Shown in pieces: positions 1-43,176 of a stretch of DNA of 43,176 nt. The first letter of the stretch is position 1. The number at the start of each line of letters is the position of its first letter. Source of the DNA: Terriglobales bacterium (lineage in GTDB: Bacteria; Acidobacteriota; Terriglobia; Terriglobales; Acidobacteriaceae); assembly GCA_035457425.1 (NCBI GenBank), contig DATIBR010000073.1, forward strand, positions 1 to 43,176, in the 5' to 3' direction. The position numbers and the translations under genes were made by a program. The notes beneath the pieces were generated by a model. It was not told the DNA's origin. It did not search any database and worked only from the letters and a program-made list of their open reading frames with translations.

Positions 1-527
1 ACAACGTCGCCGCCGCCGAATGGGTTCTTCAGACTGGCCTCGTCGACCCGAAGAAGATCGTCATCATGGGCGGCAGCTACGGTGGCTACATGACCATGAT
101 GGGCGTGACCAAGCAGCCCGAACTCTGGGCCGCCGGTGTCGCCGTCGTGCCCTTCGTCAACTGGTTCACCGAGATCAAGAACGAAGACCCGCTGCTGCGC
201 GAGTACGACATCGCCACCATGGGGGACCCCGACGATCCAAAGAATCGGAAGCTCTTCGAGGATCGCTCACCCGCCTTCCACGTTGACCAGATCAAGGCGC
301 CGCTGCTCATGCTCGCCGGCGGACACGACCCGCGCTGCCCGGCTTCCGAGACCCGCCAGGTCGAGCAGGCCATCAAGAAACGCGGCGGCAAGGTCGAGGT
401 GAAGATCTACGAGAACGAGGGCCACGGCTTCTCGAAGGTCGAGAACCAGATCGACGCCTACACGCGCGTGGCGAATTTCCTGCGCCTGCACGTCCCGCCC
501 GCCGACTGTGGCTGCACGCTGCCGTAA
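1..527 (+). CDS. S9 family (prolyl oligopeptidase-type) peptidase, C-terminal part
   Basis: This is the end of a serine peptidase of the prolyl oligopeptidase / acylaminoacyl peptidase family (alpha/beta hydrolase fold). The 5' end lies outside the window; the reading frame starts at base 3. The nucleophile elbow GGSYGGYM has its Ser at 75-77. The likely acid is Asp 327-329 (GGHDPR) and the His is 423-425 (GHGFS), in the order and spacing of the family triad. About 174 codons are visible, which fits the C-terminal catalytic domain; the usual N-terminal beta-propeller would be upstream. It converges on hemD and is followed by hairpins. The substrate cannot be told from this part. Confidence 0.9.
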   Translation, partial: NVAAAEWVLQTGLVDPKKIVIMGGSYGGYMTMMGVTKQPELWAAGVAVVPFVNWFTEIKNEDPLLREYDIATMGDPDDPKNRKLFEDRSPAFHVDQIKAPLLMLAGGHDPRCPASETRQVEQAIKKRGGKVEVKIYENEGHGFSKVENQIDAYTRVANFLRLHVPPADCGCTLP

Positions 528-581
528 AGCACCAACGCAGTTGTGGCGAGGCCTAGCCCGCCCCGAGCAGGTCGAGGAGGC

Positions 582-655
582 CTCGAACGCGCAGCCCGAA
601 GGGCGGCATTTGTTCGAGCCCAGGCCGTTAGGCCTGGGGGCCGAGCGTTCTTTTT
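582..655 (+). terminator. Hairpin cluster, probable terminator of the S9 peptidase gene
   Basis: Between the two convergent genes lie three hairpins: CTCGAAC/GTTCGAG (582-588 with 612-618), a small GCCC-GAA-GGGC inside it, and a perfect 8-bp stem CCCAGGCC/GGCCTGGG (619-626 with 631-638, loop GTTA). A short T run (651-655) follows at some distance. A further stem, 664-669 with 674-679, holds the hemD stop codon in its loop. The T run is not directly next to the stem, so efficiency is uncertain. Confidence 0.5.
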
Positions 656-670
656 CGTTATGAGCCCGCT

Positions 671-1456
671 TTAGCGGGCGGCACTGACGATCGCCTTCAC
701 CAGCCCCGCCATCGTGTACTCCTTCGCTTCGATGGCGGGCTTCAGGCCGGCCTCGCGCAGCGTCCCCGACGTCACCGGCCCGATCGACGCGAGCTTGATC
801 CCCCGCAGCAGTTCCCTACGGCGCACCAGTGCCATGAAGTTCCTCACCGTCGAGGAGCTGGTAAACGTGATCACGTCCGGCAGGCGCTTCGCGCTTAGAG
901 CAGCTCGCAACCGTCGCTCGGAATCTCGCGGGATCACCGTCTCGTACGCCTCCACCACGTCCACCAGCGCTCCGGCGCGCCGCAGCTCCCGCGGGATCAC
1001 GTCGCGTGCCACTTTCGCGCGCACCAGCAGGACGCGCTTGCCCCGCACCTTGCCGCGCAGGGCCCGCACCACCGACTCGGCCACGTATTCCCGCGGCATC
1101 ACCGCGACCCGCAACCCGCGCTCCTCGAGCGCGCGCCCGGTCGCCGGGCCGATCGCCGCGATCTTCAGCCGGCGCAGCGCTGCCGGCTTGACTCGCAGCC
1201 TACGCGCCCGCGCGAACATCGCTTCCACGCCGTTCACGCTGGTGAGGATGAGCCACTCGTAGCGCTCGAGTTCCTGCAAAGCCTCGTCCAGCGGACGGTA
1301 GCTGCGGGGCCGCCGGATCTCGATGCAGGGGATGGTCTGGACGGTCGCGCCCTCGTTCCGCAGCAGTACTGCCAGGCTCCCTGCCTGCTTGCGGGCGCGC
1401 GTGGTCAGCACTCGCCGGCCGGCGAGCGGCTTTCGCGCTCTGGTTGCGCGGCTCAC
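671..1456 (-). CDS. hemD: Uroporphyrinogen-III synthase HemD
   Basis: The 261-aa protein should cyclise and invert ring D of hydroxymethylbilane to uroporphyrinogen III, in the cytoplasm. It has the two-lobed HemD pattern: N-terminal [17 protein letters not shown], then [13 protein letters not shown] near residue 75, and a C-terminal [13 protein letters not shown] segment near residue 200. HemD is poorly conserved, so the call leans on these patches plus position directly after hemC. The start is GTG at 1456, overlapping the hemC TGA as GTGA, so translation is probably coupled. It is the last gene of the heme operon. Length is normal. Confidence 0.93.
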
Positions 1457-2388
1457 GGCTGCTGCGGCACCGCGACGCTTTTTCCGTACACCTGCTCCAG
1501 GATCTTCGCCGCGCCCCGCTTCAGCAGCGTCTCTCCGACGCTGCGCCCCAGCTTCTCCGGGTCCGGACCCGTCCCGCCTTCGCGCATCACATTCGTGCCT
1601 GCGGGATCCGCTACCACGGCGATCACGTTCACCTCACCATGCTCCACCCGAGCGTGCGCCCCGATCGGCACCTGGCAGCCGCCGCCCAGGCAGCGCAGCA
1701 CCGCGCGTTCGCAGTCTGTCGCGGCGCGGTCATCCGGCGAATCGAGGAATGCCAGCGCCTCGCTCATCTTGCTGTTCCCCAGCCGGATCTCGATCGCCAG
1801 CGCTCCTTGCCCCACCGCGGGACACATCTGGCTCGTCTCGAAGTATCCCTTGATGCGCTGCGTCAGCCCGAGCCGCTTCAGCCCCGCAGCGGCCAGGATG
1901 ATCGCGTCGTACTGCCCCTCTTCCAGCTTGCGCAGCCGCGTGTCCACGTTCCCGCGCAGCGGGTGGACATCCAGGTCGCCCCGCATCTGCTTGAGCTGCG
2001 CCTGCCGTCGCAAGCTGCTCGTCCCGACCTTCCCGCCCTGCGGCAACTCCGCTAGCGAGCCATACTTCACCGAGAGGAACGCGTCCCGCGCATCTTGCCG
2101 CTTCGTGATCGCGGCGACCTCGAACCCCGGCGGCAGCTCCGTGGGCAGGTCCTTCAGCGAATGCACTGCCAAGTCGACCTCGCCGGCCGCCAGCGCCTCC
2201 TCGATCTCCTTGGTGAACATCCCCTTGGTGCCGACTTGCGCCAGCGCGACGTCGGTGATCTTGTCGCCCGTGGTCTTGATGACCTGGATCTCGACCTCGT
2301 GCCCCTTCGCGCGCAGTTCCGCCGCGATGTGGTTCGCCTGCCAGAGCGCCAGTTGCGAGCCGCGCGAGCCGATGCGCATGCGGGCCAT
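1453..2388 (-). CDS. hemC: Hydroxymethylbilane synthase (porphobilinogen deaminase) HemC
   Basis: The 311-aa enzyme joins four porphobilinogens into hydroxymethylbilane. Visible motifs are [14 protein letters not shown] at residues 5-18, VHSLKDLP with catalytic Asp80, the substrate-binding Arg cluster [11 protein letters not shown] near 122, LRGNVDTRL near 144, and the cofactor-attachment loop [10 protein letters not shown] with Cys238, which carries the dipyrromethane. Length matches the family. ATG at 2388 overlaps the hemA stop as ATGA, and its own stop overlaps hemD, so the operon is strictly ordered hemA-hemC-hemD. Confidence 0.98.
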
Positions 2389-3665
2389 CAGCGGCCCTCG
2401 CCTGCCTTTTTCTCGGATAGATTGAAGACCCGTCGGATCAGGTCGATCACGGTAGTCGCTTCCGGGTCCTTCGCGGCCGACTTCAGCGTGCTGATAGGCG
2501 CGTGCATGATCTTGTTCACGATGCCGCGTGTCATCGCCTCCACCGCTAGCTCCTGCTCCGGCGTCAGCTTGCCCAGCCGCCCGCGCACGCGGTCAATCTC
2601 CGCCTGCCGGATGGTCTCCAGTTGCTCTTGCAGTGAGACGATCGTCGGCACCACCGAGAGCGTCTGGAGCCGCGCCTCGAACTTCCGCACCTCTTCCTCG
2701 ACGATCTGCTCCGCCCGGTCCGCCTCGCGCTTCCGGTCCTCGACGTGCTCCCCCACCACCTGCTGCAGGTCGTCGATGTCGTAGACGAAGATGCCTTCCA
2801 GCTTCGCCATCTCCGCATCCACGTCGCGTGGTACCGCGATGTCGATGAAGAACATCGGGCGGTTCTTCCGGCGCTCCAGGAACAGCCTTCCGTGCTCCTT
2901 GCGGAAGATGGCGAACGGCGCACCCGTCGACGTGATTACGATGTCCGCTTTGTCGGCGGTCTCGTACAACTGTTCGAACAGGATGGCCTGGCCCTCGAAT
3001 TCCTTCGCCAGCTTCTCGGCACGCTCGAACGTGCGGTTCGCCACGAAGATGGTTCCCGCGCCGTGCGCGATCAGGTGCCGCGCCGCCAGCTCGCTCATCT
3101 TGCCCGCGCCCACCAGGTACACCGCCTTGCCCTGCAGCGAACCGAAGATCTTCTTCGCCAGCTCGACCGCCACCGACGCCACCGACACCGCCGAGCTCCC
3201 GACCGCCGTCTCGCTCCGCACTCGCTTCGCCACCGCGAACGACCGCGACACCAGCGCGTCGAGCTGCGAGCTCACCGCGCCGACCGCGCGCGCGGTGGCG
3301 TACGCTTCCTTCACCTGGCCCAGGATCTGCGGCTCACCCACTACCAGCGAATCCAGCGACGAGGTCACGCGGAACAGGTGCCGTACCGCTTCCTTCCCGT
3401 CTTTCTCGTACAGGCACCCGTTCAGCGCCGAGGCCTCGGCTCCGAACTGCGTCTTCAGGAATCCGCGCAGGTCGCTCGTGCCGTTCGTGCACCGCGCCAG
3501 CAACTCCACCCGGTTGCAGGTGGAGAGGATCATCGCCTCCTCCACGCCGGGATGCTTCGCCAGCTTCGCGGTCACCTCCGGCAGGCGCGATTCCGGGATG
3601 GCGAGCTTCTCCCTCACCTCGATGGGTGCACTCTTGTGGTTCACGCCGATGAGCCGGAAGTTCAT
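2388..3665 (-). CDS. hemA: Glutamyl-tRNA reductase HemA
   Basis: The 425-aa protein makes glutamate-1-semialdehyde from Glu-tRNA, the first committed step of C5-pathway heme synthesis. The N-terminal GVNHKSAP and STCNRVEL (nucleophile Cys50) are catalytic. [10 protein letters not shown] follows, then the NADPH-binding Rossmann segment [14 protein letters not shown], and a C-terminal helical dimerisation region. The open frame continues upstream, but the ATG at 3665 gives the canonical N-terminus [10 protein letters not shown] and overlaps the upstream stop as ATGA. The C5 pathway rules out an ALA synthase route for this operon. Confidence 0.98.
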
Positions 3666-4477
3666 TGCCCCACGAACCTGTGCACGCCGCTCACGTAATT
3701 CGCCGCCCACGCTGCCAGCGCCGCCACAAAGGCGAACGCCACCAGGTACGCTGCCTTTCTTCCGCGCCATCCGGAGCTCCAGCGCGTGTACAGCAGCACC
3801 ATGTAGACCGCCCACATCAGCACCGACAGCACGATCTTCGGGTCCAGGAAGAACCGCGGCCCGAAGGTCGCGCTTGCCACCACCGCGCCCGCGATCAGGC
3901 CGAACGTCATGAACGGGAAACCCAGCAGCAGCGAGCGATAGCCGATCTCGTCCAGCGTCTCGAGCGCCGGCAACCACCCCAACAGCCCGCCCGCACGCTT
4001 CGCCTTCAGGTTCCGCTCCTGCAACAGGTACAGCACGCTGGCGGCGAAGGCGAAGAACAGCGCCGCGTATCCGGCCAGGATCAACGCGATGTGCACGATG
4101 ATCCAGCTCGACCGCAGCAGCGCGTTCGTGAACTGCGGCGGCTCCTGCGCGATGTTCGCCGAAAACGTCAGAACGAACACCACCGGGAACACGAAGATCC
4201 CCGGCGACGTCACCCGGTACCGCACGTAGATCACGAAGAAGAACAGCATCACCAGGAAGGCGAGCAGCGATTCGGTCTGGTGGATCGTCACCGGCGCGAT
4301 GTGTCCCACCTGGATGGCGAACTCCGTGATGGCCACGAAGTGGAACGCCAGCCCCAGGCCTGCCAGGGGCATCAGGACCTTCCCCGCGCCCTCGCTGCGG
4401 CGGGTCAGCGCGCCCAGGGCGTACAGCATCCCCGCCCCGTAGAAGACCAGCGCGACCTTGAGCCACAGCATCGGCAT
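3662..4477 (-). CDS. HemX/CcsA-family integral membrane protein
   Basis: The 271-aa protein has about eight hydrophobic segments and belongs to the CcsA/HemX cytochrome-c-assembly family. Conserved patches are HQTESLLAF near residue 65 and LLRSSWIIVHIALILAGY near 121. Where CcsA has the tryptophan-rich WWD heme-binding motif, this protein has only a degenerate FFLDPKIVL, so it resembles HemX more than a true CcsA synthetase. Bacillus hemX sits in the hemA operon and limits HemA level; the same gene pairing here suggests a similar role, by inference. First gene of the heme operon, 4-base overlap with hemA. Confidence 0.85.
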   Translation of the reverse strand: MPMLWLKVALVFYGAGMLYALGALTRRSEGAGKVLMPLAGLGLAFHFVAITEFAIQVGHIAPVTIHQTESLLAFLVMLFFFVIYVRYRVTSPGIFVFPVVFVLTFSANIAQEPPQFTNALLRSSWIIVHIALILAGYAALFFAFAASVLYLLQERNLKAKRAGGLLGWLPALETLDEIGYRSLLLGFPFMTFGLIAGAVVASATFGPRFFLDPKIVLSVLMWAVYMVLLYTRWSSGWRGRKAAYLVAFAFVAALAAWAANYVSGVHRFVGQ

Positions 4478-4527
4478 TACTTGTTCGGCGTCTCCGAGCC
4501 TCTCCCGACCGCATCAATCGCGGTCGA

Positions 4528-4575
4528 GAGCCAGATTATAGGCCAGCCGGTTTCCCGCCTGTGACGTACGTCACA
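4528..4575 (-). promoter_or_regulatory. Heme operon promoter with CRP/FNR-type palindrome
   Basis: On the minus strand a perfect TATAAT (4540-4535) predicts a start of transcription near 4528. Upstream lies the perfect 16-bp palindrome TGTGACGTACGTCACA (4560-4575), which fits the TGTGA-N6-TCACA consensus of CRP-family regulators. Its centre is about 40 bases upstream of the predicted start, the position of class II activator sites. No good -35 hexamer is seen, as expected for an activated promoter. The leader to the ATG at 4477 is about 50 bases. Confidence 0.75.
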
Positions 4576-4615
4576 ATCGGCTGTTCGGCTGTAACTTGCT
4601 GAAAATACCCGCGAA

Positions 4616-4978
4616 TTAATCCACCCCGAGTTGCTCGAGCAGCGCCAGGATGGCGTCGCCGCTGATGGCCAGCCGCCGTCCCTGCTCGCGCATGTCGGGG
4701 ATCTCGTCGAAGCCCTGGAACAGCCGCATCTTGGCCGCAGCGTACTGCTCGGGCTCGGTCAATGCGCGGCCGTGCGCGTGCGCCCAGGCCTCGGCCGCGT
4801 CCTTCTGCAGGAAGACGCTCACCGAGAACATCACCGTGCGGTCGGCGGTCGCGTCGAAGATGAACTCAGTCGCCGGCGCTAAGGGGTCGCCGGCCATCGC
4901 CTCGCGCTTCCCGACGAAGTAGTACTGGTACACGTAGCCGGTCTGTCCGGTGTACGCCTTCATGCGGCGCGTGGTCAC
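4616..4978 (-). CDS. Conserved-looking protein of unknown function (120 aa)
   Basis: I do not recognise this family. The protein is 120 aa, soluble, with a Tyr-rich N-terminal strand region (TGQTGYVYQYYFVGKRE) and a C-terminal helical part ending ILALLEQLGVD. The GTG at 4978 overlaps the stop of the beta-lactamase-like gene as GTGA, the same coupling used throughout this operon, so I prefer it to the ATG at 4963. It is the last gene of the mutS-to-4616 run; the heme operon promoter follows immediately. The reading frame upstream is open but is only a shadow of the neighbouring gene. Confidence 0.75.
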   Translation of the reverse strand: MTTRRMKAYTGQTGYVYQYYFVGKREAMAGDPLAPATEFIFDATADRTVMFSVSVFLQKDAAEAWAHAHGRALTEPEQYAAAKMRLFQGFDEIPDMREQGRRLAISGDAILALLEQLGVD

Positions 4979-5931
4979 TTCGGCTGCTCCGTGCCGCTGT
5001 TCGCCGGCGAGACCACCCGCCCGTACGGCGACGTCTTGCCCAGCATCGAGAAGTGCCGCCACGCCGCCAGCGCCACCTCGCCTATCGCCGCCTCGGCCGC
5101 TCGCTCGTCGCGGTCGTAGGCCGTCATCACGCAGAAGACGAACGGCCGCCCCGGCGCGAAGATCACGCCCGACGAGTTCCGCACCGCCTCCAGCGACCCG
5201 GGTTTGGTCGCCGTCTTCGCGTCGTCCGGCAGCGCGCGCGCCGCGTAGTCGTCTTTGTGCGTCGCCAGCATCGCGAAGAACGCATCCGTGTGCGTCTTGT
5301 CGAGCAGCTTGCCGCGATAGATGGCGGCCAGCAGCGCCATCATCTCGCGCGGCGTGGCAACGTTCTCTCGCCCCTCGCTCGCGGCCTTCACATCCATCAT
5401 CTTGCGCCGCAGCGCCGTCTGCTTCAGGCCGAGCGAGCGCAGCATCGCGTTCACGTTCTCCATCCCGACGCGCTCGATCAGCACGTTGGTCGCCGCGTTG
5501 TCGCTCACCGCGATCATCATGGTCGCCAGGTCGCGGTTCGTTACCGTCGTCTTCCCCGGCGTCAGCCCAAGCATGATGTCGCTGTCCGCGACCAGGTCTT
5601 CCTTGCGGACGACATAGGTGTCGTCGAGCTTCGCGCCCTTCCCCGATTGGTCCTGTCGGTACAGCTCCGCCAGCACCGCGATCTTGATCGAGCTCGCCTG
5701 TGCGAACACGTCGTCCGGATGCATCAGGACGGCATCGCCGCTCGTCAGGTCCAGGATCGCGACGCCCATCACGCCATCGAGCGACTCCGCGATGCGCCGC
5801 ACCTCGCCCTCGAATCTCGCGCGCAGTGCATGCTGCTTCTCGGTGGTCGGCTTCTCCGGACAGCATCCGGGCTCCTGCGCCGTGAGTGCTCCGCCCAGCG
5901 CCAGCGCGCACAGCAACACCCGCAGCCTCAT
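4975..5931 (-). CDS. Class A beta-lactamase-fold serine hydrolase, exported
   Basis: The 318-aa protein has an N-terminal signal peptide (cleavage near ALTAQ) and the full class A active site: SSIK with Ser80 and Lys83, SDN at 143-145, a Glu186-x3-Asn190 pair in the omega-loop position, and KPG at 243-245 in place of KTG. It should act in the periplasm on beta-lactams or on related peptidoglycan peptides. CCPE at residues 23-26 is Cys-rich just after the likely cleavage site. ATG overlaps the secretin stop as ATGA. nagZ and anmK lie in the same gene run, so a link to cell-wall turnover is plausible. True resistance activity is not shown. Confidence 0.87.
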   Translation of the reverse strand: MRLRVLLCALALGGALTAQEPGCCPEKPTTEKQHALRARFEGEVRRIAESLDGVMGVAILDLTSGDAVLMHPDDVFAQASSIKIAVLAELYRQDQSGKGAKLDDTYVVRKEDLVADSDIMLGLTPGKTTVTNRDLATMMIAVSDNAATNVLIERVGMENVNAMLRSLGLKQTALRRKMMDVKAASEGRENVATPREMMALLAAIYRGKLLDKTHTDAFFAMLATHKDDYAARALPDDAKTATKPGSLEAVRNSSGVIFAPGRPFVFCVMTAYDRDERAAEAAIGEVALAAWRHFSMLGKTSPYGRVVSPANSGTEQPK

Positions 5932-7772
5932 TGTCCCCTCGGGTTGAGCCAGATCTCCGGCGGATTCGACTCCGGCCCCGGTGACAGGATGTGCGGCGTC
6001 ACCATCAGCATGATCTCCGTCTCCTGCACGTCCTTCCCCCGCGTGCTCGTCAGCAGCGCCAGCCCGGGGATCTGCGAGAGCCCGGGCAGCCCGCGCAGCG
6101 ACTTGGTCTCCGACGCCGCCACGTACCCCAGGATGATCGCGCTCTCCCCCGCCTTCAGCCGCACGCTTCCGTTGTACTCGCGATTCGTCAGCACCGGCAC
6201 GCTGTTGAACACCTGCCCGCCCAGCGCCTTGATCGACGTTTCCAGCTTCAGGCTCACGTCCTTGGACCCATGCACTTCCGGCGTCGCCTTCACCGTCAGT
6301 CCCAGGTCCTCGAACGTGAACGAGGGGAACGGCGCCTGGAACGACTGGTTCTGGATGACCTGTGAGATCGCCGGCGTATTGAAGATGGGCGCAAAGCTCG
6401 CGTTCAAGATGGGAAAACGCGAACCGACGCGGAACGTGGCCGCATTCCCGTCGGAGGCGCGCAGCGTCATGTGCTCGAGCGTCCGCACCTGCGACTCGCT
6501 GTGGCTGAAGTTCGCCGTGACCGGCGGGATGCTGATGCCGGTCAGCGAAAGTCCGCCGCCGAAGGTCGCGAACGGCTGCGAGAAGATTCCTGTCTGCTGC
6601 GACTGCAGCGCTGCCAGGAGCGCGGCCAGGTCGCCGCTGCCCGCCTGGTTGATGCCGCCCGACGCGATCAGCCGGTTGATTAGGTCCTGGATGTTCGGGT
6701 TCTGCTGCAGCACCAGCGCCGACGACGGGATGTTGAAGATGCGGAACTGCAGCGGCAGGTCCACGCCCAACTGCCGCAGCAGCCGGTGGTCGACCTCGTA
6801 CACCTTTACTTCCAGCATCACCTGCGGCTTGCGCTGCGCGGTGACCTCCACCAGCTTCGCGGCCGCGTCAAGCGCGCCCTTCGGTCCGCGCACCTGGATC
6901 AGCGAGTGCGCCGGGTGGATGGAGACGAACCGGATGTCGAACAGTCCGCGGAACACGCCCGCGATCTGGTTCATCTCCTCCGCGCTCGTCGCGCCGGAGA
7001 CGTAGTACGTGCGCACCGACATCCGCTCGTACTGCCGCCGGTTCTCCTGCGAATCGGCCGCCACCAGGATCTCGTCGGCCGCCAGCGGCACCCAGAACGC
7101 CTTCGACATCTGCATCGCGGTGGTCATCGCCTGTGCGAACGTGATGCCGTCGGCGTGGAACTTCACCGGCCGCAAGGCGAACGACTGGTCGAACCCCACC
7201 CGCACGCCGAAGCGGCGCCCGATCTCCTCCACCAGCGCGCGCGTGTCGCCGCGGAAGTGGATGTCCTGTGTCCCGCCGCGGGGCGCCAGCTCCGTCTCGC
7301 TCGACTCCTCCACCAGTCGCAGCGACGCCGCGATCCGCGGCGCGTCGTCCCCCAGGGCGTCGCGCAGTCGCTGCTGCGCGAATTCGTTCGCCGGATCCAG
7401 GTCCAGCGCCCCGCGGAACTCCGCCAGCGCCTCCACCTGCCGCTTGTCGGCGAGATAGAGGTTGCCGCGCTGCAGGTGCGCCATCACCAACCGCTGCCGC
7501 ACGATCTCGTGGGCGCTTGCGTATTCGACATTTGCCGGGGTCAGCCTTTGCGCCAGGGCGAAGGCGTCAAATGCCCTGTCCAGCTTGCCTTGTTGTTCGA
7601 ACTTCAAGCCTTGGTTGAAGACGTGCTTGGCCTCGCGGATGTCGTCGCTCGAAGGCGTGCAGCCCGTGACGCCCGCGAATTCCCCGGCCGCGCACACCGG
7701 CGCCGCCGGCGGGTCGGCCGCCCATCCGAAGACCGCGAGCAGCAGCACAGCGATGAGTAAGCGCAGCGCCAT
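5928..7772 (-). CDS. Secretin (type II/III secretion or type IV pilus family) with TPR N-terminus
   Basis: The 614-aa outer-membrane channel protein has a signal peptide (MALRLLIAVLLLAVFGWAA), a TPR-like segment at about residues 40-135, an N0/STN-like domain around 165-225, an N1-type ring domain around 240-315, and a C-terminal secretin domain with VPVLTNREYNG, LKAGESAIILGY and the end motif MLMVTPHIL. The open frame extends upstream, but ATG at 7772 gives the signal peptide and leaves a 23-base gap to the HAD gene. No inner-membrane, ATPase or pilin genes are adjacent, so it is an orphan here and its partner system must lie elsewhere. Confidence 0.9.
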   Translation of the reverse strand: MALRLLIAVLLLAVFGWAADPPAAPVCAAGEFAGVTGCTPSSDDIREAKHVFNQGLKFEQQGKLDRAFDAFALAQRLTPANVEYASAHEIVRQRLVMAHLQRGNLYLADKRQVEALAEFRGALDLDPANEFAQQRLRDALGDDAPRIAASLRLVEESSETELAPRGGTQDIHFRGDTRALVEEIGRRFGVRVGFDQSFALRPVKFHADGITFAQAMTTAMQMSKAFWVPLAADEILVAADSQENRRQYERMSVRTYYVSGATSAEEMNQIAGVFRGLFDIRFVSIHPAHSLIQVRGPKGALDAAAKLVEVTAQRKPQVMLEVKVYEVDHRLLRQLGVDLPLQFRIFNIPSSALVLQQNPNIQDLINRLIASGGINQAGSGDLAALLAALQSQQTGIFSQPFATFGGGLSLTGISIPPVTANFSHSESQVRTLEHMTLRASDGNAATFRVGSRFPILNASFAPIFNTPAISQVIQNQSFQAPFPSFTFEDLGLTVKATPEVHGSKDVSLKLETSIKALGGQVFNSVPVLTNREYNGSVRLKAGESAIILGYVAASETKSLRGLPGLSQIPGLALLTSTRGKDVQETEIMLMVTPHILSPGPESNPPEIWLNPRGQ

Positions 7773-7795
7773 GGAAGCTTCCGATTGTACTCGCC

Positions 7796-8494
7796 TCAGA
7801 CCGCAGCCAGCAGCTCCGCGCAGCAGTCGAAGCAGGCGTCCGGCCCGTGTTCGGCGAGCTGCGCCGCGGAGTAGACCCCGGTCGCGAGCGCGATGATAGG
7901 AGTATGCGTCGCTCGCGCCGCCCGGATGTCGGCCGGTGTATCGCCCACGATCACGATGTCCGCGTCGTCCCTGCCCAGCCGCCGCCGCGCCTCCGCGATC
8001 CCGGCGCGGAAGATGTCTTCCCGCTTCTCGTTGCGGTCGCTGAAGCTGCCGAAGGCGAAGAACGGACGCAGCCCGCCCGCCTCCAGCTTCAGCCATCCGA
8101 TGCGCTCCAGGTTCCCCGACGCCACACCCAGCAGCTTCCCACGACTCGCCAGCAGCGACAGCAGGTCGGCCACGCCGTCGCAGACCTGGGGCGCCAAGCC
8201 ACTCGCGTTCCGTTCGACCTCGGCACACATCACTTCCAGCGCCCGCGCGAGCTCGCCGGCGCCGTCGTCCGCGCGCCCCGCATGCGCGAGCACCGCGCGC
8301 AGGATCCCCGGGTCGGTGCTGCCGTGCACCGGGACTTCGTCGATGCGCGTCTCGATCTCAAACACCTCGCGCAGCGCGGCATGAAACGCGTCGTAATGCA
8401 CGCCGTCGCGGCTGTTGAGCAGCGTGCCGTCGATGTCGAAAAGGTAGGCGTCCGCCTCGATCCAACGGTCGGCGCCATTCGTGCGGGAACTCAC
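7796..8494 (-). CDS. HAD-superfamily phosphatase (phosphoglycolate phosphatase-like)
   Basis: The 232-aa protein has HAD motif I as DIDGT (nucleophile Asp20, acid/base Asp22), motif II in GVASGN near residue 115, a Lys in SDRNEKRED near 146, and motif IV as IVGDTPADIRAA near 178. A helical cap lies between motifs I and II (class C1), as in phosphoglycolate phosphatase and beta-phosphoglucomutase. The substrate cannot be told. GTG at 8494 overlaps the preceding gene's TGA (GTGA), so it is preferred over upstream in-frame starts that lie inside the neighbour. Confidence 0.88.
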   Translation of the reverse strand: MSSRTNGADRWIEADAYLFDIDGTLLNSRDGVHYDAFHAALREVFEIETRIDEVPVHGSTDPGILRAVLAHAGRADDGAGELARALEVMCAEVERNASGLAPQVCDGVADLLSLLASRGKLLGVASGNLERIGWLKLEAGGLRPFFAFGSFSDRNEKREDIFRAGIAEARRRLGRDDADIVIVGDTPADIRAARATHTPIIALATGVYSAAQLAEHGPDACFDCCAELLAAV

Positions 8495-9321
8495 TTCTTC
8501 TGGGATGCTCCGCCGGCCGGTTGCGGCTGGTCCTTCAGGATGATGTGCCGGATGCTCCTTGCCTTTCCGGTGTGCTCGTCGGCCTCGACCAGCACGGCGC
8601 ACAGCCACGGGTCGCCCGTTGCCGGCGAGAACTTGCCCGGCATGCTGGTGAGGAAGCGCTGCAGCACCTGCTCTTTCTCCACGCCGATCACGCTGTCGTA
8701 CGGCCCCGTCATCCCGACGTCGGTGCAGAACGCGGTCCCGCCCGGCAGCACGCGCTCGTCCGCCGTCGGCACGTGCGTGTGCGTCCCGACCACCGCGGTG
8801 ACCCGCCCGTCGAGGTACCAGCCCATGGCCATCTTCTCGGAGGTCACTTCGGCGTGCATGTCCACGAATACGATCTTGGCCTTCGCCTTCTGAAGCAGCG
8901 CGTCGACGGTGCGGAACGGGTCATCGTTGTCCACCATGAACACGCGCCCCTGCACGTTGATCACCGCGTACGGCACGCCCCCGCGCGTCTTCCCCTCGAA
9001 CATGCCCGTCCCCGGGCTCTTCTCCGGATAGTTCGCCGGACGCAGCAGCCGCCGCGCGTTGGGCGTGTCGCCGTTCGTCGACGCCAGGTAGTCGTAGATC
9101 TCCTTCTTATCCCAGATGTGGTTGCCGGTCGTGACCACGTCTACGCCCAGCTCGAAGAAGTCTTCCGCGATCTGCGGCGTGATGCCGAAGCCGGCGGCCG
9201 CGTTCTCGCCGTTCACGATCGTCAGGTCGACCGCGTGCTCGCGCACCAGCGCCGCCAGGTGCTTGTAGAGCAGGTCGCGGCCCGCCCGGCCGAACACGTC
9301 GCCGACGAAAAGGATGCGCAC
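8491..9321 (-). CDS. ymdB: YmdB-family metallophosphoesterase (2',3'-cyclic nucleotide phosphodiesterase type)
   Basis: The 276-aa cytoplasmic protein matches the YmdB/TIGR00282 family throughout: FVGDVFGRAG (metal Asp8), NGENAAAGFG (Glu39, Asn40), TGNHIWDKKE (Asn67, His68), DMHAE near 155 and GTHTHVPTAD near 180. Bacillus YmdB hydrolyses 2',3'-cAMP and affects biofilm and sporulation choices; the role here is not known. GTG at 9321 gives the canonical N-terminus and a 20-base gap from the lipoprotein gene. It has a somewhat longer C-terminal tail than the usual ~264 aa. Confidence 0.92.
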   Translation of the reverse strand: MRILFVGDVFGRAGRDLLYKHLAALVREHAVDLTIVNGENAAAGFGITPQIAEDFFELGVDVVTTGNHIWDKKEIYDYLASTNGDTPNARRLLRPANYPEKSPGTGMFEGKTRGGVPYAVINVQGRVFMVDNDDPFRTVDALLQKAKAKIVFVDMHAEVTSEKMAMGWYLDGRVTAVVGTHTHVPTADERVLPGGTAFCTDVGMTGPYDSVIGVEKEQVLQRFLTSMPGKFSPATGDPWLCAVLVEADEHTGKARSIRHIILKDQPQPAGGASQKK

Positions 9322-9341
9322 GTCTTGATGGTAGCAGAGCG

Positions 9342-10850
9342 CTAGCGGAGTTCGGCGGCGCGCAGAAACTCGTAATTCCCCGAGGGATTCAGCCGGATGT
9401 TCGCCACCCGCCGCGAGTGCACCGCCACGTTGTCGAAGTACCACAGATCGATGTACGGCAGGTCTTCCGCCAGCACCTGCTGCAGTTCGGCGTAGATTTG
9501 CTTGCGCTTCCCCTGGTCGAGCTCGCGCCGCCCGGCGTCGATCAGCGCATCCGCCCGTGGACTCGAGTAGTAGCCGCGGTTCGCGCGCTTGGGCGGCGTG
9601 CTCGTCGAGTAGAACACGTACTCGAAGATGTCCGGGTCTTCGTTCCCGCCGATCCACCGCAGCGAGAACAGCTGGAAAGACCCCTTCGTCACGTCCGAGT
9701 AGAACGTGGCAAACTCGAACGTCCGGATGTCGAGCGCGATCCCCGCCGCGCGCAATTGCTGCTGCAGCACCGCCGCCATCAGCCGCGTCGATTCCTCCGT
9801 CGAGGTCTTGATCGTCAGGTGAAACCGGATGCCGTCCGCGCCGCGCTTGTATCCCGCTGCGTCCAGCAGCGCGTTCGCCTTCTCGGGATCATGTTCGTAC
9901 TTCGCGACCTCGCCGTTGTATGCCCAGTGCTGCGGCGGCAACACGCTGTCCGCCGGTCGCGCCAGCCCCCGCCACAAGTATTCGATCAGCGGCCGCCGGT
10001 CGATGGCGTGCGCGATCGCGCGCCGCACGCGCACGTCCTTCAGGATGGGGTCGCGCAGGTTGAATGCGAGATACGCCAGCGTCGTTCCCGGCTCGGCCTC
10101 TACCACCAGCTTCTTCTGGCTCTCGACCGTCTTCACCATGTCGGCAGTGAGCGCGTTGATGGCGATGTCAGCCGAGCCCTTGTCGAGCTCGAGCGCGCGC
10201 GTCGTCGTGTCCGGCACGACCGCGAAGCGCACCCGCCGCAGCTTCGGCTTCTCACCCCAGTACTGCTCGTTGCGCTCGATCACGACCTCTTTATCCAGCT
10301 CCGCGCGCACGAATTGGAACGGACCCGACCCGACCAGCGACCGGTTGAAGTCCTTGCCGCTGCCGTACGGTACGATCCCCATTGAGCCGTTCGACAGGTT
10401 CCAGAGCAGGGGTGCGAACGGTTCCTTCAGGCGAAAGACCACGGTCGCTTCGTCCGGCGACTCCACGGCGGCCACCAGCCGGTACGCCCCGGCGCGGGCG
10501 CTGACCACCGTCCCGTTCAGCAGCGAATCGAACGTCCACTTCACATCCCGGGCCGTCAGCCGCCGCCCGTCGTGAAACTTCACGTCCCGCCGCAGGTGGA
10601 AGATGTAGGTGAGCGGGTCGGGGATCTCCCAGCGCTCGGCCAGCGCCGGCTGCATGTTGAAGTGCTCGTCGCGCCGCACCAGCGAGTCGAACAGCAGTGT
10701 CCCGATCCGCTCGGAAGCCGCATCCGTCCCGATCCGCGGGTCGAGGTTCGCCGGGCTCGACTCGATGATCATGACCAGCGTGTCTCCCTCGGGCTTGCGC
10801 GCGCACGCCACCAGCGGCAACAGCACGAGGAGTGGCAGCAGCTTATGCAT
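9342..10850 (-). CDS. Oligopeptide/dipeptide ABC-type solute-binding lipoprotein (family 5)
   Basis: The 502-aa protein starts with a lipoprotein signal and lipobox LVAC (Cys16). It then follows the SBP_bac_5 (OppA/DppA) pattern: NLDPRIGTDAASERIG, LAERWEIPDPLTYIFHLR near residue 70, KFHDGRRLTARDVKWTF near 90, and a C-terminal PYIDLWYFDNVAV. It should bind peptides at the membrane surface. No permease or ATPase genes are near. It overlaps anmK by 8 bases and follows nagZ-anmK, so a murein-peptide ligand is a reasonable guess only. Confidence 0.92.
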   Translation of the reverse strand: MHKLLPLLVLLPLVACARKPEGDTLVMIIESSPANLDPRIGTDAASERIGTLLFDSLVRRDEHFNMQPALAERWEIPDPLTYIFHLRRDVKFHDGRRLTARDVKWTFDSLLNGTVVSARAGAYRLVAAVESPDEATVVFRLKEPFAPLLWNLSNGSMGIVPYGSGKDFNRSLVGSGPFQFVRAELDKEVVIERNEQYWGEKPKLRRVRFAVVPDTTTRALELDKGSADIAINALTADMVKTVESQKKLVVEAEPGTTLAYLAFNLRDPILKDVRVRRAIAHAIDRRPLIEYLWRGLARPADSVLPPQHWAYNGEVAKYEHDPEKANALLDAAGYKRGADGIRFHLTIKTSTEESTRLMAAVLQQQLRAAGIALDIRTFEFATFYSDVTKGSFQLFSLRWIGGNEDPDIFEYVFYSTSTPPKRANRGYYSSPRADALIDAGRRELDQGKRKQIYAELQQVLAEDLPYIDLWYFDNVAVHSRRVANIRLNPSGNYEFLRAAELR

Positions 10851-11991
10851 GTGAGATCTTGCCCAGGATCGCCGGACGCCGCGCCCCGGTGGCGGACGGC
10901 AGGTTCGAGGGCTGGTGTTGCCAGGTCTGATAGGCGAGCACCGCGAACGCCGCCGCTTCCTTCGCTTCCGCCGGCATGCCCAGGTCGGCCGAGGTCCGCA
11001 CCGCCACTCCCAGCGGCTTCAGGCGTTGCGCGAGCATCCGCATCAGGCTGCGGTTCTTCGTCCCGCCGCCGGCGGCGATCATCTCCGCCTTCGTTCCCCG
11101 GAAGCGCGGCAGCGCAAAGTGCTCCACGGCGTCTCCGATCGAACGGGCCGTCAGCGCGGTCGCTGTCGCGATGATGTCGGCCTTGCTCGCTCCGCGGCAG
11201 CGCTGCAGGAACTGGCCCACGAACTCCCGACCGAATTCCTCCCGGCCCGCAGTCTTCGGCGGACGCTGCCCGAAGAACGGCTGCCGCAGGATGTCGCGCA
11301 GCACGCGGTCCATCGCCTGACCGGTCGCGGCGACACGCCCGCCGCGGTCGCAGTCTTCGCCGTACAGCCGCTGCATGCACGCGTCGATCACCATGTTGCC
11401 CGGTCCGGTATCGAACGCGATCACCCGCTCCGGCTTCGCGCCTGCCGGGATCGCCGTAAGATTCGCGATCCCGCCGATGTTTTGCGCGATGCGAGCCCGC
11501 GTGCGGTGACGGAACAGCATGTAATCGAGGAACGGCACCAGCGGGGCGCCTTTGCCACCTTGGGCCACGTCCGCCGTCCTCAGGTCACTGACCACCGGTA
11601 CGCCGGTCCGCGCCGCCACCACCGCGCCCTCCCCCGTCTGCCAGGTGCACGCCACGTCGTACCCCAGGAAGCGCTGCGGGTCGCCCTGGTGATAGATCGT
11701 CTGGCCGTGACAGCCCACCAGTTGCAGCCCCGCGCCGAACTTCTTGCGCGCCGCGTTCACCGCCTCCGCATACAGCTCCCCCAAGGTGAAGTTCAGCCGG
11801 GCAAGGTCCGCCACGCTCGCCGTCCCCGCGTTCATCGTCGCCAGCACCGCAGCCCGCACCTGCCTCGGGTATGGGACGTGCAGGTGCCCTAGCAGCCGGA
11901 GCCGGGTCGTTACCCCGCGTCCCAGCAGCCGCACCACTGCGACGTCGATGCCGTCGGCCGATGTCCCGCTCATCACGCCCGCTACGATCAA
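10843..11991 (-). CDS. anmK: Anhydro-N-acetylmuramic acid kinase AnmK
   Basis: The 382-aa kinase converts 1,6-anhydro-MurNAc to MurNAc-6-phosphate in peptidoglycan recycling. The phosphate-binding GVMSGTSADGIDVA at the N-terminus, FDTGPGNMVIDACM near residue 193 and AAGGGTKN near 315 are diagnostic. The start is TTG at 11991, preceded by a GAGG-type ribosome site; it gives the normal N-terminus, whereas the later in-frame ATG would cut into the active-site loop. Ten bases separate it from nagZ, whose product releases the anhydro sugar, so the pair forms a recycling module. Confidence 0.97.
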   Translation of the reverse strand: MIVAGVMSGTSADGIDVAVVRLLGRGVTTRLRLLGHLHVPYPRQVRAAVLATMNAGTASVADLARLNFTLGELYAEAVNAARKKFGAGLQLVGCHGQTIYHQGDPQRFLGYDVACTWQTGEGAVVAARTGVPVVSDLRTADVAQGGKGAPLVPFLDYMLFRHRTRARIAQNIGGIANLTAIPAGAKPERVIAFDTGPGNMVIDACMQRLYGEDCDRGGRVAATGQAMDRVLRDILRQPFFGQRPPKTAGREEFGREFVGQFLQRCRGASKADIIATATALTARSIGDAVEHFALPRFRGTKAEMIAAGGGTKNRSLMRMLAQRLKPLGVAVRTSADLGMPAEAKEAAAFAVLAYQTWQHQPSNLPSATGARRPAILGKISHA

Positions 11992-12001
11992 CTCTGCCTC
12001 G

Positions 12002-13099
12002 CTAGTACGCCAGCTGTCGATGCACGATGTCCGTGAACTTCTGCAAGCGCGCGCGCAACTCCCGCACCGTTACCGCGCTCGGCGCCGGTGCTGTCCGCAA
12101 CCACGCTCGCATCTTCTTCTTATACGCGAGCACGCGCTTCGCCCGCTGTTCCACCAGCGCGGCGAACCTCGCGTCGCGCTCTGCTTCCCGCACCACCGCC
12201 TCGAACGTGCCGCTCACGTGCGCCTCGTTATGGCAGACCAAGTAGACGTCCGCGCCCGCGCGCAGCGTCTCGACCGCGGCCTCCTCGATCGGCGCCGCCG
12301 CTAGGACCCCGCCCATCTCCAGGTCGTCCGAGAGCACCAGCCCGCGATAGCCCAACTTCTTCCGCAGGACCTCGCCCATCCACTGCGCCGACAGCGACGC
12401 CGGCTTGCGGTCACCGGTGACCTCCGGATACGCCGCGTGCGCCACCATCACGAACGGCAACTGCGCTCGCAGCGCGCGATACGGCGCCAGGTCCTCGTCC
12501 CAAAGCCGCTTCCACGGCTTCGCGATCGCCGGCAGCTCGTGATGCGTGTCGAGGTTCGCCTCGCCCAGCCCGGGAAAATGCTTCCCGCAGCCGATCACGC
12601 GCGCCTCCCGCAGCCCGCGCAGGAACTCCCGAGCGTAGCCCACGGCTTCGCTCGGCTTGGCGGAGACTGCCCGGGACCCCAGCACCGTGCGCGACGGCGC
12701 GAAACCCAGGTCCAGCACCGGCGCGAAGTCCGTATTGAATCCCAAGGCCCGGCACTCCTCGCCGATGAGCTTGCCATGCTCGCGGAACAGCTTCTTGTCT
12801 CCCGTCGCGAACACATCCGCTGCCGCCGGCGCCGGGTGAACTACACCCTTCAACCGGTCGACCGTGCCGCCCTCCATGTCCACGCACAGGAATGCCGGCC
12901 TAGGCATCAGCCTTTGGCAGCCGGTAACCAGCGCGTGCGTCTGCCGCGCGCTCTCGATGTTGCGCGCGAACAGGATCACGCCGCCCGGCTGCGTCTCGCC
13001 CACCAGCTTGCGCAGGCGCGGTCCGACGGAGGCCCCGTCGAATCCCATGATCAGCAGTTGTCCGGCGGCGCGGCGCAGAGAGGCGCTCTTCCCTCGCAT
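12002..13099 (-). CDS. nagZ: Beta-N-acetylhexosaminidase NagZ (GH3)
   Basis: The 365-aa glycosidase removes GlcNAc from anhydromuropeptides. Family marks are FARNIES near residue 43, VDMEGGTVDRL near 73 (family form VDQEGG), KHFPGLGEANLDTHHELP near 168 with the Asp-x-His catalytic dyad, and LSDDLEMGGV near 256 carrying the Asp nucleophile. KHFPGLG differs from the usual KHFPGHG at the second His, but the catalytic His of DTH is kept. No signal peptide, so it is cytoplasmic. It follows mutS with one base between the genes and precedes anmK. Confidence 0.96.
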   Translation of the reverse strand: MRGKSASLRRAAGQLLIMGFDGASVGPRLRKLVGETQPGGVILFARNIESARQTHALVTGCQRLMPRPAFLCVDMEGGTVDRLKGVVHPAPAAADVFATGDKKLFREHGKLIGEECRALGFNTDFAPVLDLGFAPSRTVLGSRAVSAKPSEAVGYAREFLRGLREARVIGCGKHFPGLGEANLDTHHELPAIAKPWKRLWDEDLAPYRALRAQLPFVMVAHAAYPEVTGDRKPASLSAQWMGEVLRKKLGYRGLVLSDDLEMGGVLAAAPIEEAAVETLRAGADVYLVCHNEAHVSGTFEAVVREAERDARFAALVEQRAKRVLAYKKKMRAWLRTAPAPSAVTVRELRARLQKFTDIVHRQLAY

Positions 13100-13100
13100 G

Positions 13101-15734
13101 TCAGTCGATCTGCTTCTTCAGGTCGTGAAGCAGGTTCAGGGCTTCGAGTGGCGTCAGTCGGTCGACGTCGGCCGCGCGCAACCGGTCGACGACTTTCTGC
13201 GAGAGCGGCGTGAAGATGGTCAGCTGGGTCTGGCCCGCGGCGGCGGCCGCCGCCGCCCCGCGCGGCTCCTGCGTCAGCCCGTCAGACACCTGTTGCTCGG
13301 CGCTCTCATGCAACGCCAGCACCTCGCGCGCCCGTCCGATGACCTCCGGTGGCAGTCCCGCCAGCTTCGCCACCTCGATGCCGTAGCTCTTGTCCGCCGC
13401 CCCCGGCTCCACCCTCCGCAAGAAGACGATCCCGCCCGCCGACTCCTTGACCGACACGTGGTAGTTCTTCACCCCCGGCAGGTGGTCAGCCAACTCCGTC
13501 AGTTCGTGGTAGTGCGTCGCGAACAGCGTTTTGGCCCGCGTCCGCGCGTGCAGGTATTCGATCGCCGCCCACGCCAGCGCCAGCCCGTCGTACGTTGCGG
13601 TGCCGCGCCCCATTTCGTCCAGCAGCACCAGGGACCGCGCCGTCGCCGTGTTCAGGATGGCCGCCGTCTCGGTCATCTCCACCATGAACGTCGAGCGCCC
13701 CCGCGCCAGGTTGTCGCTCGCTCCGATGCGCGTGAACACGCGGTCGATCACGCTCAGCCGCGCCGCCCGCGCCGGCACGAAGCTCCCCATCTGCGCCATG
13801 ATCGCGATCAGCGCCGTCTGCCGCAGGTAGGTGGACTTGCCGCCCATGTTCGGTCCGGTCAGCACCACGATGCTGTGCGTGCTCCCGTTCAGAAAGCAGT
13901 CGTTCGGGACGAACCGCTCCGCCGTCTGCATCAGCTCCTGGCGCTCGACCACCGGGTGCCGCCCCTCGACGATCTCCAGGTCGCCCGACTCGTCCAGCCT
14001 GGGCCGGCAGTAGTCGCGCGTCGCCGCCAGGTGCGCGAAGCACGCCAGCACGTCGACTTCGGCCAGCGCCAGCGCCGTCTGCCGGATCCGTTTTGCCTCC
14101 GCGCCCACCGCCGCGCGCAACTCCGCAAACAACCGGCGCTCGATCTCGACGATCTTCTCCTGCGCCTCCAGTATCTTGGCCTCGTACTGCTTCAGCTCCG
14201 GCGTGGTAAAGCGCTCCGCGTTCACCAGCGTCTGCTTGCGCTCGTAGTCCGTCGGCGCAAGATGCAGGTTGGCCTTCGAGATCTCGATGTAGTACCCGAA
14301 GATGGAATTGAATTTGACCTTCAGCGACCCGATCCCCGTCCGCTGCCGCTCACGCTCCTCGATCTGCGCCAGGTACTGCTTGCTGTTGCGGCTGATGTCG
14401 CGTAACTCGTCGAGCTCCGCTTCCACGCCCTCGCGCACTACGCCGCCGTCGGCAAAGCTCAGCGGCGGCTCCTCCACCAGCGTCTTCTCGATGCGCTCGC
14501 GAACATCCGTCAGCTCGTCCAGCAAGCCGTGCAGCCTCGCGAGCCGCGCCGCCCCGAACTTCCCCACGCCGGCGCGCACGCCGGGGATCTTCCCCACCGA
14601 CACTGCGAACGCCAGCAGGTCGCGCGGGTTCGCGATCTCCAGGGTCACGCGGCTCAGCAGACGCTCCAGGTCGAGGATGCCGTCGAGTGAGCGCCGCAGC
14701 TCTTCCCGGCCGACCAGGTCGCCGGCCATCGCCTCCACCGCGTCGAGCCTGCCGTTGATCTCGGCCGGCGCGATCGATGGCCGTAGCATCCACGCCCGCA
14801 GCAAGCGCTTCCCCATCGGCGTCGCCGTCTCGTCGAGCGCGAGGAAGAGCGTTACCTCGTCGCCCGCGCTCGCGAACAGCGGCTCGATCAGTTCGAGGTT
14901 GCGCACCGTGACGGCGTCGAGCACCAGGCACTCGGCGCGCTCGTAGTACCCGATGCGGTCGACGTGCGCCAGCGTCCCGCGCTGCGTCGAGCGTACGTAG
15001 TGCAGGATCGCGCCCGCCGCCGACGCCGCCGCCGCCCGCCCCGCCAACCCGAATCCCTCGAGCGACAGCACGCCAAAATGGTTCTCGACCTGCGGGATGG
15101 CGTAATCCGGCGCGAAGATCCAGTCCTCGAGCGGCGTCTCGGTCAGCTTGGTCTCGCCTGCCGACTGGCGTTCGAACAGCGGCAGCGACGTCCCGAACAA
15201 CACCTCGCGCGGTCGCAGCTGCTGCAATTCGTCGAGCACGCGCCGCTCCGCGCCCTCGCCCAGGAACTCCGTCGCACGGAACTCGCCGGTCGAAAGGTCG
15301 AGCGCGGCGAAGCCGACCGTGTCGCCCACCGTCGCGTACGCCGCCAGGAAGTTGTTCTCCTCCGACGCCAGCGACGCATCCGCCGTCGTTCCCGGCGTCA
15401 GGACGCGCGTCACCTCCCGCCGCACCAGCGTCTTGACCTTCTTCGGGTCCTCCATCTGCTCGCAGATCGCGACCTTGAATCCCTTCCGCAACAGCTTCGA
15501 GAGATACCCCTCGGCCGAGTGGTACGGCACGCCGCACATCGGCACTGCCTGCCCCTTCTCTTTGTTGCGGGAGGTCAGCGTGATCTGCAGCTCGCGCGCC
15601 GCGACCACCGCGTCCTCGAAAAACAATTCATAGAAATCGCCCAGCCGGAAGAACAGCAGCGCGGTCGGATGCTCCTTCTTGATGGCGGCGTACTGCCGCA
15701 TCAGCGGCGTGGAAGCGGAGATCGGCTCGGTCAT
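13101..15734 (-). CDS. mutS: DNA mismatch repair ATPase MutS
   Basis: The 877-aa protein recognises mismatches. The N-terminal [11 protein letters not shown] contains the mismatch-wedge Phe34-x-Glu36. The C-terminal ABC-type ATPase has Walker [11 protein letters not shown] near residue 626 and Walker B / signature [16 protein letters not shown] near 706. An Ala run ([11 protein letters not shown]) lies in the linker before the C-terminal helix-turn-helix. Length is normal for MutS1. It heads a nine-gene minus-strand run ending at 4616. No mutL is in the window. A TATAAT lies 26-31 bases upstream of its ATG. Confidence 0.98.
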
Positions 15735-15759
15735 GCGCTCGGGCTCGTGAGTGCTGCGG

Positions 15760-15767
15760 ATTATAGT
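15760..15767. promoter_or_regulatory. Shared divergent -10 region of mutS and the GalT-like gene
   Basis: The segment ATTATAGT reads as TATAAT on the minus strand (15765-15760, start near 15753, 19-base leader to mutS) and as TATAGT on the plus strand (15762-15767, start near 15774, about 87-base leader to the GalT-like gene). No convincing -35 elements are seen on either side. If both are real, the two promoters overlap and would exclude each other. Confidence 0.5.
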
Positions 15768-15860
15768 CCCTGGCCCGCGGCCTCTCTGCTGTGGATTTCA
15801 GCGCGTTGACGCGGACTCCGCAAGGTGGTCTCCTAGGGTGCCGTCTCCCGCGCTCCCACA

Positions 15861-16847
15861 ATGGAACTGCGCAAAGATCCCATCACGCGCTCCTGGGTCA
15901 TCACCGGCGACGAGCCGATGGAAACGCCGCGCCAGGAAGGCTGCACCTTCTGCGCCAACTCCCCGCATCCCGCCCAGGTCATCGCGTCGGCGGGCTCTGC
16001 GGAAGGCTACGGCTGGAGCGCCCGTGCCGTCGTCCATCCCTCACCCACATACCGCATCGAGGGCGATCCCTCCCGCCGCGGCGACGGCCTGTACGACAAG
16101 ATGCGTGCCGTCGGCGCCCACGAAGTCCTGGTCGAGAATCCTCGCCACGATCGCCAGATGTGGGACGCCCCAGACGCCGAGGTCGAGAACTTTCTCCTCC
16201 TGGTGGCGCAGCGCGTGCAGGACCTGAAGAAAGACCGCCGCTTCAAGTACATCACCGTCTTCAAGAACCACGGCGCGGTCGCCGGCCAGGAGTTCGAGCA
16301 CCCGACCGCCCAGCTCACCGCCACCACCTTCGTCCCGCGTCGCGTGCTTTACGAGCTTCGCTCCGGGCGCGAGTACTACGCGCAGAAGGAGCGTTGCGTC
16401 TTCTGCGACATCCTCGCGCAGGAGGAACGCCAGGCCGTGCGCCTGGTCGAGTCCATCGGCGACTACGTCGCCTCCTGCCCCTATGCGCCGCGCGTTCCGT
16501 ATGAGACCTGGATCATGGCGCGCACACACGCGGCTTCGTTCGAGCACGGCGTGCTTACCCGCCATCACCCCCTCGGCGATCTCGCCCGCCTGCTCAAGCG
16601 CACGCTCCGCCGCATTCGCGCCATCACCGAGGACTTTCACCTCGTGCTGCACACCACTCCCAACACCCTCCACAAATCGGATGTGCTGGAGTATTGGCGG
16701 ACCATCGACGACGACTACCACTGGCACATCGAGATCCTGCCCATCCTCGCCCGCAAGGCGAAGTCCTACACCTTCAAGGAGGTGTACTTCACCCCGGTCA
16801 CGAGCGAGACGGCCGCGCAGCGCCTGCGCGAAGCCAATATCGGTTAG
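15861..16847 (+). CDS. GalT-like protein (HIT superfamily) with altered active site
   Basis: The 328-aa protein aligns to galactose-1-phosphate uridylyltransferase over its whole length: zinc pair CTFC (28, 31), GAHEVLVENPRHD near 95, FKNHGAVAGQEFEH near 135, a second CVFC near 178, and HWHIEILP near 290. Classical GalT has HPHxQ, in which the second His takes the nucleotide. Here the codons at 16299-16313 read His147-Pro-Thr149-Ala-Gln151, so the nucleophile is replaced by Thr. It may have another activity or have lost transferase function. No galK, galE or other Leloir genes are adjacent. No clear Shine-Dalgarno is seen. Confidence 0.82.
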   Translation: MELRKDPITRSWVITGDEPMETPRQEGCTFCANSPHPAQVIASAGSAEGYGWSARAVVHPSPTYRIEGDPSRRGDGLYDKMRAVGAHEVLVENPRHDRQMWDAPDAEVENFLLLVAQRVQDLKKDRRFKYITVFKNHGAVAGQEFEHPTAQLTATTFVPRRVLYELRSGREYYAQKERCVFCDILAQEERQAVRLVESIGDYVASCPYAPRVPYETWIMARTHAASFEHGVLTRHHPLGDLARLLKRTLRRIRAITEDFHLVLHTTPNTLHKSDVLEYWRTIDDDYHWHIEILPILARKAKSYTFKEVYFTPVTSETAAQRLREANIG

Positions 16848-16851
16848 CGAC

Positions 16852-16882
16852 TGGTAGGCGCCGGCGAGACCTGCCGGCGCGG
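16852..16882. repeat. Palindromic repeat, family B (diverged copy)
   Basis: Between the convergent GalT-like and DsbA-like genes lies a hairpin built from GGTAGGCGCCGGCG and GCCGGCGCG with a 6-base loop. Two exact relatives, at 33847-33876 and 42077-42106, share the GGTAGGCGCCGGCG half. It may act as a shared terminator for the two genes, though neither side has a clear T run. Confidence 0.75.
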
Positions 16883-16889
16883 AATGCGT

Positions 16890-17792
16890 CTACTTCTTCC
16901 CCGCCATCTCGGCCTCGAAGTCCACCATGGCCTTCAGCTCTTCATACGGCAGGCTCCCGAGCGACGAGATCCGCCGCCCGTTCACGAACACCGTCGGCGT
17001 GCCACTCACGTCGAGCTGCCGGCCGAGATCGAACGATTGCTTCACGCGCTGCGACGTCGCCGGCAGCGCCGAGCAAGCCTTCATCGCCGCGCCGTCCGCG
17101 CCCGCCGCCGTGGCCAGCTGCATGAGCTTCTCGTCGGCGTTCGCCGCCGTGATGCTCTGCTGCGCCTCGAAGATCGAGCCTGCGAACTTCCAGAACTGCT
17201 CGCTGCTCTTCTGCCCAACGCAGTCGGCGTACTGCGCCGCCTTCTGCGCCCAGTCATGGTTCGGCAGCGGGAAGTTCTGGAACACCAGCCGCGCCTGCGG
17301 CTCCTCGCTCATCAGTCGTTCCAGGATGGGGTGCGCCGCCTTGCAGTGCGGGCACTGCAGGTCGCTGAACTCCACGATCAGCACGCTCGGCTTCGGCGCG
17401 CCCTGCGCTGGACCGTTGGCCTTCGCCGCCAGCAGCGCGCGTTCGTCCTTGAACGGGTCGGCGCCGAACGGCAGCGCCTCGCCTACGATCGCGTGCTCAC
17501 CGTCCGCGCTCACGTACATCCGCATCCGCTGCGGCGGGTCGCCCGCGAAGGTCACCAGCACATCCGCCATCCCCGGCACCTCCGACGCCTCGATCAGGTC
17601 CACCTTCCACTGCAACTGCGGGTTGTAGCCCCAGTAGTGCCGGATGAAGGAATCGACCGTCGCTTCCGTCGGTAGTCCGGTGGCCGCCGGCTGCGGCGCT
17701 GCCGCTTTCGGCGCCGCTGGCTTCACCGCCGGTTTGCTCTGCGCGAGCGCGAGACTGCCCAGCAGCACTGCAATCACAAGGATTCGTTTCAA
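16890..17792 (-). CDS. Exported DsbA-like thioredoxin-fold protein
   Basis: The 300-aa protein has a signal peptide (KRILVIAVLLGSLALAQ), a Pro/Ala-rich linker to about residue 40, an extra N-terminal domain at about 45-110, and a DsbA/thioredoxin_4 domain with CPHC at 147-150 and the cis-Pro loop SGTPTVFVNG near 268. It likely exchanges disulfides in the periplasm. The start TTG at 17792 gives the basic n-region of the signal; the next in-frame GTG would remove it. It is 29 bases after the isopropylmalate-synthase-like gene on the same strand. Confidence 0.88.
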   Translation of the reverse strand: MKRILVIAVLLGSLALAQSKPAVKPAAPKAAAPQPAATGLPTEATVDSFIRHYWGYNPQLQWKVDLIEASEVPGMADVLVTFAGDPPQRMRMYVSADGEHAIVGEALPFGADPFKDERALLAAKANGPAQGAPKPSVLIVEFSDLQCPHCKAAHPILERLMSEEPQARLVFQNFPLPNHDWAQKAAQYADCVGQKSSEQFWKFAGSIFEAQQSITAANADEKLMQLATAAGADGAAMKACSALPATSQRVKQSFDLGRQLDVSGTPTVFVNGRRISSLGSLPYEELKAMVDFEAEMAGKK

Positions 17793-17821
17793 GGGAGTTC
17801 TCTCTCGGATGGATTCGTCCT

Positions 17822-19072
17822 CTAGCCCGACTTCGCGGCCGCGCCCTGGCAGCATTCCAGGATCTCCTGCTCGGTCAGCAGCCGGTCCGACGCCTTGGCG
17901 CGCGTGTAGATGCGCTCGACCACCGCGTCTTCCAGCGTGATGCCACGGCTCTCGAGCCAGTGGATGATGTTCGACTTCCCCGACATCGGCCCGACCTCGA
18001 TCGACTGCTTCAGCCCGAACTCGCTCGCCGGCACGCCCGAGTACACTTCGTCGGCCAGCGCGCGATCGCCCTTCTTCAGCGCCTTGATCACCGCCGACGC
18101 ATGCACCCCGGTCGCCGTCCGGAAGGCGTCCGCGCCCACCACCGGGTAGTTTTTCGGGATTGGCACGCCGGTGTACTGCGAAACCTTGTCGCAGTACTCC
18201 TTCAGCTTCGATAGGTCCTGCTTGTCCCACGGCGAGACGCCCATCAGCTTCAGGTTCACCAGCATCTGGTCCATCTGCGTGTTGCCCACCCGCTCGCCGA
18301 TGCCGATCGCGCAGGCATGCACGCAGTCCGCTCCCGCCTCGAGCGCCGCGAACGAATTCGCTACCGCCAGCCCGCGGTCGCAGTGCCCGTGCCAGTCCAC
18401 CCGGATCTTCTCGCCCGACGGCTTCACCACTTCGTCCATCACGAACCGAATGAGCGCCCGCACACCGTCCGGCGTCGCGTGCCCGCACGTGTCGCACACC
18501 ACGATCGCGCTCGCCCCGCAGCGGATGGCCGTCGAATAGAGCCGCTGCACCGTCTCGGGATCGCAGCGCGACGTGTCTTCGGTCACGTACATCACGTCCA
18601 GCCCGAGCGAGCGCGCGTACGTCACCGCCTCTTCCGTCGTCTTCAGCAGGAAGTCGTCGGTCCAGTTTTCGGTGTAGCGCCGGATGGGGCTCGACCCGAT
18701 GAACGTCGCGCACTCGATCGCCATCCCCACCTTCTGCGAGATCTCCGCCACCGGCGTGATGTCGTTCTTGTGCGTCCGCGCCGCGCAGTTCGGCTTGATC
18801 TTCATGCGCGACTCCGCGATCTCGCGCGCCAGCCGCTCCACGTCGCCGTAGGCCCGCGGTCCCGCGCCCGGCAGCCCGATGTCCAGCATGTTGAGCCCGA
18901 GGTCCTCCATCAGGTGCAGGATCTCGATCTTCTGCTCGATCTTGGGGTCTTTCACCGATGGCGACTGCAGCCCGTCGCGCAGCGATTCGTCGTTCAGCAG
19001 GACGCGTCCCGCGCCCGGCTTGAACCTCGCCTGCTTCGTATTCCAGTCGTGAATGAGGTGGTGATGCTTCAC
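17822..19072 (-). CDS. DRE-TIM metallolyase (2-isopropylmalate/homocitrate synthase-like)
   Basis: The 416-aa protein has the HMGL-like TIM-barrel signature: NDESLRDGLQ (Arg32, Asp33, Gln36), HGHCDRGLAVAN near residue 230 with the metal His pair, and GIGERVGN near 257. It should condense acetyl-CoA with a 2-oxo acid. The C-terminal part after about residue 300 is short, without the full LeuA regulatory domain, so LeuA, homocitrate synthase or a re-citrate synthase type are all possible. No other leucine genes are nearby. GTG start at 19072, two bases after the preceding stop. Confidence 0.85.
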   Translation of the reverse strand: MKHHHLIHDWNTKQARFKPGAGRVLLNDESLRDGLQSPSVKDPKIEQKIEILHLMEDLGLNMLDIGLPGAGPRAYGDVERLAREIAESRMKIKPNCAARTHKNDITPVAEISQKVGMAIECATFIGSSPIRRYTENWTDDFLLKTTEEAVTYARSLGLDVMYVTEDTSRCDPETVQRLYSTAIRCGASAIVVCDTCGHATPDGVRALIRFVMDEVVKPSGEKIRVDWHGHCDRGLAVANSFAALEAGADCVHACAIGIGERVGNTQMDQMLVNLKLMGVSPWDKQDLSKLKEYCDKVSQYTGVPIPKNYPVVGADAFRTATGVHASAVIKALKKGDRALADEVYSGVPASEFGLKQSIEVGPMSGKSNIIHWLESRGITLEDAVVERIYTRAKASDRLLTEQEILECCQGAAAKSG

Positions 19073-19074
19073 GG

Positions 19075-19470
19075 CTACTTCTTCCCGAGCGCGTCCGCCT
19101 GCTTCGCCGGCGGGTTCGGATGCCCGGTCGCCTGCTGCGTCCCCGCCTTGTCGTCTTTCGGTGCGATCGTCAGCCCGAAATCTGAGATGCTTCCCCGCCC
19201 CGCCACGTTCAGACCGCGGAAGTCCGCCGGGTTCGGGAAATACAGCGTCTTGCAGTGCTCGCAGCGGTAGATCTCAGCGTTTTCGCCCAGCGCGGCCGAC
19301 ACGTCTCCGCACTCCTGCTCGGCCACGTCGGCCGCGTAATACCAGCGCTTCAGGTGCCCCGCGCAGATCTTGCCCTTCGCGTCTTTCTCGTTGCACGAGC
19401 GCTGCCCCGCCTTCTTCAGCTTCGTCTTGTGCTTGGGCAGTTGGGGAACTTCGACCGTGGAAGTCGCCAT
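19075..19470 (-). CDS. Small protein of unknown function with Cys pairs
   Basis: I do not recognise this 131-aa protein. It has a basic N-terminus (KHKTKLKKAGQRSCNEK), a Cys near residue 24, another in KICAGH, and a CxxC in YRCEHCKTLYF near residue 76, which together could bind a metal. The C-terminal 30 residues are Pro/Gln/Lys-rich. ATG at 19470 is preceded by GGAG at suitable spacing; an in-frame extension to 19554 is unlikely. Two bases separate it from the isopropylmalate-synthase-like gene, so the two are probably co-transcribed. Confidence 0.75.
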   Translation of the reverse strand: MATSTVEVPQLPKHKTKLKKAGQRSCNEKDAKGKICAGHLKRWYYAADVAEQECGDVSAALGENAEIYRCEHCKTLYFPNPADFRGLNVAGRGSISDFGLTIAPKDDKAGTQQATGHPNPPAKQADALGKK

Positions 19471-19598
19471 CCTTATGCTCTCCGTATCACGCCGATTGTA
19501 CCCGATGGAATGCTTGTAACCTCGGCTCTGCGCCGCTTCTCCCGCCGCGCTCATCGCGCACAGAGCGCCCAGGCCAAGGCCGCCGGCGGTACCGTTGG

Positions 19599-20354
19599 CT
19601 AGTACTCCACGCCGACCAGGTACAGTCCCTGCGCCGGCGCGGTCGCTCCCGCCGCCGACCGGCTCTTCTTCTTCAGGATCGCCTGCACGTCCGCCGGCTT
19701 CAGCGTTCCCTTGCCCACCAGCAGGAACGTCCCGACCAGGTTCCGCACCATGTGGTGCAGAAACCCGCTTCCGCGGACCTCGTAGACCAATTCATCGCCT
19801 ACTTGGCGAAAGCGCGATACATAGACCGTCCGGACATTCGACCGCGTCTCGCCCGCCCGCCGCTTCTCCGGATCGACCGCCGCGAACGACGTAAAATCGT
19901 GCCGGCCGATGACTCGCTTCGCCGCCCGCTGCATCGCCGCGACGTCCAGCGGCCATGGGTGGTGCGTCACATACCGCGCCAGGAACGGTGGGCAGATCGC
20001 CCTCCGCCAGATCCGGTACCGGTAGGTCTTGTTCTTGGCCGACCGCCGCGCGTGGAAGCTCGCCCGCGCCTTCTCCACCTTCAGCACGCGAATGCTCGCT
20101 GGCAACACGTCGTTCAGCGCGATCACCAGGTTCTCGACCGGGATGGGGCTCTCGATGGCGACGCTCGCCACCTGCCCCAGCGCGTGGACGCCTGCATCGG
20201 TCCGGCCTGACCCCTGCGGCAATTCCCGGCAACCCGCGATCCGCTCGAGCGCCGCCGCCAGTTCCGCCTGGACGGTCGGCCTCCCGGGCTGCACCTGCCA
20301 CCCGAAGAACTCCGAGCCGTCGTAGGCGAGCGTGATTTTCAGGCTGCGGCGCAA
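19599..20354 (-). CDS. truA: tRNA pseudouridine synthase A TruA
   Basis: The 251-aa enzyme isomerises U38-40 in the tRNA anticodon stem-loop. The N-terminal LAYDGSEFFGWQ and the catalytic loop GSGRTDAGVHALGQ (Asp53) are diagnostic, as are YRYRIWRR near residue 110 and FLHHMVRNLVG near 200. Length is normal. The only start that keeps the conserved N-terminus is TTG at 20354; no strong ribosome site precedes it. It stands 128 bases upstream of the next minus gene, so it may be transcribed alone. Confidence 0.95.
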   Translation of the reverse strand: MRRSLKITLAYDGSEFFGWQVQPGRPTVQAELAAALERIAGCRELPQGSGRTDAGVHALGQVASVAIESPIPVENLVIALNDVLPASIRVLKVEKARASFHARRSAKNKTYRYRIWRRAICPPFLARYVTHHPWPLDVAAMQRAAKRVIGRHDFTSFAAVDPEKRRAGETRSNVRTVYVSRFRQVGDELVYEVRGSGFLHHMVRNLVGTFLLVGKGTLKPADVQAILKKKSRSAAGATAPAQGLYLVGVEY

Positions 20355-20625
20355 TCTTTTTTCGTGACTGGCGGGGGCTGGGACCGTCTAAACCACGTCG
20401 CTCAGCTTCTCTAATGCTTCGCTGTACCGCCGGGTTTATACTATGCCACTTCCCGGGAAGCTGAACATGCGGTCCCGTGCGCGGTCCTGCCGGTAGAGAA
20501 AAAGGAACCGCGGGCGGCCAAACTGCGTATAACTCGTTGACGATTTCGGATTTATACAGTCTGTAAGGATGCTCTGCCGTCTATTCATGGAAAAGTCATC
20601 GTCTTTCGTGATGGGAGATAAGGGA
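20355..20625 (+). other. Intergenic region upstream of the TolC gene
   Basis: This 271-base gap between divergent truA and tolC holds no convincing gene. On the plus strand a TATACT (20437-20442) and a TTGACG (20537-20542) are possible promoter parts, but neither has a well-spaced partner. The region is less GC-rich than the genes, fitting a regulatory role. Confidence 0.4.
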
Positions 20626-22644
20626 ATGCCGATCCGTTCCTCGTTCCGCCTCAAATCTTTGGCGCTGGCCCTGGTGCTCGCGCTGCTTGCGCCCATGGCC
20701 CTGCCGGCCGCTGCCCAGGAACCCGCACCGCCCGCTCCTTCGGCGAGCGCTTCCGCTCCGCAACGCGTCACGCCGACCATGCAGGATTACTCCAAGCCGC
20801 GCTCGCACTTTCCCTTCCTGGTCACGCCCTACGTGGGCCGCGAGGTCCCCGAGCCGGTCTTCGCCAATACCCCGCGCATCGACCAGCTCGTCCGCGAAGG
20901 CACGCTTTATCTCTCGATGAACGACGCCATCGCGCTGGCGCTCGAGAACAACCTCGACCTTGCCATCGCGCGCTACAACCTCTCCATCGCCGATACCGAC
21001 ATCCTCCGCACCAAGTCCGGCGGGTCGGTCCGCGGCGTCAACACCGGCCTCGTCCAGGGCACCCCGGGCGGCGGCGTGGGTGGCTTTGGCACCGGCGCGT
21101 CCGGCGCGGGCGCGGGCGGCACCACCTCCGGCGCCGGCGGCGCCGGTACCGGCACCGGCGGCATCGTCGCCTCAACCAGCGGCGTGGGTACTGCGGTGGA
21201 TTCTTTCGACCCCATCCTCAGCTCCAACCTCACCATCAATCACGCCACTTTCCCGCTGGCCAACACCGTGACCACCGGTACCGCGAACTTCCAGCAGAAC
21301 AGCGGCACCGCCAACTTCACCTATTTCCAGGGTTGGAGCACCGGCACCGCGATGACGGTCAGCTTCCAGAACTCCCGCCAGACGACCAACAGCTTGTTCA
21401 CCACGCTGGTCCCCGAGCTCTCGTCCGGCTTCCGCCTCACCGTCCGGCAGCACCTGCTGGCCGGCTTCGGCACCGGCCCCAACCGCCGCTTCATCCGCAT
21501 CGCGCGCAACAACCGTGAGATCTCCGACATCGGCTTCCGCAACCAGGTGCAGACCACCGTCTCCCAGATCCAGAACATCTACTGGGACCTGGTCAACGCC
21601 TACGAAGACGTCAAGGTGAAGGAGCGCTCGGTCGCACTCGCCAACAAGACCCTCTCCGACAACAAGAAGCAGGTAGAGATCGGCACGCTGGCGCCCATCG
21701 AGATCACGCGCGCCGAATCCGAGGTCGCGACCCGCGAGCAGGAGCTCATCGTCTCGCAGACCAACCTCCAGCTCCAGCAGCTCCTGATGAAGAACGCGAT
21801 CAGCCGCAACCTGACCGACCCGCAACTCGCCGCCGCGCCGGTCATCCCGACCGACACCATGTCGCTCCCCGAGCAGGAGCCGGTCGTTCCCATCCAGGAC
21901 CTCATCGGCGACGCCATGGGCCATCGTCCGGAGCTCGCGCAGGCCCGCATCGACTTGACTAACCGCGACATCACCAAGAAGTCGGCCCGCAATGCCCTGC
22001 TCCCCAGCATGGACCTCATCGCCTGGTACGGCGGCTCCGGTCTCGCCGGCGAGCAGAACGCTCTGGCGCCCTGCGGCGGCCCACTCGAACCGCCGTGCGC
22101 TCCTCGCACCGGCTGGAACAACGCTTTCGCTCGCAACTTCGACAACTCCGCGCCCGACTACGCCGTTGGGCTGAACTTCAATATCCCCATCCGCAACCGC
22201 GCCGCGCAGGCTGACCAGGTGCGCTCGGAGCTGGAGTACCGCCAGGCGCAGATGCGCCTGCAGCAGCTTCAGAACCAGGTCTCCATCGAAGTCCGCAACG
22301 CGCAGTACGCGCTTCAGCAGAACCGTGCCCGCGTGGCCGCCGCCCAAAAGGCGCGCGACCTCGCCCAGCAGTCGCTCGAAGCCGAGCAGAAGAAGTATCA
22401 GCTCGGCGCTTCCACCAACACGCTCGTCCTGCAGGCGCAGCGTGACCTGGCGCAGGCCGAGTCGAACGTCGTGCTGTCGACGTCGGCCTACGAGAAGTCC
22501 CGCGTCGAGCTCGACCGCGTCACCGGCCTCACCCTCGACCGCGTCGGTATCTCGCTCGGCGACGCCGAGATCGGTGTCGTCAACCGCATGCCGAACGTCC
22601 AGGGCGTCGCGCCCCGCACCGACCTCAACCAGCAACAGAAGTAG
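20626..22644 (+). CDS. TolC-family outer-membrane efflux channel with Gly-rich insert
   Basis: The 672-aa exported protein has a signal peptide ending APMALPAAAQ, a proline-rich stretch, and two outer_membrane_efflux (OEP) repeats; DAIALALENNLDLAIARYN near residue 105 and a late RAAQADQVRSELEYRQAQ segment are typical helices. Residues about 131-189 are an unusual Gly/Ala/Thr-rich segment, of a kind I have come to associate with acidobacterial TolC relatives. No RND pump or adaptor genes are adjacent. ATG 20626 is chosen because the basic n-region follows it directly; upstream ATGs at 20569, 20587 and 20611 only add residues before the signal. A strong terminator follows. Confidence 0.9.
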   Translation: MPIRSSFRLKSLALALVLALLAPMALPAAAQEPAPPAPSASASAPQRVTPTMQDYSKPRSHFPFLVTPYVGREVPEPVFANTPRIDQLVREGTLYLSMNDAIALALENNLDLAIARYNLSIADTDILRTKSGGSVRGVNTGLVQGTPGGGVGGFGTGASGAGAGGTTSGAGGAGTGTGGIVASTSGVGTAVDSFDPILSSNLTINHATFPLANTVTTGTANFQQNSGTANFTYFQGWSTGTAMTVSFQNSRQTTNSLFTTLVPELSSGFRLTVRQHLLAGFGTGPNRRFIRIARNNREISDIGFRNQVQTTVSQIQNIYWDLVNAYEDVKVKERSVALANKTLSDNKKQVEIGTLAPIEITRAESEVATREQELIVSQTNLQLQQLLMKNAISRNLTDPQLAAAPVIPTDTMSLPEQEPVVPIQDLIGDAMGHRPELAQARIDLTNRDITKKSARNALLPSMDLIAWYGGSGLAGEQNALAPCGGPLEPPCAPRTGWNNAFARNFDNSAPDYAVGLNFNIPIRNRAAQADQVRSELEYRQAQMRLQQLQNQVSIEVRNAQYALQQNRARVAAAQKARDLAQQSLEAEQKKYQLGASTNTLVLQAQRDLAQAESNVVLSTSAYEKSRVELDRVTGLTLDRVGISLGDAEIGVVNRMPNVQGVAPRTDLNQQQK

Positions 22645-22659
22645 TTCGGCTGTTCCCCA

Positions 22660-22686
22660 CGGCCGCCCTCCGGGGCGGCCGTTTTT
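22660..22686 (+). terminator. Rho-independent terminator of the TolC gene
   Basis: A 9-bp perfect stem CGGCCGCCC/GGGCGGCCG (22660-22668 with 22673-22681) with loop TCCG is followed at once by TTTTTCTTT. It lies 16 bases after the tolC stop. Confidence 0.92.
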
Positions 22687-22723
22687 CTTTGCTGCCCACT
22701 TCAAATCCTCAGCCGTCTCTCGT

Positions 22724-22729
22724 TATAAT
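22724..22729 (+). promoter_or_regulatory. -10 element for the small gene/SET pair
   Basis: A perfect TATAAT stands 14 bases before the ATG at 22744, predicting a leader of only about 8 bases. No -35 match is seen at 17 bases, and no Shine-Dalgarno lies between the -10 and the start codon. Confidence 0.6.
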
Positions 22730-22743
22730 CTCTGCCGTCTCCC

Positions 22744-22956
22744 ATGGAATGCACTGACCTGATCCGTCTGCGCACCGAAGCGCAACAGCTCCGCCAGGAA
22801 CTCGAGGACCGCCGCGCCCGCGCCCGTGAGCGCAGCATCCATGAGCGCACCGCGCGTCCCAATAACATGGACTACGAAGGCTTCCTGCAGCGCCGCATCC
22901 AGCGCGCTTCCAACGCCATCCAGGCCCACGTCGCCCAGCACAACTGCCAGGAATAG
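22744..22956 (+). CDS. Small coiled-coil-like protein of unknown function (70 aa)
   Basis: This 70-aa protein is highly charged and predicted helical, rich in Arg/Glu/Gln with heptad-like spacing in its first half (LIRLRTEAQQLRQELEDRR). I do not recognise it. Its TAG stop shares one base with the GTG start of the SET gene, so translation of the SET gene is probably coupled to it. A TATAAT just upstream and the terminator of tolC before that make it the first gene of a two-gene unit. Confidence 0.7.
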   Translation: MECTDLIRLRTEAQQLRQELEDRRARARERSIHERTARPNNMDYEGFLQRRIQRASNAIQAHVAQHNCQE

Positions 22957-23495
22957 TGCCGCTGGAACTCCGCGACGACGCCTGGCATCCAATCCCCTGC
23001 GTCATGGGATTGATCCTCCGCTCCTCCGCCATCCACGCCGTCGGCTGCTACACCACCGCTCCCATCGCCAAGGGAACACGGGTCGTCGAGTACACCGGCC
23101 CGCGCCTCCCCGCCTCGGCCTGCGAGAACCTCTACGCTGCCGACGAGGTCACGTACCTCTTCGGCATGCAGGACGGCAACACCGTCATCGACGGCCACGG
23201 CACCGCCGCCTTCGTGAACCACTCCTGCGACCCTAACTGTGAGACCGAGGAGATCGACGGCCACGTCTGGATCGTCGCCCTCCGCGACATCGCCCCCGGT
23301 GAGGAGCTCACCTACGATTACAACCTCTACGACGGCGACGACCTCGACGACGCGCCCTGCTCCTGCGGCGCAAGCAAATGCCGCGGCACGATGTACGAGC
23401 CCGCCGAGATCGCTCGCTTGAAAAGGCTCGCGCGCGCGAAGGAGAGACCCGCCACCCGCGCCAAAAGAAAAAAGCCGCACAACCGTGCGGCTTAA
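22956..23495 (+). CDS. SET-domain protein lysine methyltransferase with post-SET zinc motif
   Basis: The 179-aa protein is a compact SET methyltransferase. It contains GLILRSSAIHAVGCYTT (SET-I start), NHSCDPN at 88-94 (SAM binding), GEELTYDYN with the catalytic Tyr122 region, and a complete post-SET CSCGASKCRG (Cys135, 137, 142). A basic tail (KERPATRAKRKKPH) follows. It should methylate a lysine on a protein, possibly a DNA-binding or ribosomal protein; the target is unknown. GTG start at 22956 overlaps the preceding stop. Bacterial SET genes are often acquired; base composition does not differ visibly from neighbours. Confidence 0.9.
   Translation: MPLELRDDAWHPIPCVMGLILRSSAIHAVGCYTTAPIAKGTRVVEYTGPRLPASACENLYAADEVTYLFGMQDGNTVIDGHGTAAFVNHSCDPNCETEEIDGHVWIVALRDIAPGEELTYDYNLYDGDDLDDAPCSCGASKCRGTMYEPAEIARLKRLARAKERPATRAKRKKPHNRAA
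23461..23493 (-). terminator. Terminator for the STAS gene, overlapping the end of the SET gene
   Basis: Stem AAGCCGCAC/GTGCGGCTT (23472-23480 with 23485-23493), loop AACC, is perfect over 9 bp. On the minus strand it runs into a T-rich stretch (complement of AAAAGAAAAAA, 23464-23474), so it reads as an intrinsic terminator for the minus-strand STAS gene. The stem overlaps the last codons of the plus-strand SET gene. Confidence 0.8.
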
Positions 23496-23508
23496 ATCTC
23501 CCGAAAGA

Positions 23509-23573
23509 GTCATGCTGAGGAGCGTCGCGAGCGCGCGTTTTCTCCAGCGCGCGAGCAGCGACGACGCATCTTG
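23509..23573. repeat. Intergenic repeat, family D, copy 1
   Basis: This ~65-base element starts GTCATGCTGAGGAGCG and ends GCAGCGACGACGCATCTT. It matches 38074-38140 in its ends and middle, and both copies lie between two convergent genes. The centre carries GCGCGC repeats able to form a hairpin. Confidence 0.8.
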
Positions 23574-23576
23574 GCC

Positions 23577-23933
23577 TTACGCGGTCGCCGTCGCCTTGAA
23601 CGAATTGACCGCCTTCTCCTCGCTGTCGAAGACCTCGAACACCGTCACCAGCTTGGTGATCTGCAGCTGGTCGCCCACGCGCTGCGTCAGGTTCGCCAGC
23701 CGGATGTCGCCACCGGCGGCCCGCGCCGAAGTGTAGAGGCCCACGAGCGTTCCCAGCCCGCCCGAATCGATGTAGCTCACGCCGCCCAGGTTCAGCACGA
23801 TGTTCTTCTGCGTCGTCAGCAGGTTCTTCACCTGCTCGCGCAGGCTGGCGGCCTCTTCCCCGAACACGATCCTGCCGTTGCAGTGCACGACGGTCACGCC
23901 GTCGACCTGTTTGGTGGTGATCTTCAAGCTCAT
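23577..23933 (-). CDS. STAS-domain anti-sigma factor antagonist
   Basis: The 118-aa protein is a single STAS domain of the SpoIIAA/RsbV type. It has the beta strand VTVVHCNGRIVFGEE and the phosphorylation loop YIDSGGLGTL, with Asp56-Ser57 at the kinase site. It should bind an anti-sigma kinase when the Ser is unphosphorylated. No RsbW-like kinase or sigma gene is adjacent, so the partner is elsewhere. ATG 23933 is preceded by a strong GGAGG. A terminator and a family D repeat follow. Confidence 0.93.
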   Translation of the reverse strand: MSLKITTKQVDGVTVVHCNGRIVFGEEAASLREQVKNLLTTQKNIVLNLGGVSYIDSGGLGTLVGLYTSARAAGGDIRLANLTQRVGDQLQITKLVTVFEVFDSEEKAVNSFKATATA

Positions 23934-24042
23934 CTCCTACCTCCTGCCGACAAGGGGTGCGGCAGTCCGGACGCAAAGCCTATTCCTCCACCGCGTGTTT
24001 TTGCAAGCCACATCCCAGGAAAATGCCGGCACAGCACTAACG

Positions 24043-24048
24043 TATAAT
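24043..24048 (+). promoter_or_regulatory. -10 element of dnaX
   Basis: Perfect TATAAT 12 bases before the ATG at 24061; predicted leader about 6 bases. No Shine-Dalgarno is seen, so the message may be translated as nearly leaderless. Confidence 0.65.
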
Positions 24049-24060
24049 CTGGTTTCCCGC

Positions 24061-25842
24061 ATGAGCTACCAGGTCCTGGCGCGCAAGTATCGTCCGCAGA
24101 AGTTCTCCGACGTCATCGGGCAGGAGCACGTCACCCGGACGCTGAAGAACGCCATCGCGCAGGGCCGCATCGCCCACGGCTACATCTTCTCCGGACACCG
24201 CGGCATCGGCAAGACGACCGTCGCGCGCATCCTCGCCATGTCGCTCAACTGCAAGGCGGGCGACCACCCGCAGGCCGAGCCCTGCGGCGTCTGCGATTCC
24301 TGCCGCGAGATCCGCGAAGGCGCCGTCGGCGCCATGAACGTCATCGAGATCGACGCCGCCACCAACCGCGGCATCGACGAGGTCCGCGGCATCATCGCCA
24401 CCTCCGAAGGCCAGCCCGCGCGCGGCGACCGCTTCCGCATCTTCATCCTCGACGAAGCCCACCAGATCACCGAGGCCGCCTTCAACGCCCTCCTCAAGAC
24501 CCTCGAGGAGCCGCCGCCCTGGGTCGTCTTCATGCTGGCGACCACGCAGCCTGAAGACATCCCCCAGACCATTCGCTCGCGTTGCCAGCACTTCAGCTTT
24601 CACGCGGTGAAGTTCGCCGACATCGTCGGACAGCTCCGCGACATCGCCAAGGCCGAGAAGATCAAGGCCGACGACGACGCTCTCGCCGTCCTCGCCGAGG
24701 CCGGCGACGGCTCGATGCGCGACGCCCTCTCCATCATGGACCAGGCCATCGCCTGCTGCGGCACCACCCTCACCGCCGACCTCGTCCGCTCGCTCGTCGG
24801 CGCCGTCTCCACCGAGATACTCGAGCAGGTCATGGACGCCGTCGCCCGCAGTTCCGCCGATGACGCTCTGCGTCTGGTCGACAAGCTGGTTTCGGAAGGC
24901 CAGAGCCCCACGCATTTCGCCCGCCAGCTCGTCCGCTTCTTGCGCAACTCGCTTGTCGCCAAGGTTGCCGGTGGCGATTCCCCGCTGCTTCAGATCTCCA
25001 CCGACGAGCGCAGGCGTGTCGCCGCCCTCGCCGAACGCTTCTCCGAAGAAGATCTCGCGCGCTTTCTCAACATCATGCTCCGCACCGCCGACGAGCTCGG
25101 CTACCGCCAGGAGCAGCGCTTCCACCTCGAGCTCGGCATTCTGAAGATGGTCCACGCCCAGCGCCTCCTCCCGCTTGAGCAGTTGCTCAGCGCCGCCAAC
25201 ACGGTTGTGGCGCGCTCGCCCTCGAGCGCGCACGCAAACGTCGCGCCTTCGACCGGTGTAGCGCCCTCGACCTCGAGGGCGCCCGCCGCCACCTCACGCG
25301 CGCCCGAGCCGCCGCGCCTCTCCCCCTTCGAGCGTGACCGCGCTCGCAAGGGCGAAATGTCTTCCGCCAACGAAGTTGGAGCCCGGCCGCCGTCGGCCGC
25401 GCCCGCAGCCGCTGCCGTCGCAGTCGCCGAAGCGCCCGACCTCTCGCCCGACTCTCTGCGTGACCGCGTCGTCGCCGCGCTCGAATCCGCCGGCCAGCGC
25501 ACCCTCGCTTACATGCTCAGCGAAGGCGAGTGGCTGCTCACCGGCAACGAATTGCTCATCAACGTCCCCAAGTCGCCCGCCGTGGTGGACATGGCGCTGG
25601 GCCCAGAACCCAAGCGTTTGCTGACCTCCGCCCTCGCGGAAGCCGCCGGCCGTCCGCTCCGCTTCAAGGTCGTCGGCGTCGGAGCCAACGGTGGCAACGG
25701 CCACACCAACGGCAACGGCGCCGCCGCCAAGCCGCCCGCTTCGCCGCGCGGCCGCGTCGCCGACGAGCCCGTCGTCCGCCGCATGCAGGAAAAGTTCGGC
25801 GCCGAGATCCGCAGCGTCATCGACCACAAGAACAGAAAGTAG
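24061..25842 (+). CDS. dnaX: DNA polymerase III subunit gamma/tau DnaX
   Basis: The 593-aa clamp-loader ATPase has Walker A GHRGIGKTT (45-53), zinc Cys64, 75, 78 and 81, Walker B DEAH (131-134) and a sensor SRC motif near 181. Domains I-III end near residue 370. Residues about 380-450 are an Ser/Ala/Pro/Arg-rich linker whose DNA contains three palindromic repeats also found between genes in this window. The C-terminal tau-like part follows. The open frame extends upstream to 23800, but ATG 24061 gives the canonical MSYQVLARKYRP. ybaB and recR follow, the usual order. Confidence 0.97.
   Translation: MSYQVLARKYRPQKFSDVIGQEHVTRTLKNAIAQGRIAHGYIFSGHRGIGKTTVARILAMSLNCKAGDHPQAEPCGVCDSCREIREGAVGAMNVIEIDAATNRGIDEVRGIIATSEGQPARGDRFRIFILDEAHQITEAAFNALLKTLEEPPPWVVFMLATTQPEDIPQTIRSRCQHFSFHAVKFADIVGQLRDIAKAEKIKADDDALAVLAEAGDGSMRDALSIMDQAIACCGTTLTADLVRSLVGAVSTEILEQVMDAVARSSADDALRLVDKLVSEGQSPTHFARQLVRFLRNSLVAKVAGGDSPLLQISTDERRRVAALAERFSEEDLARFLNIMLRTADELGYRQEQRFHLELGILKMVHAQRLLPLEQLLSAANTVVARSPSSAHANVAPSTGVAPSTSRAPAATSRAPEPPRLSPFERDRARKGEMSSANEVGARPPSAAPAAAAVAVAEAPDLSPDSLRDRVVAALESAGQRTLAYMLSEGEWLLTGNELLINVPKSPAVVDMALGPEPKRLLTSALAEAAGRPLRFKVVGVGANGGNGHTNGNGAAAKPPASPRGRVADEPVVRRMQEKFGAEIRSVIDHKNRK
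25204..25231. repeat. Palindromic repeat family A inside dnaX, copy 1
   Basis: GCGCGCTCG/CGAGCGCGC (25210-25218 with 25223-25231, loop CCCT). The 28-base stretch differs from the intergenic copy at 37425-37452 at only two positions, including the flanking GTTGT. It is in frame and encodes part of the dnaX linker. Confidence 0.85.
25256..25283. repeat. Palindromic repeat family A inside dnaX, copy 2
   Basis: GTAGCGCCCTCG then CGAGGGCGC: a 9-bp stem (25261-25269 with 25274-25282, loop ACCT) of the same design as copy 1, with a GC-swapped stem. The intergenic 42802-42826 element begins with the same TGTAGCGCCCTCG. Confidence 0.8.
25371..25402. repeat. Palindromic repeat family C inside dnaX
   Basis: This 32-base segment beginning CGAAGTTGGAGCCCGGCC matches the terminator hairpin at 33807-33838 at 28 of 32 positions by eye, including the non-palindromic CGAAGT flank. 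It lies in frame in the dnaX linker. Confidence 0.8.
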
Positions 25843-25849
25843 GAGTCGT

Positions 25850-26155
25850 ATGGCTGGTTTCGACCTTCAGCGCCTGATGTCGCAGGCGAGAGAACAATAC
25901 GAGTCGCTGCAGAAGAAGATGGCCGAGACCGTGGTCGAGGCCTCCGCCGGTGGTGGCACCGTGAAGGTCCGCATGAACGGCCAGAAGCAGCTGCTCGCCA
26001 TCACCATCGATCCCGAAGCGGTGAAGTCCGGCGACGTCGAGATGCTCCAGGATCTGGTGCTGGCTGCCGTCAACGAGGGCGCACGCCGCGTCGAAGACGA
26101 GATCAAGTCCACCGTCGGCGGCCTGCTCGGCGGCCGGGGGATCCCGGGCCTCTAG
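25850..26155 (+). CDS. ybaB: YbaB/EbfC nucleoid-associated protein
   Basis: The 101-aa DNA-binding protein has the family's N-terminal helix ([18 protein letters not shown]), the beta strand [21 protein letters not shown], and the C-terminal helix [16 protein letters not shown]. It ends in a Gly-rich tail. ATG 25850 is preceded by AGGAG that overlaps the dnaX stop. Its place between dnaX and recR is the widespread bacterial order and supports the call. Confidence 0.96.
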
Positions 26156-26165
26156 GTTTCGGAGG

Positions 26166-26185
26166 GGCGCGGCTTCAGCCGCGCC
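26166..26185. repeat. Palindrome between ybaB and recR
   Basis: GGCGCGGCT-TC-AGCCGCGCC is a 20-base palindrome 10 bases after the ybaB stop, followed by GTAGCAGACGG. It has no T run, so it is not a clear terminator; it resembles the other intergenic palindromes here in size and in the adjacent GTAG. Confidence 0.7.
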
Positions 26186-26253
26186 GTAGCAGACGGTTGC
26201 AGGGTCCGCGCGAACGGGGCGCGGCGCAGCGCGAGGGAGCGCCACAAACGAAA

Positions 26254-26853
26254 ATGTCGAAATTCGCCGAACCCATGGCGCGCCTCATCGAGGAGCTCAA
26301 GAAGCTCCCCGGCATCGGCGGAAAATCCGCCCAGCGGCTCGCCTTCCACATCCTGCGCTCCTCCGACGACGACGCCCACGCCCTCGCCGAGGCCGTTCGC
26401 GACGTCAAGGAGAAGCTCCGCCTCTGCTCCGTCTGCAACAACATCACCGACGTCGACCCCTGCACCTACTGCACCAGTCCCACCCGCAACCAGCGCCTGG
26501 TGTGCGTGGTCGAGGAACCCACGAACATCGCCGCTATCGAGAAGACCCGCCACTTCAACGGCGTCTATCACGTGTTGCATGGCAGCATCTCGCCCCTGCA
26601 CGGCGTCGGCCCCGAGCAGCTCCGCATCTCCAACCTCACGCGCCGTATCGATAAGGGCGAGGTCGACGAGGTCATCATCGCCACCAACCCGACCGTCGAG
26701 GGCGAAGCCACCGCCGTCTATCTCTCGAAGACCATCAAGCGTCCCGACGTGAAGGTCACGCGCATCGCCATGGGCATCCCTGTCGGCTCCGACATCGAGT
26801 ACGCCGACGAGGTCACCATGCTGAAGGCCATGGAAGGCCGCCGCGAACTATAG
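26254..26853 (+). CDS. recR: Recombination mediator RecR
   Basis: The 199-aa protein acts with RecF/RecO in loading RecA. It has the helix-hairpin-helix [18 protein letters not shown] (16-33), a C4 zinc finger (Cys58, 61, 70, 73) and a Toprim domain starting [12 protein letters not shown] near residue 85 and including [11 protein letters not shown]. Length is standard. ATG 26254 is the first start that keeps the canonical N-terminus; the longer in-frame ORF from 26197 lies in repeat-like DNA. No clear Shine-Dalgarno; GAGGGAG lies 18 bases upstream. Confidence 0.97.
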
Positions 26854-26871
26854 TTCCTTCCGCTGTCGAAA

Positions 26872-27068
26872 AAATGAAAACAGGAGGAGAAGAGGAGGGA
26901 GGAGGACCTTTTTGCTTTTTCTTAGCACTACAGCCCTTGTCGCTCACGAAAGAGGAAAATGCGGGGAACACTTCACCTCCATTCCCTCTTCTTGAGTAAG
27001 AATGCTCGCGGTCCCAACACACAAAAGAAGAGAGTCCCTCCTCTCCTCCCCTCCTCCTGTTTTCATTT
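26872..27068. repeat. Long imperfect inverted repeat with purine/pyrimidine arms
   Basis: The gap between recR and the receiver gene holds arms of about 35 bases: AAATGAAAACAGGAGGAG... (26872-26907), almost all purine, and the pyrimidine-rich complement ending CCTCCTCCTGTTTTCATTT (27034-27068). A second, inner pair is AGAGGAAAATG (26951-26961) with CATTCCCTCT. No plausible gene is seen in 26854-27131. Confidence 0.8.
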
Positions 27069-27102
27069 CGCTCGCGCAACGAAAATGGCCGCTCACGCGG
27101 CC

Positions 27103-27135
27103 ACTCGGTACTCGTCACTCGGTACTCGGTACTAG
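27103..27135. repeat. Heptamer tandem repeat, array 1
   Basis: About four copies of a 7-bp unit (plus strand TACTCGG, minus strand TACCGAG), one degenerate. The array begins at the TAG stop of the minus-strand receiver gene (27134-27132). Confidence 0.85.
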
Positions 27136-27503
27136 CTCTTCAGCTTCGCCAGCAGGTCCGCCGGATGCACCGGCTTCGCCAGGATCTCGAACTCGTGCCC
27201 CTGCTTGCGCGCGTTTTCCAGCAGGTCGGCCGTCGCCGCCTGCCCTGAGAACAACAGGATCTTCGTCTTCGGCAGGAATTGCCGGATGCTGATCGCCGCC
27301 TCGATCCCATTCATGTCGGGCATGATGACGTCGGAGATGATCAGGTCCGGCCGCACCGCTCTCGCGTGCTCCACCGCTTCCGTTCCGGAATAGACTGCCG
27401 AAGCCTCGTACCCGCTTTGCCCCAGGATAACGGCCAGGGTATCCGCGATCACGCGGTCGTCATCCACCACCAGGACCTTCGGTTTCGTCTTCGCTTCTGC
27501 CAC
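27132..27503 (-). CDS. Single-domain response regulator (CheY-like receiver)
   Basis: The 123-aa protein is one receiver domain: acidic pocket DDD (14-16), phospho-acceptor Asp58 in LIISDVIMPDMNG, conserved Ser near 86 and Lys110 in ILAKPVHP. There is no output domain, so it must signal by protein contact. GTG start at 27503 with GGGAGG five to ten bases upstream. No kinase is adjacent. Its stop codon abuts a heptamer array. Confidence 0.93.
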   Translation of the reverse strand: MAEAKTKPKVLVVDDDRVIADTLAVILGQSGYEASAVYSGTEAVEHARAVRPDLIISDVIMPDMNGIEAAISIRQFLPKTKILLFSGQAATADLLENARKQGHEFEILAKPVHPADLLAKLKS

Positions 27504-27633
27504 TCATCCTCCCGCGAAATCACCTACCACTTTGTAGCACATCGCAACCCCATGCCGCCGCCACTGCGGCTCACACAACCCCTCATGCGCGCGTTGCGCT
27601 CCAACCCACTGGCGGCCCAGGAGGCGCGTTCCC

Positions 27634-28500
27634 ATGCGGAAACCGGCAGCTCTCATCCTGACCTTCCTGTTCCTTGTCTCCATGACCTGGTCGCAGACGA
27701 CCTCGGCTCCAAGCAATCAGACGACCACAACCGCGAATCCCGAGACCGGGTCGCAGCAGACCGCCGCTCCGCAACCTTCGACCGAAGACCCGCGCGCCGG
27801 CCAGGCGCCTCCGCCGCAGGACACCACGCCCCCGCAGGAACCCTCCACTGGTCCGGTGCTCGAGCACCGCGCGCCGGAAAGCACTGCGAATCCCGCCGGC
27901 GTCGTCACCGTCCCGGCTGGTACCGAGATCAAGGCCACTCTCGATACGCCGCTCTCCAGCAAGACTTCCAAGCCGGGCGACCGCTTCACCGCTACGCTCA
28001 ATCAGCCGCTGATGGCCACCGACGGCCACATCGGCATTCCGAGCGGCTCGCGCATCAACGGCGAGGTCGCGCAAGCCGAGTCCGGCAAGGTGCTGCCCAG
28101 CGCTCGGGGCAAGGGCCGCCTCAACCTGCGCTTCCGCGAGTTCGTGTTGAACGACGGCACCCGCATCCCGCTCACCGCCACGCTCGTCTCCGTGCGCGAC
28201 ACCAGCGGCTCGCGCCCCGGCAATACCGACGAAGAAGGCCAGGTCGAGTCGCGCACCTCCGGCACCGAGGTCGCCAAGAACGTCGGCATCGGCACCGCGG
28301 TCGGCACCGTCGCCGGCCTCATCTTCGGCTCCGCTCTCAAGGGTCTCGCCATCGGCGCCGCTGCCGGCGGCGGCTACGTGCTTGCCGCCAAGGGCAAAGA
28401 CGTGAACATCCCCGCCCACAGCGGCCTCGTCCTGCGCCTCGACCAGGTCATCAGCGTGCCCGCCTCACCGCCACCGCAGCAACCAGTGACTCCGCGGTAA
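27634..28500 (+). CDS. Exported protein with glycine zipper, unknown function
   Basis: The 288-aa protein has a signal peptide (PAALILTFLFLVSMTWSQ), a low-complexity Thr/Pro/Gln-rich stretch to about residue 90, a beta-rich domain with PAGTEIKATLDTPLSS and IPSGSRINGEV (about 92-185), and a glycine-zipper-like hydrophobic segment (GIGTAVGTVAGLIFGSALKG) near 215. The central region recalls the TrbI/VirB10 type of fold, but I cannot assign it. ATG 27634 has GGAGG 10 bases upstream. It is divergent from the receiver gene. Confidence 0.82.
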   Translation: MRKPAALILTFLFLVSMTWSQTTSAPSNQTTTTANPETGSQQTAAPQPSTEDPRAGQAPPPQDTTPPQEPSTGPVLEHRAPESTANPAGVVTVPAGTEIKATLDTPLSSKTSKPGDRFTATLNQPLMATDGHIGIPSGSRINGEVAQAESGKVLPSARGKGRLNLRFREFVLNDGTRIPLTATLVSVRDTSGSRPGNTDEEGQVESRTSGTEVAKNVGIGTAVGTVAGLIFGSALKGLAIGAAAGGGYVLAAKGKDVNIPAHSGLVLRLDQVISVPASPPPQQPVTPR

Positions 28501-28527
28501 GACTTAAAGTATCGCTTGAACTACAAT

Positions 28528-28549
28528 GGCCGCCCTCCCGGCGGCCTTT
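28528..28549 (+). terminator. Probable terminator after the glycine-zipper gene
   Basis: GGCCGCC/GGCGGCC stem (28528-28534 with 28540-28546), loop CTCCC, followed by a short TTT. The T run is weak. Confidence 0.6.
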
Positions 28550-28553
28550 CACT

Positions 28554-28577
28554 GACTCGGTACTCGGTACTCGCTAC
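28554..28577. repeat. Heptamer tandem repeat, array 2
   Basis: Three units of TACTCGG-type on the plus strand. On the minus strand the first unit reads TAGCGAG, and its TAG is the stop codon of the PilZ gene (28576-28574). Confidence 0.85.
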
Positions 28578-28939
28578 ACGATCTTCAGCGTCGCGCACGC
28601 CTTCCTGATCTTCTCCCGCTCCTCCGGCTGCAAGTCCAGGAACTGGAACCCGTAGCGGTTCTCGTTGCGGCAGTGCCGCACGCTCGCCTTCACCTTCAGC
28701 GGTTGCAGGCTGATGGGGAAGCGAAATTCCAGGACCACCTTCTGCCGCATCTCCAGCTTCCCTTCCGCCACGATGACGCACGCGCCGCCCAGCCCGATGT
28801 CCACCATCCGGCCCAGCATCGGCTCGCGCTCGGAAGGCGTTAGCGACGAATGCACGCGCGTGACCAGGTCGGTGGCGAAGCGCGGAAAGCTTCGCGCGAT
28901 CCGCCACTTCCCCGTATCGAGTGCCGAACTACTCGCCAT
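28574..28939 (-). CDS. PilZ-domain protein (first of two)
   Basis: The 121-aa protein carries the PilZ pattern: RxxxR as RSFPR (Arg16, Arg20), then DIGLGGA in place of the D/NxSxxG motif, so the Ser is Gly here. c-di-GMP binding is therefore likely but not certain. ATG 28939 overlaps the upstream PilZ gene by 11 bases. It is the last of hemerythrin-PilZ-PilZ. Its stop codon sits in a heptamer repeat unit. Confidence 0.8.
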   Translation of the reverse strand: MASSSALDTGKWRIARSFPRFATDLVTRVHSSLTPSEREPMLGRMVDIGLGGACVIVAEGKLEMRQKVVLEFRFPISLQPLKVKASVRHCRNENRYGFQFLDLQPEEREKIRKACATLKIV

Positions 28940-29456
28940 CCTTCGGCTCCGCCTCGTCGCCCAACGCCGGGAACTGCCCCGTGCTCTCGCCCGGTTCGTG
29001 CGGCGTGTCACTGTGCTCGGTATTCATCGCGTGCGCCGCGTCCATGCTGATGGTGTCTTCGTGCGACGCCGCGCGCACCCAGCGCATCAGGGTCCGGCGC
29101 TGCTCGGGGCTTATCTCGTGGAATTGAAAGCCGTGCGTGAAGCCGTGACGGTTGCGAACCTCGGCGCGCAAAAGCAGTGGCTCCTCCAGCCCTTGCAGCG
29201 TCAGCTTCGCGTCCCCGGCCGTTCCCGGCTCGACCTCGCCCGCGAGCACCGCGCCAAAACCCGCCTCGCTCACGTTGATGCAGCGCCCGCGCACCACCCG
29301 GCCACCGCTCTTGTCGAGCGTGATCGTCACGCGGTTGTCGGCCTCGTGCCGCGGCAGCCGCCGCGCGATGTCGCTTCGCGATGACCCGGTCGCGTCCACG
29401 AGCGCTCCTGTCTCTCCTGCGGGGGACGGCGAATCATACTGCCTTTTTGACCTCAT
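28929..29456 (-). CDS. PilZ-domain protein (second of two)
   Basis: The 175-aa protein has both c-di-GMP motifs intact: RRLPR (Arg32, Arg36) and NVSEAG (Asn61, Ser63, Gly66), then a beta-barrel typical of PilZ, and a charged acidic tail after residue 130. It likely binds c-di-GMP and acts on a partner in motility or surface traits. ATG 29456 lies 3 bases after the hemerythrin stop. Neighbouring PilZ genes of different motif quality suggest a duplication with divergence. Confidence 0.85.
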   Translation of the reverse strand: MRSKRQYDSPSPAGETGALVDATGSSRSDIARRLPRHEADNRVTITLDKSGGRVVRGRCINVSEAGFGAVLAGEVEPGTAGDAKLTLQGLEEPLLLRAEVRNRHGFTHGFQFHEISPEQRRTLMRWVRAASHEDTISMDAAHAMNTEHSDTPHEPGESTGQFPALGDEAEPKDGE

Positions 29457-29459
29457 CCG

Positions 29460-29906
29460 TCAGGCGTTTCCGTCGCCCGCGAACGCCGCATGTGCCAGCT
29501 CGTGCTCCCGCCGTTCGTGCTCCGCCAGCGCTTGCAGCAGCCCTGCGGAAGCCGCGTGCACGGCCACGTGATTCATCCCGGGCTGCGCGACCGTCCGGCA
29601 CAGCCGCCCGAGGGCTTCCTTGATGCCGGCGTGCTCCTGCCGCAGCCCCGCGATCTCGTCCCGCCGCTCCGGCAGGCACCCGACCAGCGACTCGAAGAAT
29701 CCTTGCGGTTGCTCTTCTTTCAGGAAGTGGAGCGCGAGCGCCTCGACCAGTTGCCCGAGCACGTCGGTCAGCTCGCGCATGTCCGTGCTGGTGCGCAGCC
29801 GTTCGAGCATGCGGCGGATCTCGACGTGGTCCTGCTCCACGACTCTTTCCGAACGGAGCAGCGCCTGTTGCGCGTCCGAACGCGGTCCCGCCTGCTTCTC
29901 CGACAT
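29460..29906 (-). CDS. Hemerythrin HHE-domain protein
   Basis: The 148-aa protein is a four-helix hemerythrin-like domain with His27, His60, Glu64 (HFLKEE), His92 (RQEHAGIKEALG) and a late H-E-R-R-E-H cluster (130-135) as candidate di-iron ligands. It may sense or bind oxygen or iron. ATG 29906 has AGGAG at good spacing. It heads an operon with two PilZ proteins, which suggests coupling of oxygen or iron state to c-di-GMP responses; this is inference from position. Confidence 0.88.
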   Translation of the reverse strand: MSEKQAGPRSDAQQALLRSERVVEQDHVEIRRMLERLRTSTDMRELTDVLGQLVEALALHFLKEEQPQGFFESLVGCLPERRDEIAGLRQEHAGIKEALGRLCRTVAQPGMNHVAVHAASAGLLQALAEHERREHELAHAAFAGDGNA

Positions 29907-29949
29907 GGTCCGCTCCTGACCTGTCCACCGAACGATGAAAAGTGCGCCG

Positions 29950-29955
29950 ATTATA
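29950..29955 (-). promoter_or_regulatory. -10 element of the hemerythrin-PilZ operon
   Basis: Perfect TATAAT on the minus strand (29955-29950), start near 29943, 37-base leader with AGGAG before the ATG. The -35 region is weak (CTGTCT at 17 bases). Confidence 0.6.
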
Positions 29956-29981
29956 TGGTCCGCGCGCCGAAAAGACAGCGA

Positions 29982-31277
29982 CTAAGTGTCGCCCACCACC
30001 GTGCCGCCGGTGATCTGCTGCGTCGGGGCCGCGGCCTCCGCCTGCTGCGCCACGATCAGCCGGCGCGCGTGCGGACGGATCCTCGGCAGCGCCATCCCGA
30101 ACGCCGCCCCCGCCGCGATGCACGCCACCCCGCCCAGCGCCACCGCCATCGGCGCGCTGATGTGCTGCGCCAGCGTACCTGAGAGCAGCGCGCCCAGCGG
30201 CGCCATCCCCATGAACGTCGCCGCGTAGATCGCCATCACCCGCCCGCGCAGCCGGTCCGGCACCATCGACTGGATCAGCGTGTTCGACGACGACATCTGC
30301 ACCATCAGCGCGTAGCCCGCGCACAGCAGCACCACGCACGAGAGCCACACCATCCGCGACTGCGAGAACAGGATCAGCGCCACGCCGAAGCCGCTCGCGC
30401 CCAGCATGATCCACCGCCCCAGCCCTTTCACTTCTCGCTTCAGCGCCAGCGACACCGCGCCCGCCAGCGCTCCCACACCGGCGCAGCCCATCAGCAGACC
30501 CAGACCGCGCGGCCCGGCCTTCAGGATCTGGTCCGCGAACACCGGCATCAGCACCGAGTACGACATCCCGAACAGGCTCACCACGCCCAGCAGGATCAGC
30601 AGCGCCCGCACTGCCTTCTCCCCGGCCACGAAGCGGAAGCCTTCCTTGATCTGGCTCAGCGCCGACGGCATCTGCGAGTGCCGCTGCCGGCGCTCCATCT
30701 TCATCATCACCAGCCCGGTGATCACCGCGAGGTAGCTCACTGCGTTCGCGAAGAAGCACCAGCCTTCCCCGATGGCCGCCACGACCAGGCCCGCCACCGC
30801 CGGTCCGACCACCCGCGCGCCGTTGAACATCGACGAGTTCAGCGCAATCGCGTTCATCAGGTCATCGCGGCTCACCATGTCCACCACGAACGCCTGCCGC
30901 GTCGGCATGTCGATGGCGTTCACGATCCCCAGCCCCGCCGCCAGGATGATCACGTGCCAGATCGTCACCACGTGCGTCAACGTCAGGATCGCCAGGATCA
31001 TCGCCTGGATCCCGCTCAGCGCCTGCGTCCACAGCAGGATCTTCCGGCGGTCGTAGCGGTCGGCCAGCACGCCGCCCAACGGCGCCAGCAGGAACACCGG
31101 GATCTGGCTCGCGAACGCCGCCACTCCCAGCAGCAACGGCGAGTGCGACAACCGGTAGACGAGCCACGCCTCCGCCACCGTGTCCATCCACGTGCCGATC
31201 AACGAGATCAGTTGTCCGGAGAAGAAGAGCCGATAGTTCCTGTGCCGCAGCGACCTCAGTAGTGCGGGTGGCTCCAT
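29982..31277 (-). CDS. MFS transporter (MFS_3 / EntS-like exporter)
   Basis: The 431-aa membrane protein has about 12 predicted segments and the MFS_3 pattern: RNYRLFFSGQLISLIGTWM at the N-terminus, and the MFS loop motif GVLADRYDRRKIL near residue 69. It likely exports a small molecule such as a siderophore or drug. The C-terminal tail is short. It is followed by the hemerythrin operon on the same strand but with its own promoter between. A TAGCAT lies 9 bases upstream of its ATG, suggesting a very short leader. Confidence 0.9.
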   Translation of the reverse strand: MEPPALLRSLRHRNYRLFFSGQLISLIGTWMDTVAEAWLVYRLSHSPLLLGVAAFASQIPVFLLAPLGGVLADRYDRRKILLWTQALSGIQAMILAILTLTHVVTIWHVIILAAGLGIVNAIDMPTRQAFVVDMVSRDDLMNAIALNSSMFNGARVVGPAVAGLVVAAIGEGWCFFANAVSYLAVITGLVMMKMERRQRHSQMPSALSQIKEGFRFVAGEKAVRALLILLGVVSLFGMSYSVLMPVFADQILKAGPRGLGLLMGCAGVGALAGAVSLALKREVKGLGRWIMLGASGFGVALILFSQSRMVWLSCVVLLCAGYALMVQMSSSNTLIQSMVPDRLRGRVMAIYAATFMGMAPLGALLSGTLAQHISAPMAVALGGVACIAAGAAFGMALPRIRPHARRLIVAQQAEAAAPTQQITGGTVVGDT

Positions 31278-31356
31278 GTCTTTTCGATGCTAGCAAACCT
31301 GGTGACGACCCAACACTTCGCGCGTCTGTTACACTCTCGATTCTTCCGGAGGGCTC

Positions 31357-32307
31357 ATGCGCAAGTCCGTACTCGTTTCCGTGCTGCTCGCCGCCGCGCT
31401 CGTCGCGGCACAGGACCGCGACTTCTCCAAAGTCGAGATCAAGGCGGAGAAAGTCTCCGACGGCGTCTACATGCTGACCGGCGCCGGCGGCAACATCGGC
31501 GTCTCTGTCGGCGAAGACGGCATCGTCATCATCGACGACCAGTTCGCCCCGCTCGCACCCAAGATCCAGGCCGCGCTCAAAGGCATCTCCGACAAGCCGG
31601 TGCGCTTCGTCCTCAACACCCACTACCACGGCGACCACACCGGCGGGAACGAGCCCTTCGCCCAGTCCGGCTCCACCCTCATCGCGCACGACAACGTTCG
31701 CAAGCGCATGGCCGCTGGCACCGAGATCAAGCGCTTTGGCGCGCCGACCCCGCCCGCGCCTAAAGACGCCCTGCCCATCATCACTTTCGACGATTCGCTC
31801 ACCGTCCACCTCAACGGCGAAGACATCCAGGCGCTGCACTTCCCCAACGGCCATACCGACGGCGACTCGGTCATCTTTTTTCCCAAGGCGAACGTCGTTC
31901 ACATGGGCGACGATTTCGTCCGCTACGGCTTCCCCTTCATCGACACCGAGAACGGCGGCACCGTCTCCGGCCTCGTCGCCGGCTGCGAGAAGGTCCTCGC
32001 CACCGTCCCGGCAGACGCCAAGTTCATCCCCGGCCACGGCCCCCTCTCCACCGCCGACGACGTCCGCAAGTTCATCCAGATGATCAAGGACACCCGCGCC
32101 GTCGTCGCCGCCGCGGTCGCGAAGAAACAGACTCCCGACCAGATGAAGCAGGCCAAGCTCCTCGCCCAGTGGGAGGACCCGTACGGCAAGGGCTTCATCA
32201 AGGCCAACGACTGGATCGACGCGCTCTACGACGACGTCACGCACTCGAAGACCGGCAAGGAAACCTACAAGCCGCACGGCCACGGCAGCGAGCGGCCGAA
32301 ACCCTAG
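31357..32307 (+). CDS. Exported metallo-beta-lactamase-fold hydrolase
   Basis: The 316-aa protein has a signal peptide (ending ALVAAQ) and the MBL metal site: THYHGDHTGGN (His89, 91, Asp93, His94), NGHTDGDS near 165 and a late GHGP near 224. The organisation is like cyclase-like and quinoprotein-relay MBL proteins rather than a known resistance enzyme. Function unknown beyond Zn hydrolase. ATG 31357 has strong GGAGGG. Divergent from the MFS gene. Confidence 0.9.
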   Translation: MRKSVLVSVLLAAALVAAQDRDFSKVEIKAEKVSDGVYMLTGAGGNIGVSVGEDGIVIIDDQFAPLAPKIQAALKGISDKPVRFVLNTHYHGDHTGGNEPFAQSGSTLIAHDNVRKRMAAGTEIKRFGAPTPPAPKDALPIITFDDSLTVHLNGEDIQALHFPNGHTDGDSVIFFPKANVVHMGDDFVRYGFPFIDTENGGTVSGLVAGCEKVLATVPADAKFIPGHGPLSTADDVRKFIQMIKDTRAVVAAAVAKKQTPDQMKQAKLLAQWEDPYGKGFIKANDWIDALYDDVTHSKTGKETYKPHGHGSERPKP

Positions 32308-32308
32308 C

Positions 32309-32380
32309 CCGGAGCGCTGGCGCTCACGACCGGAGCGCTGGCGTCCCGCCGGCAGGGGTGGCGGCGTCCTCGCCGCCACC
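32309..32380. repeat. Intergenic repeats after the MBL-fold gene
   Basis: CCGGAGCGCTGGCG occurs twice (32309-32322 and 32330-32343), followed by a 10-bp hairpin GGTGGCGGCG/CGCCGCCACC (32357-32366 with 32371-32380, loop TCCT). No T run follows. It may stop or stabilise the upstream transcript. Confidence 0.75.
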
Positions 32381-32426
32381 CGCGAAAGAATGAAGCCGAG
32401 AATGCTCCCGCACCATCAGAGGTTCC

Positions 32427-32831
32427 ATGAACACTGCACCGTCCCCCTCTCCTGCTCAGCCGTCAAAGGCCAGGCTCATCACCGGCTGGGTCCTCTGCCT
32501 TATTCCCGCCGCCCTGGTCTTGATGGGCGCCGTCATGAACCTCACTCGTATGCCGCAGGCCGTCGAAGGCGCCAAGCAAATGGGCTTCCCTGACAGTGCA
32601 GTGCTGACTATCGGTGTGCTCGCCCTCGTCTCATCGCTGCTGTTCCTCATCCCCAAGACCGCCGTCTTCGGCGCCATCATGATGACCGCGTACTTCGGTG
32701 GCGCCGTCGCCACGCACGTCCACATCAACGACGGCAACTGGCCCACCGCGGTCGTCTGCGGCGTGCTCACCTGGGTCGGCCTCGCGCTCCGCGAACCGCG
32801 CCTGCGTGCCGTGCTGCCGCTCCGCTCCTAG
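32427..32831 (+). CDS. DoxX-like membrane protein
   Basis: The 134-aa protein has four predicted membrane segments (ITGWVLCLIPAALVLMGAV, then TIGVLALVSSLLFLIPKTAVF, a third with MMTAYFGGAVATH, and a last). The pattern of LFLIPKTAVFGAIMMTAYFGGAVATH fits the DoxX_2 family. Function is not known. ATG 32427 with GAGG upstream. The tRNA pair follows on the same strand. Confidence 0.85.
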   Translation: MNTAPSPSPAQPSKARLITGWVLCLIPAALVLMGAVMNLTRMPQAVEGAKQMGFPDSAVLTIGVLALVSSLLFLIPKTAVFGAIMMTAYFGGAVATHVHINDGNWPTAVVCGVLTWVGLALREPRLRAVLPLRS

Positions 32832-32833
32832 CG

Positions 32834-32863
32834 TTGACCGATTTCCGCGCGCGCCCGTATACT
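32834..32863 (+). promoter_or_regulatory. Promoter of the tRNA-Val/tRNA-Asp unit
   Basis: TTGACC (32834-32839), 18-base spacer, TATACT (32858-32863). This is the clearest -35/-10 pair in the window. Start of transcription is predicted near 32870, about 38 bases before tRNA-Val. Confidence 0.82.
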
Positions 32864-32907
32864 GATTCAGGACGCGCATCTGCGTTTCTGCGCTAAGCTG
32901 TATCCGG

Positions 32908-32984
32908 GGGCGGTTAGCTCAGTTGGTTAGAGCGTCTGCCTTACAAGCAGAAGGTCGCAGGTTCGAGTCCTGCACTGCCCACCA
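32908..32984 (+). tRNA. tRNA-Val (anticodon TAC)
   Basis: 77 bases with encoded CCA. Acceptor GGGCGGT/ACTGCCC (one G-U), D stem GCTC/GAGC, anticodon stem TCTGC/GCAGA with loop CTTACAA (anticodon TAC), T arm GCAGG-TTCGAGT-CCTGC, discriminator A. All cloverleaf features are present. Confidence 0.97.
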
Positions 32985-33060
32985 TCCGTCCCGTACCCCT
33001 TCCTGCCCAAGCTAGAAGGAGTGGAGGTTCCGCAGCCTCCCACGTCTACGGTCAATATGC

Positions 33061-33137
33061 GGGGACGTAGTTCAGTTGGTTAGAACGCTGCCCTGTCACG
33101 GCAGAGGCCGCGGGTTCGAGTCCCGTCGTCCCCGCCA
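33061..33137 (+). tRNA. tRNA-Asp (anticodon GTC)
   Basis: 77 bases with encoded CCA. Acceptor GGGGACG/CGTCCCC, anticodon stem CTGCC/GGCAG with loop CTGTCAC (anticodon GTC), T arm with GTTCGAGTC, and discriminator G as expected for Asp. It is 76 bases after tRNA-Val and probably in the same transcript; a TTTTTT (33141-33146) follows. Confidence 0.97.
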
Positions 33138-33189
33138 TTCTTTTTTGAAAATCGCACCTTAGCCGCCCGCGTGCCTCTCCATTCAGGGG

Positions 33190-33382
33190 TAAAATCTCCT
33201 GATTCGCGGTAAGGCTCTGGCGCCGGCCAGCCGTGGCGGCAGGGTGAAATTCTTACCGCTAGGCATCCTTTGTAGCTGCTCGTGAAACCAACCAGAGCAG
33301 CGGTCGCCGGCAACCCGGGAGCCGCCGACACCCTATCCACCCGGGCAGTCCTTAGAACCTTCGAGCGACGGGAGAAAGCTCC
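33190..33382 (+). promoter_or_regulatory. Structured 5' leader of a receiver gene
   Basis: A -10-like TAAAAT (33190-33195) predicts a start near 33202. The ~180-base leader then forms a long hairpin closed by GCGGTAAG/CTTACCGC (33206-33213 with 33252-33259), a second stem GCTGCTC/GAGCAGC (33275-33281 with 33295-33301), and further pairing with two CCCGGG blocks (33318-33323 and 33341-33346). I could not match it to a known riboswitch class. Confidence 0.5.
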
Positions 33383-33796
33383 ATGCGAGCCATTCTGTTT
33401 GTCGACGACCATGAAGTCCTGGCGCGTCTGAGCTGCGAGATCTTGGAGATGCATGGCTACCGCGCCGTCTCTGCCTACAACGCCCAGGATGCCCTCCGCA
33501 AGTTCGAGGAAGAAGACTTCGACATCCTCGTCACCGACTTCCGCATGGATGGGATGAACGGCGTCGAGCTGGCCCAGAAGATCCACGAGAAGAGCCCCCA
33601 GATCCCGGTCATCATCGTCACCGGCTACGGCCCCATCGATGGCGGCAAGGACGTCAACGCCTGTCTGCAGAAGGAAGAGCTCTTCCCCGCTCTCCTCGAC
33701 AAGATCAAGCTCTACCTCGGCGAGAAGCCCGGCAGCACCACCATGGAGACCGTCCCCAGCGATCACTCCGTCCGCCGCCCCGCCAAGGCCGTTTAG
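33383..33796 (+). CDS. Single-domain response regulator with structured leader
   Basis: The 137-aa protein is one receiver domain: FVDDH (acidic pair 8-9), phospho-acceptor Asp52 in ILVTDFRMDGMNG, Thr/Ser in VIIVTGYG near 80, and a Lys in LQKEE near 97. A charged disordered tail of about 20 residues follows. No output domain and no kinase nearby. ATG 33383; GGGAG at 33371-33375 is the ribosome site. Terminator after it. Confidence 0.9.
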   Translation: MRAILFVDDHEVLARLSCEILEMHGYRAVSAYNAQDALRKFEEEDFDILVTDFRMDGMNGVELAQKIHEKSPQIPVIIVTGYGPIDGGKDVNACLQKEELFPALLDKIKLYLGEKPGSTTMETVPSDHSVRRPAKAV

Positions 33797-33815
33797 GGCT
33801 TCCCAACGAAGTGGT

Positions 33816-33847
33816 AGCCCGGCCGCCCTCGGCCGGGCTTTTTCTTG
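33816..33847 (+). terminator. Rho-independent terminator of the receiver gene (family C palindrome)
   Basis: 10-bp stem AGCCCGGCCG/CGGCCGGGCT (33816-33825 with 33830-33839, loop CCCT), then TTTTTCTT. The same sequence design recurs in the coding sequence of dnaX at 25371-25402. Confidence 0.92.
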
Positions 33848-33876
33848 TGGGTAGGCGCCGGCGACTCGCCGGCGCG
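33847..33876. repeat. Palindromic repeat family B, copy 1
   Basis: Stem GCGCCGGCG/CGCCGGCGC (33855-33863 with 33867-33875, loop ACT) preceded by GTGGGTAG. The whole 30-base block is identical to 42077-42106. Confidence 0.9.
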
Positions 33877-33905
33877 CTGATTGCTTGTCGCTTGCCGCTT
33901 ATTGC

Positions 33906-33911
33906 TATCCT
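33906..33911 (+). promoter_or_regulatory. -10-like element abutting the ChbG/HpnK gene
   Basis: TATCCT with six bases before GTG 33918, which places the predicted transcription start on the first base of the start codon. No Shine-Dalgarno is present. Confidence 0.5.
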
Positions 33912-33917
33912 GTCGCG

Positions 33918-34793
33918 GTGCGCCGCCTCATCATCAACGCCGACGACTTCGGCCTCACTCCCGGCGTCAACCGCGCCATTCTCGAGGGCCACACCCGCGG
34001 CGTCATCACCTCGGCCACGCTCATGGCCTGCTCCGCCGCCTTCGACGAAGCCGTGACTCTCGCCCGCGCCACACCGTCGCTCAAGGTCGGCTGCCACGTC
34101 GTGCTTACAGACGGCTCGCCGCTCTCCGCAAGCTCGAAGACCCTGCTCGACCCCAAGCACCCCGCCGAGCTCTACCGCAGCTATCCCGCTTTCGTCCGCC
34201 GCGCCCTTGCCGGCGTCTTCTCCGCCGAGGACCTCGAAAGCGAAGCCGCCGCCCAATTCCGCAAGCTCCAGACCGCCGGCCTCCAGCTCACCCACTTCGA
34301 CACCCACAAGCACTCGCACATGTTCCCCCGTGTCCTCGCGCCGCTCCTCCGCGCCGCTCGAGCCTGCGGCATTCCCGCAGTCCGCAACCCGTTCGCGCCC
34401 ATCAAGCCGCTGGCGTACGCCAGCCTGCTCCGCCGTCCCAGGCTCTGGAAGCGCTACACCGAGGTGAAAGTCCTGCGCCGGTACGCCGATCGGTTCCGCC
34501 GCGCCGCCTCGGACGCCGGCCTCGCCACCACCGACGGCACCTTCGGCATCGTCGCCACCGGCGCTCTCGACCATCGCCTCTTCGAGGCCATCACTGGCTG
34601 CATTCCCGAGGGCACCTGGGAGTTCGTCTGCCACCCCGGCTACAACGACTCCGCGCTCTCCGGCGTCCGCACCCGCCTCCGCGCCTCCCGCGAGGCCGAA
34701 CTCCACGTTCTCACTTCGCCCGCCGCCCGCGACCTCCTCGCCGCCCGCGACATCCAGCTCATCTCTTATGCCGACCTTGCCCCCGTGTCGTGA
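33918..34793 (+). CDS. ChbG/HpnK-family carbohydrate deacetylase
   Basis: The 291-aa protein of the YdjC/ChbG/HpnK family has NADDFG (Asp9, Asp10), SATLMA near 42, HFDTHKHSHMFP near 132 with metal His residues, and CHPGYND near 245. It should remove an N-acetyl group from a sugar moiety; HpnK acts in hopanoid synthesis and ChbG on chitooligosaccharides. No hopanoid or chitin genes are next to it, so the substrate is open. GTG 33918 gives a canonical N-terminus; the longer ATG form at 33885 lies in the upstream promoter-like segment. Confidence 0.87.
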   Translation: MRRLIINADDFGLTPGVNRAILEGHTRGVITSATLMACSAAFDEAVTLARATPSLKVGCHVVLTDGSPLSASSKTLLDPKHPAELYRSYPAFVRRALAGVFSAEDLESEAAAQFRKLQTAGLQLTHFDTHKHSHMFPRVLAPLLRAARACGIPAVRNPFAPIKPLAYASLLRRPRLWKRYTEVKVLRRYADRFRRAASDAGLATTDGTFGIVATGALDHRLFEAITGCIPEGTWEFVCHPGYNDSALSGVRTRLRASREAELHVLTSPAARDLLAARDIQLISYADLAPVS

Positions 34794-34835
34794 GGTCCTT
34801 TGTGCGTAGTTCGTGTCCTTCGTGTTCCGTTTTTC

Positions 34836-34873
34836 TCGGTACTCGGTACTTGGTACTCGGTACTCGGTACTTG
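34836..34873. repeat. Heptamer tandem repeat, array 3
   Basis: About five to six units of the plus-strand TACTCGG type, two carrying TTGG variants, between the ChbG/HpnK-like gene and bshA, just upstream of the TACAAT box of bshA. Orientation is the same as the other arrays. Confidence 0.85.
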
Positions 34874-34878
34874 TCCTC

Positions 34879-34884
34879 TACAAT
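34879..34884 (+). promoter_or_regulatory. -10 element of bshA
   Basis: TACAAT about 45 bases before the ATG at 34929. The -35 position falls in the heptamer array. Confidence 0.5.
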
Positions 34885-34928
34885 CTGAATCTTCCCGGCC
34901 CCACGCTCATCCATACCTTTCGCATCCG

Positions 34929-36071
34929 ATGAAGATAGGGATCACCTGCTACCCCACCTACGGCGGCTCCGGCGTCGTCGCGACCGAGCTCGGCATGGAG
35001 CTCGCCGCGCGCGGCCACGAGATCCACTTCATCACCTACAAGCAGCCCATCCGCCTCAACACCCAACACGCCAACATCCACTTCCACGAAGTCGACGTCT
35101 CCAACTATCCGCTCTTCGAGTACCCGCCCTACGACCTCGCGCTCGCCACCCGCATGGCCGAGGTCGCCGACGTCCACCAGTTGGACCTCCTTCACGTCCA
35201 CTACGCCATCCCGCACTCGGTCTCCGCGATGCTCGCCCGCCAGATGCTCGCCGCCGCCCGCCCCTCGCGCCGCCTGCCTTTCGTCACCACGCTGCACGGC
35301 ACCGACATCACCGTGGTCGGCGCCGACCGCTCCTATCTCCCCATCACCAAGTACTCCATCGAGCAGTCCGACGGCGTCACTTCCATCTCGAGCTACCTGC
35401 GCGACCGCACCATCAGGGAATTCGAGATCCAGCACCCTATCGAGGTCATCCACAACTTCGTCAACTGCGATCTCTACATGCGTTACGCCGACGCCAAGAG
35501 ACTTCGCCGCGAGTATGCGAAAGACGACGAGCGCGTCCTCGTCCACCTCTCGAACTTCCGCCCCGTGAAGCGCGTTCCCGACGTCATCGAGATCTTCGAC
35601 CGCGTCCAAAAGAAGCTCCCCGCGATGCTGCTCATGATCGGCGACGGCCCCGACCGCTCCCAGGCCGAGTGGCTCGCCCGCCGCAAAGGCATCCAGGAAC
35701 GCGTCCGCTTCCTCGGCAAGCAGAACGAGATCAACCAGAAGCTCCCGATGGCCGACCTCATGCTCATGCCGAGTGAGCTCGAGTCGTTCGGCCTCGCCTC
35801 GCTCGAAGCCATGGCCTGCGAGGTCCCCAGCGTCGCCACGCGCGTCGGCGGCGTGCCCGAGGTCATCGACCACGGCTCCACCGGCTTCCTCGCGGATGTG
35901 GGCGATGTCGAGACGATGGCCCGCTATGCCATCGACTTGTTGTCGGATGAGAACACGTTGCGCGAGATGGGCAAGGCCGCGCGCCGCGCCGCGCAGTCGC
36001 GCTTCTGCGCTTCCAGGATCATTCCGCAGTACGAGCAGTTCTACCGCACCGTGCTCGAGCGCGCCTCGTAG
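34929..36071 (+). CDS. bshA: N-acetyl-alpha-D-glucosaminyl L-malate synthase BshA
   Basis: The 380-aa GT4 glycosyltransferase joins L-malate to GlcNAc from UDP-GlcNAc, the first step of bacillithiol synthesis. It has the N-terminal CYPTYGGSGVVATELG, TLHGTDITVVG (121-131), and the GT4 donor motif ESFGLASLE with Glu285/Glu293, followed by VPSVATRVGG. Length equals the family. ATG 34929 chosen by the canonical MKIGI start. bshB and bshC are not in the window. Its 3' end overlaps the minus-strand kinase gene by 31 bases. Confidence 0.95.
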   Translation: MKIGITCYPTYGGSGVVATELGMELAARGHEIHFITYKQPIRLNTQHANIHFHEVDVSNYPLFEYPPYDLALATRMAEVADVHQLDLLHVHYAIPHSVSAMLARQMLAAARPSRRLPFVTTLHGTDITVVGADRSYLPITKYSIEQSDGVTSISSYLRDRTIREFEIQHPIEVIHNFVNCDLYMRYADAKRLRREYAKDDERVLVHLSNFRPVKRVPDVIEIFDRVQKKLPAMLLMIGDGPDRSQAEWLARRKGIQERVRFLGKQNEINQKLPMADLMLMPSELESFGLASLEAMACEVPSVATRVGGVPEVIDHGSTGFLADVGDVETMARYAIDLLSDENTLREMGKAARRAAQSRFCASRIIPQYEQFYRTVLERAS

Positions 36072-37396
36072 ATCGCCGTCGCGGCGTTCGCGACCGGCCC
36101 GGAATCGAGCGACTCCAGCACCGGAAAGTCCAGCGTCACCCGCGTCCCGCCCTGTCCATCGCGCTCCCCGATCCCCAGCCGCGCCGCTTCCCCGTACAGC
36201 ACCTTCAGCCGCTCGGCCACGTTCGCCATCCCGATGCCCGATTGCGAGGTCGGCGCGTCCGGCGTCACGCCCACGCCGTCGTCTTCCACCTCGATCAGCA
36301 CGTGCTCCCCGCGCAGGCTCGAGCGCAGCGTGATCGAGCCGCCGTCCACCTTCGGCGCCAGCCCGTGCTTGATGGCGTTCTCCACGATGGGCTGCAGGAT
36401 CATCGCCGGCACCACCACGTCCAGTGACGCCGGGTCGAGTTCCTTGTTCACGCGCAGCTTGTCCCGCCCGAACCGCACCACTTCGATGTCCAGGTAATCG
36501 TCGATGAACTCGATCTCCTCGCGCAGTTGCACGAACGCCTCGTTGCGGCTCAGGATCCGCCGCAGGATGTTCGCCAGCTTCACGATCAGCTCGCGCGCCG
36601 AATCCGGGTCCACCCGCACCAGCGACTGGATCGAGTTCAGCGTGTTGAACAGGAAGTGCGGGTTGATCTGGCTCTGCAGCGCTTCCATGCGCGCCAGCAG
36701 CAGCAGCCGCTCCTGCTCTTCCAGCTTCATCTCGATGCGCGTCAGGTTCCAGATCTTCAGCGGGATCGCGACCACCGCGATCGTCGTCGCGTAGTGCGCC
36801 AGCAGCACCAGCCACTGCTGCCGCGGGATCTCGAGCGTGAAGATGCGCCCCGGCAGCGCCCGCCCCAGCTGCATCTCGACGAACGTCAGCGCGATGATCA
36901 CCAGGAAGAAGGAGGTCTGCCAGTCCAGTCGCGGCCGCCGGATGTTCCGCTTGATCCAGCGGTACACGCTCACGTCCAGGAACGGCGAGAACGACCAGAT
37001 CTCCTCGTGGTCGGTCGCCAGTTTCCGCAGCATCCCGCACAGCACGCCGACCGCCGCGAAGAACGGCACGGTCGCGTACTCCTGGTTGATGAGTGCCGGC
37101 AGGCCCACGAGCGCGCCGTACAGCCCGCCCGCCAGCGGCCCGCCCATCACCCCCATGATGATCACGCTCTCGAACGCGATGTCGGCGGCCAGGAAGTTGC
37201 GCACGTTCTGACGCACCCAGATCCCCAGTCCGATCGGCACCGCCATGAACGTGATGAACCCGATCGTCTGCCCCAGCGTCCGGTCTTCGCGGAACAGCAG
37301 CCGCTTGAACTCCTTCGACCGCCCCACCGCGCTCGCCACCGCCGCCGCCACGCCCAGCTTCACCAGCAGCGTGATCAGGATGAGCTTCTGGTCCAT
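36041..37396 (-). CDS. LytS-type sensor histidine kinase
   Basis: The 451-aa kinase has an N-terminal 5TM-LYT-like membrane region (about six hydrophobic segments to residue ~220), then a His_kinase domain QINPHFLFNTLNSI (phospho-acceptor His) and an HATPase with NAIKHG and the G boxes DDGVGV and GIGMANV. It probably senses cell-wall or membrane state. No LytR-type regulator is adjacent. Its last 31 bases lie antisense to the end of bshA. ATG 37396. Confidence 0.9.
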   Translation of the reverse strand: MDQKLILITLLVKLGVAAAVASAVGRSKEFKRLLFREDRTLGQTIGFITFMAVPIGLGIWVRQNVRNFLAADIAFESVIIMGVMGGPLAGGLYGALVGLPALINQEYATVPFFAAVGVLCGMLRKLATDHEEIWSFSPFLDVSVYRWIKRNIRRPRLDWQTSFFLVIIALTFVEMQLGRALPGRIFTLEIPRQQWLVLLAHYATTIAVVAIPLKIWNLTRIEMKLEEQERLLLLARMEALQSQINPHFLFNTLNSIQSLVRVDPDSARELIVKLANILRRILSRNEAFVQLREEIEFIDDYLDIEVVRFGRDKLRVNKELDPASLDVVVPAMILQPIVENAIKHGLAPKVDGGSITLRSSLRGEHVLIEVEDDGVGVTPDAPTSQSGIGMANVAERLKVLYGEAARLGIGERDGQGGTRVTLDFPVLESLDSGPVANAATAIYEARSSTVR

Positions 37397-37424
37397 GACC
37401 CCGAGACTCTAGCACGCCAACGGA

Positions 37425-37452
37425 GTTGTAGCGCGCTCGCCCCCGAGCGCGC
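37425..37452. repeat. Palindromic repeat family A, intergenic copy
   Basis: GTTGTA then GCGCGCTCG/CGAGCGCGC (37431-37439 with 37444-37452, loop CCCC). It lies between divergent lytS-type and ribA genes, directly before the ribA -10, and is the closest relative of dnaX copy 1. Confidence 0.88.
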
Positions 37453-37454
37453 CC

Positions 37455-37460
37455 TATAAT
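37455..37460 (+). promoter_or_regulatory. -10 element of ribA (leaderless type)
   Basis: Perfect TATAAT with six bases before the ATG at 37467, so the predicted transcription start is the A of the start codon. No Shine-Dalgarno is visible and no -35 match: the region is taken by a family A repeat. Confidence 0.7.
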
Positions 37461-37466
37461 CCATAT

Positions 37467-38066
37467 ATGCTCAAGAAGGTAGCCGAAGCCGACTTCCCCA
37501 CCCGCTGGGGACACTTCCGCATCCTCGGCTTCGAGGCCTTGGTTGGCGACGACCGTCGCAAGGAGGAAGCTGTCGCCCTCGTGCTCGGCGACCTCAAGAA
37601 GGCCCCGCCGCTCGTCCGCATCCACTCGCAGTGCCTCACGGGCGACGTCTTCGGATCGCTCCGCTGCGACTGCCGCCAGCAGCTTGAGCTCGCGCTCTCC
37701 CAGATTGCGGCCGCCGGCGCCGGCGTCCTCGTCTACGAGCAGCAGGAAGGCCGCGGCATCGGCCTGATGGCCAAGCTCCAGGCCTATGAGCTCCAGGACC
37801 AGGGCCGCGACACCGTCGAAGCCAACGTCGAACTCGGCTTCAAAGCCGACCAGCGCGAGTTCGCGCTGCCCGCGCAGATCCTGGAGGCGCTGGGAATAAA
37901 GGAAGTAAGGCTGCTCTCGAACAACCCCGACAAGGTCGCCGCCCTCAACCGCGCCGGCGTCGCCGTCGTCGAGCGCGTCCCCTGCGAGGTCGAGGCCCAC
38001 TCCGCCTCAGAGAACTATCTCAAGACCAAGAAAGAAAAGCTCGGCCACCTCTTCACCACACGGTAG
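37467..38066 (+). CDS. ribA: GTP cyclohydrolase II RibA
   Basis: The 199-aa enzyme opens GTP to start riboflavin synthesis. The zinc Cys residues are 56, 67 and 69 in CLTGDVFGSLRCDC, and the catalytic YEQQEGRGIGL lies near 91. It is the single-domain form without the RibB (DHBP synthase) part. Length is normal. ATG 37467 gives the usual start. No other rib genes are in the window. Confidence 0.95.
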   Translation: MLKKVAEADFPTRWGHFRILGFEALVGDDRRKEEAVALVLGDLKKAPPLVRIHSQCLTGDVFGSLRCDCRQQLELALSQIAAAGAGVLVYEQQEGRGIGLMAKLQAYELQDQGRDTVEANVELGFKADQREFALPAQILEALGIKEVRLLSNNPDKVAALNRAGVAVVERVPCEVEAHSASENYLKTKKEKLGHLFTTR

Positions 38067-38073
38067 TTTATGG

Positions 38074-38140
38074 GTCATGCTGAGGAGCGTTGCGAGCGAG
38101 CGCTTTCGTCAGCGAGCGAGCAGCGACGAAGCATCTGAGG
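38074..38140. repeat. Intergenic repeat, family D, copy 2
   Basis: Starts GTCATGCTGAGGAGCG, has GCGAGCGAGCG twice, and ends GCAGCGACGAAGCATCTGAGG. It lies between the convergent ribA and DUF2520 genes, as copy 1 lies between the convergent SET and STAS genes. Confidence 0.8.
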
Positions 38141-38144
38141 TCGC

Positions 38145-38993
38145 CTAATAGAGGAGCCGCTCCATCTCTTTCCGATTTCCCACCGGCAATCGTTTCAGAC
38201 TGGCCCTCGCCAGCGCCCGATAAACTTCCACCGCTCCCCGCACTTTCCGCAATTCCTTCATGTGACGCTTGATCGTCACCAGGTCGCCGCGGCGCATCGG
38301 CCCACTGAACGCCGCCGCCGCCCCGCCGTGGAAGTAGTTCTCCAGTGTCCGCCGCAGGATTGCCCGCACCACCTTGGCGGTCTGCGCCGGCTCTAGCCCC
38401 GCCGCCTTGCCCACCTGCTCCGCTTCGCTCAGCAGCATCACCAGCAGCGGCGACGAGAACGACCCCAGCGCGTGATACAGCGGTTTCTTCGCCTTCTGGA
38501 TGGCGAACGCCTCCCCGCCCAGGTCCCCGGCGATCTGCCGAGCGACCCTGGCAGCCCGGACATCGCCTTCGATCGCGAACGTCAGCCCGCGCAGCGCCGG
38601 CGGTTTCGCCCCCGCGAACGTCATCATCGGGTGCAGCGACCCCACGCTCGCGCCGCGCGCGCGCAGCGCGCGCAGCTCGTCGCTCGCCAGCGCGCCGCTC
38701 GAGTGCAGCGCGATCTTCCCACGCCACTCCCGCCCGCGCGCCAGCGCGCGGGCAACTTCTGCGATCGCCGCATCCGGCACGCACAGCCACAGCACGTCGG
38801 CGTCGAGCTTCGCCGTGCTGATTTCCACCGCCCGCGCTCCGGCGCTCCGCGCCACCGCGCGCGCTCGCGCCCGCGAGCGCGCCGGCTCCCGCGACGCCAC
38901 CTCGGTCACGCGATATCCCGCGCGCTTCAGCGCCGGCGCCAGCGCCCGCGCCAGCGCCCCCGCACCGATCAGCGCAATACTCGGCTTCCGCAT
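38145..38993 (-). CDS. Rossmann-like / DUF2520 NAD(P)-dependent protein
   Basis: The 282-aa protein begins with a Rossmann motif IALIGAGALARALAPAL and continues with LWLCVPDAAI near 90, SSGALASDELRALRARGASVGSLHP near 120 and the C-terminal DUF2520 helical domain (YHALGSFSSPLLVMLL near 197). It resembles ketopantoate-reductase-like and ProC-like proteins but its reaction is not known. ATG 38993 is the natural start at the Rossmann strand; the frame extends upstream through repeat-like DNA. Confidence 0.87.
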   Translation of the reverse strand: MRKPSIALIGAGALARALAPALKRAGYRVTEVASREPARSRARARAVARSAGARAVEISTAKLDADVLWLCVPDAAIAEVARALARGREWRGKIALHSSGALASDELRALRARGASVGSLHPMMTFAGAKPPALRGLTFAIEGDVRAARVARQIAGDLGGEAFAIQKAKKPLYHALGSFSSPLLVMLLSEAEQVGKAAGLEPAQTAKVVRAILRRTLENYFHGGAAAAFSGPMRRGDLVTIKRHMKELRKVRGAVEVYRALARASLKRLPVGNRKEMERLLY

Positions 38994-39084
38994 CCGCGTC
39001 AGACTATCAAATCGCCTCTCGCCTTTCCCCTTTGCGTTTTGCCTTTCTCTGTGTCTCTGTGTCTCTGTGGTAGGTTTTTGATTT

Positions 39085-39618
39085 ATGCCGAAAGCCAAGG
39101 TCCTCTCCCGCCGCGTCGCCTACCGCGGCCCGGTCTTCTCCGTGACGACCGAGCGCGTCCGCGAGCCCGGCGGCATCTCCGCTCGCCGCGACGTCGTCCG
39201 CCACCCCGGCTCGGTCGTCATCCTCGCCCTCGACTCCCGCCGCCGCGTCCTGCTCGAGCGCCAATACCGCCACGCCGCCAACGCCTTCCTCTGGGAGCTC
39301 CCTGCCGGACGCATCGATCCCGGCGAATCCGCCCTCGCCGCCGCCAGGCGCGAGCTGCTCGAGGAGACCGGCTACACCGCGCGCCGCTGGCGCCGCGTCC
39401 TCTTCTATTACGCTTCCCCCGGTTTCCTCGACGAGACCATGGCCGTCTATCTCGCCACCGGGCTCACCCGCGGCCGCCCCCGCCCCGAAGCCGACGAAGC
39501 CATCCGCACCCGCTTCTTCCCGCTCCGCCAGCTCGCCCGCGCCGCCGCCCGCGGCAAGCTGCGCGACGGCAAGACCATCTCCGCCGTTCTCGCGCTCGCT
39601 TCTTCTGCAAGGCCCTAG
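39085..39618 (+). CDS. NUDIX hydrolase (ADP-ribose pyrophosphatase-like)
   Basis: The 177-aa protein has a complete NUDIX box from Gly75 to Tyr97: GRIDPGE, then AARRELLEETGY with the metal Glu residues. The LPAGR before the box and RQYRHAAN near 60 point to ADP-ribose or nucleotide sugars as substrate. ATG 39085; a TCTCTGTGTCTCTGTG repeat precedes it. It is divergent from the DUF2520 gene. Confidence 0.93.
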   Translation: MPKAKVLSRRVAYRGPVFSVTTERVREPGGISARRDVVRHPGSVVILALDSRRRVLLERQYRHAANAFLWELPAGRIDPGESALAAARRELLEETGYTARRWRRVLFYYASPGFLDETMAVYLATGLTRGRPRPEADEAIRTRFFPLRQLARAAARGKLRDGKTISAVLALASSARP

Positions 39619-39915
39619 CCCACCTTAGCCCTCCAAATCGCGCCAAACCCGCATTTTCAGCGGCTTTTCACGTCTCCGCGCCATTGACATATCGCATTAC
39701 CACTGTAAAAATACTCGTCAACAGCTCCAAATCAGGTTTCCACGACTGCAAGCCCAGGGGTTCCTAGCAAGCGAGGGTTTTTCCTCAGCTCCAACGGGTG
39801 TCTGGACCGTTTGAAGCCTTACGCACGTGCACCGGTCTGCACTCGGGCCTCCTTCTCCGCTCTTTCGGCGGGAAGGCGGCGCACGCCATGGCTTGGTGCG
39901 GGAGGAAGAAAGCAA
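39619..39915 (+). promoter_or_regulatory. csp promoter and long 5' leader
   Basis: This 297-base gap has a perfect -35 TTGACA (39684-39689) and a TAAAAA/AAAAAT -10 at 16-17 bases, with a transcription start near 39718. The leader is about 200 bases. A hairpin CCTTCTCCGC/GCGGGAAGG lies near 39851-39878, some 20 bases before GGGAGG (39899-39904), the csp ribosome site. No gene is seen here. Confidence 0.65.
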
Positions 39916-40143
39916 GTGGCTCGTTTGAAAGGCAAAGTGAAGTGGTTCAATAATGCCAAGGGTTACGGATTCATCGGCCGCGAGGATGGCGGCGCGGATG
40001 TCTTCGTGCACTACAGCTCGATCCAATCCGAAGGCTACAAGAGCCTGCAGGAAGGCGACGATGTCGAGTTCGAGATCGCGCAGGGCCAGAAAGGTCCGCA
40101 GGCAGAGAACGTGGTGAGGCTCCAGAGCATGTCCGAGCAGTAA
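39916..40143 (+). CDS. Cold-shock domain protein (CspA family)
   Basis: The 75-aa protein has RNP1 KGYGFI (15-20) and RNP2 VFVHY (29-33), length and order as in CspA. It is an RNA chaperone. The start is GTG at 39916 after GGGAGG; the frame upstream is open but the family start is [11 protein letters not shown] long leader upstream is typical of cold-shock genes. Confidence 0.96.
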
Positions 40144-40190
40144 GCCACCACCGCGAACCCTTCGCGCATCACTCCGTACCTAGCGCAGAA

Positions 40191-40218
40191 ACCTGGCTCC
40201 CGTAGCTGGGTTTTTTAT
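40191..40218 (+). terminator. Rho-independent terminator of csp
   Basis: 8-bp stem ACCTGGCT/AGCTGGGT (40191-40198 with 40204-40211, two G-U pairs) followed by TTTTTATT. Confidence 0.82.
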
Positions 40219-40229
40219 TGCTGTGGACT

Positions 40230-40287
40230 GTGGACAGTGCACGGTGGAGAGCAGCGCGCCGACCTCTGTCCACCGTCCACTGTCCAC
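40230..40287. repeat. 19-bp inverted repeat upstream of polX
   Basis: GTGGACAGTGCACGGTGGA (40230-40248) and TCCACCGTCCACTGTCCAC (40269-40287) are inverted with one mismatch, with a 20-base loop. The right arm ends just before the polX -10. Confidence 0.9.
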
Positions 40288-40289
40288 GG

Positions 40290-40295
40290 TAGACT
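40290..40295 (+). promoter_or_regulatory. -10-like element of polX (leaderless type)
   Basis: TAGACT with seven bases before GTG 40303; the predicted start is at the codon or one base before. No Shine-Dalgarno. Confidence 0.5.
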
Positions 40296-40302
40296 TTTTC
40301 CC

Positions 40303-42069
40303 GTGCCCACCTTCGACAACAAGCAGCTCGCCAACATCTTCTACGAGACCGCCGACCTCATGGAGGTCCGGAACGACGACCCCTTCCGCATCCGCTCCTA
40401 TCGCCGCGCTGCCGAAGCCATCGAGTCCTATCCCAGCCAGATCTCCGAGCTCATCTCCGAACCCAAGCGCCTGCTCGAGATTCCCGGGATCGGCAAGGGC
40501 ATGCTCGCCAACCTCCAGCAGCTCTTCTCTGAAGGCAAGCTCGCACTGCGCGAAGAGCTGCTGCAGAAGTACCGCCCCTCGATGCTCGAGCTGCTCAAGA
40601 TCTCCGGCCTCGGCCCCAAGACCATCGCCCTCATCTGGGACGCTTTCCAAATCTGCGACCTCGACGGCGTCGCCAGGCTCGCTACCGAAGGCAAGCTCCG
40701 CGAGCTGCCGCGCCTCTCGGAAAAGACCGAGCAAAAGATCCTCAAGTCCATCGCGAACTACCGCCGCATCTCCGGCCGCTTTCATCTCGACGAAGCCGAC
40801 CAGACCGCGCAGAAGCTCATCGCGCACATCGCCGGCGCCCCTGGCGTCGAAAAGGTAACGCCCGCCGGCTCGCTCCGCCGCGGCCGCGAGACCGTCGGCG
40901 ATCTCGACCTGCTCGTCACCGGCAAGATCTTCGCCGGCAAGAATGGGAAGTCCGCCGCCCAGCGTCAGGCCGTCATCGAGCAGATCCTCCGCTCACCCGG
41001 ACTGTTCGAAGTCCTCGCCCAGGGCGACAACAAGGTCAGCTTCAAGCTGCGCACCGGCATGCAGGTCGACGTCCGGCTGCTCCCGCCCGACTCCTTCGGG
41101 GCCGCGCTTCAGTACTTCACCGGCTCGAAGAATCACAACGTCACGCTCCGCCAGCGCGCCCTCAAGCAGGGCCTCACACTCAACGAGTACGGTCTCTTCA
41201 CCGTGAAGGGCGAGAGGCGTGTCGCCGGCGCGACCGAGGAAGAGGTCTACAAGAAGCTCGGCCTCGACCTCATCCCGCCCGAGCTGCGCGAGAACTGCGG
41301 CGAGATCGAAGCCGCCGCCGAGCACAACCTGCCGCGCCTGATCGAGCAGCGCGACATCCAGGGCGACGTCCACGCCCACACCGTCGAGACCGACGGCAAG
41401 AACTCCATCCGCGAGATGGCCGAAGCCGCCCGCGACCGCGGCTACAAGTACTGCGCCATCACTGACCACTCCAAGAATCTGGCCTTCGCCAATGGGCTCG
41501 ACGACAAGCGCGCCCTCGCCCACATCAAGAAGATCCGCGACGAAGCCAGAAAGCTCGACGGCATCACCGTCCTCGCCGGCATCGAGGTCGACATCCTCGA
41601 GCACGGCGACCTCGACCTCGCCGACGACACCCTCGCGCAGATGGACATCGTCATCGCCAGCGTCCACTCCCACTTCGGCCAGGAGCCCGCCAAGATGACC
41701 GACCGCCTCCTCAAGGCGCTCTCCAATCCGCACGTCTCGGTCATCGGCCACCCCACCGGCCGCATCCTGCTTCGCCGCGACTCTTACGGATTCGACCTCG
41801 ACGCCGTCCTCCGGGCGGCTGCCACCAACAAGATCGCCATGGAGCACAATGCCTATCCCGACCGCCTCGACCTCTGCGACACCCACCTCAAGCGTGCCAA
41901 GGAACTCGGCGTGAAGATCGTCGTCAACACCGACGCGCACCACACCACGCACTACGACAAGCTCCGCTACGGCATCCTCCAGCTCCGCCGCGGCTGGCTC
42001 ACCAAGGACGACGTCCTCAATACCCTCCCGCCCTCCCAGTTCGCCAAAGCCATGAAGCGCGTGCTCTAG
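40303..42069 (+). CDS. polX: DNA polymerase/3'-5' exonuclease PolX
   Basis: The 588-aa protein combines an N-terminal helix-hairpin-helix region (IPGIGKGM near 63, GLGPKTI near 103), a family X polymerase palm with GDLDLLV near residue 199 (catalytic Asp pair), and a C-terminal PHP phosphoesterase (DVHAHTVETDG near 355, ITDHSK, NTDAHH near 544) with intact metal His/Asp. It likely acts in base-excision repair. GTG 40303 gives the canonical start (PTFDNKQLANIF); the longer frame from 40237 lies in the inverted repeat. Confidence 0.95.
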   Translation: MPTFDNKQLANIFYETADLMEVRNDDPFRIRSYRRAAEAIESYPSQISELISEPKRLLEIPGIGKGMLANLQQLFSEGKLALREELLQKYRPSMLELLKISGLGPKTIALIWDAFQICDLDGVARLATEGKLRELPRLSEKTEQKILKSIANYRRISGRFHLDEADQTAQKLIAHIAGAPGVEKVTPAGSLRRGRETVGDLDLLVTGKIFAGKNGKSAAQRQAVIEQILRSPGLFEVLAQGDNKVSFKLRTGMQVDVRLLPPDSFGAALQYFTGSKNHNVTLRQRALKQGLTLNEYGLFTVKGERRVAGATEEEVYKKLGLDLIPPELRENCGEIEAAAEHNLPRLIEQRDIQGDVHAHTVETDGKNSIREMAEAARDRGYKYCAITDHSKNLAFANGLDDKRALAHIKKIRDEARKLDGITVLAGIEVDILEHGDLDLADDTLAQMDIVIASVHSHFGQEPAKMTDRLLKALSNPHVSVIGHPTGRILLRRDSYGFDLDAVLRAAATNKIAMEHNAYPDRLDLCDTHLKRAKELGVKIVVNTDAHHTTHYDKLRYGILQLRRGWLTKDDVLNTLPPSQFAKAMKRVL

Positions 42070-42076
42070 ATTGGAT

Positions 42077-42106
42077 GTGGGTAGGCGCCGGCGACTCGCC
42101 GGCGCG
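42077..42106. repeat. Palindromic repeat family B, copy 2
   Basis: 30-base block identical to 33847-33876, starting 8 bases after the polX stop codon. A family A palindrome, CGCGCTCG/CGAGCGCG (42112-42119 with 42124-42131), follows 5 bases later, so two families stand in tandem. Confidence 0.9.
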
Positions 42107-42187
42107 TGTGCCGCGCTCGCCCCCGAGCGCGCATCTGCGTAGACTCTAAGCGGCCATCCTGCATCTCACGTTGTGCACGAGGAGCGT

Positions 42188-42793
42188 ATGCCCGAGCAGC
42201 CCCAACCCACCCCCATTCCCCCCGTCACTCCCCCGCCCAAGCAGCAGCACGACGCCGGTCACGTCCCCATCACCGAAGAGATGGACAGCGCCAAGTGGAC
42301 GTTGCCGCCCATCGTCCCCGTTCTCATTGCGCTCGGCGCGGTCGCCATCATCGTTGCGATCGTTTCCTTCGTGAACCGCCCCACGCCCGCCGCCTCCGGC
42401 GAGATCACCGACATCCAGGCCGTCGAGATGACCGGCGCCAAGGGCGACAAGACCACCCTGGTCGCGATCAATGTGAAGGTCCACAACACGACCGACCGCA
42501 CGCTTTATATCAAGACCGTCTACGGCGAGCTCACCACGCCCGACAGATCCGAGCCCATCAAGGACGAGGCCGCCTCCTTCGTCGACTTCGACCGCTACTA
42601 CGTCGGCTATCCCGACTTGAAACAGAACGCCATCGACCCGCTCAAGCCGGAGACCAAGATCCGCCCCGACACCGACGCTGCCGGACGCATCGTCGTCATG
42701 TTTCCCGTCTCCAGGCAGCAGTTCGACGCGCGCAAGTCCATTGCCGTCCGCCTCGACCTCTACGACCAGCGCCCCGTCGTCATCACCAAGTAG
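42188..42793 (+). CDS. Membrane-anchored protein of unknown function
   Basis: The 201-aa protein has a Pro-rich cytoplasmic N-terminus, one membrane segment (VPVLIALGAVAIIVAIVSFV) near residues 42-62, and an outer beta-rich domain with TTLVAINVKVHN, TLYIKTVYGELTT and SIAVRLDLYDQRP, like DUF2393-type or other Ig-like folds. I cannot name it. ATG 42188 has GAGGAG upstream. It stands alone. Confidence 0.8.
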   Translation: MPEQPQPTPIPPVTPPPKQQHDAGHVPITEEMDSAKWTLPPIVPVLIALGAVAIIVAIVSFVNRPTPAASGEITDIQAVEMTGAKGDKTTLVAINVKVHNTTDRTLYIKTVYGELTTPDRSEPIKDEAASFVDFDRYYVGYPDLKQNAIDPLKPETKIRPDTDAAGRIVVMFPVSRQQFDARKSIAVRLDLYDQRPVVITK

Positions 42794-42801
42794 CCGAACC
42801 T

Positions 42802-42873
42802 GTAGCGCCCTCGCCCCGAGGTGCGCAAAAAAACGCTAGCCCCAAAGAGGAACGGCGCCTTTCGGCGCCGTTC
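42802..42873. other. Palindromes after the last complete gene
   Basis: A degenerate family A palindrome (42802-42826, GTAGCGCCCTCG start) is followed by an A7 run (42827-42833) and a perfect 10-bp hairpin GAACGGCGCC/GGCGCCGTTC (42850-42859 with 42864-42873, loop TTTC). On the minus strand the A7 reads as a T run but lies 17 bases after the hairpin, so termination is uncertain. Confidence 0.6.
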
Positions 42874-42921
42874 TCCGCGACCTCTTCTGTCCTCAGCGTT
42901 CTCTGCGTTTCAGGCTTTCCT

Positions 42922-42952
42922 ACTCGGTACTCGCTACTCGGTACTCCCTACT
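42922..42952. repeat. Heptamer tandem repeat, array 4
   Basis: Four units of the plus-strand TACTCGG type. On the minus strand the first unit reads TAGGGAG and gives the stop codon of the partial gene (42950-42948). Confidence 0.85.
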
Positions 42953-43176
42953 GAGCCGGGAACGGCGCGCTCTTCGGCGTCGCCAGGTACCCGCTGATCT
43001 TGTTCTTCTCCACCGACATCACCACGATCTCGTAGAGCTGCCGGTCGCGCCCCGTGATGAGCTGCATCGGCTCGAACGCCGTCCGGTCCTTCTTCTCGAT
43101 CGTCCGGTCGTCCGCGATCACGTTCAGCGTGAACTTGCTCTTCTTCGGGTCCGCCTTCTTCAGCTGCAGCGAAATG
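42948..43176 (-). CDS. Protein of unknown function, C-terminal part (runs off the window)
   Basis: Read on the minus strand, 75 codons are visible with no start inside the window. The sequence is Lys/Asp-rich, with KADPKKSKFTLNVIADDRT, a middle TAFEPMQLITGRDRQLYEIVV and a C-terminal KISGYLATPKSAPFPAQ. The alternation of polar and hydrophobic residues suggests beta strands. I do not recognise it. The TAG stop is in a heptamer array. Confidence 0.75.
   Translation of the reverse strand, partial: ISLQLKKADPKKSKFTLNVIADDRTIEKKDRTAFEPMQLITGRDRQLYEIVVMSVEKNKISGYLATPKSAPFPAQ

Follow-up and report, generated by a model that had tools for sequence, protein, structure and literature searches.

Palindromic repeats that invade genes are a known but uncommon phenomenon, of which the dnaX gene described here is a clear new case. 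The closest described counterparts are the GTAG REP/RAYT systems (PMC3733652, PMC2817692, PMC8266576). As far as the parts of these papers drawn on here describe them, those systems share with the present repeats, termed families A and B, the GTAG or GGAG foot, the 9 bp stem and the 4 nt loop, the dispersal of copies near the 3' ends of genes, the inverted flanking of a RAYT (found here in the related genome G055), and the presence of some copies within genes for replication, repair and RNA enzymes. In the same parts, placement near gene ends and intragenic REPs, many of them in replication and repair genes, are already on record (PMC3733652), and the REP-RAYT-iREP arrangement defines the REPtron (PMC2817692, PMC8266576). 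The sequences of families A and B, however, are absent from the families described there, the present host belongs to the Acidobacteriota, and many copies bear an extra CAAC-GGA-GTTG mini-hairpin on the 5' side. The TIRYT elements of Acidobacteria, e.g. Koribacter, as outlined in the main text of PMC3733652, have in common with the present case the phylum and the occurrence in the genus of Y1 transposases with unrelated TIRs, whereas family A and two further families, F4 and F5, consist of GTAG/GGAG-type REPs that adjoin RAYTs and are not TIRs.

Intragenic palindromic repeats have also been published for Opitutus and for Rickettsia, and the first-pass annotation of this DNA rightly mentioned the latter. 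The Rickettsia elements, the RPEs (PMC3767692), are in-frame palindromic repeats in surface or flexible regions of conserved protein genes, and different groups of them occur close together in orthologous genes of related species, as is the case here. The two differ in that RPEs have a stated length of 100-150 bp and an unrelated host, while the elements described here measure 25-35 bp and are associated with RAYTs, as seen in a relative. Families A and B work like RPEs but are not classed as RPE, since their 25-35 nt set them apart from RPE-1 to RPE-7 by the stated length (PMC3767692). In the main text of PMC3733652 dnaX is absent, and none of the papers searched was found, at the level of main texts, to pair dnaX with such palindromes; as a REP host, dnaX appears unreported in them. 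With the present case, genes invaded by REPs in frame are documented in the Acidobacteriota as well, a single essential replication gene holding three copies.

Three palindromes in the dnaX linker

The window, i.e. the whole analysed stretch of 43,176 nucleotides, is contig C73 of the Koribacter-like acidobacterial MAG of a soil bacterium, a fragmented genome of 3.14 Mb in 192 contigs. The host gene, dnaX (24061..25842, plus strand), is intact and encodes DNA polymerase III gamma/tau of 593 aa, an assignment on which Pfam and NCBIfam agree. The genus was represented in the comparison by two genomes, and the closest genome compared was the sister G001, a MAG from groundwater that bears the label Candidatus Korobacter versatilis and whose DnaX is 84% identical.

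Copy 1 (CAACACGGTTGTGGCGCGCTCGCCCTCGAGCGCGC; 25197..25231, plus strand) belongs to family A, encodes residues 379-391 (..VVARSPSSAH), and agrees at 32 of 35 positions with the intergenic copy G000:C177:10935 (L025). Copy 2 (GTAGCGCCCTCGACCTCGAGGGCGC; 25258..25282, plus strand; residues 400-408, VAPSTSRAP) represents a stem-swapped subtype of family A and has exact twins (25/25) on two other contigs, one intergenic (G000:C14:24871) and one in the N-terminal part of another gene (C52:56392). Copy 3 (CAACGAAGTTGGAGCCCGGCCGCCGTCGGCCGCGC; 25368..25402, plus strand; residues 436-448, ANEVGARPPSAAP) is a family B element matching 33804-33838 at 31 of 35 positions. All three share one orientation and one reading frame, and the hairpins of copies 1 and 2 reach about -18.6 to -18.8 kcal/mol each. 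The palindromes that the first-pass annotation had reported in the linker are real and matched elsewhere, and realignment returned its figures for 25204-25231 against 37425-37452 (26/28) and for 25371-25402 against 33807-33838 (28/32); the elements are longer than it had stated, however, extending over 25197-25231 and 25368-25402.

In the AlphaFold model of DnaX, which is shallow (31 sequences, pTM 0.40), pLDDT drops below 50 over residues 385-416 and again over 431-456, and a helix spans 422-431. The repeat-encoded residues fall in these two predicted disordered stretches, one on each side of the SPFERDRARK helix. The motif SPFExDxARK (window 25321-25350) is itself a conserved short predicted helix, the rest of the Terriglobales tau linker being disordered and variable.

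Families A and B are GTAG-tagged REP elements. Their 34 copies in this genome align gap-free over 35 nt and have a common layout, in which an often present mini-hairpin (CAAC-GGA-GTTG) is followed by a GTAG/GTGG/GGAG foot, a 9 bp stem and a 4 nt loop. Across the alignment the foot is GTAG or GTGG, less often GGAG, GTCG or GCAG, in keeping with a GTAG REP as a palindrome of 20-50 nt. The main helix is paired in 95.4% of cells, and both-sided changes occur in 32 cells against 10.3 in shuffles, as is expected of a conserved hairpin. The copies are dispersed, moderate in number and mostly intergenic (24/34). The intergenic copies lie near gene ends, 14 between unidirectional, nine between convergent and one between divergent genes, in agreement with the placement on record for REPs (PMC3733652). 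They do not conform to rho-independent terminators, as TTTT follows within 12 nt in only 3 of the 24, and in none of the dnaX copies. In the window itself the genome scan located three intergenic elements, all on the plus strand: a family B copy at 33804..33838, which lies 17 nt past the upstream gene and is followed by TTTTTC in a terminator-like manner, a family A copy at 37418..37452, and a degraded family A copy at 42108..42132 that adjoins a repeat of another family, F2. A search of the window against Rfam left the repeats unmatched; its sole matches were two tRNA genes, at 32908-32981 and 33061-33134.

Genic copies and RAYT transposases

Gene calls were made with an in-house codon model trained on known genes, according to which 87% of the genome is coding. 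Only 9 of 27 family A copies and 1 of 7 family B copies lie inside called genes, which for family A amounts to strong gene avoidance (P about 1e-10). Besides the three copies in dnaX, single copies occur in glmM, ftsK, the lhr helicase gene, a rimO-like gene, the RNase R gene (rnr), a PBP2 gene (C-terminal tail) and a porin-like gene (N-terminal part). The presence of 3 of the 10 genic copies in one gene has a genome-wide P of about 4e-5 under the assumption of independent placement. The seven genic copies that share the orientation of their gene (five here, two in G055) all use the frame that gives V/G-A-R-S-P-S-S-A or variants of it. The repeat-bearing stretches comprise 41 residues in RNase R and 43 in RimO, against 6 and 8, respectively, in solved homologues, and the REP-bearing loops of GlmM and RimO are within about 3 aa of the length that they have in the sister. 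A search for clean empty sites in GlmM, RimO, RNase R and dnaX found none; loop length is almost constant between species, and at these places relatives have inserts of another kind. The sister genome yielded no RNase R. The RNase R loop (L252:3-2447; relatives L291-L293) holds a REP here, whereas its relatives have different insert-like peptides (TTEDTEQ, FTAEGAETAEKGQ) in that loop, which suggests that repeats can land there in general.

A RAYT associated with family A is found in the related genome G055. An ORF on its stretch L321 passes the NCBIfam model for REP-associated tyrosine transposases (NF047646) with 82.1 bits at a cut-off of 80, and is accompanied by family A repeats at 1320 and 1355 downstream and by an inverted one at 1961 upstream, so that it is flanked by cognate REPs in the inverted arrangement of a REPtron. 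In the window's own genome no RAYT flanked by A or B was found; one of its RAYTs is flanked by F4-like repeats (G000:C159:115-507) and another by unrelated terminal repeats. F4 also flanks a RAYT in G055 (L323), and F5 adjoins a RAYT-like gene in the sister (L317) that scores 74.8 bits, under the cut-off. Several Y1 transposases of the genus have unrelated terminal inverted repeats. An F4 repeat (GGAGGGGCGCGGCTTCAGCCGCGCC) is also present at window 26161-26185, just 3' of the ybaB-like gene that follows dnaX.

Origin and retention of the linker copies

The sister linker is of similar length and has no A/B palindrome. It contains instead an F5 REP dimer (GTAGCGCCGGTGTCCCGCCGGCTGTGCCGCGGGCGTCCTCGCCCGCG) encoding SAGVPPAVPRASSP, which scores 37.5 where the null reaches 22 at most, and, after EQSS, an F5 monomer-like stretch (20/23) at the position matching copy 3; F5 has 31 matches in the sister and 9 in this genome. 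The linker varies between close relatives, with another REP family in the sister. Within copy 1, GCGCGCTCGCCCTCG aligns to GCACGCTCGCCCTCG, which is kept in the sister and could be the decayed remnant of an older copy 1. Among 93 linkers of the family, a stem of at least 9 bp occurs only in this genome and its sister; REPs thus make use of the linker in the genus and not in the family at large. The stem averages 5.57 over the 93 linkers and 5.50 in codon shuffles, and no hairpin excess was found in the 91 other Terriglobales linkers. A general Terriglobales hotspot in dnaX was rejected on these grounds, 91 of 93 linkers matching the shuffled null. The two sister species, each with its own repeats in this linker, offer a natural experiment in how mobile DNA makes new disordered protein sequence.

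The first-pass annotation had itself considered that a GC-rich linker, rich in Ala, Pro, Ser and Arg, might produce intergenic-like palindromes by chance convergence. The linker is indeed very GC-rich and of low complexity, and further intergenic palindromes are plentiful. Nevertheless, its local alignment scores to the A, A2 and B consensus were 27, 25 and 29, whereas the maxima in 2000 codon-shuffled linkers were 16, and none of the shuffled linkers came near the observed scores or gave equal matches. The core pattern of family A, scanned with up to three mismatches through 60 genomes, has 27 matches in the present genome of 3.14 Mb, one in the sister, 14 in G055 and none in the 57 others, although their linkers are similar; the reversed pattern, used as a control, had no match in this genome and one across all 60. 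Family B gave 7 matches here, 4 in the sister, 10 in G018 and 1 in G037. The scans drew on patterns run across whole genomes and on sequence stretches of about 0.36 Mb in total. Moreover, copy 2 is identical at two other places, the matches of copies 1 and 3 run on into the CAAC..GTTG flank, hairpin lengths of the other linkers equal those of the shuffled null, and relatives without these intergenic palindromes also lack long linker hairpins. The match of the linker palindromes to dispersed repeats is not due to chance, a reading whose probability the 60-genome scan, the 93-linker survey and the codon shuffles reduce to practically nil, and the view of the first-pass annotation that they are invading repeats stands.

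A co-opted function of the linker hairpins is improbable. On that view, hairpins in the dnaX mRNA would hold back ribosomes or transcription where gamma and tau part, and would so aid a short gamma-like product. In E. coli and Thermus, gamma arises by frameshift or slippage in the corresponding region of dnaX, and three strong hairpins stand exactly there. The only in-frame slippery heptamer, GGGCCCA at 25599, lies however 3' of the hairpins, A or T runs are absent, copy 3 has no T run, unlike its terminator-like relative at 33804, and relatives do without the hairpins. With no suitable slippery site present, programmed frameshifting or slippage at the hairpins was rejected. There is also very little to be said for the dnaX linker as the source of the intergenic repeats, or for a local duplication within dnaX as the origin of its three copies. 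Their common orientation and frame would fit such an origin, but they belong to different subtypes, each nearer to copies elsewhere than to each other, and G055 has family A, flanking a RAYT there, while its dnaX linker is without a long hairpin.

Taken together, GTAG-type REPs have very probably landed repeatedly in a permissive dnaX linker and have been retained because they remain in frame. Non-autonomous REPs mobilised by RAYT (TnpA-REP) transposases would land in the region for the disordered linker that joins clamp-loader domain III to the tau C-terminal domain. The copies would drop at random, by RAYT-type transposition or by REP spread in general, and RAYT activity presumably placed those in dnaX. 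Selection would then purge nearly all genic copies save those with an open frame in linkers or loops. The linker copies would persist because they are stop-free in frame and because the disordered linker tolerates their short Ala/Arg/Ser/Pro peptides, and their effect on DnaX is probably close to neutral. The near-constant loop lengths between species point to insertion followed by trimming, or to the replacement of earlier repeats; for the linker, repeated independent landing with later trimming may account for its near-constant length. As linkers and other host loops hardly differ in length between species and no clean empty site was found, we infer insertion from the homology to dispersed repeats. 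That the DnaX linker is, beyond being tolerated, a preferred REP target in the genus, its two disordered segments having been filled in two species by REPs of different families, seems rather unlikely; if true, it would imply a target preference of the transposase or selection for REP-encoded replisome linkers.

Further repeat families

F2 (GTAGGCGCCGGCGACTCGCCGGCGC) is a second REP family, at least as abundant, with copies at window 33851-33875 and 42081-42105. Inside genes it is read as the peptide RAGESPAPT; examples are the genes of a PMT_2-like glycosyltransferase (L015:13477-15165) and of a membrane protein (L027:7731-9278). Annotation calls for caution here: where a conserved protein contains a peptide such as VARSPSSA, AGVPPAVARAS or RAGESPAPT, a translated repeat can lie behind it. 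F3 repeats (GTAGAGACGGCCTTCTGGCCGTCTC) form close inverted pairs resembling REP dimers (L014:11308-11358, L019:8085-8135, L024:15514-15578).
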